Assembly: GCA_027728065.1 (NCBI GenBank) | Contig: JAQBVO010000008.1 | Span: 1-62,592, forward strand | Reading direction: 5' to 3' | Source: Actinomycetota bacterium | GTDB lineage: Bacteria > Actinomycetota > Actinomycetes > Nanopelagicales > Nanopelagicaceae | DNA: 62,592 nt | Shown: piece after piece, positions 1 to 62,592 of the stretch | Numbering within the stretch: position 1 is the stretch's first letter | How the letters are laid out: each line of letters begins with the position of its first letter | The notes under the pieces: model-generated | The model's input: the letters and a program-made list of their open reading frames with translations, nothing else | What the model was told of the DNA's origin: nothing | Database searches by the model: none | Translations under genes and position numbers: made by a program

Positions 1-18
1 AGGGTAATGACTGGACAT
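1..18 (-). CDS. Possible first codons of a minus-strand gene running off the left edge
   Basis: Read on the minus strand there is an AAGGAGAG ribosome-binding sequence (plus 22-29) followed at proper spacing by ATG (plus 16-18) and codons for M-S-S-H-Y-P to the edge. Only six codons are visible, so the product cannot be named. The good Shine-Dalgarno is the only support. Confidence 0.25.
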
Positions 19-51
19 ATTCTCTCCTTTTTAGAGGGTGGAAGTGTCTAG

Positions 52-336
52 TGTTTTTCGCTCAGGCCCGCCGCCTTATTAATCTGCGGATGGTGTTCAA
101 TGGGCGTCAATATCTCGGGAAATGCTTCTATTCGTACATACACAGATACTCACTTCTATGGAAGATCGTGGGGAGTTTACATCTTTACCTATCTATCTCT
201 TAGTGCAGTAGGAGCACCAATTTTGGGTTGGATAAACCAAAATTTCTCACCCAGAATTGCTGTGATATATGGGGCAGTTATGGCGCTGATGATGTCCTTG
301 TATGTGCTCATTCGCTTTCGTCCGGGGCGGCCATAG
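52..336 (+). pseudogene. C-terminal remnant of an MFS transporter
   Basis: The frame is open from just after a stop at 49-51. From about position 76 it reads like the last third of a drug/siderophore-type major facilitator: a membrane segment, then T-D-T-H-F-Y-G-R-S-W-G-V-Y, which matches the family pattern 'R-G-R-v-m-g-l-Y', then S-A-V-G-A-P-I-L-G-W and a final hydrophobic helix. A full transporter has about 400 residues and 12 helices; here only about 80 are left, and no other part is seen upstream in any frame. An ATG at 100 could start a 78-residue peptide but has no ribosome-binding site. I read it as a dead gene truncated by whatever brought in the neighbouring cassette. Confidence 0.6.
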
Positions 337-403
337 CCCGAAAACTGGAAATTAGGGGATTTCCACCTAAATCTTTAATTGATCAAAATTCTGCTGAAAA
401 CTC

Positions 404-431
404 TTGACATTCAAATTTTCCCTTGTAATTT
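404..431 (+). promoter_or_regulatory. Likely promoter of the sugar-transport operon
   Basis: A perfect TTGACA (404-409) is followed after 16 nt by the weak -10 candidate TAATTT (426-431). It stands 43 nt before the chosen start of the permease gene and directly before the palindrome at 436-453, the normal place for a repressor-controlled promoter. The -35 is convincing, the -10 less so. Confidence 0.45.
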
Positions 432-435
432 AGTT

Positions 436-453
436 TCTGGAATCAATTCCAGA
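436..453. promoter_or_regulatory. 18-bp palindrome, probable repressor operator
   Basis: TCTGGAAT-CA-ATTCCAGA has perfect 8-bp arms around a 2-bp centre. It lies immediately downstream of the putative -10 and about 20 nt before the permease start, so a bound dimer would block transcription. It lacks the central CG of most LacI operators and does not match the GTATAC core of many GntR sites. No regulator gene is visible nearby, so the cognate repressor is unknown. Confidence 0.6.
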
Positions 454-474
454 GCTTTTAGAAGAGGTGGCGTG

Positions 475-1467
475 TTGACCGAATTCACACCTGTGCTTAA
501 AGTTAAAAAGCGTTTCAAATTGCCTGAAGAGACGAGCGTGGTTATTGCCTTGCTCATTCTGATCGCGATTATTGGAGCACTTCGTCCAACTTTTTTGAAA
601 CCTGTTAACCTGCTGAATCTTTCCGCGAGTTATGCAATCGCCGCACTCCTTGCAGGATGCATTGTATTCCTCTTAGCCATGGGCGAGATCGACCTTTCAT
701 TTGGTTGGATTCTTAACCTCTCTGCTGTACTTGCTGGTTTAGCAATGATAGCCGGGGTCCCAATCTGGATCTCAGTATTTATAGGCATTGCCGCTGGTAC
801 TGCTATGGGTGCGCTCAACGGAGTCTTAACTGTTGTTATGCGATTACCGCTGATTATCGTAACGCTGGGAACAGCCTCCATTTTTCAAGGTACATCTCTT
901 ATCTCTAACAAATCAGGTTCCGTCGTTCCAACAGATAAAGAGATCACTGGGCATATTTTCTTTAGAGCTCTTGGTGGACAAATTGATTCGCCAGTACCAA
1001 TAATCCTAATTTTTGTGGTACTCGCATTCTTTGTGCTACATCTAACCTTGCATAAGACTCGCTTTGGTTATCGGATTCTTGCAATTGGAAGTAATCCTGA
1101 GGCGGCAAGGCTTGCTGGTATTCCCACTAAGAAGATCAAGATTCAAGTGTGTGCCTTGATGGGTGGCGTTTCTGGAGTAGGTGGCGTTCTTTTTCTCGGT
1201 TTCCGTGGGGCAGTCGATCCTTCAACTGGGGGTCAGATGCTTCTACCTGTCGTCGCGGCGGCGATCATTGGTGGCACACCACTCTCTGGAGGAGCAGGGA
1301 CTGTATGGGGCTCACTCTTCGGCGCATTAATTGTCGGCGTTATTGGAGTAGGTGTTGTCTTTATTGGCATAAATGCGGTCTGGGGAACTTTGGTTACAGG
1401 GTTAGTCATCATCTTTGCTATTGGCGTTGATCAGATTGTCCGTGTCCGAAAAAAACGTTTCAAATGA
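475..1467 (+). CDS. Sugar ABC transporter permease, RbsC/XylH type
   Basis: Membrane subunit of a carbohydrate uptake ABC transporter (BPD_transp_2 family). The 330 residues contain about nine or ten hydrophobic segments. The stretch M-G-E-I-D-L-S-F-G near residue 70 matches the family motif G-x-I-D-L-S, and E-A-A-R-L-A-G-I in the C-terminal half is the usual coupling region. I chose the TTG at 475, which has GAGGTG five nt upstream; a GTG at 472 is possible. Starting earlier would include the promoter and palindrome. It is the first gene of the cassette and is followed by its binding protein and ATPase. Rhamnose systems often have two permeases; only one is present here. Confidence 0.88.
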   Translation: MTEFTPVLKVKKRFKLPEETSVVIALLILIAIIGALRPTFLKPVNLLNLSASYAIAALLAGCIVFLLAMGEIDLSFGWILNLSAVLAGLAMIAGVPIWISVFIGIAAGTAMGALNGVLTVVMRLPLIIVTLGTASIFQGTSLISNKSGSVVPTDKEITGHIFFRALGGQIDSPVPIILIFVVLAFFVLHLTLHKTRFGYRILAIGSNPEAARLAGIPTKKIKIQVCALMGGVSGVGGVLFLGFRGAVDPSTGGQMLLPVVAAAIIGGTPLSGGAGTVWGSLFGALIVGVIGVGVVFIGINAVWGTLVTGLVIIFAIGVDQIVRVRKKRFK

Positions 1468-1528
1468 AGCAAGAAAATCACTCTGCCCAGAAGGGGTAGA
1501 AGCTGGATCGACTAAGAAAGGTAGACAG

Positions 1529-2635
1529 ATGAAAGAAAAACGCAAAAATCGGCTCCGTGTATTAGCCCTTGCAACAGCAATGGCAATTACAGCAGGCGGC
1601 CTAGTTTCGTGTAGTAATAGCGATGAAGCCGCTAGCGAAGAAGAACTCACTATCGGCTTTGTAGTGCATGTAATTGGTAACCCATTCATTCAACAGATTA
1701 TTGATGCCGCTGAAATGGCTGCTGCCGATCTTGGAGTAACTATTAAAGTTACGGGCCCGGCTGGTGCTGAAGGTGATGCGCAACTTGTTGCGGTGCAGAA
1801 CATAGCCGCCTCAGGTGTTGATGGAATTGCAACTTCGGTGCCTTCAGCATCTATGGTAAACGGCTTAAATGAAATTATCGAATCAGGAATTCCAATCGTT
1901 CAATTTAATGGTCTAGGAGTAGGCGTAAATGCCCCATACGTTGGCGAGAAGTCAGTTGCATCGGGTCGAATCCTCGGTCAGATGGTTCTTGACAAAATCG
2001 GCGGAACCAGCGCAAAGGGCAAAGTTATAGTTGGTAACTGCTATCCAGGATTCCCAGTTCTTGAAAATCGTCAAAAAGGTGTACTTGAAAGCCTAAGTCA
2101 AGCAGCTGGAATCAAAGTGGTGGGGCCATCGGATGTGAAGGTTGACGCAGCTGCAAACTTTGCTGCATGGCAAGGCCTTCTCGCCGCTAATTCAGATGCA
2201 CTAGCAATGGTAGGTCTCTGTGCACCAGATGTTGAGAGCATAGGAAAAGTCAATATTGCTGCAAAGAACACCAAGACAATCGGTGGCGGCTATGACCTCA
2301 CAGTAGGAAACCTTGAAGCACTAGCAAATGGTTCTGCGCATATCTCATTAGGCCAGACTCCATTTATTCAGGGCTACCTTCCTGTTTATATGTTGGTCGA
2401 CAGCATTAGGAAGAAAATCGCGATTAACAAGGCAGGATTTGTTGATGCAGGAACTGAAATTGTTACCGCAACTTCGGTAACAGAGCCTTTCGATCTTCCA
2501 GCATTAACTTTTGCTGATCTCCAAGCGATGGCAACATCGAAGGAGAAGACTCGTTCATATTACGAGCCGGTCGTTCAGGGCTACATCAAAAACTGGCAAG
2601 AAAACTTAAAGCCAATTTCTGACGAGTCTTCCTGA
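1529..2635 (+). CDS. Sugar-binding lipoprotein of the ABC transporter
   Basis: Substrate-binding protein of the periplasmic-binding-protein-4/RbsB class, 368 residues. A basic N-terminus and hydrophobic stretch end in the lipobox L-V-S-C with the lipidated cysteine at residue 28, so it should be anchored outside the membrane. The mature part starts with L-T-I-G-F-V-V-H-V-I-G-N-P-F, typical of the first beta strand and ligand loop of ribose/xylose/rhamnose binders, and D-G-I-A-T-S-V-P near residue 100 is the second typical loop. The ATG at 1529 is preceded by a weak AAGG and begins the signal peptide directly; upstream codons in frame would overlap the permease end. The sugar is not readable from sequence, but the mutarotase gene downstream suggests a 6-deoxyhexose. 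Confidence 0.85.
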   Translation: MKEKRKNRLRVLALATAMAITAGGLVSCSNSDEAASEEELTIGFVVHVIGNPFIQQIIDAAEMAAADLGVTIKVTGPAGAEGDAQLVAVQNIAASGVDGIATSVPSASMVNGLNEIIESGIPIVQFNGLGVGVNAPYVGEKSVASGRILGQMVLDKIGGTSAKGKVIVGNCYPGFPVLENRQKGVLESLSQAAGIKVVGPSDVKVDAAANFAAWQGLLAANSDALAMVGLCAPDVESIGKVNIAAKNTKTIGGGYDLTVGNLEALANGSAHISLGQTPFIQGYLPVYMLVDSIRKKIAINKAGFVDAGTEIVTATSVTEPFDLPALTFADLQAMATSKEKTRSYYEPVVQGYIKNWQENLKPISDESS

Positions 2636-2672
2636 TTGATCGTTAAAACAGTTGTAAATCGGAGGTGGTAAG

Positions 2673-4196
2673 TTGAACGGAGATCACGACATGAGTAGTG
2701 CAAGTACTCATGGAGTGATCTCCGTTCGATCACTTTCAAAGCGTTATGGCGGCGTTCAAGCCCTTGATAGCCTGGATTTAGATTTGGGACGAAACATGGT
2801 CCATGCCATCGTTGGCGAAAACGGCGCCGGTAAATCGACCTTTATGAAGATTCTTTCCGGTGGGGTTATCGCAGATTCAGGTACCATTGAAATTGATGGA
2901 GTGATTTATCCACAGATAACTGTCTCGTTGGCTCGCGAACTTGGTATCGGCATAATGTATCAGGAGTTACGCCTCTTCCAGCATAGAGATGTATTGACTA
3001 ATCTCTTTCCTGACCGCGAAATTCGTCGTGGTATGTTCATTGCTCGCAAGGAAATGGAAGAAATTGCTCGCCCAGTGTTGCAAGCAATTGGGCTTAAAGT
3101 TGATCTTTATGCCACTTTGGGTGATTTAGCAATCTCAGATCAACAATTAATTGAATTAGCTCGAGTAATGATTGAGAAGCCATCACTTTTAATCTTGGAT
3201 GAACCGACTTCTGCATTAAATGCTCGTGAAAGTGAGCGTTTACTTGAATTGGTTAGACAATTACCCGCACAAGGCACAACAGTTGTTTATGTTTCACATC
3301 GATTAGATGAAGTTTTTGCTGTAGCAAATCAAATCTCGGTCATGCGCAATGGCTCTCTCGTATTCTCACGCCCAACGACTGAGTTAGATCGTTTAACGGT
3401 AATTGCAGGAATTGTTGGTGAAGAGAAATCAGAGCGAATTAGTCGTGACTCTAAACATTCAAATGTAGCGGTAGGGGGAGTTAATTTATTGCAAGTTGAA
3501 AGCCTTAAGAACTTCGGCCAGATTCGTGATATTTCCTTAACAGTGCGCGCCGGTGAAATCGTTGGTGTTGCTGGTTTAATTGGGTCAGGGGCAGATGAAC
3601 TACTTGAAACCCTTTTCGGAGCCAAACCAATATCTTCTGGCGTTATTACTCTTGAAGGAAAGATACAAGACTCGCCTTCTACTCAGAATTCGGTTAAGGA
3701 AAAAGTTGCGCTAGTCCCCGCTGATAGAAAACGGGTTGGTTTAATGATGGATCGGAGTGTGGAGGACAATTTCTCACATGTTGCCGTAGGGGGGCATACC
3801 AATGGAACTGTGCTCATCACAAAAGCAGGATTGACGGCGCGCGCTGCACGCTTAGTTGAGCGCTTTGATGTAAAGACTGAGAACCTGGATATTCGGGTAG
3901 GAAACCTCTCTGGGGGAAATCAGCAGAAGGTTGTGATTGGTAAGTGGTTAGAAATTAACCCACGTCTCGTCTTGCTAGATGATCCGACTCGAGGAGTTGA
4001 TATTGGGGCTAAATCCGAACTTTTCCGTCTCGTCCGCGAGATGGCCGATTCGGGGAAAGGGGTTCTCTTCCGTTCGACCGAGATTGCAGAGTTAACTTAT
4101 CTTTGTGATAGGACTTATGTTATAAAAAATGGAGTCACAACCAGAGAAGTTTCAGATGTTGGTGAAGCAGAGCTGATTAAACTAATAAATGAATAA
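2673..4196 (+). CDS. Sugar ABC transporter ATP-binding protein, two-domain RbsA/XylG type
   Basis: Energizing subunit of 507 residues with two nucleotide-binding domains. Domain 1 has Walker A G-E-N-G-A-G-K-S-T (near residue 48), the usual degenerate signature I-S-D-Q-Q and Walker B L-L-I-L-D-E-P-T. Domain 2 has the typical degenerate Walker A (G-L-I-G-S-G-A-D-E), an intact signature L-S-G-G-N-Q-Q and L-V-L-L-D-D-P-T-R-G-V-D. This one-good, one-altered arrangement is normal for RbsA/XylG/AraG. A very strong GGAGGTGG at 2661-2668 sits 4 nt before the TTG at 2673. An ATG at 2691 is too far from it. The start codon is therefore probably TTG. Confidence 0.9.
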   Translation: MNGDHDMSSASTHGVISVRSLSKRYGGVQALDSLDLDLGRNMVHAIVGENGAGKSTFMKILSGGVIADSGTIEIDGVIYPQITVSLARELGIGIMYQELRLFQHRDVLTNLFPDREIRRGMFIARKEMEEIARPVLQAIGLKVDLYATLGDLAISDQQLIELARVMIEKPSLLILDEPTSALNARESERLLELVRQLPAQGTTVVYVSHRLDEVFAVANQISVMRNGSLVFSRPTTELDRLTVIAGIVGEEKSERISRDSKHSNVAVGGVNLLQVESLKNFGQIRDISLTVRAGEIVGVAGLIGSGADELLETLFGAKPISSGVITLEGKIQDSPSTQNSVKEKVALVPADRKRVGLMMDRSVEDNFSHVAVGGHTNGTVLITKAGLTARAARLVERFDVKTENLDIRVGNLSGGNQQKVVIGKWLEINPRLVLLDDPTRGVDIGAKSELFRLVREMADSGKGVLFRSTEIAELTYLCDRTYVIKNGVTTREVSDVGEAELIKLINE

Positions 4197-4238
4197 ATAG
4201 AGTAAGCAAAATAGGAAAAACTAGAATAAGGAGATGAA

Positions 4239-4559
4239 ATGATTAAACGAGCTTTTATCATGAAATTAAAGCCAGGGGGGCTAGCTGAGTACAAGCGTCT
4301 TCATAGTGAAATCTGGCCAGAGTTAGTTGCAGAGATCAAACGTCAAGGAATCGCGCAAATTACCATTTTTGAAAATGATCCAATGCTCTTTCTATATTCT
4401 GAAATTTCAGATTCTGATGCATGGGATCGCCTTTGGCACGCTGAGATTCACGATAAATGGAGTGAGTACATGGCACCGCTTATGGAATTTAACTCTGATG
4501 GGATAGTTGATTCCAGCGAAGTCCGCGAAGTATTTAACCTTCGTACTAATACAAATTAA
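4239..4559 (+). CDS. L-rhamnose mutarotase family protein (RhaM/DUF718)
   Basis: Small cytoplasmic enzyme of 106 residues that interconverts the alpha and beta anomers of L-rhamnose or a related 6-deoxyhexose after uptake. It matches the family from the first residues: R-A-F-I-M-K-L-K-P-G, then E-Y-K-R-L-H-S-E-I-W-P-E-L. Tyr18 and His22 fall at the positions of the catalytic residues known in the E. coli enzyme. AAGGAG lies 5 nt before the ATG. It sits between the transporter and two dehydrogenases, and is the best clue to the sugar imported. Family members also act on L-fucose, so substrate identity stays open. Confidence 0.85.
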   Translation: MIKRAFIMKLKPGGLAEYKRLHSEIWPELVAEIKRQGIAQITIFENDPMLFLYSEISDSDAWDRLWHAEIHDKWSEYMAPLMEFNSDGIVDSSEVREVFNLRTNTN

Positions 4560-4568
4560 AAGCAAAAA

Positions 4569-5375
4569 ATGGTAAAGAGCCATATTGCACTTGTCACTGG
4601 GGCAAGTAGGGGTTTAGGCCGCGAGATTGCAATCGGCCTTGCCAGAGATGGTTACAGAGTTCTCGCTGTTGCCCGGAGTAAATCCGCTCTTGATTCACTT
4701 GTTGAAGATCATCCGGGTTCAATCTTTGCTTATGAAGCCGATGTGAGCGATAACAAAACTGTTGAACAGTTAGCTAAGAGAGTAAAGAAAGAGCAAGGAA
4801 CTATCCAGGTTCTTGTTAATGCTGCTGGAGTTTTTGGGCCCATTGATCTGATTCAGAATAGTGATCCTGAACAATGGGCAAAGACAATTCTGATTGACAC
4901 TTTGGCACCATATTTCACCACCCGTGTTTTTCTTGCCGGTATGCTAGAGAAACGGTGGGGAAGAATTATCAATCTCAGTTCCGCAGCATCACTACATCCC
5001 CCAGGCTCCCTCAATAGTGCCTATGGAACTGCAAAAGTTGCGCTCAATCAATTTACTCGCCATCTCGCTGCAGAAATTTCAGGGTCTGGAGTAACTGCAA
5101 ATGTGATTCATCCTGGTGATGTGAAAACACAGATGTGGGCTGATATTAAAGAGAAAGCGCTCGCGTTAGGTGAAACCGGAAAGGATTACACTTCCTGGGT
5201 TGACTGGGTTGCGGAAACCGGTGGTGATGATTCGAAGAAGGCAATGGAACTTGTTCTTGAAATTGTCTCATCCTCTTACGATTTGATTAATGGGCGATTC
5301 TTATGGATTCGCGAACCGCTTCAGGCTCCTATTGCAAGCTGGGAAGATCCCGTTGATGCCAGGCCGTGGAAATAA
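4569..5375 (+). CDS. Short-chain dehydrogenase/reductase
   Basis: NAD(P)-dependent oxidoreductase of 268 residues with a Rossmann fold. The cofactor motif T-G-A-S-R-G-L-G is at residues 10-17, N-A-A-G near 90, a catalytic serine in L-S-S-A-A-S and the Y-G-T-A-K active site near 155. The C-terminus carries a longer tail (R-F-L-W-I-R-E-P) than a minimal member. It lies 9 nt after the mutarotase gene with no clear ribosome-binding site, so it is probably translated by coupling. In the non-phosphorylated rhamnose/fucose routes the first step is a dehydrogenation by an SDR enzyme; this gene could do that, but motif data alone do not show it. Confidence 0.85.
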   Translation: MVKSHIALVTGASRGLGREIAIGLARDGYRVLAVARSKSALDSLVEDHPGSIFAYEADVSDNKTVEQLAKRVKKEQGTIQVLVNAAGVFGPIDLIQNSDPEQWAKTILIDTLAPYFTTRVFLAGMLEKRWGRIINLSSAASLHPPGSLNSAYGTAKVALNQFTRHLAAEISGSGVTANVIHPGDVKTQMWADIKEKALALGETGKDYTSWVDWVAETGGDDSKKAMELVLEIVSSSYDLINGRFLWIREPLQAPIASWEDPVDARPWK

Positions 5376-5377
5376 AT

Positions 5378-6112
5378 ATGACAAAGGCCAAGACTGCACT
5401 CATTACTGGTGCTTCGCGCGGTATTGGCTATGGAGTTGCGTTGCGGTTAGCGCAGGAGGGAATTAAAACTGCAATCGTCGGGAGAGATCGTAAAAGAATC
5501 GAGGAAGCAGCAAAAAAAATTACTGAAGTTGCGGGTATGCAAACACTTGCAGTCGTTGGCGATGTTTCTATTTGGAGTGACTGCGTTAGTGTCGTAGAAG
5601 AAGTTGCAAAGGAGTTTGATTCTATAGATGTACTTGTTCCCAATGCTGGAGTTGGAGTCATTGGGTCAGTAGAGGAGTCAAATCCTTTAGACTGGGCGGT
5701 GATGATGGAAACTAATTACTTAGGCACCGCGCACATTGTTAAAGCTGTATTACCTGTAATGCAAAGACAAGGCACAGGAGATGTGGTGGCAATTGTTTCA
5801 GCTGGGGGTACTAAAGGTTATCCAGAATGGTCAGGGTATTGCGCAACCAAGTGGGCAGTTATGGGATTTATGGATAGCTTTGCGCAAGAAGTCATTACGC
5901 AAGGAATTCGTGTTTCAACACTATGTCCCGGTGGAGTCGATACAGTTTTTTGGGATAACCTCAATAAAGATATGTACAGTGCAGGATCTGTTGGACGGAG
6001 CAAGTTAATGAGTCCAGCAGATGTGGCCGAACTAGTGATGCTTCAAATTAATCTGCCGCGTAATGTATTGCTCAAGAACGCGCTGTTTTTCCCTACAAAT
6101 GAATGGCATTAA
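5378..6112 (+). CDS. Short-chain dehydrogenase/reductase (second)
   Basis: A second SDR enzyme of 244 residues with T-G-A-S-R-G-I-G near the N-terminus, N-A-G-V-G near residue 85 and the active site Y-C-A-T-K near 155. It is clearly a different subfamily from its neighbour, so this is not a recent tandem copy. The ATG at 5378 follows the previous stop by 2 nt and is preferred to a GTG at 5366 that would overlap it. In non-phosphorylated deoxysugar pathways a second dehydrogenase acts on the keto-deoxy acid; that role is only a suggestion. The dehydratase and aldolase or hydrolase steps of such a route are not in the window. Confidence 0.85.
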   Translation: MTKAKTALITGASRGIGYGVALRLAQEGIKTAIVGRDRKRIEEAAKKITEVAGMQTLAVVGDVSIWSDCVSVVEEVAKEFDSIDVLVPNAGVGVIGSVEESNPLDWAVMMETNYLGTAHIVKAVLPVMQRQGTGDVVAIVSAGGTKGYPEWSGYCATKWAVMGFMDSFAQEVITQGIRVSTLCPGGVDTVFWDNLNKDMYSAGSVGRSKLMSPADVAELVMLQINLPRNVLLKNALFFPTNEWH

Positions 6113-6188
6113 AAAGCATGCGCTCAATCAAGCCCTAGATCCCCGAGGCATTCTTAACCCTGGGAAAATCTTCACCACAGGCCGCTAA
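6099..6188 (+). pseudogene. C-terminal tail of a FAD-linked oxidase (relic)
   Basis: The frame ending at TAA 6186-6188 reads L-N-Q-A-L-D-P-R-G-I-L-N-P-G-K-I-F before the stop. The A-L-D-P-x-G-I-L-N-P-G-K-I-F block is the C-terminal signature of GlcD/DLD-type FAD-binding oxidases, proteins of about 450 residues. Nothing of the upstream 95% is present; the frame runs into the end of the preceding dehydrogenase, where an ATG at 6099 may start a 29-residue peptide by chance. It marks a deletion or insertion junction between the sugar cassette and older sequence. Confidence 0.7.
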
Positions 6189-6239
6189 ATTTTCGCCAAA
6201 ACCCTTGGCGCTCCCACCAAGAAGACCTAATATCCCGTG

Positions 6240-6249
6240 TTGTATACAA
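6240..6249. promoter_or_regulatory. TTGTATACAA palindrome, GntR/FCD-type operator core
   Basis: A perfect 10-bp palindrome with the GTATAC core typical of sites for FadR/FCD-class GntR regulators (seen for lactate, vanillate and sugar-acid regulators). It lies between the oxidase relic and the esterase end, not in front of any intact gene, so it may be a fossil of a lost promoter. A 10-bp palindrome can also arise by chance. Confidence 0.4.
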
Positions 6250-6300
6250 GTTGGAATACGAATGGAGCCCCGGTGATTATGAGCGTGTGTTCTTCAAACA

Positions 6301-7227
6301 CTACTTAATAGCTTTCACTATCTGTTCGCTTAGCCATTTTCGAAGATTATAAGCATCATCGACCATGAAACCATGGCCAAAGAAACCATGAATCATTCCT
6401 GGATACTCCTTCAAAGTTACTGGGATTCCAGCTTTTTCTAATGCAGCTGCGTAGTTGGCACCTTCATCACGCAAGACATCGTGCTCTGCTAGTGCAATGA
6501 TTGCTGGAGCAACATTCTTAAAATCTGTTGCTCGCGCAGGAACTGCATATTCGTTACGCAAGTGTTCTTCTGGCACATAGAGTCCCCAACACCATTGCAT
6601 ACCGACTTTTTCTAAACCAAAACCAGTTTGGTGGGCTAGGTAGGACGGGGATTCAAAATCTGTATCTAGGCATGGATAGATAAGCATTTGATAAGCCAGC
6701 TTCACATTGCCTGTAAAAGCAGCTTTGAGTGCAACTGCAGCAGCTAAATTGCCACCTGCACTATCACCTCCCACACCAATCTTTGCCGGATCAATTCCAA
6801 AGCGTTCCGCATTTTTAGCAACCCACAACAATCCGGTATAACAATCATCAAAAGGAATTGGGAACGGATGTTCAGGTGCTTTTTGATAGTTAATTCCAAT
6901 AACTACAAATCCAGTTTCGGCTGCGATGTTAGACATCTGTGCTGCATATCGAAGCGTCCAGCTAAACACCCAACCACCACCATGAAAATAAACCAGAGCA
7001 GGAGCATTAGATTTAAGGTTTTTAGGGCGATAAATCACTGCATGAAGATCAGCTGTGGGGGAAGTGAAATAGGTATGTTCAGTATGAACATCATCAGAGA
7101 GTGGGCCTGCATACTTTAAGTAGTTAGTCCAATCAGCTCGACGTTCTTCTAGCGTTGCTTCAACTGGCAATGGGTTGTTAATAGCGGTGTATTCAAGGAA
7201 AGCCTTAGCCTGTGGATGAATTGTCAT
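6301..7227 (-). CDS. Alpha/beta hydrolase, hormone-sensitive-lipase type esterase
   Basis: Carboxylesterase of 308 residues, probably cytoplasmic as there is no signal peptide. The HSL-family oxyanion motif H-G-G-G-W near residue 82 and the nucleophile G-D-S-A-G-G with Ser near 156 are both clear. The acid is probably the Asp of E-H-D-V-L-R-D, and the base the His of M-I-H-G-F near the end. Substrates of the family are short-chain esters, so a specific role cannot be set. The ATG at 7227 is favoured over a GTG at 7233 because a TATCGT hexamer ends 7 nt before it, as at leaderless genes elsewhere. It is a single gene facing the cassette. Confidence 0.87.
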   Translation of the reverse strand: MTIHPQAKAFLEYTAINNPLPVEATLEERRADWTNYLKYAGPLSDDVHTEHTYFTSPTADLHAVIYRPKNLKSNAPALVYFHGGGWVFSWTLRYAAQMSNIAAETGFVVIGINYQKAPEHPFPIPFDDCYTGLLWVAKNAERFGIDPAKIGVGGDSAGGNLAAAVALKAAFTGNVKLAYQMLIYPCLDTDFESPSYLAHQTGFGLEKVGMQWCWGLYVPEEHLRNEYAVPARATDFKNVAPAIIALAEHDVLRDEGANYAAALEKAGIPVTLKEYPGMIHGFFGHGFMVDDAYNLRKWLSEQIVKAIK

Positions 7228-7234
7228 GGGCACT

Positions 7235-7240
7235 ACGATA
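7235..7240 (-). promoter_or_regulatory. -10 element of the esterase gene
   Basis: TATCGT on the minus strand, 7 nt before the ATG at 7227. This places the transcription start at or next to the start codon. Confidence 0.5.
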
Positions 7241-7291
7241 ATCTAAATTACAACGGCTATCGCTGTTCTCCAGGAACACTTACGCTCAATG

Positions 7292-7335
7292 TGGGTTGTG
7301 TAGGGATCGAACCCCCAACCTGGTGATTAAGAGCT
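7292..7335 (-). pseudogene. 3' half of a tRNA-Lys(CTT) gene, possible attachment-site scar
   Basis: Read on the minus strand this is the anticodon loop CTCTTAA (anticodon CTT, Lys), the 3' anticodon strand TCACC, variable region, a T-arm with GGTTCGATCC and an acceptor strand ACAACCC plus discriminator A. The 5' partner strands (GGGTTGT acceptor, D-arm, GGTGA) are missing: the bases before the loop do not pair. The homology stops exactly at the anticodon loop, as expected when a tyrosine integrase uses the tRNA 3' half as its core site. One T-stem mismatch suggests decay. No integrase gene and no intact tRNA-Lys are in the window. Confidence 0.7.
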
Positions 7336-7341
7336 ATCTGA

Positions 7342-7347
7342 TATATT
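7342..7347 (+). promoter_or_regulatory. -10 element of the rhodanese gene
   Basis: TATATT, 6 nt before the ATG at 7354. There is no Shine-Dalgarno sequence. The region where a -35 would lie is in the tRNA remnant. Confidence 0.5.
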
Positions 7348-7353
7348 TCGCAA

Positions 7354-7749
7354 ATGAGATTTAGATCTACTATCGCACTTTTTCTCACCGCTATCACCCT
7401 GACCTCCTGTGCTCAAAGCACAACTATGGGGATCAATAATGTGAATGCGCAGAGTTTTCTGGCAAAAATTACTGATGAGGCTGTGACGGTAATTGATGTT
7501 AGATCCGCCCAGGAGTATGCCCAGGGACACCTAGCTAATTCAGTAAATATCAATGTTGAATCAGATCAATTCACCACCCAGATTGCAAATTTAGATAAAG
7601 AAAAAGAGTACGCCCTCTACTGCCGAAGTGGCAGACGATCAACGATAGCCGCAGATCAGATGGCTAAAGCTGGCTTTAAAACAATTACCAATTACAACCA
7701 AGGTGGCTTTCCTGATTTAGCTAAGATGGGTGTGGCAACGAGTAAGTAG
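7354..7749 (+). CDS. Rhodanese-domain lipoprotein
   Basis: A 131-residue exported protein. The N-terminus is a short signal peptide with lipobox L-T-S-C (Cys at residue 19), so it should be a lipoprotein on the outer face of the membrane. The rest is a single rhodanese domain: V-I-D-V-R-S-A-Q-E-Y, G-H-L-A-N-S-V-N-I and the active-site loop C-R-S-G-R-R-S near residue 90, with the catalytic cysteine present. Such proteins move sulfane sulfur or handle reactive sulfur species; the actual partner is unknown. It stands alone between the tRNA remnant and an SPFH relic. Confidence 0.85.
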   Translation: MRFRSTIALFLTAITLTSCAQSTTMGINNVNAQSFLAKITDEAVTVIDVRSAQEYAQGHLANSVNINVESDQFTTQIANLDKEKEYALYCRSGRRSTIAADQMAKAGFKTITNYNQGGFPDLAKMGVATSK

Positions 7750-7800
7750 GTGTGGGTGAAACCCAGATTCGATGACTGAAGGCGGTTTCGCCAATTAATA

Positions 7801-7852
7801 AAGGCCTAAAGAGTCTGCTCAGGTAGCGATGCTACTTACTCTTAAAGGCCTT
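7801..7852 (-). terminator. Hairpin at the end of the SPFH relic
   Basis: AAGGCCT-AAAGAGT pairs with ACTCTTAAAGGCCTT (one small bulge) and encloses an inner GTAGC-GAT-GCTAC stem. On the minus strand it is followed by TTTATTAATT, so it fits a terminator for the relic gene whose stop codon lies in the stem-loop. It may also receive transcription from the rhodanese gene. Confidence 0.55.
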
Positions 7853-8074
7853 CATGATCTGTTCGACTCCGCCACTGAGTTCTGCCGGAATTACCCAGAT
7901 TTTGCTCGCTGTTCCATTTGCAATTGCAGGGAGCTGTTGTAGATATTGATACGCCAATACCTTTTCATCGGGATTGGCTTGGTGCACAGCATCAAATACC
8001 AACTTGATCGCAGTTGCCTCACCATCGGCTCGTAATACTGCAGCCTGAGCGTCACCCCTGGTGGCACCTTTCTG
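7832..8074 (-). pseudogene. C-terminal fragment of an SPFH/band-7 (stomatin-like) protein
   Basis: An open minus-strand frame of 80 codons ends at TAG (plus 7832-7834). It reads A-T-R-G-D-A-Q-A-A-V-L-R-A-D-G-E-A, then A-N-P-D-E-K-V-L-A-Y-Q-Y-L-Q-Q-L-P and K-I-W-V-I-P-A-E-L. This is the end of the SPFH domain and the C-terminal helix region of prohibitin/stomatin homologues of about 300 residues. Just upstream, after Q-K-G-A-T, the frame meets a stop after four codons and no start, membrane anchor or N-terminal domain is found. The gene has lost its front, probably by deletion up to the adjacent terminator. Confidence 0.75.
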
Positions 8075-8102
8075 TAAAGAAGTGGTTTACCGGACCTAAG
8101 AC

Positions 8103-8120
8103 AACTGTGTAAAAACAGTT
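8103..8120. repeat. Small inverted repeat
   Basis: AACTGT and ACAGTT arms separated by six bases (8103-8120), just before the strong terminator. No known function is visible. Confidence 0.3.
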
Positions 8121-8130
8121 AATTAAATTT

Positions 8131-8179
8131 AAGGGCTACCTAACCGCCCAAAGTAGGCGGTGGTAGCCCTTAATTTTTT
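8131..8179 (+). terminator. Strong, probably bidirectional intrinsic terminator
   Basis: AAGGGCTACC pairs with GGTAGCCCTT, with an inner ACCGCC/GGCGGT stem and a small loop, followed on the plus strand by TTAATTTTTT. On the minus strand the stem is followed by TTAAATTTAATT, so it can also end the amidohydrolase transcript that arrives from the right. Confidence 0.85.
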
Positions 8180-8220
8180 GCTAAGATCTTGCTAAATACA
8201 ATTCCTTTACTAATTAAGAG

Positions 8221-9816
8221 TTAGCGGATTTTTATCCCGTTTTGGTAGAGGGCTTTGATTGCCACTGTGCAAACCTCACTGGGATCTATCTTGAGTGGGT
8301 TTTTCTCAAGGACAATAAAATCGGCCTTCATACCCACGTCTATCACTCCACGTTCATTGTTGCGAAACATTTGATAGGCAGCGTTTTTTGTATAGAAAAC
8401 CATGGACTCATCCATTGTGATCGCCTCGGTGATATTCCAGCCATCGCCATCTTTGATGCCAGGGTGCAGGCGATTAACCGGAACAGCTAGGGCGAGCAGA
8501 GGGATCTGACTCGTTACGGGCCAGTCACTACCAAAGGCGATCGTGGCACCGGCATCTATTAACCTGCGCAGACTGTACTGGCGATCATTTCGCAGCTTTC
8601 CAAGACGGGGCAGAATCAACTCTTTGTTCATTGAATCCATGTAGCACCAGAGAGGCTGAATATTTGCGATGACGCCTAAGCGCTTAAATCGCGTCATATC
8701 CTCATCACAGATTAACTGCGCATGCACAATTACTGGACGTCTATCCCATCTGGGGTTAACGCGCATCATGGCCTCGATGGCATCTAGGGCTTGCTTGACT
8801 GCGGCATCACCGATTGCATGTATATGTACTTGGTACTTATGCATATCAAACTCGGTCAAGGCATCTATAAGCTCATCATCGCTCCAGATCTTAATTCCGT
8901 GCGAGTTAAGATTATCTTCGTATGGATCGATTAGCGCGGCAGTACCGGCCGATAATGCGCCATCGGCTAAAAACTTAACGCTATTAGCTTTAATCAAATC
9001 AGGATGGGGCAATGCTGCGAACGCATCGCGCAGAGTATTGAACTCTTTAATCTTCTGGCTCCAGCTCCCTGGAGTTACTAGAAAGGAGAGGTTCATTGCG
9101 ATGGATAGATCTCCGGATTTTGCCGCAGCTAAATATGCCTGCGCCATATCTTTTTCAACCCATGAATCGATCGCCGCAGTAACGCCTGCATCTAGATATG
9201 CATTGCAGGCTCGTGCAATTGCGGCGACATCGCGCTCTATCGAATCTGGTGGAGCGGCATCGAGAATCAGTGCCATGGCATTTGGTTCGCGCAGGGTGCC
9301 TTTAGGGCTGCCATCGGCACGACGGGCGATTGTGCCGCCAGATGGATCTAGGGTTTTTTCCGTAATGCCGGCCTGTTCTAACGCCTCTGTATTGACCCAG
9401 ATTGTGTGGTGATCGACGGCAAGTAATACAACGGGGCGATCACTAACAACGGAATCTAGCCAGTGTGCATCAAAATCTCCACCACCGATAATTGCGGCTT
9501 CATATGCACCGCCAATAATCCATGGCTCGGCGGGGTTAAGGGCTGCAAAGTTTTTTACCTCGTTCAGTATTTCATCGAGTGAGTTAAGACCAGTGATCTT
9601 GGGGCCACCAACCTCACGTCCTGCAAAGATTGGATGAGCATGAGAGTCGATAAAGGCGGGCATAACAAAAGCCTTATTTAAATCAATGACTTCATCGAAA
9701 TCTGATGCTAGAGCTGCAGCGCCAATTGCAACAATGATCTGATCTTCGACCAGAATCCCATCAAAGAGCTCTTGTGCAGCCGACCAGCAGCGTGCATTAC
9801 GAAAGAGCGTGCGCAC
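8221..9816 (-). CDS. Amidohydrolase, YtcJ-like (amidohydrolase family 3)
   Basis: Metal-dependent hydrolase of 531 residues. A small N-terminal beta domain leads into D-S-H-A-H-P, the H-x-H metal ligands near residue 60. Later come H-I-H-A-I-G-D, V-H-A-Q-L and F-G-S-D-W-P-V, the remaining metal-site strands of the TIM barrel, and the C-terminal beta domain ends G-M-K-A-D-F-I-V-L-E-K-N. The natural substrate of the YtcJ group is generally unknown. It starts at GTG 9816, 18 nt after the stop of the Lrp-type gene, and probably shares its transcript. The coupling hints at control by, or sensing of, an amino-acid-like compound. Confidence 0.85.
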   Translation of the reverse strand: MRTLFRNARCWSAAQELFDGILVEDQIIVAIGAAALASDFDEVIDLNKAFVMPAFIDSHAHPIFAGREVGGPKITGLNSLDEILNEVKNFAALNPAEPWIIGGAYEAAIIGGGDFDAHWLDSVVSDRPVVLLAVDHHTIWVNTEALEQAGITEKTLDPSGGTIARRADGSPKGTLREPNAMALILDAAPPDSIERDVAAIARACNAYLDAGVTAAIDSWVEKDMAQAYLAAAKSGDLSIAMNLSFLVTPGSWSQKIKEFNTLRDAFAALPHPDLIKANSVKFLADGALSAGTAALIDPYEDNLNSHGIKIWSDDELIDALTEFDMHKYQVHIHAIGDAAVKQALDAIEAMMRVNPRWDRRPVIVHAQLICDEDMTRFKRLGVIANIQPLWCYMDSMNKELILPRLGKLRNDRQYSLRRLIDAGATIAFGSDWPVTSQIPLLALAVPVNRLHPGIKDGDGWNITEAITMDESMVFYTKNAAYQMFRNNERGVIDVGMKADFIVLEKNPLKIDPSEVCTVAIKALYQNGIKIR

Positions 9817-9834
9817 AGTGAATAAATGGAGTAA

Positions 9835-10068
9835 TTAATAAGTAACTGGGCAAGTCAAAGTTCGAGTAATACCTGGGACTGCTTGAACCTTTGACAAGAT
9901 GACACGACCAAAATCTTCCATACTAGGAGCCTCTGCGCGCATGATGACATCGTAAGGACCGGTGACGCCCTCGGACAGAGTCACACCGGCGATAGCAGAG
10001 GTCGCCTTGGCTACTGAATTAGCTTTACCGACCTCGGTCTGAATTAAAATATAGGCCTGTATTGACAT
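9835..10068 (-). CDS. Stand-alone Lrp/AsnC ligand-binding (RAM) domain protein
   Basis: A 77-residue protein made only of the effector-binding domain of Lrp/AsnC regulators: A-Y-I-L-I-Q-T-E-V-G-K at the start, G-V-T-G-P-Y-D-V-I-M-R-A in the centre and a final T-C-P-V. No helix-turn-helix domain is present. Such proteins form oligomers that bind amino acids and may modulate other regulators. AGGAAGGG lies about 9 nt before the ATG, so this one has a leader. Confidence 0.85.
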   Translation of the reverse strand: MSIQAYILIQTEVGKANSVAKATSAIAGVTLSEGVTGPYDVIMRAEAPSMEDFGRVILSKVQAVPGITRTLTCPVTY

Positions 10069-10129
10069 CGCTCTTCCCTTCCTCGGTGGCCCAAGGCTAC
10101 TTCAGAGATGGCTCTACTGACTAGTGGAT

Positions 10130-10135
10130 TAAGGT
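10130..10135 (+). promoter_or_regulatory. -10 element of thiL
   Basis: TAAGGT, 7 nt before the ATG at 10143. No good -35 was seen. Confidence 0.5.
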
Positions 10136-10142
10136 TAGAACT

Positions 10143-11063
10143 ATGAACTTTAATGAAATGCAGGTAATCACGGCGCTGGCGCAAATCTTCGCACACCCTG
10201 ATGCCGGAGTTCTTGTGGGCATTGGTGATGATGCCGCCGTCGTTAAAACTACATCTGAATCTGTAATTACTACCGATATGGCAGTGGAGGGCACACACTT
10301 CAATACGGCTTGGTGCGTAGCCTTTGATATTGGGCGCAAGATTACCGCGGCTAATCTCGCCGATATTTATGCCATGGGCGCAGTGCCACAGTATCTAGTC
10401 GTGGCCCTAACCCTCACTGGCGAGGAATCGATGGAGTGGATTACCGATCTTGCCCATGGAATCCACCACGAAGCCGCTAGTTGCAAAGTTGCAGTTGTCG
10501 GCGGTGATTTAGCGCGTGGTGCAATAAAAGTTATTTCGATTACCGCAGTCGGTAGCGTTAAAAAAGCGGTAAAGCGCAGCGGTGCACAGCTTGGTGATTT
10601 AATTTATATCTCATCTCTGCCTGGCTGGTCTGGCGCAGGCCTTAGCTTGATCGAAGGCGATGATCTCGATGACTTGCAGGCTTATGCACGTGAACAGTTC
10701 TGTGCTCCTAGCGTTGATTACTTCGCAGCAACTGCAATGGCAGAAGCGGGCGCTACTTCAATGTGTGATGTCAGCGATGGACTCATAACGCAGGCGAGTC
10801 AGATGGCCGATGCATCGCAGCTCTGTTTTAGCTTTGATAAGAGCGCCTTTAGCGCAGACCCCGAGTTCGTTGCTCTCAACGAGTTGGCCCAAAGATGTGG
10901 TGTTGATGTGTGGCAGTGGATCTTTGCAGGGGGAGAGGACCATGTTTTTCTAGCCACGGGCAGAGATTTGCCAGGCTTATGCGTTGGAAAAGTTATGCAA
11001 GGCTGTGGAACCATTGGCTTGGAGATGAAAAAAACGCCAGATACCTGGCGCCATTTTCTTTAA
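10143..11063 (+). CDS. thiL: Thiamine-monophosphate kinase
   Basis: Phosphorylates thiamine monophosphate to thiamine diphosphate, the cofactor used for example by the Dxs encoded at 44321. The 306 residues carry the family order: G-I-G-D-D-A-A-V near residue 30, T-D-M-A-V-E-G-T-H-F near 45, A-A-N-L-A-D-I-Y-A-M-G-A near 70, a G-G-D segment and C-D-V-S-D-G-L near 200. All are ATP- and metal-binding elements of the PurM-like fold. It converges on rpmB with a 17-nt gap. Confidence 0.93.
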   Translation: MNFNEMQVITALAQIFAHPDAGVLVGIGDDAAVVKTTSESVITTDMAVEGTHFNTAWCVAFDIGRKITAANLADIYAMGAVPQYLVVALTLTGEESMEWITDLAHGIHHEAASCKVAVVGGDLARGAIKVISITAVGSVKKAVKRSGAQLGDLIYISSLPGWSGAGLSLIEGDDLDDLQAYAREQFCAPSVDYFAATAMAEAGATSMCDVSDGLITQASQMADASQLCFSFDKSAFSADPEFVALNELAQRCGVDVWQWIFAGGEDHVFLATGRDLPGLCVGKVMQGCGTIGLEMKKTPDTWRHFL

Positions 11064-11080
11064 ATCTCTATAGTAAAAAA

Positions 11081-11266
11081 TTAGCGTGTAATTTTTCCAG
11101 CCTTCAGGCATGAGGTGCAGACGTTCTGACGCTTTGATCTAGCTCCAGCCATTGTACGTACTCGCTGAATATTTGGATTCCAACGTCGACGAGTCTTTAC
11201 CTGCGAGTGGGAGACGTTGTTGCCAAAGTTTGGCCCTTTGCCACAGATATCGCATGTTGCGGCCAT
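11081..11266 (-). CDS. rpmB: 50S ribosomal protein L28
   Basis: A 61-residue basic ribosomal protein with the N-terminal C-D-I-C-G-K-G-P and a later C-T-S-C pair, so it is the zinc-binding (C+) type. The body [16 protein letters not shown] is diagnostic. The start ATG has AAGGAG (plus 11274-11279) 7 nt upstream, and a TAGATT at plus 11284-11289 may be the -10. It is divergent from recG. Confidence 0.97.
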
Positions 11267-11408
11267 AGCTCTACTCCTTTGTGAATCTAGTAGGTGAATC
11301 GAAGAGTCCTTAGCGGACAGGGCGTAAGGCTATCGCGAAGGGCTAGGCCTGCGCCAATCCACGCGTGGCATGAGCTCGAAGAGTCCAAGGACAGGAGAGA
11401 ATCACTAC

Positions 11409-13580
11409 GTGGCCAACCTTAAGAGCAGGCTTTCGGATGTAATCGGTGATCGAACCTCGAAGGTTTTGGCCGATGCATTTGCCATCACAACCGTTGGAGA
11501 TTTACTGCGCCATTACCCGCGCCGTTATATGGTCCGCGGTGAACTCTCAAATATCGCCGAGCTAGAGCAGGGCGACGAGGTCACAATCCTGGCCGAGGTA
11601 GATAGTTCTACTCATCGCCCGATTCGTGGGCGCAAGGGCGGTATTTTGGAGGTTGTCGTAACCGATGGCCGCGACAAACTCTCGCTGACGTTTTTTAATC
11701 AATCCTGGCGCGAGAAAGAGTTAAAGGTTGGATTGCAGGGCTTATTTGCTGGCAAAGTCGGTATTTTCAATGGCAAAAAACAGTTATCTCACCCTGATTA
11801 TCAGATGGTGCCAGATGGTGCAGATGTAGATAGCGCGGTAGATAACTTCGCCGGAAAGTTTCTGCCGGTTTATCGCGCCACCGCCAAGCTGCCATCGTGG
11901 AAGATTTCACAGTGTATTCAAATGGCAATCGCCTCTCTGGATGATGTAAGAGATTATCTTCCTGAGCAGATTCGCATCGCACACAATTTCCCAACGCTGC
12001 AGGGGGCCTTAGTCCAACTTCATGCACCTGCTGATTTAGATCACGCCGATTTGGCTCGCGAACGGTTGACATTTGATGAGGCTTTTTTACTTCAATTAAT
12101 GTTAGTGATGCGGCGTAATGAGTTAAGAAAACTCAATACAATCTCACGTAAAACTATTAAAGGTGGGCTCTTAGAGGCCTTTGATGCATCCCTTCCTTTC
12201 CAACTCACCGGTGGACAACAAGATGTCATTAGCGAGATTGAGAGTGATTTAGCCCAGCCACATCCAATGCACCGATTACTGCAGGGAGAAGTCGGTTCAG
12301 GAAAGACGGTCGTTGCACTGCGCGCTATGTTGGCCGTAGTCGATAGTGGGGGACAGGCGGCCCTGCTTGCACCAACTGAGGTATTAGCCGCTCAACATCT
12401 GCGAACATTTGCAAAACTCTTAGGACCCTTAGCCCTTGGCGGCACCCTGGAAAGTGGCGATAAGGCGACACAGATCACGCTTATCACTAGATCGCAAAGC
12501 GCCCTTGCGCGCAAAGAGGCGTTAACACTGGCTGCAAGCGGTGGGGCAGGGATAATTATCGGAACGCACGCACTGCTGGGTGAAAAAGTTGAGTTCAAAG
12601 ATTTAGGTTTAATCGTTGTCGATGAACAGCATCGATTCGGCGTTGAGCAACGTGATGCACTTAAAGTTAAGGCACAACAGCCACCACACTTATTAGTAAT
12701 GACGGCAACTCCTATTCCGCGTACCGTGGCAATGACGGTATTTGGCGATCTTGATGTATCAACGTTGCGCGAACTTCCACTGGGTCGCCAACCGATAACT
12801 ACTCATGTGATCTCAGTTCTTGAAAAACCAGCCTTCTTAGAGCGTGCATGGGAGCGCATCCGAGAAGAGGTCGCATATGGTCATCAGGCCTATGTTGTAG
12901 CTCCACGCATTGAGAGTGGAAGCGATGAGAGCGCCGATATGGATTTCTTATTTGGTCTTGAATCGGCAGATATCGCTGCAGTAACCGAGCTCGCCCCGCG
13001 CCTGGCTAATGGCGGGCTCAAAGGAATACGTGTTGCCGAGTTACATGGCCGCCAGAGCGCCGATGTTAAGGACTCAACGATGCGTGCATTTGCCGCCGGA
13101 GAGATCGATGTTCTTGTATCTACAACCGTTATTGAAGTCGGCGTTGACGTTGCCAATGCAACGGTAATGGTAATCATGGATGCCGATCGATTCGGTGTCT
13201 CCCAACTTCATCAACTACGCGGCCGTGTAGGTCGGGGTAGATCGCCAGGTCTGTGTCTTTTGGTCACTACCGCCGCAGCCGACACCCCTGCCCGTGCACG
13301 CTTAGCTGCGGTGGCTGCAACGTTAGATGGCTTCGAACTCTCACGAATCGATCTAGAACAGCGTCGCGAGGGTGACGTGTTGGGTGCTAACCAATCGGGT
13401 ACACAATCACATCTTCGTCTATTGCGCGTTTTGCGTGATGAAGAAGTTATCCAAGCCGCGCGAGCCGATGCTGTGCAGATAATCACAGAATCATCAGATC
13501 TGGCAACTTTGCCTGTACTTGCAACAGAGGTAGCTTTAATGGCAAGAGATGCCGCTATCGATTATTTAGATAAGGGTTGA
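11409..13580 (+). CDS. recG: ATP-dependent DNA helicase RecG
   Basis: Branch-migration helicase that regresses stalled forks. The roughly 720-residue product has an N-terminal wedge/OB domain (L-L-R-H-Y-P-R-R-Y), helicase motif I G-E-V-G-S-G-K-T-V near residue 305, D-E-Q-H-R-F-G-V-E-Q (motif II), T-A-T-P-I-P-R-T (motif III) and Q-L-R-G-R-V-G-R-G (motif VI). I chose GTG 11409 because AGGAGAG lies 9 nt upstream; an ATG at 11370 adds 13 residues that look unlike the family. It is followed 3 nt later by rsmD, as in many actinobacteria. Confidence 0.95.
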   Translation: MANLKSRLSDVIGDRTSKVLADAFAITTVGDLLRHYPRRYMVRGELSNIAELEQGDEVTILAEVDSSTHRPIRGRKGGILEVVVTDGRDKLSLTFFNQSWREKELKVGLQGLFAGKVGIFNGKKQLSHPDYQMVPDGADVDSAVDNFAGKFLPVYRATAKLPSWKISQCIQMAIASLDDVRDYLPEQIRIAHNFPTLQGALVQLHAPADLDHADLARERLTFDEAFLLQLMLVMRRNELRKLNTISRKTIKGGLLEAFDASLPFQLTGGQQDVISEIESDLAQPHPMHRLLQGEVGSGKTVVALRAMLAVVDSGGQAALLAPTEVLAAQHLRTFAKLLGPLALGGTLESGDKATQITLITRSQSALARKEALTLAASGGAGIIIGTHALLGEKVEFKDLGLIVVDEQHRFGVEQRDALKVKAQQPPHLLVMTATPIPRTVAMTVFGDLDVSTLRELPLGRQPITTHVISVLEKPAFLERAWERIREEVAYGHQAYVVAPRIESGSDESADMDFLFGLESADIAAVTELAPRLANGGLKGIRVAELHGRQSADVKDSTMRAFAAGEIDVLVSTTVIEVGVDVANATVMVIMDADRFGVSQLHQLRGRVGRGRSPGLCLLVTTAAADTPARARLAAVAATLDGFELSRIDLEQRREGDVLGANQSGTQSHLRLLRVLRDEEVIQAARADAVQIITESSDLATLPVLATEVALMARDAAIDYLDKG

Positions 13581-13583
13581 TCC

Positions 13584-14153
13584 ATGAGAATCATTGCTGG
13601 GGTGGCAAAGGGACGCAGACTGGGCACAGTTGCCGATGCAATACGACCAACATCTGATCGAGCCCGAGAGGGGTTATTCTCATCTTTACTCTCTGAATTT
13701 GGTGATTTCTTAGGACTGCATCTTTTAGATTTATTTGGTGGCTCTGGTGCAATTGGCTTAGAGGCTCTCTCTCGTGGGGCATCGATTGTCCATGTCATCG
13801 AGCGCGATCCTGATGCTCAAAAAACTATTACCAATAACTATGAATTAGTTAGGAAGAGTCAACCCGTTGGAAAGTTCCACTTGTATGCAATGTCGGCCCA
13901 ACGATTTTTAAGTGATGCGGCTAAAGAGAAATATCATATTATTTATATCGATCCACCATTTGATTTTGCTGATCACGAAGTAGAAGAGCTCATTACCAAA
14001 CTTCATCTCGGGCAATTTCTCAAAGCCGATGCATTGATAGCAGTTGAGCGCACGACAAGGGGATCACAATTTATCTGGCCAAGTGGCTTCCTCGCCGTGC
14101 GCGAGAGAAAATATGGCACAGCCAGTATCTTCTATGGCAATTACGCGCCCTGA
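13584..14153 (+). CDS. rsmD: 16S rRNA (guanine-966-N2)-methyltransferase RsmD
   Basis: SAM-dependent methyltransferase of 189 residues acting on small-subunit rRNA. It begins M-R-I-I-A-G-V-A-K-G-R-R-L, has the family R-P-T-S-D-R-A-R-E near 25, the SAM loop L-D-L-F-G-G-S-G-A-I-G-L-E-A near 50 and the catalytic D-P-P-F near 117. It is 3 nt after recG and followed by coaD, the common actinobacterial order. Confidence 0.95.
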   Translation: MRIIAGVAKGRRLGTVADAIRPTSDRAREGLFSSLLSEFGDFLGLHLLDLFGGSGAIGLEALSRGASIVHVIERDPDAQKTITNNYELVRKSQPVGKFHLYAMSAQRFLSDAAKEKYHIIYIDPPFDFADHEVEELITKLHLGQFLKADALIAVERTTRGSQFIWPSGFLAVRERKYGTASIFYGNYAP

Positions 14154-14179
14154 GAATGGATAACTGGGCCATCTCTTGC

Positions 14180-14185
14180 TAGCGT
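14180..14185 (+). promoter_or_regulatory. -10 element of coaD
   Basis: TAGCGT, 7 nt before the ATG at 14193, so coaD can be transcribed separately from rsmD. Confidence 0.5.
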
Positions 14186-14192
14186 TTGCGCC

Positions 14193-14672
14193 ATGAAGCG
14201 CGCCGTTTGTCCGGGTTCCTTTGATCCCATCACATTTGGACATCTAGATATTATTAAGCGCGCAAGCAACCACTTTGATCAAATCTTTGTTGCCGTCCTT
14301 GAAAATCGAACTAAGTCATCGCTTTTCACCGTTGCCAAGCGCATAGAGATGATTCGCGAAACGGTTGCCGATCTTCCTAATGTAATAGTCGACTCATGGA
14401 GTGGTTTACTGGTTGATTATTGCAAGGGCAATTCAATTACAACTATTGTCAAAGGACTGCGTGCCGTTACTGATTTTGATTATGAGCTCCAGATGGCTCA
14501 GTTAAATCTGCAAGCCTCAGGCGTTGAGACAATGCTGATGGCAACTGCTCCTGCCTACTCATTCCTGTCATCTTCAATTGTCAGAGAACTCGCGCATTAC
14601 GGGGGAGATGTTTCCAGCATGATTCCTCCCAATGTAAATACCGCGATCAAACTTCGAGTAGGCGGGAAATAG
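14193..14672 (+). CDS. coaD: Phosphopantetheine adenylyltransferase
   Basis: Penultimate step of coenzyme A synthesis: ATP plus 4'-phosphopantetheine gives dephospho-CoA. The 159-residue length is standard. P-G-S-F-D-P-I-T-F-G-H-L-D at residues 7-19 is the nucleotidyltransferase motif with the T/HxGH-type histidine. K-G-L-R-A-V-T-D-F-D-Y-E-L-Q-M and Y-S-F-L-S-S-S-I-V-R-E are the other conserved blocks. Confidence 0.96.
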   Translation: MKRAVCPGSFDPITFGHLDIIKRASNHFDQIFVAVLENRTKSSLFTVAKRIEMIRETVADLPNVIVDSWSGLLVDYCKGNSITTIVKGLRAVTDFDYELQMAQLNLQASGVETMLMATAPAYSFLSSSIVRELAHYGGDVSSMIPPNVNTAIKLRVGGK

Positions 14673-14675
14673 AAT

Positions 14676-15158
14676 ATGGATTCAATTGAGAAGTTAGCAT
14701 CTGCCATCACCCTTGTTGAAGAGGCACGTGGAGTTCCACTCTCTGCCAGCTGCGTGTTGCACCGCGGGGAGATTCTAGAGTTACTCGATGGGGCGAGTGC
14801 GGCACTGCCTATAGATTTTGAATCGGCGCAAAAAGTTATTGCCGCCCGCGATGCCATTATCGAAGAGGGTCGATTGAGCGTCGAACAGATGATCTCTATG
14901 GCACGCGAAGACGTTGCCCGTATGGTTGAACAGACATCTATCGTTCAGATGGCTCGTGATGAGGCTCGCAAGATATTAGATGATGCTCGCGAACAGGGGC
15001 TAGCTGAAAAGGCCGTAGTTGAAGAGTACATCGATGGCCGACTTGCCACTCTTGAGGTAATTTTGAATAAGACACAAGATGCCGTAGCACGTGGTCGCCA
15101 ACGCTTAGGTGGTGCTGGAGATAATGATGCACTTGCACAGCTCTCAGATGCAGATTAA
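14676..15158 (+). CDS. DivIVA-like septum protein, SepIVA-type
   Basis: A 160-residue acidic protein that is mostly coiled coil from about residue 60 to 145 (repeated A/V/I heptads in I-V-Q-M-A-R-D-E-A-R-K-I-L-D-D-A-R-E), after a short N-terminal domain with S-C-V-L-H-R-G-E-I-L-E-L-L. Its place between coaD and the yceD-rpmF-rnc genes is that of mycobacterial Rv2927c, known as SepIVA, a DivIVA-like protein of septum and envelope growth. Assignment rests on position and domain form. It follows coaD by 3 nt. Confidence 0.7.
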   Translation: MDSIEKLASAITLVEEARGVPLSASCVLHRGEILELLDGASAALPIDFESAQKVIAARDAIIEEGRLSVEQMISMAREDVARMVEQTSIVQMARDEARKILDDAREQGLAEKAVVEEYIDGRLATLEVILNKTQDAVARGRQRLGGAGDNDALAQLSDAD

Positions 15159-15163
15159 TTTCG

Positions 15164-15739
15164 ATGTCAAAGCTTTCAGAGGTTTTTAAACTCAATACGT
15201 TTGAACTGCCGCGCCGGCCCGGTGAGATGAAAGAGTACGAGTTAGATATAGAGCTCTCTGAAAAAGTAGGTATCGAACTCATCGCAGTTCCAGTTGGCGG
15301 GGTTATAGAGGTTGATGCACGCCTAGAGTCGGTTGCGCAGGGAATCTTGCTCAGCGCACAGATATTTGCCGTTGCAGCCGGCGAGTGTGGGCGTTGCCTA
15401 GATCCAGTTGAGGTTGTGATTGATAAGAGAGTTCAAGAGCTCTATCTCTATGAGCCCAAGGCTGCTCGTAAAAACCGCGCCCCCCTGCTCGATGAATTAG
15501 ATATCGAGGATGAGCTGTTCATGGATGGCGATCTGCTAGATCTTCAAAGCCCGATCCGTGATGCCATCGTGCTGGCCCTTCCCAGTAACCCTTTGTGTAG
15601 CGATGAGTGCGCTGGCCTATGCCCGAGTTGTGGAGGCAAATGGTCGCAGCTGAGCAATGATCACGCTCACGAGGTGATCGATAGTAGATGGGCCGGTCTT
15701 GCCGGCCTCGGTATCGATGACTCCGATTTCAAAAATTAG
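15164..15739 (+). CDS. YceD family (DUF177) protein
   Basis: A 191-residue protein with conserved cysteines: C-G-R-C in the middle, then C-S-D-E-C-A-G-L-C-P-S-C-G near the C-terminus, a probable metal-binding knuckle. DUF177 proteins are almost always encoded just before rpmF and are linked to large-subunit rRNA maturation, as here. The gene starts 5 nt after the SepIVA-like gene. Confidence 0.9.
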   Translation: MSKLSEVFKLNTFELPRRPGEMKEYELDIELSEKVGIELIAVPVGGVIEVDARLESVAQGILLSAQIFAVAAGECGRCLDPVEVVIDKRVQELYLYEPKAARKNRAPLLDELDIEDELFMDGDLLDLQSPIRDAIVLALPSNPLCSDECAGLCPSCGGKWSQLSNDHAHEVIDSRWAGLAGLGIDDSDFKN

Positions 15740-15808
15740 GGTTTTTAAGGGATACTTACGCCCTGCAACCAAAGTTGCCCAGCGCTACTAAGTAGAGGGT
15801 AGAGACAA

Positions 15809-15982
15809 GTGCCAGTACCAAAGCGAAAGACCTCGCGTTCTAAGACGCGCTCACGACGTAGCCAATGGAAGACAACGCCCGCCTCTCTTGCCACATGCCC
15901 ACAGTGCAGACAACCAAAGCTACAACACACGGCATGCCCAACCTGCGGTACATATAACCGTCGATCCGTATTAGAGGTCTGA
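15809..15982 (+). CDS. rpmF: 50S ribosomal protein L32
   Basis: A 57-residue ribosomal protein starting M-P-V-P-K-R-K-T-S-R-S-K-T-R, which is diagnostic for L32. It has two C-x-x-C pairs (C-P-Q-C and C-P-T-C) for a zinc ribbon and ends R-S-V-L-E-V. The start codon is GTG, with AGAGGG about 9 nt upstream. It is short and could be missed, but synteny with yceD and rnc confirms it. Confidence 0.95.
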   Translation: MPVPKRKTSRSKTRSRRSQWKTTPASLATCPQCRQPKLQHTACPTCGTYNRRSVLEV

Positions 15983-15992
15983 TCTGAGTTCG

Positions 15993-16670
15993 TTGCTCAA
16001 TGATCAGTTGGGGGTGGTCATTGAACCCTCACTTCTCGAGTTAGCTTTTACTCACCGCTCCTATGCATACGAGTCTGCAAGTCAAGAGAATAATGAGCGG
16101 CTTGAGTTTTTAGGTGACTCTGTTTTAGGTTTGATAGTCACTGAAGAGCTTTACAAACGCTATCCAGATTTTAATGAAAGCCGTTTGTCGCCACTTCGTT
16201 CAGGTGTTGTCAATATGCGGGCCCTTGCAGATATTGCCCGCGATCTAGAGTTAGGAAAATATATTCGCCTGGGAAAGGGCGAAGAGGTTACAGGTGGGCG
16301 CGATAAAAACTCACTATTAGCCGATGCTCTAGAGGCGCTTATAGGCGCAATTTATCTACAGTGTGGTTTTGAAATCTGCACGCAGATTGTTAGGAGATTA
16401 ATCGCTCCAACTATGGATGCTGCCATAGCACGCGGTGCCGGTTTAGATGGAAAGACATCACTTCAAGAGTTGGTTGTAGCACTTGATAGAGGCGTGCCTG
16501 AGTATGTAGTAAGTGAAGAGGGTCCAGATCACGACAAGAATTTCACGGCCATTGCTATGGTCGCTGGCGTTGCTGTGAGTCAAGGCAGTGGAAAGAGCAA
16601 GCGCGAAGCCGAACAGGTCGCTGCACGCATCGCCTACGAATCCCTAAAAAACGAGCTACCGCTGCCTTAA
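15993..16670 (+). CDS. rnc: Ribonuclease III
   Basis: Double-strand-specific endonuclease for rRNA processing, 225 residues. The catalytic signature N-E-R-L-E-F-L-G-D-S-V-L-G lies near residue 34, and D-A-L-E-A-L-I-G-A-I-Y (second acidic pair) near 110. A double-stranded RNA-binding domain occupies the last 70 residues. The start appears to be TTG at 15993, 10 nt after rpmF; no better in-frame start exists. mutM, which often follows rnc before smc in actinobacteria, is missing. Confidence 0.95.
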   Translation: MLNDQLGVVIEPSLLELAFTHRSYAYESASQENNERLEFLGDSVLGLIVTEELYKRYPDFNESRLSPLRSGVVNMRALADIARDLELGKYIRLGKGEEVTGGRDKNSLLADALEALIGAIYLQCGFEICTQIVRRLIAPTMDAAIARGAGLDGKTSLQELVVALDRGVPEYVVSEEGPDHDKNFTAIAMVAGVAVSQGSGKSKREAEQVAARIAYESLKNELPLP

Positions 16671-16698
16671 ATCCCCTCAAAATGCACTCGTGAGGCGA

Positions 16699-16704
16699 TA
16701 GGTT
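16699..16704 (+). promoter_or_regulatory. -10 element of smc
   Basis: TAGGTT, 6 nt before the GTG at 16711. There is no Shine-Dalgarno sequence. Confidence 0.45.
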
Positions 16705-16710
16705 TGCCGC

Positions 16711-19700
16711 GTGTATTTAAAGAGCATCACCTTGAAGGGCTTTAAGTCCTTTGCCTCGGCTACTACTTTGCGCCTAGAGCCTGGGATTACCTGCATGGTC
16801 GGGCCGAATGGATCGGGTAAGAGCAATGTCGTTGATGCCCTGTCATGGGTTATGGGCGAGCAGGGAGCGAAATCTCTGCGCGGTGGCAAGATGGAAGATG
16901 TCATCTTCGCTGGAACTAGCGGGCGTGCACCCCTTGGTCGCGCCGAAGTTGCCCTGACGATCGATAATGCAGATGGCGCACTACCGATTGAATACAGTGA
17001 AGTAACAATCTCGCGCATACTTTTCCGCAACGGCCAGAGTGAGTATCAGGTCAACGGAGAAGCAACGCGCCTGTTGGATATTCAAGAGCTTTTAAGCGAC
17101 TCTGGAATTGGGCGCGAGATGCATGTGATTGTTGGCCAGGGCCAATTAGATGCGATTTTAATGGCAACGCCCGAAGCGCGCCGGGGTTTTATTGAAGAGG
17201 CTGCCGGAGTGCTCAAGCACCGCAAACGTAAAGAAAAGGCGCTGCGTAAATTAGATTCGATGCAGTCAAATCTTGCCCGTGTTCAAGATTTAACTATTGA
17301 ACTGCGCCGTCAACTTCGTCCCCTTGGAAAACAGGCAGAGGTTGCAAAAAAAGCTGCGACGATTCAAGCCGATCTACGTGATGCAAAACTACGATTACTG
17401 GCAGATGATTTTATTTCTCTATCTAAAACTCTTGAAGCCGAAGTAGCCGATGAGACGGCCCTGCGTGAGCGACGTAGTGAAGTTGAGAGCGAAGTCGATG
17501 CAATTCGCAACCGCGAAGAGGCACTTGATTGGCAATCTAGCGTTGAGGGACCACAACTTCTCGCAGCTCAAGAGACGTTTTACCAGTTAAACTCCCTACG
17601 TGAAAAATTTCGCGGTACGCAATCTCTTGCACAAGAGCGTTCACGTTTTCTTAATGAAGAGGCTGAAGAGGCACGCACTTCCGGTCGCGATCCAATCACA
17701 CTTGATAATGATGCACGGCTTTTGCGTCAAGAAGAGATCGCTCTGCGCGCAAGTGTTACAACATCACAGCAGAGACTTTTGGCCGCCACATCGGTCCTTG
17801 CGCAGAGCGAACAGGCGTTAAAGATCGATGAAGATAAAATCGCCGCCGCCATGCGCGCAATTGCAGATGCTCGTGAAGGAACTGCACGCCAAGAGGGCCA
17901 CATTAAATCTCTGCAAGCCCGACTCGAAGCGATCTCTGAAGAGATTGAGCGCCTCACGCGTGCGCGCAACGATGCACAGATCCGTGTGGATGCCGCTGGG
18001 GCCAAATACTCCAGTTACGAGCTCGACATTGCCGCGGCCAATACTGGAGAAAAGGGCCTTGATGCCCATTTTGAAAACTCAAAATCGCTTCTAGAGTCGG
18101 CAAAACACTCGCTCGCAAAGCTAGTTCAAGCCGAGCAATTAGCCGATCGAGAACGTAATAGCATTGAATCCAAGATCGAGGCGTTTAGGTTAACCTCACA
18201 GAATCGAGATGGCGCATCGGCGCTGCTCCGTGATTCGCGCGGCATTTCCATACTTGGATCAGTTGCCAGTCTTATCACAATAGATTCTGGTTGGGAGGGG
18301 GCTGTAGCTGCAGCCCTTGGCACGTTAGCCGATGCCGTCGTTGTAAAAGATTTAACATCGGCCATCACCGCCTTAACAACGTTGCGCGCTCAAGAGTTAG
18401 GTAAGGCCGATCTGCTCGTCTTGCAAGAGAGCATCGATTCAGCCTCGATGATTCCATCTGGCTTAACCTCTCTGGCATCCCTCGTTGGCTCTGATTTGAT
18501 CGGCCCACTCGTTAGATCTTTATTGGCCAATATCGTCGTTACCGATTCGGTGGGCGATGCCGAGTTAATTCTTCGATCTAACCCCTTACTTACAGTTGTA
18601 ACTCGCGATGGTGATCTTCTTACTTCAACGCGCGCGCGTGGAGGCTCTAAATCCTCTTCCTCACTCATTGAGATCAACGCTCTTATCGCAAAGCTTGAAG
18701 GTAAGCTTGTCGAAATTACCCACACATGCGATCGTTTAAAGTTCGAGATTGCGACAGGGAACGCTCAAGTTATTAACCTCCAAAATGATTACGACATAGC
18801 AGTTGCACAGCTCAATGAATCTGATGCTCGTATCGGGGCTCTGACCGAGCAGTTAGTAGTCTCTGGCCAGAATATGAAATCTTCAATAGCAGAAGTTGAA
18901 CGTTTAAATGCAGATATACGAGAGGCAAGTAGCGCACAATCTCGAGACGAGGCTGAGTTGGTGATTGCACAAAACCAACTTCACCAACATGGCGCAATAA
19001 CCGAACCTGATCACACATTTACTGAAAACCTGCGCAACGTACTCTCACTTGCACGCACGGCCGAAGTTGAGGCCCGTCTTGCCCTTCGTACTATTGAAGA
19101 GCGCGTTACATCAGTAGCCGCCCGTGCACTGGCGCTGGAAGAGTCTGCGCAAGCCGAGCGGGAGGCATCTCAGCGCGCGGTTATCCGTCGAGGTGCACGT
19201 GCACGTGCCGCCGTTATCTCACAGGCGATCGCCGAAGGTGCCTACGAAGTACTTATCCATATTGAGCGTTCAATTTCAAAGGCGGCGATTGAACGTGCCC
19301 GCTTAGAGGAGTCACGTGTCCTGCGTGAGGGCGAGACGTTGAGGGTTCGAACTCGTGGACGCGAACTTGCTAGCGAACTCGAAGCCTTAACATCTAGCGT
19401 GCACCGTGATGAGATCGCCCGTGCCGAACAACGTATGCGGATTGAATCACTTGAAAATAAGACCGCTGAGGAGTTCGCAATTGATACTGCGACCCTGATC
19501 GCCGGATACGGACCAGAGAATGATGTACCGACCTTCTTTGAAAATGAGATTGGGGAGATTGTCACAACTGAGTTGATTCCATATCGCCGCGACCAACAGG
19601 AGAAACGACTTGCATCGGCCGAGCGATCCCTCAATCTCTTAGGAAAAATCAATCCATTAGCGCTAGAAGAGTTCTCCTCACTTGAAGCGCGCTTAAAGTT

Positions 19701-20247
19701 CTTAGCCGAGCAGTTAGAGGATTTAAAGAGCACTAAGAAGGATCTGCTCGACATTATCAAAGAGGTCGATGATCGAGTACAGACGATATTTATGGAGGCT
19801 TTTGAGGATACGGCCCGCCACTTTGAAGAGATTTTTGCACGATTATTTCCTGGAGGAGATGGCCGCTTAATTCTGATCGATCCAGAGAATCTATTAACAA
19901 GTGGCGTCGATGTCGAAGCACGTCCGCCTGGCAAGCGGATTAAGCGTCTATCGCTTTTATCGGGTGGAGAGAGATCTTTAACTGCCGTTGCGATGCTTAT
20001 CGCTATCTTTAAAGCCCGCCCAAGTCCTTTCTACGTACTCGATGAGGTCGAAGCGGCCTTAGATGATGTAAACCTTGGACGTCTACTCGGGATTTTTGAA
20101 GAGCTACGCGCCAGTTCCCAGTTAATTGTTATTACTCACCAGAAGCGCACAATGGAGATTGCCGATGCGCTCTATGGTGTCACGATGCGCGGAGATGGCG
20201 TGAGCGAGGTTATCTCACAACGTCTACGTGAATCCGACGCTAGTTAA
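16711..20247 (+). CDS. smc: Chromosome partition protein Smc
   Basis: SMC ATPase of 1178 residues for chromosome condensation and segregation. The N-terminal Walker A is G-P-N-G-S-G-K-S-N near residue 32. Two long coiled coils flank a hinge around residues 500-650. The C-terminal signature L-S-G-G-E-R-S-L-T-A and Walker B F-Y-V-L-D-E-V-E-A-A-L-D lie near 1080-1120. The start is GTG. ftsY follows 11 nt later. No scpA/scpB genes are in the window. Confidence 0.96.
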   Translation: MYLKSITLKGFKSFASATTLRLEPGITCMVGPNGSGKSNVVDALSWVMGEQGAKSLRGGKMEDVIFAGTSGRAPLGRAEVALTIDNADGALPIEYSEVTISRILFRNGQSEYQVNGEATRLLDIQELLSDSGIGREMHVIVGQGQLDAILMATPEARRGFIEEAAGVLKHRKRKEKALRKLDSMQSNLARVQDLTIELRRQLRPLGKQAEVAKKAATIQADLRDAKLRLLADDFISLSKTLEAEVADETALRERRSEVESEVDAIRNREEALDWQSSVEGPQLLAAQETFYQLNSLREKFRGTQSLAQERSRFLNEEAEEARTSGRDPITLDNDARLLRQEEIALRASVTTSQQRLLAATSVLAQSEQALKIDEDKIAAAMRAIADAREGTARQEGHIKSLQARLEAISEEIERLTRARNDAQIRVDAAGAKYSSYELDIAAANTGEKGLDAHFENSKSLLESAKHSLAKLVQAEQLADRERNSIESKIEAFRLTSQNRDGASALLRDSRGISILGSVASLITIDSGWEGAVAAALGTLADAVVVKDLTSAITALTTLRAQELGKADLLVLQESIDSASMIPSGLTSLASLVGSDLIGPLVRSLLANIVVTDSVGDAELILRSNPLLTVVTRDGDLLTSTRARGGSKSSSSLIEINALIAKLEGKLVEITHTCDRLKFEIATGNAQVINLQNDYDIAVAQLNESDARIGALTEQLVVSGQNMKSSIAEVERLNADIREASSAQSRDEAELVIAQNQLHQHGAITEPDHTFTENLRNVLSLARTAEVEARLALRTIEERVTSVAARALALEESAQAEREASQRAVIRRGARARAAVISQAIAEGAYEVLIHIERSISKAAIERARLEESRVLREGETLRVRTRGRELASELEALTSSVHRDEIARAEQRMRIESLENKTAEEFAIDTATLIAGYGPENDVPTFFENEIGEIVTTELIPYRRDQQEKRLASAERSLNLLGKINPLALEEFSSLEARLKFLAEQLEDLKSTKKDLLDIIKEVDDRVQTIFMEAFEDTARHFEEIFARLFPGGDGRLILIDPENLLTSGVDVEARPPGKRIKRLSLLSGGERSLTAVAMLIAIFKARPSPFYVLDEVEAALDDVNLGRLLGIFEELRASSQLIVITHQKRTMEIADALYGVTMRGDGVSEVISQRLRESDAS

Positions 20248-20258
20248 GAGATCTACAC

Positions 20259-21095
20259 GTGGCTCTTTTTAGCAAACTCATCGCCAAATTAAAGCGTGAG
20301 AACTCTTTTGCACCTGCAGATTGGGCGCAATTAGAAAAGGAACTACTTGCCTCAGATCTTGGCCCCACTCTGACCACCAACTTTCTCAGCGCTGCAAAAA
20401 AAGTTAAGAGTGATAACGCCGAGGCGGCTTTATTAGAGATTTTAAGTAACAATCTCGCTCTTACATCGCGTGAACCTATAGTAGTTCCCGGAACTACAAC
20501 GATTATGGTGGTGGGAGTAAATGGAACTGGAAAGACGACATCGGTTGCAAAACTAGCTGCGCTCTATAAAGGATCTGGCAAAAGCGTGGTCCTTGCCGCT
20601 GGTGATACTTTTCGAGCTGCGGCTGTAGAGCAGTTGCGCACATGGGCAGATCGAATTGGAGTCGAAGTTGTCTGCGGCAAAGAAAATGGCGACCCTGCCT
20701 CAGTAGCATTTGATGGGGCTAAGGCGGCGCAGGCCAGCGGAGCTGATTTTTTAATAATAGATACTGCAGGGCGCTTGCACAATAAAAATGATCTGATGGC
20801 CGAACTTGCAAAGGTAAAGCGAGTCGTTGAGAAACTCTCTCCCATTAATGAGGTTTTATTGGTGATTGATGCGACAACGGGGCAAAATGGATTACAACAG
20901 GCGAAGATCTTTGCCGAAAGCGTCGAGGTCAGTGGAGTTATTCTGGCTAAGTTAGATGGAAGTGCTAAAGGGGGAATAGCCCTTGCCATTGAGTCCGAGC
21001 TTGGGATCGCGATCAAATGGGTTGGAACAGGGGAGTCAGAGGGTGATATCGCCCCCTTTGATCCCAATGCCTACATCAAAGGCCTCATTTCGTAA
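20259..21095 (+). CDS. ftsY: Signal recognition particle receptor FtsY
   Basis: GTPase that docks SRP-ribosome complexes to the membrane. At 278 residues it is only the N and G domains; the long acidic A domain of larger FtsY proteins is absent. The P-loop G-V-N-G-T-G-K-T-T is near residue 86, D-T-A-G-R-L near 168, A-T-T-G-Q-N-G-L and L-D-G-S-A-K-G-G follow, and D-I-A-P-F-D-P is the usual C-terminal end. The start is GTG. Its partner ffh is encoded two genes downstream. Confidence 0.95.
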   Translation: MALFSKLIAKLKRENSFAPADWAQLEKELLASDLGPTLTTNFLSAAKKVKSDNAEAALLEILSNNLALTSREPIVVPGTTTIMVVGVNGTGKTTSVAKLAALYKGSGKSVVLAAGDTFRAAAVEQLRTWADRIGVEVVCGKENGDPASVAFDGAKAAQASGADFLIIDTAGRLHNKNDLMAELAKVKRVVEKLSPINEVLLVIDATTGQNGLQQAKIFAESVEVSGVILAKLDGSAKGGIALAIESELGIAIKWVGTGESEGDIAPFDPNAYIKGLIS

Positions 21096-21122
21096 TCTAG
21101 ATGTAACACAGACGCGCACTTT

Positions 21123-21160
21123 GCAACTTAATCGAAACGCTCCAGAACAGCGTCTGTAAC
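21123..21160 (+). promoter_or_regulatory. GlnR-type operator before amt
   Basis: Four half-sites occur at exact 11-nt steps: GCAAC (21123), GAAAC (21134), GAACA (21145) and GTAAC (21156). This matches the actinobacterial GlnR box, alternating gTnAC and GaAAC with 6-nt spacers. The block ends 43 nt before a TATATT -10 (21203-21208), a normal activation distance. It would place amt and the PII gene under nitrogen control. A second GTAAC at 21103 is out of phase. Confidence 0.65.
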
Positions 21161-21202
21161 CTCTCACTGGCATCTTTACCCCATCTCAACGGCGAGAGCT
21201 CC

Positions 21203-21208
21203 TATATT
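21203..21208 (+). promoter_or_regulatory. -10 element of amt
   Basis: TATATT lies 6 nt before a TTG at 21215 and 24 nt before the ATG at 21233, so the transcript should begin near 21215. No clear -35 is seen, as expected for an activated promoter. Confidence 0.5.
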
Positions 21209-21232
21209 TATTAGTTGAAAGATGTCTCTCTT

Positions 21233-22872
<1,640 letters not shown>

Positions 22873-22902
22873 GATTGCCCAGCGGGCTAGGCTTAGCCCA
22901 TC

Positions 22903-24345
22903 ATGCTTGATTTACTCACATCGCACTTTAACGCCGTTTTCACATCGCTGCGCTTGCGCGGAAAGATCTCCAAAGGTGATATCGAAACCAGCTGTGAGCA
23001 GATTAGACAGGCACTTCTTGAATCCGATGTTGCACTCGAGGTAGTCGAATCCTTTGTCGCCCAAATCGCACAGAGATCGATAGATGCCCTTGCCTTGATA
23101 CAGCCGGGTTCTAACCAGGCCAAGGCAGTTTTTGAGGTTGTTAACTCATCCTTAGTTGAAATTCTCGGCGGATCTGCGCGTCGGGTTCGATTCTCAAAAA
23201 ATCCACCGACGGTCATTATGTTGGCAGGTTTGCAGGGTGCGGGTAAGACAACCCTTGCTGGAAAGTTGGCGAAGTTTTTCGCCGATCAAGGAAATACTCC
23301 GCTCTTAGTTGCCTCTGATTTACAAAGACCAAATGCGGTAACCCAGTTGCAAATCTTGGGCCAGAGCATTGGTGTTGCAGTCTTTGCTCCCGAAGCAGGT
23401 AATGGGGTTGGAGATCCAGTAAAAGTTGCTCAAGCCGGTGTTGAATTTGCTAAAGCTAAGCAGTACAACATGGTAATCGTTGATACCGCTGGTCGCTTAG
23501 GTATTGATGTCGAGTTAATGAAACAGGCAGGTGATATTCGAGATGCCCTTAGCCCTGATGAGATTTTATTTGTTGTCGATGCAATGATTGGCCAGGATGC
23601 GCTGCGAACCTCACAGGCATTTTTAGATGGTGTCGGCTTTGATGGCGTAGTTCTGACTAAGCTCGATGGAGATGCTCGTGGTGGGGCAGCGCTCTCAATC
23701 GCATCTCTTACAAAGCGTCCGATTATGTTTGTCTCGACCGGAGAAAAACTCGGTGACTTTGATATCTTCCATCCCGATCGTATGGCATCTCGAATTTTGG
23801 GGATGGGCGATGTTGCAACCTTGGCCGAAGCGGCAAAGGCCGCCTTTGATGGGGATACATCGGCAAAGTTGGAGGCAAAATTTGCAAGCGGGCAGGATTT
23901 CACATTAGAGGATTTTTTGGATCAACTCCAGGCGATGTCAAAGATGGGCTCTATCTCTAAAATCCTTGGGATGTTGCCAGGCTCTGGTGCGATGAAGAAG
24001 GCGATAGATAGTTTGGATGAGGGCGAAATCATTGCCACGAAGTCGATAGTCCAATCTATGACACCTATTGAGCGTCGAGATCCAAAAGTTTTAAATGGCT
24101 CGCGTAGATCTCGCATCGCGCTGGGAGCTGGTCGGGCAGTATCTGATGTCAACAATCTGATCGATCGCTTTTCGGCGGCACAAAAGATGATCAAGCAGGT
24201 TCGAAACGGTGCGACTCCAGCTGGGATACCCGGTATGGCGGGTATGGGGATGCCTGCGATCGCCCCCAAATCAGCGGCTATGCGGCCGAAGAAGAAGTCC
24301 AAATCTGGCAATCCAGCCAAGCGTGCACAAGAGCAGTCCCAGTAA
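22903..24345 (+). CDS. ffh: Signal recognition particle protein Ffh
   Basis: SRP54 GTPase of 480 residues that binds signal sequences and the SRP RNA. The NG domain carries G-L-Q-G-A-G-K-T-T near residue 107, D-T-A-G-R-L and T-K-L-D-G-D-A-R-G-G. The methionine-rich M domain begins after residue 320 and contains M-T-P-I-E-R-R-D-P, and the protein ends in a basic tail with G-M-A-G-M-G-M-P. A TAGGCT lies 9 nt before the ATG, slightly too far for the pattern seen at other genes. Confidence 0.96.
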   Translation: MLDLLTSHFNAVFTSLRLRGKISKGDIETSCEQIRQALLESDVALEVVESFVAQIAQRSIDALALIQPGSNQAKAVFEVVNSSLVEILGGSARRVRFSKNPPTVIMLAGLQGAGKTTLAGKLAKFFADQGNTPLLVASDLQRPNAVTQLQILGQSIGVAVFAPEAGNGVGDPVKVAQAGVEFAKAKQYNMVIVDTAGRLGIDVELMKQAGDIRDALSPDEILFVVDAMIGQDALRTSQAFLDGVGFDGVVLTKLDGDARGGAALSIASLTKRPIMFVSTGEKLGDFDIFHPDRMASRILGMGDVATLAEAAKAAFDGDTSAKLEAKFASGQDFTLEDFLDQLQAMSKMGSISKILGMLPGSGAMKKAIDSLDEGEIIATKSIVQSMTPIERRDPKVLNGSRRSRIALGAGRAVSDVNNLIDRFSAAQKMIKQVRNGATPAGIPGMAGMGMPAIAPKSAAMRPKKKSKSGNPAKRAQEQSQ

Positions 24346-24504
24346 GGGATTTCGCGTATATGCGGGATAGATGGCACAATAAGCACCCTGTTGACGGGGC
24401 CCTCTACCCCTGGGCAACATCCATCAGACCGATAGTTGAATCCTTTGACCACGCACCCCGCTGTGGAGAAAAGATTTGGCACATATAAACAGGAGAGATC
24501 TTTC

Positions 24505-25023
24505 TTGGCTACAAAAATTCGTTTAGTGCGCATGGGTAAAATCCGCACACCATTTTTCCGCGTCGTTGTTACCGACTCACGCAAGGCACGTAACGGTCTT
24601 GCTATTGAAGAGATCGGTCGCTATGCACCAGGACAGGAGCCATCTCTTATCGAGATTAACTCAGCGCGCGCTCTTTATTGGCTTGGAACCGGTGCCCAGG
24701 CATCAGAGGCTGTAGAGGCGCTGTTAAAGGTTACTGGCGATTGGCAAAAACATAAGGGCCTACCAGGTACAGAGGGAGTTTTGCGTGTTGCCGCTCCTAA
24801 AGTTGGTAAGCACGTTGCATATGAGGCCGCGGTTAAGAATGCAATGGATGAACCTAAAGAGGGCGCTACAACTTTAAAGAAGAGGGCGCAGGACAGGCTC
24901 GCTGCAAAGGCACAGCCTCTCTCTGAGCCAGTAACAAGTGATGTGGTTTCGGATCTGACACCAGATGCGGTAGATCAGAGCCCAGCCCCAGAGGCCCTGG
25001 CTGCAGAAAAGCCTGCCGAATAA
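24505..25023 (+). CDS. rpsP: 30S ribosomal protein S16, long form
   Basis: Ribosomal protein starting M-A-T-K-I-R-L-V-R-M-G and including R-I-V/V-V-T-D-S-R and E-E-I-G-R-Y-A-P-G, diagnostic for S16. The start is TTG 24505, with AGGAGAG 7 nt upstream; a longer upstream frame would include the leader. At 172 residues it is about twice the bacterial core: after residue 85 a basic region is followed by an acidic Ala/Pro/Glu tail. Such tails occur in actinobacterial S16. It begins the rpsP-khpA-rimM-trmD group and has a leader of about 160 nt after ffh in which no gene is seen. Confidence 0.95.
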   Translation: MATKIRLVRMGKIRTPFFRVVVTDSRKARNGLAIEEIGRYAPGQEPSLIEINSARALYWLGTGAQASEAVEALLKVTGDWQKHKGLPGTEGVLRVAAPKVGKHVAYEAAVKNAMDEPKEGATTLKKRAQDRLAAKAQPLSEPVTSDVVSDLTPDAVDQSPAPEALAAEKPAE

Positions 25024-25025
25024 TT

Positions 25026-25265
25026 ATGATGGATGAGGCGCTAGAGCATTTAGTAAAAGGGATAGTTGATAATCCTGATGAGGTTGTTGTTACTGAGAAG
25101 ACCCATCGTCGCGGAACAACTCTTGAAGTTCGTCTCAACCCCGAGGATATCGGCAAGGTCATCGGACGCAATGGCCGCACCGCAAAGGCGCTGCGCACCG
25201 TCGTTAGCGCGCTCGCAGGTCGCACAGTAAGTGTCGATCTGATCGAGACCGACGAACTCAACTAA
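25026..25265 (+). CDS. khpA: KH-domain RNA-binding protein KhpA
   Basis: A 79-residue protein with one KH domain; the G-x-x-G loop is seen as V-I-G-R-N-G-R-T near residue 46. KhpA proteins bind many small RNAs and mRNAs and are encoded between rpsP and rimM, as here. It begins 2 nt after rpsP; a second ATG at 25029 is equally possible. Confidence 0.93.
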   Translation: MMDEALEHLVKGIVDNPDEVVVTEKTHRRGTTLEVRLNPEDIGKVIGRNGRTAKALRTVVSALAGRTVSVDLIETDELN

Positions 25266-25283
25266 GTAGCCATTTACATAGCC

Positions 25284-25787
25284 ATGCGTTTACTCGTAGG
25301 GCGAATTGGTCGGGCCCACGGAATTCTCGGTGAGGCAACGATTGAAGTTCGAAGCCATGATCCAGATAGCCGCTTTGCCGTGGGTGCACAAGTACACACC
25401 GACGAGGACACCGTTCTTACTATTACTTCAGGACGTCTACATAACGGAACTCTGCTACTGGGCTTTGCCGGATACAACGATCGAAACCAGATAGAAAAAC
25501 TTCGCAATGTGTTTCTATACGCCGATGTCGATATCGATCAAAAGCGTGAAGATCCCAATGATTATCACATCTTACAGTTAATCGGTTGCAGTGCTTATCT
25601 TGAATCGGGTGAGCTCTATGGTGAGGTTACCGATGTTCTTAATCTGCCAGGTCAAGATCTGCTTGCAATTAAGACACCTAATCAAGAGAGCTTAATTCCA
25701 TTCGTGCATCAACTCGTACCAGTTGTTGATGTAACTGCCAAGCGACTTGTTGTAATCCCACCGGGTATGAGTGGTGTTAGCTCATGA
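25284..25787 (+). CDS. rimM: 16S rRNA-processing protein RimM
   Basis: Assembly factor for the 30S head, 167 residues: an N-terminal RimM barrel (V-G-R-I-G-R-A-H-G-I-L-G-E) and a C-terminal PRC-barrel (G-E-V-T-D-V-L-N-L-P-G-Q-D-L-L). The final ATGA overlaps the trmD start by 4 nt, so translation is coupled. Confidence 0.95.
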   Translation: MRLLVGRIGRAHGILGEATIEVRSHDPDSRFAVGAQVHTDEDTVLTITSGRLHNGTLLLGFAGYNDRNQIEKLRNVFLYADVDIDQKREDPNDYHILQLIGCSAYLESGELYGEVTDVLNLPGQDLLAIKTPNQESLIPFVHQLVPVVDVTAKRLVVIPPGMSGVSS

Positions 25788-26479
25788 GAATCGATGCATT
25801 GACAATCTTTCCGCAATACTTTGAACCCCTTACATTATCCCTAGTGGGCAAAGCTCGTGATGGCGGCATTATCGATTTTTATATCCATGACCTTCGAAGC
25901 TTTGCAAGCAACAATCACCATAGCGTCGATGACACTCCCTATGGTGGAGGTGCTGGAATGGTGATGCTAGCCCAGGTTTGGGGTCTAGCCCTTGACCCAT
26001 TGATGGTTGAAGATACTGATCTAATCATTCTCACCCCAGCAGGAAAGCGATTTGATCAGAGAATGGCCGAGGCTTTTTCTAAAGCCTCCCATCTAGTTTT
26101 TGCATGTGGTCGCTACGAAGGCATTGATGATCGTGTACGTCAATATTATTCAAGTGATTTATATGCATCGCGAAATATCCGTGTGCACGAGGTATCTATT
26201 GGAGATTACGTTTTAGGCGGGGGAGAAGTTGCATCCCTGGTCATGATTGAAGCGATCACAAGGCTATTGCCAGGTGTTGTTGGTAACCCCGAATCACTAA
26301 GTGAAGAATCACATAGTCAAGATGGCTATCTTGAATATCCGAACTTTACAAAGCCTGCGATATGGCGAGACATTGCAGTTCCAGCGATTCTATTGAGCGG
26401 AAATCACAGCGAAATTGCACAATGGCGCGCAGATGCAGCACGAAGGCGCGCAGAGGAAAATTTATGGACTCGCGGGTAA
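25784..26479 (+). CDS. trmD: tRNA (guanine-37-N1)-methyltransferase
   Basis: SPOUT-class enzyme of 231 residues that methylates G37 of tRNAs and prevents frameshifting. D-D-T-P-Y-G-G-G-A-G-M, then C-G-R-Y-E-G-I-D-D-R-V and S-I-G-D-Y-V-L-G-G-G-E form the trefoil-knot SAM site. rplS, the usual next gene, is not here; a desaturase follows. Confidence 0.96.
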   Translation: MRIDALTIFPQYFEPLTLSLVGKARDGGIIDFYIHDLRSFASNNHHSVDDTPYGGGAGMVMLAQVWGLALDPLMVEDTDLIILTPAGKRFDQRMAEAFSKASHLVFACGRYEGIDDRVRQYYSSDLYASRNIRVHEVSIGDYVLGGGEVASLVMIEAITRLLPGVVGNPESLSEESHSQDGYLEYPNFTKPAIWRDIAVPAILLSGNHSEIAQWRADAARRRAEENLWTRG

Positions 26480-26493
26480 TAGCGGTTGTACCG

Positions 26494-26499
26494 TACTCT
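26494..26499 (+). promoter_or_regulatory. -10 element of the desaturase gene
   Basis: TACTCT, 7 nt before the ATG at 26507, so this gene is not dependent on the trmD operon. Confidence 0.5.
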
Positions 26500-26506
26500 G
26501 CCATCT

Positions 26507-27475
26507 ATGACGAGTGAGGCCGAAAAGATTCAGGCACGATTAATCCGTGATCTCGAATCCGTTGTAGCAGTTGAACTTGAGCGTCATTTAGGGGTACAAA
26601 AAAACTGGTATCCCCATGAGTACGTACCATGGTCCAAAGGTCGCGACTTTGCAGGACCACTCAATGGAGATGCGTGGCAGGCACAAGACTCACGCCTTAC
26701 ACCTGTTGCCCAAGACTCTTTAGTTCTCAATCTCTTAACTGAAGATAATCTTCCTAGCTATCACACTGAAATTGCTATTTCCATGGGACGTGATGGAGCG
26801 TGGGGAACCTGGATCGAACGTTGGACGGCTGAAGAGGCGCGACACAGCATCGTCATTCGAGATTATTTAATGGCAACACGAGGTGTTAATCCATATGAAC
26901 TTGAAGATTTGCGCATGGCACATATGTCACTGGGATATCAGACACCATACGAGAACGATATGTTGCATACAATTGCTTATGTTTCTATGCAAGAGTTAGC
27001 GACACGCATCTCTCACCGTAATACTGGTAAAATCTGCGATGACCCTATCGCTGAAAATATGATGCAGCGCATCGCAATGGATGAGAACCTACATATGCTT
27101 TTTTACCGCAATACATTAGGTGCAGCCCTAGATATGGAGCCCAATGCAACTATGCGGGCAATCACCGATGTTGTCACTAACTTTGATATGCCTGGGGCAA
27201 ATATGCCCGGTTTTGGACGCAAAGCTGTACAGATCGCACTTGTCGGCATTTATGACTTGCAACAACACTTAGATGAAGTAATCGCACCGGTGTTGCGTGC
27301 CTGGAATGTCTTTGAGCGCAGCGATCTAAGTGGTGATGGCCTGAAAGCGCGGGAAGATTTGGTGGAGTTTCTTGCCGCCACTGGCCTTGATGCCGAGCGA
27401 TTTAATGAGAAACGTGAACTGCATTTTGAGCGCCTAATCGCGCGTGGGCAAGAGCCATTACGTATCATCAAGTAA
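26507..27475 (+). CDS. Acyl-ACP desaturase (DesA type)
   Basis: Soluble diiron desaturase of 322 residues that introduces a double bond into acyl-ACP. The iron ligands are seen in W-T-A-E-E-A-R-H near residue 107 and D-E-N-L-H near 190, the two E-x-x-H units of the fatty-acid desaturase type 2 family found in mycobacteria and plants. N-W-Y-P-H-E-Y near residue 35 is another typical block. Its job is probably adjusting membrane fluidity in cold water. An in-frame TTG at 26486 is less likely than the ATG, which has a promoter hexamer in place. Confidence 0.9.
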   Translation: MTSEAEKIQARLIRDLESVVAVELERHLGVQKNWYPHEYVPWSKGRDFAGPLNGDAWQAQDSRLTPVAQDSLVLNLLTEDNLPSYHTEIAISMGRDGAWGTWIERWTAEEARHSIVIRDYLMATRGVNPYELEDLRMAHMSLGYQTPYENDMLHTIAYVSMQELATRISHRNTGKICDDPIAENMMQRIAMDENLHMLFYRNTLGAALDMEPNATMRAITDVVTNFDMPGANMPGFGRKAVQIALVGIYDLQQHLDEVIAPVLRAWNVFERSDLSGDGLKAREDLVEFLAATGLDAERFNEKRELHFERLIARGQEPLRIIK

Positions 27476-27478
27476 AGT
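27473..27478 (+). promoter_or_regulatory. -10 element of the class I amidotransferase gene
   Basis: TAAAGT, 6 nt before the ATG at 27485; its first three bases are the stop codon of the desaturase gene. Confidence 0.45.
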
Positions 27479-27484
27479 AGGTGC

Positions 27485-28213
27485 ATGAACAAGCGCGTTC
27501 TCTTTATTGAGCATGACCACGTCAGTGGAGGCGGTCCGATCTGGGCCCAGTTCCAAAGACGCGGTTATGAGATTACGAGATTTATTATCGTTGATGAGCA
27601 CAATGCCAAGAATCCGAATGTGACACCGATCTGGCCAGATCTGCTCAGCTTTGATGTCATAGTTTTAATGGGTGCGCCGTATGCCGCCTATGATGATGAA
27701 GGAATTGGGAACTGGCTGCTGCCACAAGTCGAAAAAATGCGTGCCGTGCACAACGCCGGAATACCTATTTTGGGAATCTGTTTTGGTGGTCAACTGATGT
27801 CACGAGTGTTAGGTGGTACCGTCTCACGCTCTCCTAGAGCCGAACTTGGTTGGTTTGAAGTCCAATCAATCGATGAAAGCCTTATTCCACGCGGACCTTG
27901 GTTTCAATATCACTGGGATCGCTTTACTTTTCCGCCGGGCTCGAGCCCGATTGCGCACAACGAGCTCTGCGGGCAAGCCTATGTTTACGGACGCACATTG
28001 GGTGTGCAGTTTCACCCTGAAATTAATGCAGAGGTCTTAGATACGTGGCTGGCGATGGAGGGTGGATGCGCCGAAGTTGAATCTGAGGGAGTTGTTGTTC
28101 AGGATTTGCGAGCACAGACTAAAGCCTTAGAAAAAGATAGCAATCAACGTGGCTACGACTTAGTCGATCAATTCTTAGATCGCATCGCAACAGCGCCGGT
28201 AAAACTAATTTAA
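27485..28213 (+). CDS. Class I glutamine amidotransferase-like hydrolase
   Basis: GMP-synthase-like GATase1 domain protein of 242 residues, without a synthetase partner domain. The nucleophile is in G-I-C-F-G-G-Q (Cys near residue 98) and the His-Glu pair in V-Q-F-H-P-E-I. Proteins of this group occur beside glutamine-synthetase-like ligases in amine catabolism, where they release glutamate from gamma-glutamyl products. Here the ligase and an aldehyde dehydrogenase lie directly on the other strand, and the stop codon overlaps that of the dehydrogenase by 4 nt. The pathway role is an inference. Confidence 0.8.
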   Translation: MNKRVLFIEHDHVSGGGPIWAQFQRRGYEITRFIIVDEHNAKNPNVTPIWPDLLSFDVIVLMGAPYAAYDDEGIGNWLLPQVEKMRAVHNAGIPILGICFGGQLMSRVLGGTVSRSPRAELGWFEVQSIDESLIPRGPWFQYHWDRFTFPPGSSPIAHNELCGQAYVYGRTLGVQFHPEINAEVLDTWLAMEGGCAEVESEGVVVQDLRAQTKALEKDSNQRGYDLVDQFLDRIATAPVKLI

Positions 28214-29568
28214 TCGTTTGAGATAAATACGTTCTTTAACTCGGTATACGAATCTAAGGCATCAGGGCCTAGACCACGTCCCAAACCAGATTGCTTAAAG
28301 CCTCCAAATGGAGTCCAGAAACGGACCGAGGAGTTAGAGTTAATAGAGAGCGCACCAGTTTCAACTGCGCGGCTCATACGAAGTGCGCGTCCTACATCGC
28401 GACTCCATATCGAACCCGATAAGCCATATTCGCCCTCATTTGCCATGGCAATTGCATCGGCCTCGTCCTCAAATGTAAGAACCGAGACAACGGGTCCAAA
28501 AATCTCCTCGCGCCATGATTTAGAGTTCGTATTCTTTGGAAGCAAGACAGTAGGTGCCATCCAGTAGCCAGGCCCAGTTGGAGCTGTACCTGTAAATGCA
28601 ATCTCTTCATCCAGATAAGACTCAACGACATCAAACTGTTTCTTTGAGATCAATGGCCCCATATCAGCCGTTGCAAGATTGGGATCTTCAACACGGAACT
28701 TTTTAACGGCGACCTCAAAATGTTCCATGAAAGCATCGAAGGCCGTTCTTTGAACGAGAATTCTTGAGCGTGCGCAACAATCTTGGCCAGCATTATCAAA
28801 TACAGCCCCTGGTGCACCACTGGCCGCCTTTGCAATATCTGCATCGGCAAAGATGATGTTAGAGCTTTTTCCGCCGAGCTCTAAAGTTACCCGCTTAATC
28901 TGGTCGGCACATCCAGCCATGATCGACTTACCAACAGAGGTTGAGCCAGTAAATGCAATCTTTCGTACTAATGGATGTGTTACAAATCGATTACCTACAA
29001 CGCTTCCTTTGCCGGGTAAAACATTAAATACACTCTCTGGGATTCCAGCAAGGAGGGCTAGTTCAGCAAGTCGAATTGCAGTCAGCGGTGTGTATTCGGC
29101 AGGCTTTAATACAACGGTATTGCCGCCAGCAAGTGCCGGTGCGAAACCCCAACCAGCAATTGGCATCGGAAAGTTCCAAGGAACAATTATTCCAACGACA
29201 CCGATCGGCTCCTTAAATGTTATGTCCACGCCACCTGGAACTGGAATCTGTTTACCAAAGAGACGCTCAGGAGAGGCTGCGTAGTACATCAGAACGTTGG
29301 CAACGTTGTCGGCCTCCCATAGCGCATTGCTGCGAGTGTGGCCTGCATTGGTGATCTCTAATTGTGCTAACTCTTCACGATGATCAGTTACAACCTGTGA
29401 AAAGCTGCGCAATAAACGGGCGCGCTCACCAGGTGCGATATGTCGCCAGGTATCAAAGGCTTTAGCCGCCTTGGCAATAACTGCATCTGTCTGTTCTATA
29501 TCCAGATGTGGAACGTTTTTAACAATCTCTTCGGTAGCAGGATTAATTACATCGTAGGAAGTAGACAC
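28210..29568 (-). CDS. Aldehyde dehydrogenase (possible gamma-glutamyl-aminoaldehyde oxidation)
   Basis: NAD(P)-dependent aldehyde dehydrogenase of 452 residues. P-W-N-F-P near residue 130, F-T-G-S-T-S-V-G near 205, the base in L-E-L-G-G-K near 230 and the catalytic cysteine in N-A-G-Q-D-C-C near 265 are all present. The start is probably GTG 29568, 7 nt after the ligase stop; a longer frame would run back through the ligase C-terminus and shows no family similarity. It is co-directional with the ligase and would oxidise the aldehyde made from a gamma-glutamylated amine, as PuuC does for putrescine. Confidence 0.88.
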   Translation of the reverse strand: MSTSYDVINPATEEIVKNVPHLDIEQTDAVIAKAAKAFDTWRHIAPGERARLLRSFSQVVTDHREELAQLEITNAGHTRSNALWEADNVANVLMYYAASPERLFGKQIPVPGGVDITFKEPIGVVGIIVPWNFPMPIAGWGFAPALAGGNTVVLKPAEYTPLTAIRLAELALLAGIPESVFNVLPGKGSVVGNRFVTHPLVRKIAFTGSTSVGKSIMAGCADQIKRVTLELGGKSSNIIFADADIAKAASGAPGAVFDNAGQDCCARSRILVQRTAFDAFMEHFEVAVKKFRVEDPNLATADMGPLISKKQFDVVESYLDEEIAFTGTAPTGPGYWMAPTVLLPKNTNSKSWREEIFGPVVSVLTFEDEADAIAMANEGEYGLSGSIWSRDVGRALRMSRAVETGALSINSNSSVRFWTPFGGFKQSGLGRGLGPDALDSYTELKNVFISND

Positions 29569-29575
29569 TTTAGAT

Positions 29576-30934
29576 TTAAAACCTTTCGAAGTTACGGAAT
29601 AGTTCCCAATCGGTGATGGCCTTACCGTAAGCGGCAATTTCAATCTTTGCCATATTGGCATAATGTGCCTGCACTTGCGAGCCAAATACCTCTTTAACCC
29701 ATGGGCTGTTCTCCCAGAGTGCAAGGGCCTCTGGCATCGAGGATGGAAGTCTGGCCGAATCTGATTCGTAGGCATTACCGAGGAAAGCTGGTTCAAGCAC
29801 AAGTTTGTTTCTAATTCCATCAAGACCGGCAGCGATAATTCCAGAGACGGCTAGATAGGGATTGACATCTCCACCTGCGACACGATTTTCTAGTCGCAGA
29901 GATGGTCCATGCCCAACTAAGCGGAGTGCGCATGTGCGGTTATCGCGGCCCCAACGAATGGCAGTGGGTGCAAATGAGCCAGGGACAAATCGCTTATACG
30001 AGTTGATATTGGGTGCGAACAAAAGCGTCATTTCGCGCAAATGTGCAATCTGACCCGCTATAAATTGACGACCCACATCACTAAGGCCCTGCTCTTTATC
30101 ATCCGAATCTGTCATCACCATAGATCCATCGAGACCACGGAAAGAGAGATGAATGTGTGAAGAGTTTCCCTCTTTCTCATTTGGTTTAGCCATAAAAGTT
30201 AGAGCGTAACCATCTTGAGATGCAATCTCTTTGGCACCATTCTTATAGATGACATGATTATCACAGTTTGAAAGAGCATCAGAGTATTTAAAAGCGATCT
30301 CGTGCTGACCAAAGTTACACTCACCTTTTACAGATTCTACGCTCATGCCGGCATTTGCCATTGCAAGTCGAATACGTCGCAAGAGCGGCTCGATGCGCGA
30401 TCCACCAAGAATTGAATAATCAACGTTGTATTGATTGACCGGTATTAAGTTTTTATAGCCCTTATTCCAGGCCTCTTCATATGTATCCTTAAAGACTACG
30501 AACTCAAGCTCGGTTCCACACATCGCCTCCATGCCAGCAGCTTCCAGAGCCTTGACCTGCTTGCGCAAAATCTGGCGGGGAGATGCAACGACATCGCTGT
30601 GATCGAGCCAGGCGACATCGGCTAGAACTAGCACCGCACCTGGCTGCCAATCGATTAATCGAAGAGTGCTCATATCTGGCACTAATGCAAAATCACTATA
30701 GCCGCGCTCCCACGATGACATCGCATATCCGGCAACTGTGTTCATATCAACGTCAACTGCTAATAAGTAGTTACAGCCCTCCGTGCCATGTTTTAAGACC
30801 TCATCGAGAAAGAACTGTCCATGGATTCTCTTGCCCGTTAAACGGCCCTGCATATCGGTCATTGCCACGACAACGGTATCTATCGAGCCATCTGCAACGC
30901 CAGCCCGTAATGCATCTATTGACATTGATTTCAC
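29576..30934 (-). CDS. Glutamine-synthetase-like gamma-glutamyl-amine ligase
   Basis: A 452-residue member of the glutamine synthetase superfamily. C-G-T-E-L-E-F near residue 140, G-E-C-N-F-G-Q-H-E near 205, the histidine loop S-S-H-I-H-L-S near 260 and R-L-E-N-R near 350 are the metal and substrate blocks. The N-G-S-G-M-H of true glutamine synthetase is replaced by N-S-S-H-I-H and there is no adenylylation loop, so it resembles PuuA/GlnA3-like ligases for amines. Its neighbours agree. The GTG at 30934 has a TAGCAT six nt upstream; an ATG at 30925 is the alternative. Confidence 0.85.
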   Translation of the reverse strand: MKSMSIDALRAGVADGSIDTVVVAMTDMQGRLTGKRIHGQFFLDEVLKHGTEGCNYLLAVDVDMNTVAGYAMSSWERGYSDFALVPDMSTLRLIDWQPGAVLVLADVAWLDHSDVVASPRQILRKQVKALEAAGMEAMCGTELEFVVFKDTYEEAWNKGYKNLIPVNQYNVDYSILGGSRIEPLLRRIRLAMANAGMSVESVKGECNFGQHEIAFKYSDALSNCDNHVIYKNGAKEIASQDGYALTFMAKPNEKEGNSSHIHLSFRGLDGSMVMTDSDDKEQGLSDVGRQFIAGQIAHLREMTLLFAPNINSYKRFVPGSFAPTAIRWGRDNRTCALRLVGHGPSLRLENRVAGGDVNPYLAVSGIIAAGLDGIRNKLVLEPAFLGNAYESDSARLPSSMPEALALWENSPWVKEVFGSQVQAHYANMAKIEIAAYGKAITDWELFRNFERF

Positions 30935-30940
30935 AGAGCG

Positions 30941-30946
30941 ATGCTA
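30941..30946 (-). promoter_or_regulatory. -10 element of the ligase gene
   Basis: TAGCAT on the minus strand, 6 nt before the GTG at 30934. Confidence 0.45.
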
Positions 30947-30972
30947 TCTATTTGTCTGGGCAAAATCTACGT

Positions 30973-31008
30973 CAGAAACCCCCATCGCTTTGGCGGCGGG
31001 GGTTTCTG
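30973..31008 (-). terminator. 11-bp stem-loop between permease relic and ligase gene
   Basis: CAGAAACCCCC (30973-30983) pairs exactly with GGGGGTTTCTG (30998-31008) around a 14-nt loop. Neither strand has a strong T-run; the minus strand has a short ATTTT some nt later. It fits a terminator that once followed the gene now reduced to a relic, or an attenuator before the ligase. Confidence 0.45.
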
Positions 31009-31055
31009 GTGTTAGTTCTGCTTTATGAGTTGAGATTACTACGTGGGATTGACCC

Positions 31056-31109
31056 TTACTGGTATCCAAGTTCATTTATGCGCTTTTCATCGTTGTTTGA
31101 GATTGCCAT
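31056..31109 (-). pseudogene. N-terminal relic of an APC-type amino-acid/amine permease
   Basis: Seventeen codons, M-A-I-S-N-N-D-E-K-R-I-N-E-L-G-Y-Q, then TAA. The block D-E-x-R-I-x-E-L-G-Y-x matches the cytoplasmic N-terminus of amino-acid/GABA/ethanolamine permeases, which in intact proteins continues Q-E-L-x-R-S into the first helix. Here the frame stops and the other 400 or more residues are gone. A GAGCAG lies before the ATG. Its position upstream of an amine ligase gene, on the same strand, is where a PuuP-like importer would be. Confidence 0.5.
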
Positions 31110-31186
31110 AATCTGCTCGACATTGAGTTTTTGGGTATAGCATTTCTACTTCTAGATTGACCTAAGCGATAGGGGTTTTTGCGATT

Positions 31187-31927
31187 ATGTGTCGGCTCAT
31201 GGGCTATGTGTCGCAGGATGAATCCTCATTTGCAGCCCAAGCGGGGCGAGATTTCTCAGAGTTTATCGCTCTAGCCCCCGTTCATTGCGACGGCTGGGGC
31301 ATTGCAACTCATAATCGAGATCGCTCTGCGATGGTGCTCGAGAAGAAGGTTGAGAGGGCAGATGAGAGTGAGGTTTTTAAGAAAACCATCGCTGAGAACC
31401 CTGCCGATGGTGCACTTTTGCATCTGCGCTGGGCCACTCAAGGTTTAGCAATTAATGAGAATAATACTCACCCATTTACTTATGGTAAGTTTTCATTTAT
31501 TCATAACGGCTCAATATTTCCACACGATGCAATTTTTAATTTTATCGATGAAAAATTTAAGAGTTTGATTATTGGCGATACAGATAGTGAACTGTACTTC
31601 TATCTCATGATGAGTCAAATCGAAAAACTTGGCTTAGTAGAGGGAATAAGAAGTACGATTGCATTAGTCAAAACCCATGGCACGACAACATCGCTTAATT
31701 TCATGTTAATCAATGATGAGCGATTAGTTGTAGGAAGTGAACATAACTCCCTGAAAAAACCCGATTGGGCCCTAGATGATTACTATCTTCTCAAATATAA
31801 GAAAGATGATAAGGGAGTTCTATTTGCCTCAAGCGGGTGGAATCAACCAGGCTGGAGTGTTTTAGAAAACCACCATCTTGCCGTTGTTGACCGTTCCTCT
31901 TTTGAGATTGAAGTTATCTCTCTCTAA
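31187..31927 (+). CDS. Class II glutamine amidotransferase domain protein (YafJ-like)
   Basis: An Ntn-type amidotransferase of 246 residues. The start M-C-R-L-M-G-Y places the nucleophile at Cys2 after Met removal. H-C-D-G-W-G-I-A near 37, L-H-L-R-W-A-T-Q near 70 and N-T-H-P-F near 85 with F-I-H-N-G-S are the glutamine-site blocks. No synthase domain is fused. Function is not established for YafJ-like proteins; EgtC is a related hydrolase, but no other ergothioneine genes are seen. Confidence 0.82.
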   Translation: MCRLMGYVSQDESSFAAQAGRDFSEFIALAPVHCDGWGIATHNRDRSAMVLEKKVERADESEVFKKTIAENPADGALLHLRWATQGLAINENNTHPFTYGKFSFIHNGSIFPHDAIFNFIDEKFKSLIIGDTDSELYFYLMMSQIEKLGLVEGIRSTIALVKTHGTTTSLNFMLINDERLVVGSEHNSLKKPDWALDDYYLLKYKKDDKGVLFASSGWNQPGWSVLENHHLAVVDRSSFEIEVISL

Positions 31928-31936
31928 TTTAGGCCC

Positions 31937-31942
31937 TACGAT
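31937..31942 (+). promoter_or_regulatory. -10 element of miaB
   Basis: TACGAT, 6 nt before the ATG at 31949. Confidence 0.5.
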
Positions 31943-31948
31943 AGGTTC

Positions 31949-33370
31949 ATGAACCGCACCTACATCGTCGAGACATACGGCTGTCAGATGAATGTTCACG
32001 ACTCCGAACGTATAGCTGGATTACTCGATGAGGCCGGCTATCTGCCAGTGGCACAGGGCGAACAGGCCGATATCGTTGTATTTAATACCTGCGCGGTGCG
32101 CGAGAATGCCGACAACAAACTCTATGGAAATCTCTCCTTTCTAGCCCCCATTAAAAAGGCAAATCCCACGATGCAGATTGCCGTAGGTGGGTGCCTAGCG
32201 CAGAAAGATCAAGCAACAATTTTAAAAAAAGCCCCCTATGTCGATGTCGTCTTTGGAACCCACAATGTTGGTTCACTACCGATCTTGCTTGAGCGCGCCC
32301 GTATTGAAGAGGAGGCACAGATTGAAATTCTGGAGTCTCTCGAGCATTTTCCATCAACGCTGCCAGCTCGGCGGTTATCGGCCTTTTCTTCCTGGGTATC
32401 GATCTCGGTTGGTTGCAATAACACCTGCACTTTCTGCATCGTTCCCACGCTGCGAGGGATTGAAAAAGATAGAAGTGCTAAAGATATTATGGCCGAGGTT
32501 CGTGCATTAGTTGCTCAAGGTGTTATTGAAATAACATTGCTCGGCCAAAACGTCAATGCTTATGGCGTTGACTTTGATGATCGTCATGCATTTGCAAATC
32601 TACTGCGCGAATGTGGCAGAGTCGAAGGCTTAGAGCGCGTACGTTTTATGTCTCCGCATCCACGCGATTTTACCGATGATGTCATAGAAGCGATGGCACA
32701 AACTACTAATGTCATGCCGCACCTGCACATGCCTTTGCAGTCGGGATCAAATACGATTTTGCAGGCAATGCGCCGCTCCTATCGCACCGATAGATATTTA
32801 GGAATCCTTGAACGTGTGCGAACTGCTATGCCAGATGCATCTATTACAACCGATATTATCGTTGGTTTTCCTGGTGAGAGTGAGAGTGATTTTCAAGCAA
32901 CTTTAGATTTATGTACCCAGGCGCGCTTTGCTGCGGCATATACATATCAATATTCAATTCGCCCAGGCACACCAGCTGCAACAATGCCTCATCAAGTTTC
33001 AACTCAGGTAGTAGGCGAGCGCTATACACGCCTGCACAATCACCAGCAGAGGCTTTCCTTCTCGATTAATCAAGAGGCGATCGGTAAGAGATTTAAAGTT
33101 CTCATCGGTGATTATGAGGGGCGTCGCGATCTGGTCAATGAGCGCATGACCGGTCGTAGTGAAGATTTTCGTTTAGTGCACTTTGAAAAAATTGCAAAGG
33201 CGCGTCCAGGAGATGAAGTAGAGGTCCTTATTACTGAGGCATCGGCGCACTATTTAATAGGAACACCTGGCACCCTTCGCCCAACGCGCGGTGGTGATGC
33301 ACACCAAGCCCGTACTGCAGAGATTGCAAAGAGTTCGACCATGCTGGGAATTCCGACGGTAGCCAAGTGA
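31949..33370 (+). CDS. miaB: tRNA-2-methylthio-N6-dimethylallyladenosine synthase
   Basis: Radical-SAM methylthiotransferase of 473 residues acting on A37 of tRNA after MiaA. The N-terminal UPF0004 domain has [12 protein letters not shown] and later cysteines in [10 protein letters not shown] and G-G-C-L-A-Q. The radical-SAM cluster motif is [13 protein letters not shown] domain ends the protein, which has a slightly extended tail. The last bases overlap the miaA start by 4 nt. Confidence 0.96.
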
Positions 33371-34281
33371 GCCTGATCGTTGTTTGCGGGGCAACTGCTA
33401 CTGGCAAGAGCGAGTTAGCTCTCAACCTTGCCCAGCGTTTTGATGGAGAGATTGTTAACGCCGATTCAATGCAGATTTATCGTGGGATGAACATTGGTAC
33501 GGCAAAATTGGATATCGACCAGCGCCAAGGAATCGCCCACCATCTATTAGATGTACTCGATGTTCATCAAGATTCGAGCGTGGCCTGGTATCAAAACGCT
33601 GCACGGGCCGCTATCGCCGATATTCAAGGGCGGGGTAAGTGCGCAATTGTGGTCGGAGGCACGGGTCTTTACATCAAATCAATTTTAGATGAGTTGAACT
33701 TTCCAGATACCAATCCCGAGGTTCGACAGGGCCTGGAGAAAGAGTTAGAGGATATTGGATTAGATGCCCTCTATGAGCGATTAGCCAGATTAGATCCAGC
33801 TGCAGCAATTGCAATCGATCGGGCTAATGCGCGTCGAGTAATCAGGGCCTTAGAAGTTATTGCAATTACCGGCAAAGCATTTACGGCAAATCTTCCGCGA
33901 GAGGAAAGTACGCGTTATCCAAATGCCCAACAGTTTGCTTTAGTGATGGATCGCCAACGCCTGGATGAGCGAATTAGCGCACGAGTAGATCGCATGTGGG
34001 ATCTTGGATTTGTTGGCGAAGTCGATGCCCTCATGAATGCAGGAATAACCAATGGGCGCACCGCACAGTTTGCTCTGGGTTACTCGCAGATAATCGCTTT
34101 TCGTAAAGGTCTCATGAGTCAGGACGAGGCACGTGAGGAGACCAAGCGTTCTACCCGAGCATATGCCCGTCGCCAAGAGACTTGGTTTTCGCGAGATTCA
34201 CGAATTACCTGGATTTCCCCGCTGCAACCACGGTTAGAGACGGTGCTGGCGCATTTAGAGAAGATAAACTTGACCAGATGA
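33367..34281 (+). CDS. miaA: tRNA dimethylallyltransferase
   Basis: Prenylates A37 of UNN-reading tRNAs, the substrate for MiaB upstream. The 304 residues show the P-loop [11 protein letters not shown], then [23 protein letters not shown] and the C-terminal Q-E-T-W-F. The start is GTG within the miaB stop region and the stop overlaps dapF (ATGA). Confidence 0.95.
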
Positions 34282-35075
34282 TTGCAACATATGGGCACGG
34301 CACTGAAAATGATTTCCTGCTTATCTTTGATTCACAGGATGAACACTCGATTACAACTGCCCAGAGCGCTGCGATGTGCAATCGTGATACTGGTATCGGC
34401 GCAGATGGTCTGATCAGAATCATTAAACGTGGTGGCAAATGGTTTATGGATTATCGAAATACCGATGGCTCAGTAGCCGAGATGTGTGGTAATGGGATTC
34501 GTGTCATGGCGCGCTATCTCGTTGCGCGCGGACATGTCCCCGAAGGGATTTTTGCAATCGATACTCGTGATGGACTAAAATACTTACGCGTACCTATGGA
34601 GGGCGATATATCTGTCAACATGGGTCGAGTTACTAATCATGAGCAGGCGATAACGGCTGCAATTAACGGACAGATATGGAACGGGTATCAGATCAGTATT
34701 GGCAATCCTCATGCCGTTGTATTTGTCGATGATATAAACCAGGTTGGTCCGATGAATGAACCGCCAGTTGTACGGCCTCGCGAGGCCTATCCCGAGGGTG
34801 TCAATGTGGAGTTCGCGCAGATCACCGCAGATCATGAGATAACTATGCGTGTTTATGAACGTGGTAGCGGTGAGACTCGTTCATGCGGCACAGGTACCTG
34901 CGCTGTTGCACTAGCAGCCGTTGTGCACAGCAAAGGTCGCCTTCCATCCACGTGGGTTATTAATCCACCCGGTGGCCGTCTAGAGGTGTCAATCGATTCA
35001 GACTCCAATGCGACGTTAACTGGACCTGCAGTCTTAATAAAAGATGTAGATATTTCGGAGTTTTTGCTTGCCTAA
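34278..35075 (+). CDS. dapF: Diaminopimelate epimerase
   Basis: Converts LL- to meso-diaminopimelate for lysine and peptidoglycan. The 265 residues have both catalytic cysteines: M-C-G-N-G-I-R-V and S-C-G-T-G-T-C-A. I chose ATG 34278, which overlaps the miaA stop, because the sequence Y-G-H-G-T-E-N-D-F is the family N-terminus; an earlier in-frame start at 34182 would encode 32 extra residues inside miaA in another frame. Confidence 0.95.
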   Translation: MIATYGHGTENDFLLIFDSQDEHSITTAQSAAMCNRDTGIGADGLIRIIKRGGKWFMDYRNTDGSVAEMCGNGIRVMARYLVARGHVPEGIFAIDTRDGLKYLRVPMEGDISVNMGRVTNHEQAITAAINGQIWNGYQISIGNPHAVVFVDDINQVGPMNEPPVVRPREAYPEGVNVEFAQITADHEITMRVYERGSGETRSCGTGTCAVALAAVVHSKGRLPSTWVINPPGGRLEVSIDSDSNATLTGPAVLIKDVDISEFLLA

Positions 35076-36528
35076 TACAAACAGCGAAGACGAGTTCGAA
35101 GCGCTGATGCGCGAAAGTGCACGTGTTGCCGCGCAATATGATTCTGGTGACGAAGTCATTGATCTCACTCTTGAGCTATCTGAGCGCCATGCACTGCGTC
35201 GTGTTAAGGGATTTTCAACCGAACTTGAAGATATCTCTGAGGCGGAGTATCGCCGGTTACAACTCGAACGTGTAGTTCTAGTCGGGGTGTGGACAGAGGG
35301 AACATCGGTAATGGCCGAGAACTCCTTAACCGAACTCAAAGCACTTGCAGAGACTGCTGGCTCCCAAGTTCTTGAGGGATTGATTCAACGACGTGATAAG
35401 CCAGATCCTGCGACATACATTGGTTCTGGAAAGGTAGCCGAACTGCGAGCTGTTGTTATCTCATCTGGGGCAGATACTGTGATTTGTGATGGCGAGCTCT
35501 CTCCTTCGCAGCTGCGACAGTTAGAGGATAAAGTCAAGGTGAAAGTAGTTGATCGCACCGCTTTGATCTTAGATATCTTCGCTCAACATGCAAAAAGTAA
35601 AGAGGGTAAAGCCCAAGTAGAACTCGCCCAGATTGCATATCTACTACCCAGACTTCGCGGTTGGGGAGATTCGCTCTCGCGCCAAGTCGGTGGACGCGCT
35701 GCAGGGGGAGCTGGAATCGGTGGACGCGGACCTGGTGAGACCAAGATTGAAACCGATCGCCGTCGCATTCGCGACAAGATGGCCAAGCTACGTGGTGAAA
35801 TCGCTGCGATGAAGACCTCGCGTGATACTAAACGCCAAGAGCGAAGGCGTTTTAATATTCCCTCCGTTGCAATCGCTGGATATACAAATGCCGGGAAATC
35901 ATCTCTTCTTAATCGCTTAACTAACGCCGGAGTCCTAGTTGAAAATGCACTCTTTGCAACTTTGGATCCCACCGTTCGAAAATCACAAACAACTGATGGT
36001 CGTATCTATACATTGACCGACACCGTTGGCTTTGTTCGTCACCTACCGCATCAGTTAATCGATGCATTTAAGTCGACGTTAGAGGAAGTATCGGGGGCAG
36101 ATCTGATTGTGCACGTGGTGGATGGATCACATCCAGATCCATTTGAACAGATTCGTGCAGTGCGCCAAGTACTCACCGAGATCGGGGGTGCTCAGATTGC
36201 AGAGATTATTGCGATTAATAAGGTAGATATAGCAGATCCACAGGTGGTCATGGAGATTTTGCGTAAGGAGCCCAATAGTTTTGCATTTTCAGTGCGCACG
36301 GGATTTGGCATCGATGCATTAGTTCACGCAATTGAGAGATCACTTCCCCGCCCTAATGTTGAGATTAAGGCGGTTATTCCATATAACCGTGGAGATTTGA
36401 TCCACTGGATTCACGAAGCGGGAGAGATTTTTTCACAGGAGTACGTTGAGGCTGGAACGGCGATTCACGCTCGAGTTGATGGCGCATTGGCCCAGGCGAT
36501 AGAAATCGCCCAGGTGAGTGGGGAATAA
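35068..36528 (+). CDS. hflX: GTPase HflX
   Basis: Ribosome-splitting/recycling GTPase of 486 residues. The N-terminal HflX domain holds D-P-A-T-Y-I-G-S-G-K and G-R-G-P-G-E-T-K-I-E. The G domain has G-Y-T-N-A-G-K-S-S, D-T-V-G-F-V-R-H-L-P and N-K-V-D. TTG at 35068 has CGGAG 7 nt upstream and overlaps the dapF stop by 8 nt. The miaB-miaA-dapF-hflX order is conserved in actinobacteria. Confidence 0.95.
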   Translation: MPNTNSEDEFEALMRESARVAAQYDSGDEVIDLTLELSERHALRRVKGFSTELEDISEAEYRRLQLERVVLVGVWTEGTSVMAENSLTELKALAETAGSQVLEGLIQRRDKPDPATYIGSGKVAELRAVVISSGADTVICDGELSPSQLRQLEDKVKVKVVDRTALILDIFAQHAKSKEGKAQVELAQIAYLLPRLRGWGDSLSRQVGGRAAGGAGIGGRGPGETKIETDRRRIRDKMAKLRGEIAAMKTSRDTKRQERRRFNIPSVAIAGYTNAGKSSLLNRLTNAGVLVENALFATLDPTVRKSQTTDGRIYTLTDTVGFVRHLPHQLIDAFKSTLEEVSGADLIVHVVDGSHPDPFEQIRAVRQVLTEIGGAQIAEIIAINKVDIADPQVVMEILRKEPNSFAFSVRTGFGIDALVHAIERSLPRPNVEIKAVIPYNRGDLIHWIHEAGEIFSQEYVEAGTAIHARVDGALAQAIEIAQVSGE

Positions 36529-36627
36529 CTCCGACACGCCGAGGGTTGTAGCAACCGGTGCGAGAGTTAATAGGCCATGATGCCCCCGCAGGCACAATGA
36601 ACTAACGAGCCAGAGGGGGTGCAATCA

Positions 36628-36924
36628 GTGGCAACAGATTACGACACACCCAGAAAGACCGATGAAGAGTTACATGAAGAGTCACTCGAAGAGTTAAAGG
36701 CCCAGCGCGTTGATGCACAATCTGGTCAGATCGATGTCGATGAGGCAGAGGCGGCTGAAAATCTTGAACTCCCTGGCGCTGATTTATCTGGCGAAGAGTT
36801 AGCAGTTCGTGTAGTTCCAAAACAAGAGGATGAATTCACATGTTCTCGCTGCTTCTTAGTTCATCACATTACACAACTTGCTAAGGGCGAGGGAGCTAAG
36901 GCTGTTTGTAAAGAGTGTACCTAG
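36628..36924 (+). CDS. DUF4193 family protein
   Basis: Actinobacterium-specific protein of 98 residues. It starts M-A-T-D-Y-D-T-P-R, is very acidic in the first 70 residues and ends with a C-S-R-C and C-K-E-C pair that may bind a metal. I chose GTG 36628, with AGAGGGGG about 10 nt upstream, over GTG 36619. The function of the family is unknown. Its stop shares the tetranucleotide CTAG with the stop of the opposing DUF3093 gene. Confidence 0.9.
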   Translation: MATDYDTPRKTDEELHEESLEELKAQRVDAQSGQIDVDEAEAAENLELPGADLSGEELAVRVVPKQEDEFTCSRCFLVHHITQLAKGEGAKAVCKECT

Positions 36925-37355
36925 TTCGATTCCAAGGCTTTTGCTAACTTGCCACTATTGTTGCTTGTAATCAACCAGTAAGGCGTTGTATCGCGAGAGT
37001 CATTTACTGCAACACGCACTCCAGTTGAACTCCAAAAACGAATCGCAAGAAAAGCCGCTGGATCTGCATCCCGTGTTCGCAGCGCACCGAGCTGGGCACT
37101 TGTCAGTGATTGCACAGCGCCTAAATACTCGAGTGCGATACGAGCCCGACCCACACGGAGTTCATGGCCATCGACTTCAATCACAAGTGCAGATTTAAAA
37201 GCAATCAGGATCAATAGAGCAGTAGTTGCGATAAGAGATGCTAAAGCGGCAATGTTTCCTAGGGCTGCCCAAATCGATACAACTAAGGAGAGCAGAAAGA
37301 AGTAGATTAAGGCTAGCAACCAGAGTGGCATACGGATCACTTCTCGATATCGCAT
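36921..37355 (-). CDS. DUF3093 family membrane protein
   Basis: A 144-residue protein beginning M-R-Y-R-E-V-I-R-M-P-L-W, with two hydrophobic segments between residues 10 and 60 and a soluble C-terminal part ending in a W-x-I-x-S segment. The family is restricted to actinobacteria and lies beside DUF4193 and dut, as in mycobacteria; its function is unknown. ATG 37355 is chosen over a longer frame because the family starts there and a TACCGT hexamer stands 7 nt upstream. Confidence 0.88.
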   Translation of the reverse strand: MRYREVIRMPLWLLALIYFFLLSLVVSIWAALGNIAALASLIATTALLILIAFKSALVIEVDGHELRVGRARIALEYLGAVQSLTSAQLGALRTRDADPAAFLAIRFWSSTGVRVAVNDSRDTTPYWLITSNNSGKLAKALESN

Positions 37356-37362
37356 AGGAGTT

Positions 37363-37368
37363 ACGGTA
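37363..37368 (-). promoter_or_regulatory. -10 element of the DUF3093 gene
   Basis: TACCGT on the minus strand, 7 nt before the ATG at 37355 and only 5 bp from the opposing -10. Confidence 0.5.
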
Positions 37369-37373
37369 TCGGA

Positions 37374-37379
37374 TACTCT
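37374..37379 (+). promoter_or_regulatory. -10 element of the thioesterase gene
   Basis: TACTCT, 6 nt before the ATG at 37386. Confidence 0.5.
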
Positions 37380-37385
37380 TGGACT

Positions 37386-37970
37386 ATGAGTCGCATCGCT
37401 AGCACCACTGCGCCAGAGGGAGCTCTGATTCCAGAGCGCCATCCCAAGGCTCCGCCTATTGGCTCAGAGATTCCATCGCACTTTGGTCACTGCTTTGGCT
37501 GTGGCCAACTTCATCCAACGGGTCTGCATCTTGTTGCATTTGTCGGGGCGAACCTGGATATCACCGCGCAATTTACTGTGAACGAGAACCATCAAGGCGC
37601 TCCGGGGCTTGCTCATGGCGGTTTGATATCGCTGGCATTTGATGAGGCACTTGGAAAGTTAATGTGGCTACTGCGTGCACCAGCGGTGACTGCTCGACTC
37701 GAAACCGATTTTTTAAAGCCAGTACCGATGGGATCGACGCTTCATATCAGCGCAAAAATCACCGGTCAGGTCAAACGCAAGGTCTACACAACTGCAGAAG
37801 GCCGTCTGAACACACCCGATGGTCCAGTAGTTGTTCGCGCCGCAGCCCTCTATGTAATAGTGCCCATGGAGCATTTCCTCAACAATGCACCGAAAGAGTA
37901 TTTAGAACATATCGCTAAGAGCCCTGCGTTATTAGCATTTGTCGATCCAGATTTTGAGATTAATCCCTAA
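37386..37970 (+). CDS. Hotdog-fold thioesterase (PaaI/THEM4 type)
   Basis: A 194-residue protein with a hotdog domain. C-F-G-C-G-Q-L-H-P-T-G-L-H is the typical N-terminal block, A-H-G-G-L-I-S-L-A-F-D-E-A the active-site helix with the conserved H-G-G and acidic residue, and the K-P-V-P-M-G strand follows. It probably hydrolyses an acyl-CoA, substrate unknown. dut follows 3 nt later. Confidence 0.85.
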   Translation: MSRIASTTAPEGALIPERHPKAPPIGSEIPSHFGHCFGCGQLHPTGLHLVAFVGANLDITAQFTVNENHQGAPGLAHGGLISLAFDEALGKLMWLLRAPAVTARLETDFLKPVPMGSTLHISAKITGQVKRKVYTTAEGRLNTPDGPVVVRAAALYVIVPMEHFLNNAPKEYLEHIAKSPALLAFVDPDFEINP

Positions 37971-37973
37971 CCA

Positions 37974-38417
37974 ATGGCAACCGTTGACGTTCTCATTACG
38001 CGTATAGATTCTTCAGTACCTTTGCCAACCTATGCCAAGGGGGGAGATGCAGGGGCTGATTTAGTTACGACTAGAGATTTTACACTAGCTCCAGGAGAGC
38101 GCAGATTAATTCCAACTGGAATCGCAGTTGCACTCCCCAATGGCTATGTTGGACTTGTGCATCCGCGATCTGGCCTTGCACTCAAACATGGAGTTACTTT
38201 AGTCAATAGTCCTGGCACCATTGACGCCGGCTATCGCGGAGAGATTTCTATTATCATCATCAATCTCGACCCAGCAGCATCGATATCCTTTAGCAAGGGA
38301 GATCGAATCGCGCAGTTACTCATCCAAAAGGTAGAGCGTGCAAATTTTATAGAGGTGAAAGAGTTGCCAGGTTCAGGGCGAAGTACAGGTGGTTTTGGAT
38401 CAACGGGGAGTGAATGA
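37974..38417 (+). CDS. dut: dUTP diphosphatase
   Basis: Trimeric dUTPase of 147 residues that keeps uracil out of DNA. Motifs in order: G-D-A-G-A-D-L near 25, H-P-R-S-G-L-A near 62, G-T-I-D-A-G-Y-R-G-E near 82, G-D-R-I-A-Q-L near 107 and the C-terminal arm G-S-G-R-S-T-G-G-F-G-S-T-G. All five are intact. The stop overlaps the DUF3159 start by ATGA. Confidence 0.96.
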   Translation: MATVDVLITRIDSSVPLPTYAKGGDAGADLVTTRDFTLAPGERRLIPTGIAVALPNGYVGLVHPRSGLALKHGVTLVNSPGTIDAGYRGEISIIIINLDPAASISFSKGDRIAQLLIQKVERANFIEVKELPGSGRSTGGFGSTGSE

Positions 38418-39031
38418 GCCAACATAATCAAGACCGCGACAAGGTAGTAGCCGCTCTGGGTGGGAAAAAGGGCCTTATCGATTCTGGTCTGCCAGCGTTA
38501 ATATTCTTGATTGTTTTTAATCTCTCTGGCAAAGATGTAAATACCGCAATTTATGCAGCGGTTGGATTATCTCTTGTGTTAACAGCGATGCGTTTAGTTA
38601 AGCGAGAGACTGTTCAACATGCCTTCTCTGGTTTAATCGGAGTAGGAATTTGCGCCTTAATCTCAAAGCGAACTGGAAGTGCTGCAGATTTTTACCTACC
38701 CGGTCTATGGATTAATGCAGTCTATGGGCTTATGTACACCATCACAAATTTAATTAGGTGGCCAATTTTAGGATTGATGTTAGGTCCTATCCTGGGGGAA
38801 AACCTGATGTGGCGAAAGGATCCGGCTCGATTAAATGCGTATATACGAGCAGGTTGGTTATGGGTGGGTATGTTTGTTGCCAGGTTACTAATTCAATATC
38901 CGCTTTATCAAAGTGGAAATGTAAATGCACTTGGGACAGCTCGCTTATTTATGGGATATCCACTATTCATTTTAACTGCTTGGGGAACTTGGCAGATATT
39001 AAGAAAAATACCCACTACTAAGATCAATTAA
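38414..39031 (+). CDS. DUF3159 family membrane protein
   Basis: Actinobacterial integral membrane protein of 205 residues with about five or six hydrophobic segments from residue 25 on. It is located after dut and before the TrkA genes as in mycobacteria. Function is unknown. The stop shares TTAA with the opposing TrkA gene. Confidence 0.85.
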   Translation: MSQHNQDRDKVVAALGGKKGLIDSGLPALIFLIVFNLSGKDVNTAIYAAVGLSLVLTAMRLVKRETVQHAFSGLIGVGICALISKRTGSAADFYLPGLWINAVYGLMYTITNLIRWPILGLMLGPILGENLMWRKDPARLNAYIRAGWLWVGMFVARLLIQYPLYQSGNVNALGTARLFMGYPLFILTAWGTWQILRKIPTTKIN

Positions 39032-39681
39032 ATAAAACAAGCCTTTAGCTCAGCTTCAGCTTTTGCCGATGCCACAAATAGCAACTCATCTCCAGCTGCG
39101 AAAACATCATGAGGTTTGGCCGTAATGACACGGCCATCACGGACAATGGCAGCCAAAGTTGAGTCCTCTGGAAGCTCAATCTCTTCGACAGTTTTGCCGA
39201 TACATGCCGAGCCATCGGGTAGCGTTAACTCAATTAAATTAGCTTGATTGTTTTTGAATGAGAACAATCGCACTACATCGCCAACGGAAACAGCCTCTTC
39301 GACGAGGGCAGAGATAATGCGTGGAGTAGATACTGCGACATCCACGCCCCACGAAGAGTCAAAAAGCCATTCATTTTTGGGGTGATTGATACGCGCTACT
39401 ACCCGTGGCACACCATATTCAGTCTTACCGAGCAATGAGGTAACTAGATTGGATTTGTCATCACCAGTTGCCGCAACTAAGACCTGACAGTTATTTAGAT
39501 GTGCCTTATCTAAAGATGTAATCTCGCAGGCATCGGCCATCAACCACTCTGCATCTGGAACGCTCTCGAGTTTGATCGCCTTAGGATCTCTATCAATGAG
39601 CAGAACTTGGTGCCCCTTGTCTAAAAGCTCACGCGCAATAGCGCGACCCACATTCCCAGCACCGGCGATTGCAACTCTCAT
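39028..39681 (-). CDS. Potassium-uptake regulatory protein TrkA (second copy)
   Basis: A 217-residue protein with an N-terminal RCK/TrkA-N Rossmann domain (A-G-A-G-N-V-G-R-A near residue 6, L-I-D-R-D near 28) and a C-terminal TrkA-C domain. It controls a Trk/Ktr potassium channel by NAD(H) or nucleotide binding. The start overlaps the other TrkA gene by ATGA; this matches the CeoB/CeoC pair of mycobacteria. No channel (TrkH/KtrB) gene is in the window. Confidence 0.9.
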   Translation of the reverse strand: MRVAIAGAGNVGRAIARELLDKGHQVLLIDRDPKAIKLESVPDAEWLMADACEITSLDKAHLNNCQVLVAATGDDKSNLVTSLLGKTEYGVPRVVARINHPKNEWLFDSSWGVDVAVSTPRIISALVEEAVSVGDVVRLFSFKNNQANLIELTLPDGSACIGKTVEEIELPEDSTLAAIVRDGRVITAKPHDVFAAGDELLFVASAKAEAELKACFI

Positions 39682-40346
39682 GAGCGTTGACTCTTAGGAG
39701 ACTGTGCCAGAATCGCCTCAATACGGGCAGTATCTTCTTCTGCGAGCATCACATGGATTAAATCTCCCTGTTGCAGAACCATGTGCTCATCTGGGATTAC
39801 TCCAACTCCAAGGCGCGTTATGAATGCAACACGTGCATGGGTGAGTTCATCAATAAGCAAAACCGCTTGGCCATACCAATCACTGTGTGGATGCATCTGA
39901 GAGAGGACTACCTTGCCACTGGCATCGCGCCACTGCGAGCGCGTACCTTCAGGAATGAGATTGCGAAGAATCTGGTCGGTAGTCCACAAAACTGTAGCCA
40001 CTGTTGGGATACCTAGGCGCTGATAAATCCCAGCGCGACCTGGGTCGTAAATTCTTGCTACAACTTTTTCAACACTAAACAACTCGCGTGCAACTCGCGC
40101 AGCCAAGATATTTGAATTATCGCCATTGCTCACGGCGGCAAAGGCTTGGGCTCTTTCAATCCCTGCCTCGCGCAAAATATCGCGATCAAAGCCGACTCCA
40201 CTAACCGTTGTACCTTTGAAATCTGGACCCAGGCGACGAAAGGCCTCGCGCGATTGGTCGATTATTGAAACGCTATGACCAGCGGCCTCAAGTTCGACAG
40301 CTAATGTAGATCCGACTCGACCGCAACCCATGATGACCACGTGCAT
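39678..40346 (-). CDS. Potassium-uptake regulatory protein TrkA (first copy)
   Basis: A 222-residue RCK protein with M-G-C-G-R-V-G-S-T-L-A at the N-terminus, I-I-D-Q-S near 30 and a C-terminal TrkA-C domain. It is diverged from the downstream copy, so the two probably form a heteromeric ring. It is the first gene of the pair and diverges from the RNA methyltransferase gene. Confidence 0.9.
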   Translation of the reverse strand: MHVVIMGCGRVGSTLAVELEAAGHSVSIIDQSREAFRRLGPDFKGTTVSGVGFDRDILREAGIERAQAFAAVSNGDNSNILAARVARELFSVEKVVARIYDPGRAGIYQRLGIPTVATVLWTTDQILRNLIPEGTRSQWRDASGKVVLSQMHPHSDWYGQAVLLIDELTHARVAFITRLGVGVIPDEHMVLQQGDLIHVMLAEEDTARIEAILAQSPKSQRS

Positions 40347-40353
40347 ATGTATT

Positions 40354-40359
40354 AACTTA
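40354..40359 (-). promoter_or_regulatory. -10 element of the trkA pair
   Basis: TAAGTT on the minus strand, 7 nt before the ATG at 40346. Confidence 0.5.
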
Positions 40360-40365
40360 CACCCA

Positions 40366-40371
40366 TAGGCT
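40366..40371 (+). promoter_or_regulatory. -10 element of the RNA methyltransferase gene
   Basis: TAGGCT, 7 nt before the ATG at 40379 and 6 bp from the opposing -10. Confidence 0.5.
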
Positions 40372-40378
40372 TACATCT

Positions 40379-41602
40379 ATGGCATCAACGAAGAGCGCGC
40401 GCTGGGCGGTAGGCGATACCTTCGAGGTAGAGATCGAGAAAGTAGCTCATGGCGGTCATTTCATCGCTCGCCATGAGGGCGCAGTGTTTTTCATCCGCCA
40501 TGGGATCCCCGGCGAAAAATGTCGAGTAGTAGTTACTTCAACGGGCTCATCATTTAATCGCGCCGATGTGATTGAGGTTTTAACGCCATCACCAGATCGC
40601 GTAATCCCTCCATGCCCCTATTCACACCGCACAGGTTGTGGTGGCTGCGATTTTCAACACATCTCACCGGCTAGACAACGCCAACTCAAATCCGATGTCA
40701 TCACCGAACAGTTTCAACGTATTGCAAAGATGGATATGCGTATCGAAGTTGAGGAAGTGAGTTCGCCACTGCATTGGCGCACGAGAGCTATTGCAACAAC
40801 AAATAATATGGGCAAACTTGGTTTTTACGCTGCACGCACTCATACGGTTATACCAATCGAAGACTGCATCATCACAGTTGAACAGATGCAGATCGCAGAA
40901 CTGGCGGCGCGAATTTGGAAACCCAATATGCGTATAGAAATTGCAACCTCATCACAGAAAGAGCGAAATATCGCACTGGCATCTGCGCAGGGCAAGGCGA
41001 GATTAACCGAAGGCAAGCAAATCCTGCATCAAGAGGTAGTAGGAAAGCTCTTAGAGGTGAGTCAGGATTCATTTTGGCAAAGTAATTGCAGCGCACCAGT
41101 GACATTGACCCAAGCTGTTCTAGATTTTGCACAGTTACACAGTGACGATCAGGTGCTTGATCTATATGGTGGTGTTGGGCTTTTTTCATCGGTGATGATA
41201 GATATAGTGGGTAGTGATGGAAGCATTGTTTTAATTGAAGCTAGCAAGAGCGCAGCTTGTGATGCTACTCGAAACTTTGCAAACTATTGCCATGTAAAGA
41301 TTGCAACGGGAGATGTTGCAAAACTTCTTCCCCGAATCAGCGTTGCCGATGTTGTGGTTCTTGATCCTCCACGCGAAGGCGCTGGTAAAGTAGTAGTGAG
41401 CGAAATTGCGCGCTTAACACCTAGATCGGTGGTCTATGTTGCATGCGACCCAGCTGCTCTAGCACGTGATGCAGGTTACTTTTTGGAAAAGGGGTATAGC
41501 CTCTCAAAACTGCGAGCCTTTGATCTCTTTCCAATGACGCATCACATTGAGTGTGTTGCACTGTTCTTACCAACTAACGTATTATTGCCATCTCAGACGT
41601 AG
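40379..41602 (+). CDS. TrmA/RumA-family RNA (uracil-5-)methyltransferase
   Basis: SAM-dependent RNA methyltransferase of 407 residues. An N-terminal TRAM domain (residues 10-65) leads to [16 protein letters not shown], a probable iron-sulfur cluster site of RumA-like enzymes. The C-terminal part has [18 protein letters not shown] and the catalytic cysteine in Y-V-A-C-D-P-A. Which uracil it methylates is not clear. Position between the TrkA pair and downstream core genes matches mycobacterial Rv2689c. Confidence 0.9.
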
Positions 41603-41618
41603 GTTTGGAAGGAAGGCA

Positions 41619-44276
41619 ATGAGTAAAAACTCTTTCAACGCAAAGAAGAATCTAGAGGTTGCGGGCAAGAGTTTTGATATATTTGATATTAGCGCCATTG
41701 ATGGTGCACACAGCCTCCCGTTTTCTCTAAAAATCCTTCTTGAAAACTTATTGCGCACCGAGGATGGTGCCAATATCACCGCCGATCACATCAAGGCCTT
41801 AGCCACATGGGATCCCTCAATCGAACCAGATACTGAAATTCAATTCACACCGGGCCGAGTCATTATGCAGGATTTCACAGGTGTTCCATGCATCGTTGAC
41901 CTTGCAACAATGCGTGAGGCGATTGTAGAGCTAGGGGGAGATGCTTCCAAAGTCAACCCACTAGCACCGGTTGAACTAGTAATCGATCATTCAATAATTG
42001 CAGATGTATTTGGAACCCCAGACTCTTTTGAAAAGAACACTGACATTGAATACGAACGCAACCAGGAGCGCTACCGATTTTTGCGTTGGGGGCAGAGTGC
42101 ATTTGATGAGTTCAAAGTAGTTCCACCCGGTACTGGAATAGTGCACCAAGTTAATATTGAATATTTAGCACGCGTGGTAATGACACGTGAGGTTGCAGGG
42201 CTCCTTTGCGCATATCCCGACACTGTAGTAGGAACAGATTCGCATACAACGATGGTTAATGGTCTTGGAGTTTTAGGTTGGGGTGTTGGTGGAATCGAGG
42301 CTGAGGCAGCCCTGCTGGGACAACCTGTTTCGATGCTCATTCCTCAAGTCGTTGGCTTCAAACTTACGGGTCAACTTCCACTCGGCACTACCGCCACCGA
42401 TATGGCGCTGACGATTACGCAGATTCTGCGTGGAGTTGGAGTTGTTGGAAAGTTTGTAGAGTTTTTTGGCCCTGGAGTTCTAGCGGTGCCGATGGCCAAC
42501 CGAACAACTATTGGAAATATGAGTCCCGAATACGGCTCGACATGTGCCATATTCCCAATTGATGAGGAGGTGTTGCGTTACCTACGTTTGACTGGCCGCA
42601 GCGAAGATCACATTGCTTTAGTTGAAAAATATGCCAAGACACAAGGACTCTGGCACGATCCATTGATTGCTCCGCGTTTTTCACAGATTGTCGAGTTAGA
42701 TCTATCAACTGTTGTTCCATCTATTTCTGGTCCAAGGCGCCCACAAGATCGCATCTCCTTGCGTGATTCTAAAACTGCATTTGTAGATATTCTTCCTACA
42801 TATTTTTCAGAAAAGACGGCAAGGGATGAAGTGCCTGCCGGCAATACGCGTATAAAAAACGGTGATGTGGTTATCGCATCCATTACCTCGTGTACCAATA
42901 CATCTAACCCATCTGTGATGATTGGTGCAGCGCTACTTGCAAAAAAGGCGGTTGAAAAGGGGCTTAAATCAAAGCCCTGGGTTAAGACAACCCTTGCACC
43001 GGGATCTAAAGTTGTTACCGATTATTACGATCGGGCAGATTTAACTAAATACATGCAGGCTTTGGGCTTCCACCTCGTCGGCTATGGCTGTGTAACTTGT
43101 ATCGGCAACTCTGGCCCACTGCCCATTGCCATTAGCAAGGCGGTCAATGAGAGTGATTTAGCAGTTACTGCAGTGCTCTCAGGCAACCGTAACTTTGAGA
43201 GCCGTATCAGCCCAGATGTGAAGATGAACTATCTAGCCTCTCCTCCCTTAGTTGTGGCATATGCAATCGCCGGCACTATGGATCACGATTTTGAGAAAGA
43301 CTCTTTAGGTAATGATCTGGAGGGAAACCCAGTGTATCTGGCAGATATCTGGCCATCACCTCAAGAGATTGAATCGGTAATCAATAGTGCAATCTCCTCG
43401 GCGATGTTTACCAAGGATTACGCATCCGTCTTTGATGGTGACCACCGCTGGAAGGCACTTGCTACACCCAGTGGAAAAACCTTCGAATGGGATGTGAAAT
43501 CGACCTATGTTCGCAAACCCCCATACTTTGATGCAATGCCAAAAGTACCTACACCTGTTGGTGATATAAGTGATGCACGTGTCTTAGTGGTCCTTGGTGA
43601 TTCAGTAACCACCGATCACATCTCACCTGCGGGAAACATTAAAGTCGATTCACCAGCTGGGCAGTATTTAACAGAGCATGGTATTGAACGTAAAGACTTT
43701 AATTCATATGGTTCACGGAGGGGAAATCATGAAGTAATGATTCGTGGAACATTTGCAAACATACGTTTGAAGAATCTATTACTAGATGGCGTTGAAGGTG
43801 GTTTTACCCGTAACTTCTTAATTAATGGAGAGCAGTCCACGATTTATAGTGCTGCGATGGCCTACCAAAGTGCTGGAGTACCCCTAATAATTTTGGCCGG
43901 TAAAGAGTATGGATCTGGTTCATCACGCGATTGGGCGGCTAAGGGAACTGCGCTGTTGGGGGTGCGCGCCGTTATCGCCGAAAGTTTTGAACGCATTCAC
44001 CGCTCAAATTTGATTGGAATGGGTGTGCTACCACTGCAATTTAGAGATGGTGAAAGTGCGAAGAGTTTAGGCTTAGATGGCAGTGAAGTATTTTCAATTA
44101 CAGGAATTACTGCACTCAATACTGGTGGAGTTCCAAGAGAGCTCGCGGTTACAGCTGGCACTAAGAGCTTTATTGCCAAGGTACGTATCGATACGCCAGG
44201 AGAGGCCGATTATTATCGCCACGGCGGGATTATGCAGTATGTATTGCGCTCCTTGCTTGCCAAAGAACGCGCATAG
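41619..44276 (+). CDS. acnA: Aconitate hydratase A
   Basis: TCA-cycle enzyme of 885 residues converting citrate to isocitrate. Cluster cysteines are seen in T-S-C-T-N-T-S-N-P near residue 425 and [10 protein letters not shown] near 490, and the C-terminal swivel domain has G-S-G-S-S-R-D-W-A. The ATG at 41619 has GGAAGG six nt upstream. An earlier in-frame start at 41547 lies inside the upstream methyltransferase gene and is rejected. Confidence 0.97.
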
Positions 44277-44308
44277 AGCCTGCGTTCGCTCTTATCGCAA
44301 TATCCATC

Positions 44309-44314
44309 TAAAAT
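44309..44314 (+). promoter_or_regulatory. -10 element of dxs
   Basis: TAAAAT, 6 nt before the ATG at 44321. Confidence 0.55.
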
Positions 44315-44320
44315 ATCGGC

Positions 44321-46240
44321 ATGCTCAATGAGATTCAATCGCCTGCAGATTTAGCTCGTCTGACTCATGAGCAGTTGTTAGAGCTTAGTGATGAGATTCG
44401 CAGCTTTCTGATTGAAAAAGTATCTAAGACTGGTGGCCACCTAGGTCCTAACTTGGGAGTCGTAGAGCTCACGATTGCAATTCATCGCTCCTTTGAGTCA
44501 CCTAAAGATGTCATTGTCTTTGATACTGGCCATCAATCCTATGTTCATAAGATATTAACGGGGCGGGCAAAAGACTTTGAGCAACTACGCCAACGGGGTG
44601 GCATTTCTGGGTATCCAAATCGCAAAGAGAGCGCCCATGATGTTGTTGAAAACTCACATGCATCAACGGCGCTTTCTTGGGGCGATGGAATCTCACGTGG
44701 ATTTGCCTTGCAAGGCGTTGATGATCGACATGTTGTTGTAGTTGTTGGAGATGGCGCACTGACAGGTGGAATGTCGTGGGAGGCGCTCAATAATATTGCA
44801 ACTGCAGGAAAACGTAATCTGATAATCGTCGTTAACGACAATGAACGCTCTTACTCTCCAACAATCGGTGGCGTTGCCACATATCTTTCTACTTTACGCG
44901 TTACCAGTGGCTATGAAAAATTTTTGGACTGGGGCAAGGATGTATTGCATAAGACTCCAGTTGTTGGAGGCCCGATTTACGACACTCTGCACGGCATGAA
45001 GAAGGGCCTGAAAGACATTATTGCCCCGCAAGGAATGTTTGAAGATTTAGGAATGAAATATATGGGCCCAATTGATGGACATGACATTGGTGCTCTTGAG
45101 CGAGCTCTGCTTCAAGCAAAAGAGTATGGCGCGCCAATTTTGGTCCATGCGATTACAGAAAAGGGCAAGGGCCATCACCCCGCAGTTGCCGATGAGGCTG
45201 AGAAGTTTCATGCCGTGGGAGTTGTCGATCCTGAAACAGGTGAGCCCTTGGCTAAAACTGGTCTTACATGGACAAAGGTCTTTGCATCCGAGTTAGTTGA
45301 GATAGGCAAAGAGCGTGAAGACATCGTCGCGATTACAGCTGCGATGCTAGGGCCTACGGGACTTGATCAATTTGCGCAGTTATTTCCAGAGCGCACCATT
45401 GACGTTGGAATAGCCGAAGCCCATGCCGTCACAAGTGCTGCAGGGATGGCCTTTACTGGCCTTCATCCAGTTGTCGCCGTATATTCAACTTTTCTCAATC
45501 GCGCCTTTGACCAACTGCTCCTCGATGTTGCACTGCACAAGGCCGGTGTCACATTTGTATTAGATCGTGCCGGAATTACAGGTGATGATGGACCATCCCA
45601 TCACGGCATCTGGGATTTAGCGCTGACTGGAATTGTTCCAACGATGCATGTTGGCGCTCCACGAGATGGTGCCAGATTGCGCGAACTACTGCGCGAGGCG
45701 GTACAAATCGCCGATGCACCATCGATGGTGCGCTTTCCAAAGGGTGGGGTCTCGGCCGATATTCCAGCCTTTGAGCGTCGCGATGGTATCGATGTTCTCT
45801 ATCGCGGTGAGAGCACCGATGTTTTACTGATTAGTGTCGGTGCAATGGCATCAATTGCAGTTGAGGCGGCTTCGCAGGCTTATCGCGAGGGGGTTGGAGT
45901 TACTGTCATAGATCCTCGATGGGTTAAACCACTTTCACACTCGTTAATCTCTATGGCACAGCGTTACTCTGCTGTAGTTGTTCTAGAGGATGGAATTCGC
46001 CACGCTGGAATAGCCAGTACCATCTCTGAGTTATTGCAAGATGCAAACATCAACGTTCCAATGCACTCCATCGGCGTTCCGTTGGATTTTCTGGAGCATT
46101 CAAAGCGCAGCGAAATCTTAAGTGATATTGGAATTACAGCTCAAAATATCGCTCGAAGTGTTGTTGAGTGGGCCAGCGGTTTTAAGGAAGAGATGCAACC
46201 CCAGCGGGATGAAAACGCGAAGCACACACAGAATCGCTAA
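44321..46240 (+). CDS. dxs: 1-deoxy-D-xylulose-5-phosphate synthase
   Basis: First step of the MEP isoprenoid pathway, joining pyruvate and glyceraldehyde-3-phosphate with thiamine diphosphate. The 639 residues include G-H-Q-S-Y-V-H-K near 70, the ThDP motif G-D-G-A-L-T-G-G-M-S-W-E-A-L-N-N near 145, H-A-I-T-E-K-G-K-G near 280 and D-R-A-G-I-T-G-D-D-G-P-S-H-H-G near 415. Its last 59 bases are antisense to the end of the fadB-type gene. Confidence 0.96.
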   Translation: MLNEIQSPADLARLTHEQLLELSDEIRSFLIEKVSKTGGHLGPNLGVVELTIAIHRSFESPKDVIVFDTGHQSYVHKILTGRAKDFEQLRQRGGISGYPNRKESAHDVVENSHASTALSWGDGISRGFALQGVDDRHVVVVVGDGALTGGMSWEALNNIATAGKRNLIIVVNDNERSYSPTIGGVATYLSTLRVTSGYEKFLDWGKDVLHKTPVVGGPIYDTLHGMKKGLKDIIAPQGMFEDLGMKYMGPIDGHDIGALERALLQAKEYGAPILVHAITEKGKGHHPAVADEAEKFHAVGVVDPETGEPLAKTGLTWTKVFASELVEIGKEREDIVAITAAMLGPTGLDQFAQLFPERTIDVGIAEAHAVTSAAGMAFTGLHPVVAVYSTFLNRAFDQLLLDVALHKAGVTFVLDRAGITGDDGPSHHGIWDLALTGIVPTMHVGAPRDGARLRELLREAVQIADAPSMVRFPKGGVSADIPAFERRDGIDVLYRGESTDVLLISVGAMASIAVEAASQAYREGVGVTVIDPRWVKPLSHSLISMAQRYSAVVVLEDGIRHAGIASTISELLQDANINVPMHSIGVPLDFLEHSKRSEILSDIGITAQNIARSVVEWASGFKEEMQPQRDENAKHTQNR

Positions 46241-48290
46241 TACCTTCACGATCTAAGTACGGCAGAATTCCACCCAGGTGCATTGGCCAACCAGCACCCA
46301 TCAACATACATAAATCAATCTCGGCAGCCGTTGCAATGACACCTTCATCGAGCATCATCCGTGCCTCAATTGCTAGAGCAGTTAATGCACGGGTTCGAAC
46401 CTGCTCTTGTGTTGATGGGCTGCCGGCTTGGCCAATCAAAGCTAGGGCAGCTGGGTTTGCAACGACTGTGCCATCCTCATTTTTGAGATAGAAGGTTCGG
46501 ATACCTTTTTCGACCATAGCCTCCATCGTTGGAGAGATGCGATAGCGCGGACCCAAGTTCGTATGGAGTGTTTTTGCAACATGCAGACCAACACCTGGAC
46601 CGACCAGATCTAGGAGTTGAAATGGCGACATCGGAAAACCAATTGAATTCATGGCGCTATCGGCAACTGCTGGGGGAGTGCCCTCATCAACGGCATCGGT
46701 AATCTCTCCCATGAAACGCGTCAATAAACGGTTCACAACAAATCCTGGCGCATCCTTACAGATAATCATTACTTTTTTAAGCTCTTTACCAACTGCAATC
46801 GCCGTTGCAGTTGTTGCATCATCGGTCGTACTCGTGCGAGCAACCTCAAGCAACGGCATTACTGCAACTGGATTAAAGAAGTGAAAACCAACGACACGTT
46901 CTGGATTCTTAAGTCCTTGGCTCATTTTTTCAACCGAGAGTGATGATGTATTAGTCGCAAGAACACACTCTGGTGAGACGATCGCCTCTAGTTTTTTAAA
47001 GAGCTCCTGCTTGAGTGAGAGCTCTTCGAAGATGGCCTCGATTATAAAATCACAGCCTGCAAAAACACTGTTATCGGCCGAACCCGAAATCAGGAGTCCA
47101 AGACGTTGTGCAGACTCAGCGCTCATACGCTGCTTTTGTGCGGCCTTTACCAACTCGTTCTTAACCCAGGCCACACCCTTATCGGCACGCTCTTGATCAA
47201 TATCGCTCATAACAACCGGGCATTTGAGGCTCTTAAGAAGTAAGAGTGCTAACTGCGAGGCCATCAGACCAGCTCCTACGACGCCTACCTTTGTAACTTT
47301 GCGGGCCAGAGCTGGCTTCGGTGCACCCTCTACTTTCTTGCGCTTTTTTTGAATGAGATTGAAGGCATACAAAGATGCGCGAAGTGAATCGCTCATCATT
47401 AGATCAGCTAGGACTTGATCTTCGGCATCGAAGCCTTGGCTCAATGTATTTGTCTGTGCACTAGCAATGAGTTCTAGCGCCTTGGTAGGAGCGGGGATCT
47501 GCGCGCCACCGAATTTTTTTAAAGCCGCAGCTTTGCCGGTAGCAAGTGCGCTCTCCCAAGCTGGATCGTTACTGTAATCCTTACGCTCTATCTTTTTTGC
47601 TCCGCTAAGAATAGATACGGCAAATGCAATTGAGCGTTCAATGAAATCAGCAGGTTCAAAAACGGCATCTGCAATACCGAGCTTGAGCGCATCGCTTGCC
47701 TTCATCATGGTGTTGTTGCTTAGAGCGTTGAGCATAATTACTTGTACTGCACGCTCTGGACCGATTAGTTTGGGCAGAATTGTTGATCCACCCCAACCTG
47801 GTACCAAACCCAAAAATACCTCTGGAAGAGCGGTAAATGCCGTACTTGCCAGAGTTCTGTAATTGCAGTGCAGACCAACTTCAAGTCCGCCACCGAGTGC
47901 TAATCCATTTATAAATGCAAATGTAGGTATGCCGCACTCATTGAGTCGGCGAAATACATCGTGGCCTAATTTGCCGATTGCAAGAGATTGGGTGCGCTCT
48001 TGGATAAAAGAGAGCGCTGAAAGATCGGCCCCTGCTGCAAATATAAATGGCTTTCCAGTTATGGCGATTGCGGCAGGTTTGCGGGCGATAGCATCTGTAA
48101 TTGCTGTATCAAGTGATTGCAACGATGCAGGGCCAAATGTATTAGGGCGGTTGTGATCTTGCCCGTTATCTAAGGTAATCAAAGAAATAGAGCCTTGACC
48201 ACCGAAGGCAGTTAAATCAACATCGCGAACTAGAGCGTTGGTAATAACCTCTTCGGGCGCACCTTCTGGGAGTTTAATCTGCGTGGCCAC
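46182..48290 (-). CDS. Bifunctional enoyl-CoA hydratase/3-hydroxyacyl-CoA dehydrogenase (FadB/FadJ type)
   Basis: Beta-oxidation multienzyme of 702 residues. The N-terminal crotonase domain has F-A-A-G-A-D-L-S near residue 85 and A-L-G-G-G-L-E near 130. The dehydrogenase domain starts with V-G-A-G-L-M-A-S near 337, with H-F-F-N-P-V near 475 and the 3HCDH C-terminal repeats. The start is GTG 48290, 7 nt after the thiolase stop; an extension to 48359 lies inside the thiolase. The C-terminal codons overlap dxs on the opposite strand. Confidence 0.93.
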   Translation of the reverse strand: MATQIKLPEGAPEEVITNALVRDVDLTAFGGQGSISLITLDNGQDHNRPNTFGPASLQSLDTAITDAIARKPAAIAITGKPFIFAAGADLSALSFIQERTQSLAIGKLGHDVFRRLNECGIPTFAFINGLALGGGLEVGLHCNYRTLASTAFTALPEVFLGLVPGWGGSTILPKLIGPERAVQVIMLNALSNNTMMKASDALKLGIADAVFEPADFIERSIAFAVSILSGAKKIERKDYSNDPAWESALATGKAAALKKFGGAQIPAPTKALELIASAQTNTLSQGFDAEDQVLADLMMSDSLRASLYAFNLIQKKRKKVEGAPKPALARKVTKVGVVGAGLMASQLALLLLKSLKCPVVMSDIDQERADKGVAWVKNELVKAAQKQRMSAESAQRLGLLISGSADNSVFAGCDFIIEAIFEELSLKQELFKKLEAIVSPECVLATNTSSLSVEKMSQGLKNPERVVGFHFFNPVAVMPLLEVARTSTTDDATTATAIAVGKELKKVMIICKDAPGFVVNRLLTRFMGEITDAVDEGTPPAVADSAMNSIGFPMSPFQLLDLVGPGVGLHVAKTLHTNLGPRYRISPTMEAMVEKGIRTFYLKNEDGTVVANPAALALIGQAGSPSTQEQVRTRALTALAIEARMMLDEGVIATAAEIDLCMLMGAGWPMHLGGILPYLDREGISDSVCASRFHPAGVASLP

Positions 48291-48297
48291 TATTATT

Positions 48298-49482
48298 TTA
48301 GCTCTTCTTAAAGTGTGGATTTTCCCAGATGATGGTGCCACCCATTCCAAGACCGACACACATTGTTGTTATTCCATATTGCACATCAGGTTGTGCCTCA
48401 AAGGTGCGCGCCAAGTTGAGTATTAAACGAATACCTGAAGATGCAAGTGGATGTCCAACAGCGATCGCTCCACCATAGGGATTAACACGAGGGTCATCAT
48501 CTGCAATTGCAAAATGATCCAGGAATGCAAGTACCTGCACAGCAAAGGCCTCATTGATCTCAAATGCACCGATATCCTCGATAGTCAATCCCGCCTGCTT
48601 CAACGCTTTGAGTGTTGAAGGAACTGGCCCATAACCCATAATCTCAGGCTCAACTCCTGCAAAGGCATATGTCAGCATCTTTGCCTTAATCGTTAAACCA
48701 AGTTCGAGCGCCTTGTCTTGGCTAGCAAGCAGTGCAGCGGTAGCGCCATCATTTAATCCTGATGAGTTTCCAGGTGTAACGCGACCTGATGGACGGAAAG
48801 GGGTTTTTAATCCTGCAAGACCCTCCATAGTCGTTTGTGGGCGAGGAGCTTCATCGGCCGTTGCAACGGCCCATCCAAATTCAACGCTTCGAGCAGCCAT
48901 CGGGATTAAATCTCGTTGAATCTTTCCTTGCGAATACGCCTTTACTGTTTTTAACTGTGAGTTCATTGCGTAACGATCTGTACGTTCTCTGGTCAGGTGA
49001 GGAAATCGATCATGCAAACGCTCTGCCGTTGCACCCATTGCAAGTGCATCTTGTTCGACGATTCTCTCTGCCAAATACCGTGGATTTGGATCTAATCCCT
49101 CACCTATGGGGTGGTTACCCATGTGTTCAACGCCACCAGCGATTGCGATCTCATTTGTCCCCATTGCAATTGCTCCAGCAATTGTTGTCACCGCGGTTAA
49201 TGCACCAGCACACCAGCGATCGATTGAATATCCCGGTACAGTATTTGGAAGACCGGAAAGAAGAGCTGCGCTTCTACCGATGTTCATACCTTGATCACCA
49301 GTTTGAGTTGCAGCAGCGATAGCAACATCTTCGATCGCAGATGGATCTACCTTTGGATTTCGTTCGAGCAATCCTCGGATTGCACGGACCATCAAATCAT
49401 CGGCGCGAGTTGCGGCATAGATGCCTCCGGCCTTTCCAAATGGGGTACGGACTGCATCGACTAATACAACAGAGCGCGACAT
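48298..49482 (-). CDS. Acetyl-CoA acyltransferase (thiolase, FadA type)
   Basis: Thiolase of 394 residues for the last step of beta-oxidation. The acyl-binding cysteine is in D-R-W-C-A-G-A near residue 87; N-E-A-F-A-V near 315, G-G-A-I-A-V-G-H-P near 340 and M-C-V-G-L-G-M-G near 375 complete the active site. AAGGAT lies about 7 nt before the ATG. It is upstream of the FadB-type gene and surely forms an operon with it. Confidence 0.94.
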   Translation of the reverse strand: MSRSVVLVDAVRTPFGKAGGIYAATRADDLMVRAIRGLLERNPKVDPSAIEDVAIAAATQTGDQGMNIGRSAALLSGLPNTVPGYSIDRWCAGALTAVTTIAGAIAMGTNEIAIAGGVEHMGNHPIGEGLDPNPRYLAERIVEQDALAMGATAERLHDRFPHLTRERTDRYAMNSQLKTVKAYSQGKIQRDLIPMAARSVEFGWAVATADEAPRPQTTMEGLAGLKTPFRPSGRVTPGNSSGLNDGATAALLASQDKALELGLTIKAKMLTYAFAGVEPEIMGYGPVPSTLKALKQAGLTIEDIGAFEINEAFAVQVLAFLDHFAIADDDPRVNPYGGAIAVGHPLASSGIRLILNLARTFEAQPDVQYGITTMCVGLGMGGTIIWENPHFKKS

Positions 49483-49551
49483 AGAGTTATCCTTATCTAG
49501 CGGTAATAGGATAGGTTACTCGCCAGTAGGGCTTTAGGCCAGTAGCTGCTC

Positions 49552-50370
49552 TTAAGCCTTTATTGAGGTCTTTACCCGTGGTTTCGACAGATATGGCACC
49601 AATACGGCGCCTAGATAGAGAACCCAAACACCTAACTGCAACCATGAGGTAGTGGTATCAAAGCCTACGGTGCCAGATAGAGATGCCCCAAGGATGGAAT
49701 CCTTAGCGATAAAGGATGTCACATCCCAGACAAAGGCATCGGGGCCTGGAAGATAGCCCAACTCTTGGAACTCGTGGACACCGTAAGACAAGACTCCGGC
49801 TGCAACGATAATCAAGGCGACACCTGAGTATGTAAAAAACTTTGAGAGATTCATTGTGATGGCACTCTTGTAGAGCAGATACCCCAGTGTGATTGCCACG
49901 CTAAAGCCAAGAAGAAGTCCTAGCGTTGAACTCGTTGTATCTGCAACGCTCTGAAAATTAGAGTATACAAATAAGGATGTTTCAAGACCTTCGCGGATAA
50001 CGGCGAAAAACGCTGCTGCGGTAATAGCTATTGGCCCAGCATGTGCGGCTACATCCACCTTTGAATGTAAATCCACCATTAAAGTTCTGGCGGTGCGCTT
50101 CATCCAAAAGACCATCCATGTAACAATTCCTACGGCGATAAAGGAGGTCACCCCTGCAAAGAGCTCTTCGCCCCGCTCACTCAGTGATACCGAGGTCATC
50201 GTTAAAAATGCACCTAAGGCGATGCTGGCGAAAACGGCCGAGCTAACTCCGATCCAGAGGGGCTTTAAATAGCCGTGGCGCTCAGTCTTGTAGATGTAGG
50301 CAACGAGAATTCCAATGATGAGTGAGGCCTCAAGGCCCTCACGAAGTGCGATGATAAATGTAGATAGCAT
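49552..50370 (-). CDS. FTR1-family high-affinity iron permease
   Basis: Membrane protein of 272 residues with about seven hydrophobic segments. Two R-E-G-L-E motifs (residues 10-14 and about 122-126) are the iron-binding sites of FTR1/EfeU permeases. The associated EfeO and EfeB genes are not adjacent, so the iron donor or oxidase is unknown. The gene follows the RNase D gene and may have its own leaderless promoter and a palindrome before it (50395-50424). Confidence 0.9.
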   Translation of the reverse strand: MLSTFIIALREGLEASLIIGILVAYIYKTERHGYLKPLWIGVSSAVFASIALGAFLTMTSVSLSERGEELFAGVTSFIAVGIVTWMVFWMKRTARTLMVDLHSKVDVAAHAGPIAITAAAFFAVIREGLETSLFVYSNFQSVADTTSSTLGLLLGFSVAITLGYLLYKSAITMNLSKFFTYSGVALIIVAAGVLSYGVHEFQELGYLPGPDAFVWDVTSFIAKDSILGASLSGTVGFDTTTSWLQLGVWVLYLGAVLVPYLSKPRVKTSIKA

Positions 50371-50376
50371 GGGGTA

Positions 50377-50382
50377 AATCTA
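50377..50382 (-). promoter_or_regulatory. -10 element of the iron permease gene
   Basis: TAGATT on the minus strand, 6 nt before the ATG at 50370. Confidence 0.5.
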
Positions 50383-50394
50383 GGGGAGTTGTGG

Positions 50395-50424
50395 GAATTA
50401 CGCAACTCTTTCGTTGCGTAATTC
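50395..50424 (-). promoter_or_regulatory. Perfect 12-bp inverted repeat before the iron permease gene
   Basis: GAATTACGCAAC (50395-50406) and GTTGCGTAATTC (50413-50424) form a perfect palindrome with a 6-nt centre. It covers about -25 to -54 relative to the permease start and its right arm enters the RNase D stop codon. No T-run follows on the minus strand, which argues against a simple terminator. It may be an operator for iron control, or a hairpin ending the RNase D mRNA. Confidence 0.55.
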
Positions 50425-51712
50425 ACCCCTTGGCAGGTATCTCTTCGGCCACAGGCTCGGGGATTACCAGAGCCTTGCGCTCTAAGAGCGCATCTGCAAG
50501 AGCGCTGGCAACTAGATCGATCTGCCATGGGCGCGCTCCAAGCTCGGCGAGGCCTTGGCGCAGCGCACTCTCATCACGGCGCTGGCTGCACAGCCCTGGC
50601 GGTGACCAACAGATACGGCGCACATAGTCGGGGGAGATGAGGTTTTCAACTGGTATGGAATGAGTGGTTGCAATCTCCTCGATACGTGCGCGCGCATGAG
50701 TGAGCGGTGCGAACTTTTCAGGAAACTTATTGCGCCATAATTTAACTGGCGGCAATGAATCTGCGGTGGTGCGCATCGGCGGCCACGCCTCCTGCTCCAT
50801 CGCGACTGCGCTAGCGATGGCATCGAGCCAAATTGCGCAGTTTTCTAACCAACGCGCGCGAAGGCCAATTGGGCGAAGACTCTTCTCAAACTCTTTCTGT
50901 GTAGTTGGAAGCTTTAAGCAGAGCTCGATGATCGCTGCATCATTGAGAAGTTTTCCACTGGCGATATCGTGCTTCGATGCAATCTGATCGCGTGCGAACC
51001 AAAGCGCGCGGATGATGGCTAATTGATCTCGGCGTTTAATCTTATGTATCCCCGATGTGCGTCGCCATGGATCAATGCGTGGCGGCGGTGGTGGGGCTTG
51101 AAGGATCGCAGTGAACTCTTGCTTGGCCCACTGCAGTTTTCCAGCGGATTCTAAGATCTCATAGATTGCATTACGCAGCTCAATTAATAGTTCAACATCC
51201 AAAGCGGCATAGGTGAGCCACTCATGTGGCAATGGTCGTGTGGACCAATCAGCGGCGCTATGTTCTTTAGCAAGAGTGATGCCGATCAATGATTCAAGTA
51301 GTGGTCCAAGTCCAACCCTGGCAAGGCCTGCGATACGCCCACCAAGTTCGGTATCGAATAGATGCTTTGGATTAATTCCAATCTCACGCAGACAGGGTAG
51401 GTCCTGCGTGCTTGCATGCAAGATGACCTCATCGCTATTGAGTAGTTCATTGAGCTGTGCCAAGAGAGGATTGTTCAAGCCGAAGGCAATCGGATCGATT
51501 AAATGCAGCCCTCCACCTTGGCGTTTGATTTGAATCAAATATGCACGGGCGCTATAGCGAAAGCCCGAGGCACGTTCGGCATCGAGGGCAAATGGACCAC
51601 TGCCATTACTTAACTCCTGCAGTGCAGTTTCTAGGGCGGCGTCGGAGTCAATAATTGGGGGAGTTCCATGCGCAGGCACGAGCAGTGGAACTGGTTGTAC
51701 TTCTTGCTCCAC
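50423..51712 (-). CDS. Ribonuclease D-like exonuclease with HRDC domain
   Basis: A 3'-5' exonuclease of 429 residues. The DEDD core is seen as F-A-L-D-A-E-R near residue 42, H-A-S-T-Q-D-L near 100 and Y-A-A-L-D-V-E-L near 168. An HRDC domain follows near 215-300. It starts at GTG 51712, 8 nt after the DUF3000 stop, and the pair corresponds to mycobacterial Rv2681/Rv2680. The likely job is tRNA and stable-RNA 3' trimming. Confidence 0.9.
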   Translation of the reverse strand: MEQEVQPVPLLVPAHGTPPIIDSDAALETALQELSNGSGPFALDAERASGFRYSARAYLIQIKRQGGGLHLIDPIAFGLNNPLLAQLNELLNSDEVILHASTQDLPCLREIGINPKHLFDTELGGRIAGLARVGLGPLLESLIGITLAKEHSAADWSTRPLPHEWLTYAALDVELLIELRNAIYEILESAGKLQWAKQEFTAILQAPPPPPRIDPWRRTSGIHKIKRRDQLAIIRALWFARDQIASKHDIASGKLLNDAAIIELCLKLPTTQKEFEKSLRPIGLRARWLENCAIWLDAIASAVAMEQEAWPPMRTTADSLPPVKLWRNKFPEKFAPLTHARARIEEIATTHSIPVENLISPDYVRRICWSPPGLCSQRRDESALRQGLAELGARPWQIDLVASALADALLERKALVIPEPVAEEIPAKG

Positions 51713-51720
51713 GAAGAGAA

Positions 51721-52299
51721 CTACCGAATCCGTGCCGAATTAATTGCCGATATACCTTCAGGAATCTCTTCAAGACCTGCAACTTCGGCGATCAAGGTGC
51801 ACCAGCCCGAGATGTGTTTGATTATCTCCATTGGATCGGTAATTACTGGAGTCCATGATGCACGAATCTCAATCTCTGACTCATTGTCTCTGGGAGAGAG
51901 CTTTCCAAAAGATGCACTTGAAACCCGTGTAACCGTTCCGCTTGGCGCAGCGATGGTGCAATCGGCTTGTTCGAGAGCGGTTAAAAACCAACTCCAGCCA
52001 AACTCCGGTAAGGCAGGATCTTGTTGCATCGCCGCATCGAGATTGGCACGCACGAATGTTACGCAGCGAAACTCGCCCTCCCAGGTCTCTTGCCCGCCAG
52101 GCTCGTGGAGTAATACAAAGCGGCCCGATGCCAACTCATCCTCTTCATCGCCTAACTTGCCGTTGCTTACATCGACTGAGAATGCAAATGTATATGTCGC
52201 TAACTTTTGCGGTGCTGGAACTTGCTCCAAGATAAGTTCAGGGCGCGGAGTAAAAGCGCGCAGGTGTCCTAATAATCTCTCGAAGTCATCTCCATCCAC
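51721..52299 (-). CDS. DUF3000 family protein
   Basis: An actinobacterial protein of 192 residues with no known catalytic motif. It has a central E-G-E-F-R-C-V-T-F-V segment and W-S-W-F-L-T-A-L-E. GTG 52299 is chosen because a TACTCT lies exactly 6 nt upstream; a TTG at 52320 would add seven residues. It probably shares a transcript with the RNase D gene. Confidence 0.8.
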   Translation of the reverse strand: MDGDDFERLLGHLRAFTPRPELILEQVPAPQKLATYTFAFSVDVSNGKLGDEEDELASGRFVLLHEPGGQETWEGEFRCVTFVRANLDAAMQQDPALPEFGWSWFLTALEQADCTIAAPSGTVTRVSSASFGKLSPRDNESEIEIRASWTPVITDPMEIIKHISGWCTLIAEVAGLEEIPEGISAINSARIR

Positions 52300-52305
52300 G
52301 CTCTT

Positions 52306-52311
52306 AGAGTA
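52306..52311 (-). promoter_or_regulatory. -10 element of the DUF3000 gene
   Basis: TACTCT on the minus strand, 6 nt before the GTG at 52299; it decides that start. Confidence 0.5.
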
Positions 52312-52346
52312 ATAATCCAAGGGGCGTTTCTCGGGAGGCGGGGCGG

Positions 52347-52352
52347 TAGCCT
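52347..52352 (+). promoter_or_regulatory. -10 element of the DMT transporter gene
   Basis: TAGCCT, 7 nt before the ATG at 52360. Confidence 0.5.
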
Positions 52353-52359
52353 TGCGCTC

Positions 52360-53199
52360 ATGACATCGCTATTGGCTCTGCTCTCTAGTCTGCTCTGGGG
52401 TACGGCCGATTTTGAGGGTGGGCGATTGAGCAAGAAACATCCACCGATAGCAGTTCTTGGATTCTCTCAAGTCATCGGATTGATCTTTGGAGTCGCAGTT
52501 GTGATTGTCTCTGGAGATAGTAATGCACCGGCGCTAGGTGATAGCGGATATTTAATTCCAGGGATTTGTGCAGGTTTTTTGGGCTACTTTGCCCTTATTT
52601 GTTTATATGCAGGGCTTGCATCTGGAAGTATGGGCGTTGTTTCACCGATTAGTGCATTGAGCGCAGTAATTCCATTGAGTTATGCGTTGATGCATGGTGA
52701 ATCGCTCTCATTTATTACATCGATAGGTGTTGTACTGGCATTGGTTGGAGCCTTCTGTGCAAGTGGACCTGAACTCTCACAAGGGCTGCCATTGCGACCT
52801 CTATTACTAGCTATCGGTGCAGCGTGTGGTTTCGGCACAGCGCTGACTTTTATCTCTATCGGTTCGCAATCAAGTGCGCTTATGACAATGGTGACGATGC
52901 GTGCTGCAACTCTCGTCGTGACTATTGCAATCGCAGTACGTTTTCGTAGCACTGGTGGATTTTCAAAGAGTGAGTATCCAAGTTTAATATTTATAGGTGT
53001 TGCAGATTTTGTAGCAAATCTTTTACTTGGCGTTGCCTGCTCAAAAGGCTCAGTTTCTGTAGCTATGGTTCTTGGTTCAATGTATCCGATCGCCACTGCG
53101 CTACTTGCATTTAGTTTTCTGCGCGAGCGTTTGCACACAGTGCAATATGTTGGCATTGTCTTAGCAGTTGGCGGTGTTGCCTTAATTTCAACTTTCTAG
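52360..53199 (+). CDS. DMT-family (EamA) transporter
   Basis: Integral membrane protein of 279 residues with about ten hydrophobic helices in two EamA repeats; the P-I-S-A-L-S-A-V-I-P segment in the first and the G-S-M-Y-P-I-A-T-A-L-L-A in the second are the repeated motif. Members export or import small metabolites; the substrate cannot be told. The stop shares CTAG with the opposing gene. Confidence 0.87.
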   Translation: MTSLLALLSSLLWGTADFEGGRLSKKHPPIAVLGFSQVIGLIFGVAVVIVSGDSNAPALGDSGYLIPGICAGFLGYFALICLYAGLASGSMGVVSPISALSAVIPLSYALMHGESLSFITSIGVVLALVGAFCASGPELSQGLPLRPLLLAIGAACGFGTALTFISIGSQSSALMTMVTMRAATLVVTIAIAVRFRSTGGFSKSEYPSLIFIGVADFVANLLLGVACSKGSVSVAMVLGSMYPIATALLAFSFLRERLHTVQYVGIVLAVGGVALISTF

Positions 53200-53687
53200 T
53201 TGTAAGCGTGAAAGAAAAGTGTTTGATCTACTTGGCTCTCTTCAAAAGCAGCAAAGTGAGTGAGTATCTGGCGCCAATCAAAGATGTTTTCACCCTCTCG
53301 CTCTGGTGTCACTGTCAGAAAAAACTCATCTATAAGACGTTGGGCTAGAAGTTCATTGATCAAACTAACTCCACCCTCAATCAAAATACGTGGACCAAAC
53401 TCTTGCCGTGCTCGCTCAATTGCCAGCCCTGGCGTTGTATTCCAGATATGTGCTTTGGGATTATTAGAAATGGGAGATAGATCTGAGCGCGAGATTACAA
53501 CCAGTGGCACAGGTGTGAAGTGATACGGCTCGTTGCGTGCAGTGTTGCCACCAATAATGATGACATCGACCTCTCGCCGACGCGCTAGAAAAACCGTACG
53601 ATCGGCGTTGGAGCCGATCCCTTTGGAGATAGCCCCTTTTGTGGTGGATCCATCGGCGCCTACAACTAGCGTGGCCGCGGTGCTCAT
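53196..53687 (-). CDS. RibD C-terminal-like (DHFR-fold) reductase
   Basis: A short 163-residue protein of the RibD C-terminal/dihydrofolate-reductase-like fold: D-V-I-I-I-G-G-N-T-A-R-N-E-P near residue 40, I-L-I-E-G-G-V-S-L-I-N near 100 and F-L-T-V-T-P near 123. The typical full domain is about 200-230 residues, so this one is compact. The N-terminal deaminase domain of RibD is missing. It may reduce a pyrimidine or pterin, but family members vary. Confidence 0.75.
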   Translation of the reverse strand: MSTAATLVVGADGSTTKGAISKGIGSNADRTVFLARRREVDVIIIGGNTARNEPYHFTPVPLVVISRSDLSPISNNPKAHIWNTTPGLAIERARQEFGPRILIEGGVSLINELLAQRLIDEFFLTVTPEREGENIFDWRQILTHFAAFEESQVDQTLFFHAYN

Positions 53688-53766
53688 GGCTCAGAGCATT
53701 CCAGTTTCTGGAGAATTTCACAGGGTTAATTCGCCTAAAGAGTTGAAGCGAGCATGAAAAAGTAGT

Positions 53767-53772
53767 TAGCCT
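53767..53772 (+). promoter_or_regulatory. -10 element of the NlpC/P60 gene
   Basis: TAGCCT, 7 nt before the ATG at 53780. Confidence 0.5.
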
Positions 53773-53779
53773 TTGAGTT

Positions 53780-54793
53780 ATGTCCGCCCCTAAGCAGCTG
53801 CTCTCTGCCCTTGTGGCACTTGCAGTTGCCGCCTCGGCCCTGTTGGCACATCCCGCCATCGCCGCTCCAACGCTGGAGGAGGTTCAGGCAAAAGTCCGCC
53901 AGTTAGAAGAGGATGCAACGACGGCGGCAGAGGGCGCCCAAGAGGCCAAGGTGAAGCTAGCAATCTTAACCAAGACGCTTAATGGGATTATGGCAAAGGC
54001 ACAGGCTCAAGGTCAGAGCTTATCTGTGATACAAAAATCACTCGGTGCCATTGCAGTGGAGCAGTACAAATCAGGGAGCATGAGTCGGGGTTTAGAGCTT
54101 CTCTTCTCGAGCGATCCAACGCTCTACCTCTCATCTGCCGGCAGCTTAGATGCCGTCACTCGCAGGCAATCGGCGCAACTTCGAAAGTATGAAGCGGCCC
54201 AGCAACGCCTCGGTGCAACAAAGTTAATGGTCGATGACAAGTTAGCCCTTGTTGCTGCGGCACAGAAAAAATTTGCCGCCCAATCTGCCCTCGCCCTGGC
54301 TAAGTTAGAAGAGGCAGAGGCGCTGCTCTCGAAGTTAAAAAAGGCAGATCGAGAGCGCTTAGCAAAGTTAGCTGCCGCCCAAGAGGATGCCGATCAAGCC
54401 TCATCTCTTGCAGCCGCGCGAGGTGCCGATGGAGTTTCAGGGCGGGCAGGTATTGCACTTAAATATGCCCTTAAACAGATTGGTGACCGATATGTATTTG
54501 GCGCTGCAGGGTTAGTGACGTGGGACTGCTCAGGATTAACTATGCGCGCCTATCAAGCCGCAGGTGTTTCACTACCGCACTCATCGGCGGCGCAGTCGCG
54601 GATGGGTAAAAAAGTCTCACTTAAATCACTCAAGCCAGGGGATTTATTATTCTTTGGCCGTCCGGTATCTCATGTTGGAATCTACTTCGGTGGCGGACGT
54701 ATGGTGCACGCACCGCGCTCTGGCTCGCGAGTCAAGGTCACGAGTGATTTAAATATGGGACGTAAAGCATTCGTAGGTGCTAGACGTTATTAA
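53780..54793 (+). CDS. NlpC/P60 peptidoglycan endopeptidase with coiled coil
   Basis: Secreted cell-wall hydrolase of 337 residues. A signal peptide covers about residues 1-28 (A-S-A-L-L-A-H-P-A-I-A-A end). Two coiled-coil stretches span 30-100 and 150-215, as in PcsB/RipA-type enzymes held inactive until activated at the septum. The NlpC domain has the catalytic D-C-S-G near 250, S-H-V-G-I-Y near 298 and H-A-P near 313. The gene order with a PimB'-type transferase equals mycobacterial Rv2190c-Rv2188c. Confidence 0.92.
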   Translation: MSAPKQLLSALVALAVAASALLAHPAIAAPTLEEVQAKVRQLEEDATTAAEGAQEAKVKLAILTKTLNGIMAKAQAQGQSLSVIQKSLGAIAVEQYKSGSMSRGLELLFSSDPTLYLSSAGSLDAVTRRQSAQLRKYEAAQQRLGATKLMVDDKLALVAAAQKKFAAQSALALAKLEEAEALLSKLKKADRERLAKLAAAQEDADQASSLAAARGADGVSGRAGIALKYALKQIGDRYVFGAAGLVTWDCSGLTMRAYQAAGVSLPHSSAAQSRMGKKVSLKSLKPGDLLFFGRPVSHVGIYFGGGRMVHAPRSGSRVKVTSDLNMGRKAFVGARRY

Positions 54794-55925
54794 GAAAACT
54801 CTCTTTGTAACCAATGATTTTGGTCCCCGCACAGGTGGAATCGAAAGTTTTATCATCGGTCTGATTGAGCATCTGCCATATGGCAGCACTACGGTCTATA
54901 CATCCTCCCAGGCAGATACTCGCGCCTATGATGCCACCTGGCTTGAGAGTTACGGAGTTCGCATCATTAGGGATCGAGCCAAAATTCTCCTACCTACGCC
55001 GCGAATAGCTCGCCGCGTTGGGGCATTCATTAGAAAAGAGCAGATCGAGGTCGTCGCCTTCGGTGCAGCGGCCCCACTTGGATTGCTCGCGCCATCTCTG
55101 CGCCGCGCGGGGTCCCACAGAATAATCGCATTAACCCATGGCCATGAACTCTGGTGGTCAAAAGTATTTCCATTTACAGTCGCGATTCGCCGTATTGGAT
55201 CCACCCTCGATCTCCTTACATACTTAGGTAGATTCACAGGGGATGCGATTGCACGATCTCTTACCCCTGCAGCTGCATCTGCAATGGTCAAGATTGCACC
55301 AGGTATCGATACCGAACATTTTCGGCCAATGGATAGCAGCCAACTTCGAGAGTCGTTGGGATTAGGCGATAAGAAAGTTATTGTCTGTGTGGCACGTTTG
55401 GTACATCGCAAAGGTCAGGACCAGTTAATTGCGGCGATGCCCGTGATTATCAAAGATGTTCCAGATGCTCATCTCCTACTTATAGGAGAGGGTCCTTATC
55501 GATCTCATCTACAGAGTTTAGTAAAGAAGTATGAACTCGAGGGGTATGTAAGTTTTATTGGCCGCATTCAATATGCCGATCTGCCACGCTACCTATCCCT
55601 CGGCAATATCTTTGCAATGCCCGCACGTTCGCGTTTTTTCGGTTTAGAGGTTGAAGGCTTAGGAATTGTCTATTTAGAGGCGAGTGCATGTGGCTTACCC
55701 GTGATCGCAGGTGCATCCGGTGGTGCCCCCGATGCCGTAGTCCAAGGTCGTACTGGGGTCGTTGTAGATGGTTTAGATAAGGCGGTGATTGCTGCGGCTG
55801 CAATCAATATGCTCACGCATCCAGAACTCTGCCAGGAGATGGGGCGAACCGGACGTGAGTGGGTTGTAGAGAAATGGAGATGGCAGATTTGGGCAGATAA
55901 GTTTGCCGCATTAATCAACGACTAA
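54777..55925 (+). CDS. GT4 glycosyltransferase, PimB'-type mannosyltransferase
   Basis: Retaining glycosyltransferase of 382 residues acting at the inner membrane face. T-N-D-F-G-P-R-T-G-G-I-E-S-F at the N-terminus is the acceptor/donor loop, and E-G-L-G-I-V-Y-L-E-A-S-A-C-G-L-P-V near 290 is the GT4 E-x7-E motif. It probably adds the second mannose to phosphatidylinositol mannoside. Synteny with fadD15, an SRPBCC gene and a PlsC gene supports this. The GTG start overlaps the preceding gene by 17 nt, and the 3' end overlaps the response regulator gene by 15 nt. Confidence 0.85.
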   Translation: MLDVIKKTLFVTNDFGPRTGGIESFIIGLIEHLPYGSTTVYTSSQADTRAYDATWLESYGVRIIRDRAKILLPTPRIARRVGAFIRKEQIEVVAFGAAAPLGLLAPSLRRAGSHRIIALTHGHELWWSKVFPFTVAIRRIGSTLDLLTYLGRFTGDAIARSLTPAAASAMVKIAPGIDTEHFRPMDSSQLRESLGLGDKKVIVCVARLVHRKGQDQLIAAMPVIIKDVPDAHLLLIGEGPYRSHLQSLVKKYELEGYVSFIGRIQYADLPRYLSLGNIFAMPARSRFFGLEVEGLGIVYLEASACGLPVIAGASGGAPDAVVQGRTGVVVDGLDKAVIAAAAINMLTHPELCQEMGRTGREWVVEKWRWQIWADKFAALIND

Positions 55926-56525
55926 GTTGTGCTTGCGCGCTTTAGTAACGGCGGCCGTTCGATTTGTAACCTCTAACTTTCTAAAGATCGATGCCAAGTG
56001 AGTTTTAATAGTTGCCTGACTTAGGAAAAGCCCCAATGCAATCTCGGCCGTAGATGCACCACTGGGCAGCAGTCCAAGAACGTCAAACTCTCGCGCAGTT
56101 AAATCAAATCGCTCATTTTTCGCCCTTATCGCCCCAGATAGTGACTTGGCAGTAAAGCTCAGTGGTGATTTTGCTGAGTACTCGATAGCTGCGATGAGCT
56201 CCATTATGGGAGCACTCTTATTAATATATGCACTAGCTCCAGCCTTCATCGCTGCAAGTACATGTGCATCACTATCGTTAAAAGTCAGCACCACAATTCC
56301 TATGGTTTTAGAGATACCACGTGCCCATGAGATCAGATCAAAGCCAGTTCCATCTGGCAGATTTAAATCTACGACAATTACATCTGGATTTACATGCGCG
56401 ATTTGGGCGCGTGCCTCGGCAAGAGTGGCAGCTTGCGCTGAAATCTCGAAGCCATGGGTACTTAAAGCTCGATATAACCCCTCTCGCACAACGGCATGGT
56501 CATCGACAATGACAACGCGTGTCAT
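55911..56525 (-). CDS. NarL/FixJ-type response regulator
   Basis: A 204-residue regulator. The receiver domain starts V-V-I-V-D-D-H-A-V-V-R-E with phospho-acceptor Asp in V-D-L-N-L-P-D near residue 54 and Lys in I-N-K-S near 103. The C-terminal LuxR helix-turn-helix is S-T-A-E-I-A-L-G-L-F-L-S-Q-A-T-I-K-T-H. The start overlaps the kinase gene by ATGA. Targets are unknown; the fadD15 operon itself is a candidate. Confidence 0.93.
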   Translation of the reverse strand: MTRVVIVDDHAVVREGLYRALSTHGFEISAQAATLAEARAQIAHVNPDVIVVDLNLPDGTGFDLISWARGISKTIGIVVLTFNDSDAHVLAAMKAGASAYINKSAPIMELIAAIEYSAKSPLSFTAKSLSGAIRAKNERFDLTAREFDVLGLLPSGASTAEIALGLFLSQATIKTHLASIFRKLEVTNRTAAVTKARKHNLVVD

Positions 56526-56998
56526 GGTCTAACCCATGGCACTGTTATAGAGATCTGGGTACCTCTATCACTTGAATGGATCGCTAAATCTCCATCTAGG
56601 CCGCGCACACGTTCGCCGATTCCAACTAACCCATGGTGGCCGGTTTTTTCTCTCACGCCTCCGATGCCATTATCGTAAAGGGTCATGGTGATCGATGTCG
56701 CCCGTGAATGCTCCTGCACGTTACGCAAGAGTTCTGCAAAGATTTTCTGTAGTTCATAACTCGGTGATGCCTCATAGGGTAGAACCACGGCACTCTCTCG
56801 AAGTGCAAAGATTTCATCGCGCACTTTTTCGACCAGCTCACTGACTGCAAAGCGCAAAGTGCGCAGCTGGGAACGAATCTCATGGGGGGTATTAACTGCG
56901 CCAACGAGTGAGTCGATGCAATAACCCATCCCTACGAGATCTTGGGCTATCCCATCATGTAGTTCTTGTGCGAGCCTGACTCCCTCGTTAGTGCTCAT
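56522..56998 (-). CDS. Minimal soluble histidine kinase (HisKA_3/HATPase_c)
   Basis: At 158 residues this is only the transmitter of a NarL-family kinase. The dimerisation helix has the phospho-acceptor in Q-E-L-H-D-G-I-A-Q-D near residue 14. The ATPase part has the N-box E-L-L-R-N-V-Q-E-H-S near 100 and G-boxes H-H-G-L-V-G-I-G-E-R and D-R-G-T-Q-I. There is no membrane segment, PAS, GAF or other sensor domain. ATG 56998 is 4 nt after the fadD15 stop and nothing upstream in frame suggests more of the gene, as it would lie inside fadD15. Confidence 0.88.
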   Translation of the reverse strand: MSTNEGVRLAQELHDGIAQDLVGMGYCIDSLVGAVNTPHEIRSQLRTLRFAVSELVEKVRDEIFALRESAVVLPYEASPSYELQKIFAELLRNVQEHSRATSITMTLYDNGIGGVREKTGHHGLVGIGERVRGLDGDLAIHSSDRGTQISITVPWVRP

Positions 56999-57002
56999 TG
57001 AA

Positions 57003-58793
57003 TTACTTACTAAAAAGTTGCTCAATCTCCTTGGCAAACTCTTTTGCAATGACCGCGCGCTTCATTGAGAGTTTTGGAGTCAAGTGACCACCAGCGATTG
57101 TGAAATCAGTTGGCAGGATTACAAACTTACGGATTGATTCAGCTTTACTTACCGCCTTATTAGCCTCATCAACGGCCGTTTGAATCACAGAGATCAAATC
57201 AGGGTCATTGGTGAGATCTGCCATAGAGGCACCCTCTTTTTTATTATTGACAACCCAACCTTTGAGCCAATCTTGATCGATTGTTACCAGCGCTGCGATA
57301 AATGGCTGGTTATCGCCGACGACCATGCACTGGCTAACCAACGGATGTGCACGCAGACGATCTTCAAGCACGGCTGGTGCAACATTCTTACCTCCAGATG
57401 TAACGATTAACTCCTTTTTACGTCCGACGATGTAGAGGAAACCCTCATCATCTAACTTTCCAAGATCACCAGTTTGGAACCAACGATCACTGGTGAAGAC
57501 CTCGGCATTTGCTGCATCGTTCTGCCAATATCCGCGCATTACTATCGGACCACGGATTAAGACTTCGCCATCATCGGCGATCTTTATCGATGTGCTAGGT
57601 ACGGGCCGTCCAACAGAGCCAACGCGATGGGCACCGCTTAAGTTTAAAGTCGCTCCGGCAGTTGTCTCAGTTAAGCCATAGCCCTCTAAAACAGTTACTC
57701 CAGCGCCACGATAGAAATGGCCCAGACGTACACCCAGAGGTGCACCTCCTGAGATCGCCGCCTCTACGCGCCCACCCATTCCATGACGAATCTTGCTGTA
57801 GACCAACTTGTCAAAGAGTCCGTGTTTAAACTTAAGAACGGGAGAGATAGATTTTTTATCAAGAGCCTCGGAGTAAGCGATAGCTACATCGGCCGCCTTT
57901 CTAAAGATCTTTCCCTTTCCAGCGGCTTCGGCCTTTGCCTCTGCACCGTTGTATATCTTTTCAAAGATACGTGGCACGGCTAAGACGAAGGTAGGTTTAA
58001 AGGATGCCAAATCTATCGGTAGACGTCCCACAGGATCGCTGCAGTGGGCTAGATGTAGACCAGCTGCGATTGCACCAATTTGAACCATGCGACCAAAGAC
58101 GTGTGCCACGGGCAGGAAGAGTAACGTTGACCCACCTGGCTTTAAAAATAAATCGGCCGCGCCTTGAACTACGTTTCCGCACTCTGATAGGAAGTTACCG
58201 TGCGTGAGTGAAACGCCCTTGGGCTTACCTGTAGTTCCAGATGTATAGATCAGCGTTGCCAGAGTCTCGGGATTAAGAGAGTTACGGCGGCGATCGATCT
58301 CATCATCGGAGATATGGGCACCAGCGGCTTTGAGAGTACTCAGTACATCCTCGGTCATTGTCCATACATGCTTGGTGTGCGAAGGCAAGACGCCGGCAAC
58401 GAGCTCGCGAAGTGCGGGAGTTTCAACGATAATTCCAACCGCCGATGAGTCGTTGAGAATCCAGTCGATCTGTTCACTCGATGAAGTGTCGTAGACCGGT
58501 ACTACAACTCCACCTGCAAACCAGATTGCAAAATCTAAAATCGTCCACTCGTAACGTGTGCGCGACATAATTCCAACGCGATCACCGATCTGTATACCAG
58601 CAGCGATTAATCCCTTAGCCGTTTGCCTAATCTCGGCATCGGCCTCTTTGGCGGTAACGCTCTGCCACCCATCACCGAGCGGACGAGACATAATGATGCG
58701 CTCTGGTTCAAAAAGGGCCCGTTCGGCGATTAGATTTGTAAGGTTTCCGGTGATAGCCGCGGGCACGAGCGCTGGATTAGTGATTTCATTCAT
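57003..58793 (-). CDS. Long-chain acyl-CoA synthetase, FadD15 type
   Basis: AMP-forming fatty-acid ligase of 596 residues. T-L-I-Y-T-S-G-T-T-G-K-P-K-G near residue 185 is the AMP-binding loop, G-Y-G-L-T-E-T-T near 370 and Y-I-V-G-R-K-K-E near 455 complete the site. It could feed the beta-oxidation genes at 46182-49482 or lipid remodelling by PlsC. It is the first gene of an apparent operon with the kinase and response regulator. Confidence 0.92.
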   Translation of the reverse strand: MNEITNPALVPAAITGNLTNLIAERALFEPERIIMSRPLGDGWQSVTAKEADAEIRQTAKGLIAAGIQIGDRVGIMSRTRYEWTILDFAIWFAGGVVVPVYDTSSSEQIDWILNDSSAVGIIVETPALRELVAGVLPSHTKHVWTMTEDVLSTLKAAGAHISDDEIDRRRNSLNPETLATLIYTSGTTGKPKGVSLTHGNFLSECGNVVQGAADLFLKPGGSTLLFLPVAHVFGRMVQIGAIAAGLHLAHCSDPVGRLPIDLASFKPTFVLAVPRIFEKIYNGAEAKAEAAGKGKIFRKAADVAIAYSEALDKKSISPVLKFKHGLFDKLVYSKIRHGMGGRVEAAISGGAPLGVRLGHFYRGAGVTVLEGYGLTETTAGATLNLSGAHRVGSVGRPVPSTSIKIADDGEVLIRGPIVMRGYWQNDAANAEVFTSDRWFQTGDLGKLDDEGFLYIVGRKKELIVTSGGKNVAPAVLEDRLRAHPLVSQCMVVGDNQPFIAALVTIDQDWLKGWVVNNKKEGASMADLTNDPDLISVIQTAVDEANKAVSKAESIRKFVILPTDFTIAGGHLTPKLSMKRAVIAKEFAKEIEQLFSK

Positions 58794-58799
58794 AGGCCC

Positions 58800-58805
58800 A
58801 CGCTA
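58800..58805 (-). promoter_or_regulatory. -10 element of the fadD15 operon
   Basis: TAGCGT on the minus strand, 6 nt before the ATG at 58793. Confidence 0.5.
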
Positions 58806-58835
58806 GTGCATGGATTGAAAATTTGTGAAGGGGGG

Positions 58836-58841
58836 TAACCT
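58836..58841 (+). promoter_or_regulatory. -10 element of the SRPBCC gene
   Basis: TAACCT, 6 nt before the ATG at 58848. Confidence 0.5.
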
Positions 58842-58847
58842 TGCGCC

Positions 58848-59285
58848 ATGAGCGATTCAAGTATTTCGAGAGTATCCATCGATGCCAGTGTGGGAGCGGT
58901 GAGCCAGGTGTTATTTGCCCTTGACAAATACCCAGAGTGGTCGAGTTCGATTAAATCTGTGGAGGCATTAGCCAAGGATGAGCAAGGGCGAATCACAAAG
59001 GTCAAGATGAGTATCGATGCGGGAATGATGAAGGATCGCGTCGTTTTAGATTACGACTGGTCTGGCGCACCAGAGCGTTTAAGTTTCTCACTGGATGAGG
59101 CCGATCTATTAACAGGTATGGAGGGCACATATAGCATCAAGAGCATCGATGCCGATACAACCGAGATTACTTACGAACTAACCGTCTCTCTATCAATGCC
59201 GATTCCAGCGATGATGCGTCAAAAGGCTGAGAAGGCGACGATCGATCAAGCCTTAGCTCAACTCAAAGCAACGCTCGAAGCGTAG
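58848..59285 (+). CDS. SRPBCC/START-like lipid-binding protein
   Basis: A 145-residue protein of the polyketide-cyclase/SRPBCC fold: V-S-I-D-A-S at the start, L-D-K-Y-P-E-W-S-S-S-I-K in the first helices and a final long helix ending A-L-A-Q-L-K. It has a hydrophobic cavity and no catalytic motif. It stands in the place of mycobacterial Rv2185c beside fadD15. The ligand is probably a lipid; that is an inference. Confidence 0.82.
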   Translation: MSDSSISRVSIDASVGAVSQVLFALDKYPEWSSSIKSVEALAKDEQGRITKVKMSIDAGMMKDRVVLDYDWSGAPERLSFSLDEADLLTGMEGTYSIKSIDADTTEITYELTVSLSMPIPAMMRQKAEKATIDQALAQLKATLEA

Positions 59286-59288
59286 TTT
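59283..59288 (+). promoter_or_regulatory. -10 element of the ROK kinase gene
   Basis: TAGTTT, 6 nt before the ATG at 59295; its TAG is the stop codon of the SRPBCC gene. Confidence 0.4.
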
Positions 59289-59294
59289 TGATCG

Positions 59295-60239
59295 ATGACC
59301 CACACAATTGGTATCGATGTTGGCGGCAGCAAAGTCTTAGGTGGCGTTGTAAATGAATCAGGAAAAGTATTAGCAACTGCTAAAAAAGATACACCGCGCC
59401 AAGGTGGCCGGGCACTAACGCAGACAATTGCCGATATCGCCCTTGAGTTATTGAGTAAGCATGGGGCCGAGTCAGTTGGAGTCTGTGCTGCAGGTTTTGT
59501 CTCATCTGATCGTAGAACGATGTTGGCAACTCCTAATATCGCAGATTGGAATGGCGTTGATTTAGATAGCGAACTAACGCAACTCATTTCTCTTCCTGTA
59601 ATTATTGAGAACGATGCAAATGCCGCAACTTGGGGCGAGGCAAAGTTTGGTGCGGGGCAAAATCACAACCACGTAATGATGTTGACGGTAGGTACTGGTA
59701 TCGGTGGGGGAATAATCGTTAACGGCAATCTCTATCGCGGCGCATTTGGAACGGCTGCAGAGTTTGGTCACATCCGTGTTGTACCCGATGGACATTTATG
59801 TGGTTGCGGTGCACGTGGATGTTTCGAGCAGTATGCATCGGGGAATGCACTGCTGCGCCATGCTCGCGAGGCGATTAGTGCAGCCCCAGAGATTGCACGT
59901 AACTTGCTATCGCGCGGTGATGGCACCGTCACTGGTTTAACTGGACAGGTAATTATGGAGGCCGCCCGCGATGGTGATCCAGTAGCCGTGGCCGCATTTA
60001 ATACAACGGGTCATTGGTTAGGTGCAGGTATTGCAACACTATCTGTAGTTCTAGATCCAGCATGTGTAGTTATCGGCGGAGGTGTCATCGATGCGGGAGA
60101 GATTTTATTAAAGCCCACTCGCCAAGGGCTAGAGCGCACTATGCCATTTGCCGGCAAGCATCCCTATCCGCAGATTATCGCCGCGAAGTTAGGTAATCAG
60201 GCGGGACTTGTAGGCGTTGCCGATTTAGCACGCCTTTAA
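59295..60239 (+). CDS. ROK-family glucokinase
   Basis: Sugar kinase of 314 residues. The N-terminal phosphate loop I-D-V-G-G-S-K near residue 8, E-N-D-A-N-A-A near 99 with the catalytic Asp, G-T-G-I-G-G-G near 137 and the ROK zinc motif C-G-C-G-A-R-G-C-F-E near 170 are complete. It most likely phosphorylates glucose. It ends in a shared TTAA with the opposing oxidoreductase gene. Confidence 0.9.
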   Translation: MTHTIGIDVGGSKVLGGVVNESGKVLATAKKDTPRQGGRALTQTIADIALELLSKHGAESVGVCAAGFVSSDRRTMLATPNIADWNGVDLDSELTQLISLPVIIENDANAATWGEAKFGAGQNHNHVMMLTVGTGIGGGIIVNGNLYRGAFGTAAEFGHIRVVPDGHLCGCGARGCFEQYASGNALLRHAREAISAAPEIARNLLSRGDGTVTGLTGQVIMEAARDGDPVAVAAFNTTGHWLGAGIATLSVVLDPACVVIGGGVIDAGEILLKPTRQGLERTMPFAGKHPYPQIIAAKLGNQAGLVGVADLARL

Positions 60240-61219
60240 TCTTCAAAGGGATATTTAAGAGCTATCCCAGCTCTGATCTGATCCATCGTTTTCATCACGG
60301 CGATACTTTCACCCCATGGCATCAATGCCGACTCCAATAATCCGGTGCGCACAACGTGGGCCATCTCTATCGCCTGCTCGCGCATACCGCGCCCTATATA
60401 GGTATTGGGATATTCAGTGATCGTGCCATCGAATAAAGCCACCCGCATCTGTGTTGGCTTGTAAAAGGCTCTATCGATTTCAAGGCGTCCTAACAGGCCG
60501 CTGATAACTGCCCGACATGGAGTCTGAGCGATCATGGTTGTGTTAAAAACTCCTTGAGCCCCACTAGCGTAATCAAAGATGGCACTTGTCTGAGCATCGA
60601 CATTACGATCGGTCATTACTGCTCGCGCAGTAATTGCAGAGGGTGCACCGAGTACTAAATGAATAAAGTTCACAGGGTAGATTCCAAGATCTAGTAATGC
60701 ACCTCCTCCAAGTACTGGATTGACGCAGCGTTCTATATTTTGATCGGCTAAACGTGCACCAAGATCGGCCTCTACCATCTGAATCTGACCCAGTACTCCA
60801 CTTGTTAAAATCTCGCGCAGCTGTGCTATGTGGGGCAGATAACGAGTCCACATCGCCTCTAGAAGTGCAACGTTGTTTTTTCTAGCTGTATCGACCATGT
60901 TTTCTGCCTGTGCTGCAGAGATTGCAAAGGGCTTCTCACATAAAACTGGTTTTTTGGCATTTAAGGCCAGCAGCGTGTGTTCGTGATGAGATGGATGTGG
61001 TGTTGCGACATAGATCGCATCGACATCATCGCGATCTACTAACTCTTGATAACTTCCACAGGCTACTGCACCAGGTGCATCGGCAAGAAAACTCTGTGCT
61101 CTATCCAATGTACGCGAGCCAACGGCGACAACACTGTGACCTTGGGCTAACTTCAAATCCTGCACAAAGGCAGCGGCAATTCCACCAGTGCCTAAAATGC
61201 CCCACCGAAAAGTATTCAC
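60236..61219 (-). CDS. Gfo/Idh/MocA-family oxidoreductase
   Basis: NAD(P)-dependent dehydrogenase of 327 residues. The Rossmann motif G-I-L-G-T-G-G-I-A near residue 7, A-T-P-H-P-S-H near 72, C-E-K-P near 95 and a C-terminal beta sheet domain with D-L-G-I-Y-P near 178 fit the trans-dihydrodiol dehydrogenase/sugar dehydrogenase group. The substrate is unknown. The start overlaps the upstream gene by 4 nt. Confidence 0.88.
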   Translation of the reverse strand: MNTFRWGILGTGGIAAAFVQDLKLAQGHSVVAVGSRTLDRAQSFLADAPGAVACGSYQELVDRDDVDAIYVATPHPSHHEHTLLALNAKKPVLCEKPFAISAAQAENMVDTARKNNVALLEAMWTRYLPHIAQLREILTSGVLGQIQMVEADLGARLADQNIERCVNPVLGGGALLDLGIYPVNFIHLVLGAPSAITARAVMTDRNVDAQTSAIFDYASGAQGVFNTTMIAQTPCRAVISGLLGRLEIDRAFYKPTQMRVALFDGTITEYPNTYIGRGMREQAIEMAHVVRTGLLESALMPWGESIAVMKTMDQIRAGIALKYPFED

Positions 61220-61488
61220 AGTGCAACACCATCATCGTCATGGTATCCACGTTTAAACCAACGCACGATGGCGCGCTGTGCAGCTAGAAAAAAAGTGCGA
61301 GGAGATTGTCTCGGAGGATTAGGTGCGATGAATCGATCACTCGAATCTATGCGATCGAGTTCATCGAGATAGGTTGTCGGAGCAGATTCATCGAGTGAAA
61401 GCCCAGAGACAATGGAGTCAAACTCACGCTCAATGCGCTCCTGCTCATTGGATTCATCATCGTGGTGCTCTTTGCCCTCTTTGCTCAC
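61216..61488 (-). CDS. Small hypothetical protein, acidic
   Basis: A 90-residue protein from GTG 61488. The first 60 residues are very acidic (H-H-D-D-E-S-N-E-Q-E-R-I-E-R-E-F-D-S-I), followed by R-F-I-A-P-N-P-P-R and a basic C-terminal helix. I do not recognise a domain. The F-x-P-x-P-P element recalls actinobacterial membrane proteins of this locus, but the hydrophobic helices are absent. It is co-directional with, and overlaps, the oxidoreductase gene, which supports it being real. Confidence 0.6.
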   Translation of the reverse strand: MSKEGKEHHDDESNEQERIEREFDSIVSGLSLDESAPTTYLDELDRIDSSDRFIAPNPPRQSPRTFFLAAQRAIVRWFKRGYHDDDGVAL

Positions 61489-61520
61489 CTACAAATAGTG
61501 TCATATGGGGCAAGAGCGGC

Positions 61521-61526
61521 TAAATT
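61521..61526 (+). promoter_or_regulatory. -10 element of the PlsC-type gene
   Basis: TAAATT, 6 nt before the GTG at 61533. Confidence 0.5.
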
Positions 61527-61532
61527 AGCACT

Positions 61533-62267
61533 GTGATCGAGAAGCTTCCCTATGCAACCCTGCGGGCCTTCCTCACCCCCTTTTTGATGGGCGCTTTTCG
61601 CCCTATGGTCAAAGGTCTGCGCAATGTTCCGGCAAAGGGGCCAGTGATTATCGCCTCCAACCATCTCTCCTTTAGTGACTCCATCTTTATGCCCTTGGTG
61701 CTTCCACGCAAAGTAACTTTTTTAGCAAAGAGCGAGTACTTCACATCACCTGGAGCTAAGGGCTTTATTAAGAAGATAACTTTAATCGCACTTGGCCAAG
61801 TGTCGGTAGATAGAACGGGTGGGCGACGCAGTGAGGCGGCTCTGATTACGGGATTAAGGGTTTTAGCCGAGGGTGGATGTCTTGGGATCTATCCCGAAGG
61901 CACGAGATCACCCGATGGGCGCTTATATAAAGGCCGTACTGGAATTGCCCGTCTTGCTATTGAATCAGGTGCACCTGTTATTGCAGTTGCAATGTCTAAT
62001 ACCGACAAGATTCAGCCAACTGGAAAGATAGTTCCAATTCTGCATCGCGTGGGAATGAAGTTTGCAGAGCCGATGTACTTTGCGGGTGACTCCACTGATC
62101 TGCAGTACTTACGTGTTGTAACAGATCAGATTATGAACAAGATTCAAGAGATGTCAGGTCAGGAACATATCAATATCTATGCACCGAAGAAATCTAAGCC
62201 AGGGAGTATTAATCCTGCTATTGATTTAAAGAAGTACTGGGTAGATGAGTTTGAAGAAAAAGAATAG
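61533..62267 (+). CDS. 1-acyl-glycerol-3-phosphate acyltransferase (PlsC type)
   Basis: Membrane-associated acyltransferase of 244 residues. The catalytic H-x4-D motif is N-H-L-S-F-S-D near residue 49, and the acceptor motif Y-P-E-G-T-R-S near 128. It transfers an acyl chain to lysophosphatidic acid or a related lipid. It occupies the position of mycobacterial Rv2182c in the PimB'/fadD15 region. The start is GTG. Confidence 0.92.
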   Translation: MIEKLPYATLRAFLTPFLMGAFRPMVKGLRNVPAKGPVIIASNHLSFSDSIFMPLVLPRKVTFLAKSEYFTSPGAKGFIKKITLIALGQVSVDRTGGRRSEAALITGLRVLAEGGCLGIYPEGTRSPDGRLYKGRTGIARLAIESGAPVIAVAMSNTDKIQPTGKIVPILHRVGMKFAEPMYFAGDSTDLQYLRVVTDQIMNKIQEMSGQEHINIYAPKKSKPGSINPAIDLKKYWVDEFEEKE

Positions 62268-62323
62268 TTTTTGGCTTCTCTTTAAGCAGACTGTAAAGAA
62301 ATTAGATATTTTTTCTCACGTGC

Positions 62324-62592
62324 TCATTTTTGTTGTGAAGCAAGATAGATAGCTTGAGATAAAGATTTAAAAAGTGTGACCATCGATGTCGCTCCTGGAT
62401 CAATGTGGCCAATGCTCCTTGGGCCTTGGTAACTTCCACGCCCTATCCTGGCCTCCATTTGTGCTGTCGCTGCACACCCTCTTTCAGCGGCTTCATGAGC
62501 TCTAGTGCATGCTACAAATAGATTTTCTGAGTTTCTAGCGTCATTACTTAACGAGCTTACCGCCGGGTCTAGGGAATCTACTAAAGTTTTAT
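62324..62592 (-). CDS. 3' end of a dihydroxyacetone kinase DhaL/DAK2 gene (runs off the right edge)
   Basis: An open minus-strand frame from the window edge to TGA (plus 62324-62326), about 89 codons. It contains K-T-L-V-D-S-L-D-P-A near the edge, then E-A-R-I-G-R-G-S-Y-Q-G-P-R-S-I-G-H-I-D-P-G-A. The R-x-S-I-G-H-x-D-P-G-A block is the C-terminal nucleotide-site signature of the DAK2 domain, so this is DhaL or the C-terminal half of a one-piece dihydroxyacetone or related ketose kinase. No start lies in the window. It converges on the PlsC-type gene with a 56-nt gap that contains only a weak CTTTA/TAAAG stem. Confidence 0.8.
   Translation of the reverse strand, partial: KTLVDSLDPAVSSLSNDARNSENLFVACTRAHEAAERGCAATAQMEARIGRGSYQGPRSIGHIDPGATSMVTLFKSLSQAIYLASQQK

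Follow-up and report, generated by a model that had tools for sequence, protein, structure and literature searches.

Displaced tRNA fragments are a standard mark of genomic islands that occupy tRNA genes (PMC4383910, PMC9897764). Serial cassettes parted by partial tRNA copies have been described in Candidatus Actinomarinales (PMC7771536), and repeats of tRNA-Lys(ctt) lie between serial cassettes in Candidatus Methylopumilus (PMC10872708). In the textbook case, tyrosine integrases cross over at such genes through a 7-bp overlap located at the anticodon loop (reviewed in PMC8371274), and the half-site boundaries reported below fit it.

The window analyzed here is a 62,592-nucleotide stretch from a genome of the Candidatus Planktophila group (G000; 45 contigs, 1.4 Mb), which we searched by patterns and regions. 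We found that the minus strand of the window carries, from 7333 to 7290, the 3' half of a tRNA-Lys(CTT) gene reading CTCTTAATCACCAGGTTGGGGGTTCGATCCCTACACAACCCACA: the anticodon loop CTCTTAA, the 3' anticodon stem TCACC, the variable loop, the T arm, and the acceptor 3' strand ACAACCC with discriminator A, followed by two further bases (the half proper is 7333-7292). This fragment is identical to the genome's own intact tRNA-Lys(CTT) at 39 of 44 positions and to the genus consensus at 37 of 44; the runner-up position inside the window scores 26/44 in the same scan, and 100 simulated windows with matching dinucleotide composition peak at 29/44. On its 5' side, identities to the tRNA 5' half (9 of 31) are at chance level, with zero matching bases 5' of C32. 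These data demonstrate both a half gene and its boundary. They bear out a sequence-only reading of this DNA, which had recognized a minus-strand 3' half without a 5' half and had placed the end of identity at the anticodon loop; the exact edge it gave, 7335, overshot by two bases, since identity ends at 7333. ARAGORN found no tRNA in the window and Rfam gave no match there, both as a half gene would lead one to expect. The predicted fold of the relic was in no way notable (z = -0.41).

The sequence 5' of the crossover is presumably the end of an adjoining cassette or host flank. It is unlike the element ends of other genomes, save for GATAG in a core from the same genomic interval of a relative (L117), which has GATAG and CTCTTAATCAC in common with it. 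On the 3' side, a 12-nt exact run, TGAGCGTAAGTG, is shared with G013 and G033, and blastn matches run from the tRNA half into the flank in G013, G014, G024 and G033.

The same reading had called for a search for the intact gene and for integrases near either copy. The sole intact tRNA-Lys(CTT) found in the genome lies at C39:1917-1990 on the minus strand, and it shares the 3' half; a T-arm pattern search returned three copies, namely this gene, the window half and a half on C31. A 406-aa tyrosine integrase (C39:384-1604), with Phage_integrase and SAM-like N domains, begins ~310 nt downstream of the intact gene, and none lies near the relic. An intact potential donor with an integrase beside it is thus present in the genome. 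This integrase had no relative among viral contigs, and its matches among named phages were distant integrases only (<60% identity). Among viral contigs, the sole match to the half gene was a tRNA array of phage type that includes a full tRNA-Lys, and the element end CTACTTCCGYTAACTCTTAATCA matched none. The intact gene itself carries the T-stem variant TTCGATCCCGTC, with one G-G mismatch, versus TTCGAGTCCCTC in the genus (L025:1917-1990); this variant was probably donated by the adjoining element.

Several further observations concern this genome. Two more tRNA-Lys 3' halves, at L211:1501 (G000:C40:2923+) and L212:1501 (G000:C44:9183+), have a T arm one G shorter, TCGGGGTTCGATCCCC; the C44 half retains GGTGA 5' of the loop and sits between a transporter and a ROK-family kinase-like gene. 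The C31 stretch holds two tRNA-Lys cores ~230 nt apart, and a 68-bp stretch at the contig's left end (window 2-69) is identical to L024:1413-1480 on C31. Six tyrosine integrases with a SAM-like N domain are encoded on contigs C33, C34, C31, C15, C39 and C7 (loci L213, L216 and L218-L221), several adjoining tRNA genes (Val, Asn, Lys), versus none in most relatives tested.

Related genomes contain the same kind of half-site. Native tRNA-Lys(CTT) in the relatives occupies one conserved spot, by orn and the phosphate transporter (pst) genes, with variable DNA downstream. When 15 half-sites or cores from this genome and Planktophila relatives were compared, identity ended 0-1 nt before C32 in 13, and identity to the 5' half was 4-12 of 31 in the same set. 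A 14-base core pattern gave 20 matches in 15 genomes, versus one for the reversed control. In G014, an intact tRNA-Lys is followed directly by a truncated tyrosine integrase and, 4.1 kb away, by a 42/42 half-site; in G007, a half-site lies 10 kb from the intact gene. The tRNA-Lys of G033 is chimeric: its 5' GGGTTGT does not fit its own 3' ACCACCC, and the fitting, original ACAACCC half lies on another contig (L146:352 and L147:1946). Such a chimera is the trace that remains when an incoming element replaces the 3' half with its own.

From these results, we conclude that the relic is very probably an attachment-site scar left by tyrosine-integrase elements that target tRNA-Lys(CTT) specifically. 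We favor this reading over a decayed tRNA because of the sharp boundary shared among half-sites, the integrase or its remnant beside intact genes (here and in G014), and the displaced half of G033. The five substitutions relative to the 3' half of the intact gene indicate that the fragment is old, as would also be expected if a whole tRNA-Lys had been duplicated here and its 5' half had decayed by mutation or deletion; we regard that history as hardly credible, given a boundary at C32 as sharp as in most half-sites and a 5' half of which nothing is left (9/31). No tRNA gene stands at the ddl-thiL locus in any relative examined, where a gradually decayed gene in place had been looked for, and the shared boundary rules out in-place decay unless by coincidence.

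According to the mechanism that we propose, the elements would recombine inside the anticodon loop, with CTCTTAA as the 7-bp overlap and the stem halves as arms. Each would bring its own tRNA 3' half, rebuilding the gene on insertion, and each insertion would thereby leave a surplus 3' half. Two side observations touch on this target. In four close relatives (L178, L179, L183, L184), the anticodon stem of tRNA-Lys(CTT) is AGGCA/TGCCT instead of GGTGA/TCACC; such a stem would spoil the integrase arms and is possibly a host change closing the site. At L197:1501 (G067:C5) and L208:1501 (G065:C31), the core overlaps the 3' end of a gene, ..GGTGATTAAGAG / AGTGATTAAGAG; the gene is peptidase-like by eye, and its 3' end might be a third attachment site.

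Table 1. Features around the tRNA-Lys(CTT) half gene (window coordinates).
Feature	Position	Strand	Basis or remark
Sugar ABC transporter (permease, binding protein, ATPase), rhamnose mutarotase, two short-chain dehydrogenases	1..6112	+	Pfam
Alpha/beta-hydrolase (esterase)	6301..7233	-	Pfam Abhydrolase_3, E 1e-66; adjoins relic
Relic 3' flank, TTGAGCGTAAGTGTTCC..	7266..7291	-	Resembles one class of native tRNA-Lys downstream flanks
tRNA-Lys(CTT) 3' half	7290..7333	-	39/44 vs intact C39 gene; 36/42 vs genus consensus
Sequence 5' of crossover (..CAGATAG)	7334..7353	-	Unrelated to tRNA 5' half
Rhodanese-domain gene	7354..7749	+	Pfam Rhodanese, E 3e-18; between relic and band-7 remnant
Band-7/SPFH gene, truncated 3' end (last ~75 codons)	7834..8057	-	75% nt identity over 224 nt
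Core-like TCCGCTAACTCTTAATTAG across amidohydrolase stop codon	8205..8229	-	Sequence reading
Amidohydrolase gene (F2)	8221..9816	-	Pfam Amidohydro_3; synteny
Conserved chromosomal flank: 77-aa gene (rpmB by context), thiL, recG	9835..13580	.	Synteny: 8 named relatives, G014, G015

The surroundings of the half gene (Table 1) are rich in relics, as had been claimed: the end of a band-7 gene (8057-7834) lies on one side, and on the other, at ~6101-6187, is an in-frame C-terminal scrap that by eye is a candidate end of a FAD-linked oxidase. Leftwards from recG, the order is thiL, rpmB, amidohydrolase, band-7 end, rhodanese gene, relic, esterase and sugar-transport cluster. The amidohydrolase is a conserved neighbor of rpmB-thiL-recG in close relatives, and its homologue in G003 and G007 lies on the island beside native tRNA-Lys. 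The core-like sequence across its stop codon is similar to the element end TTCCGYTAACTCTTAATCACC; L114 reads ..TAACTCTTAA at this position. The frame of the band-7 remnant ends ..EQIMKAFKSK*, as does the intact gene in L117. A strong inverted repeat at 8098-8180 (AAGGGCTACC.ACCGCC / GGCGGT..GGTAGCCCTT) adjoins the truncated gene and is probably a terminator.

Synteny identifies the side that was inserted. In G014, the genes straight after ddl are rpmB, thiL and recG; in G015, the amidohydrolase comes first and thiL-recG next. L115 and L117 have NfeD and band-7 genes in the space between amidohydrolase and ddl, band-7 being the one that adjoins ddl. In this genome, ddl is missing from the window and is found at the left end of contig C29. 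Since ddl adjoins the rpmB block or the amidohydrolase in relatives, and here sits at the end of another contig, the DNA left of the relic (1 to ~7830) is an inserted island. Its sugar-transport cluster is absent among the thiL-recG neighbors of the other genomes mapped, and GC drops from 0.487 on the core side to 0.447 left of ~7830. By the same arrangement, the DNA to the right (band-7 remnant, amidohydrolase, rpmB, thiL, recG) is chromosomal flank in which cassette sequence amounts to no more than ~0.5 kb, the rhodanese gene, whose closest homologue among 60 relatives is 48% identical. We infer that C29 (the ddl side) and C2 (the window side) belong to one island; no overlap between the ends of these two contigs was found. 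It is very improbable that unrelated contigs were joined at a tRNA repeat during assembly: the 45-contig state of the genome would allow for it, but the relic departs from each of the other copies at several bases and is therefore not a shared k-mer, the reported contamination is 0.18%, and the same arrangement occurs in other assemblies.

The earlier reading had put the element on the right and supposed it lost since, and synteny reverses this placement. That the half was displaced by an element on the right, since deleted, at a former tRNA-Lys site agrees with the geometry of a displaced half, and the rhodanese and truncated band-7 genes do show deletion or rearrangement on that side. We nonetheless consider this improbable: tRNA-Lys stands at the orn/pst locus genus-wide, no relative has a tRNA at ddl-thiL, and the right flank is chromosomal within ~0.5 kb. 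In complete genomes, the ddl-recG locus lies ~510 kb (G015; locus at 511-517 kb) or ~110 kb (G014) from tRNA-Lys, and this distance indicates that no tRNA standing here gave rise to the half gene. The relic (ddl-thiL) and the intact gene (orn/pst, C39) occupy different loci and do not flank one contiguous element, as fragment and intact tRNA do at other half-sites (G014, G007). Several tandem partial copies separating cassettes are seen in the C31 stretch and in G007; the window locus has one 3' half only.

How, then, would a surplus half come to lie in an island between ddl and the amidohydrolase/rpmB/thiL/recG block? Cores of tRNA-Lys occur in the ddl-amidohydrolase interval, in the same orientation, in G000, G060, G061 and G065. 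In G061, an element end, TTACTTCCGTTAA (..CTTACTTCCGTTAA), runs straight into CTCTTAATTACC at the stop codon of ddl; CTCTTAATTACC is the reverse of the ddl stop region GGTAATTAAGAG, which differs from the tRNA core GGTGATTAAGAG by a single base. Over 60 nt, an element end on C31 in the window's genome and that of the G060 ddl island are ~80% identical (z 14.5), and the G061 end is similar to both. Such a direct joint of element end and ddl stop was seen in G061 only, most of the other 29 ddl junctions being without one, and the window genome's own ddl end, GGCAATTAGAGTTTAA, has a weak core only. No integrase gene was present in the parts of the ddl-thiL islands read, nor a PF14659 integrase in G060, G061, G062, G064, G066 or G067. 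Separately, the idea of a core at every ddl junction was not borne out across the 30 genomes.

A secondary attachment site at ddl is plausible. The likeliest entry would be integrase-mediated insertion at this site, the ddl stop GGTAATTAAGAG mimicking the tRNA core GGTGATTAAGAG. The relic would most likely be an internal junction of two accreted cassettes: the left one (esterase, sugar transporter and others) would start with the element-borne 3' half, and the right one would be reduced to little beyond the rhodanese gene, possibly its last remnant. More broadly, and tentatively, the Planktophila tRNA-Lys(CTT) integrases may make repeated use of a second site, at the ddl stop, where GGTAATTAAG mimics the anticodon stem-loop; ddl-thiL may be a tRNA-free hotspot fed from the tRNA-Lys hotspot, with off-site halves marking the traffic. 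We hold this generalization to be quite possible, short of probable.

The relic records either secondary-site integration or the transfer of a cassette already carrying the half. In the latter case, the half was made at native tRNA-Lys and later carried to ddl-thiL with a piece of the island, by homologous or illegitimate recombination or by inversion, with no integration at ddl. A precedent exists in Thermococcus, where inversion placed a tRNA fragment ~179 kb from the intact copy (PMC9897764). The relic's 3' flank also resembles a native tRNA-Lys flank, and a gene ~1.8 kb downstream of native tRNA-Lys in G015, within its island, is 85% identical to the esterase beside the relic, a finding that fits integration at ddl too. 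We consider such a transfer possible, if rather doubtful: cores recur in the same interval and orientation, with different cargo, in at least four genomes, and G061 has its junction of element end and ddl. Because of this recurrence and this junction, repeated site-specific insertion fits better than four separate rearrangements.

Since streamlined freshwater actinobacteria have few recognizable mobile elements, half-tRNA scars are among the few traces from which the building of their islands can be read. The half-sites described here fix the point at which the tRNA-Lys elements cross over and, through the chimeric tRNA genes, show 3' halves being swapped between species; they also point to another hotspot, invisible to tRNA-based island finders.

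With islands of the Islander type (PMC4383910; PMC9897764), the present system shares an integrase by the intact tRNA, a surplus 3' fragment at the other end and a breakpoint in the anticodon loop; unlike in those islands, the window fragment lies at another locus, with no integrase nearby. Additive flexible genomic islands likewise belong to streamlined aquatic bacteria and accrete cassettes serially with partial tRNA copies between them, the cargo in Actinomarinales being cell-surface sugar genes (PMC7771536); their known repeats lie beside the tRNA, whereas here cores also occur at a second locus without one. Tycheposons (Prochlorococcus; Methylophilaceae, PMC10872708) are similar in being tRNA-targeted cargo elements with a tyrosine recombinase in streamlined plankton, a likeness that covers these traits only. 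Secondary tyrosine-integrase sites (PMC8371274) similarly have an imperfect core resembling the primary one, and insertions there can become permanently trapped; the putative site at the ddl stop codon differs in being read from sequence alone, across several genomes. The kind of relic found here is thus already known, and its recurrence at a tRNA-free locus is unusual, a modest novelty.
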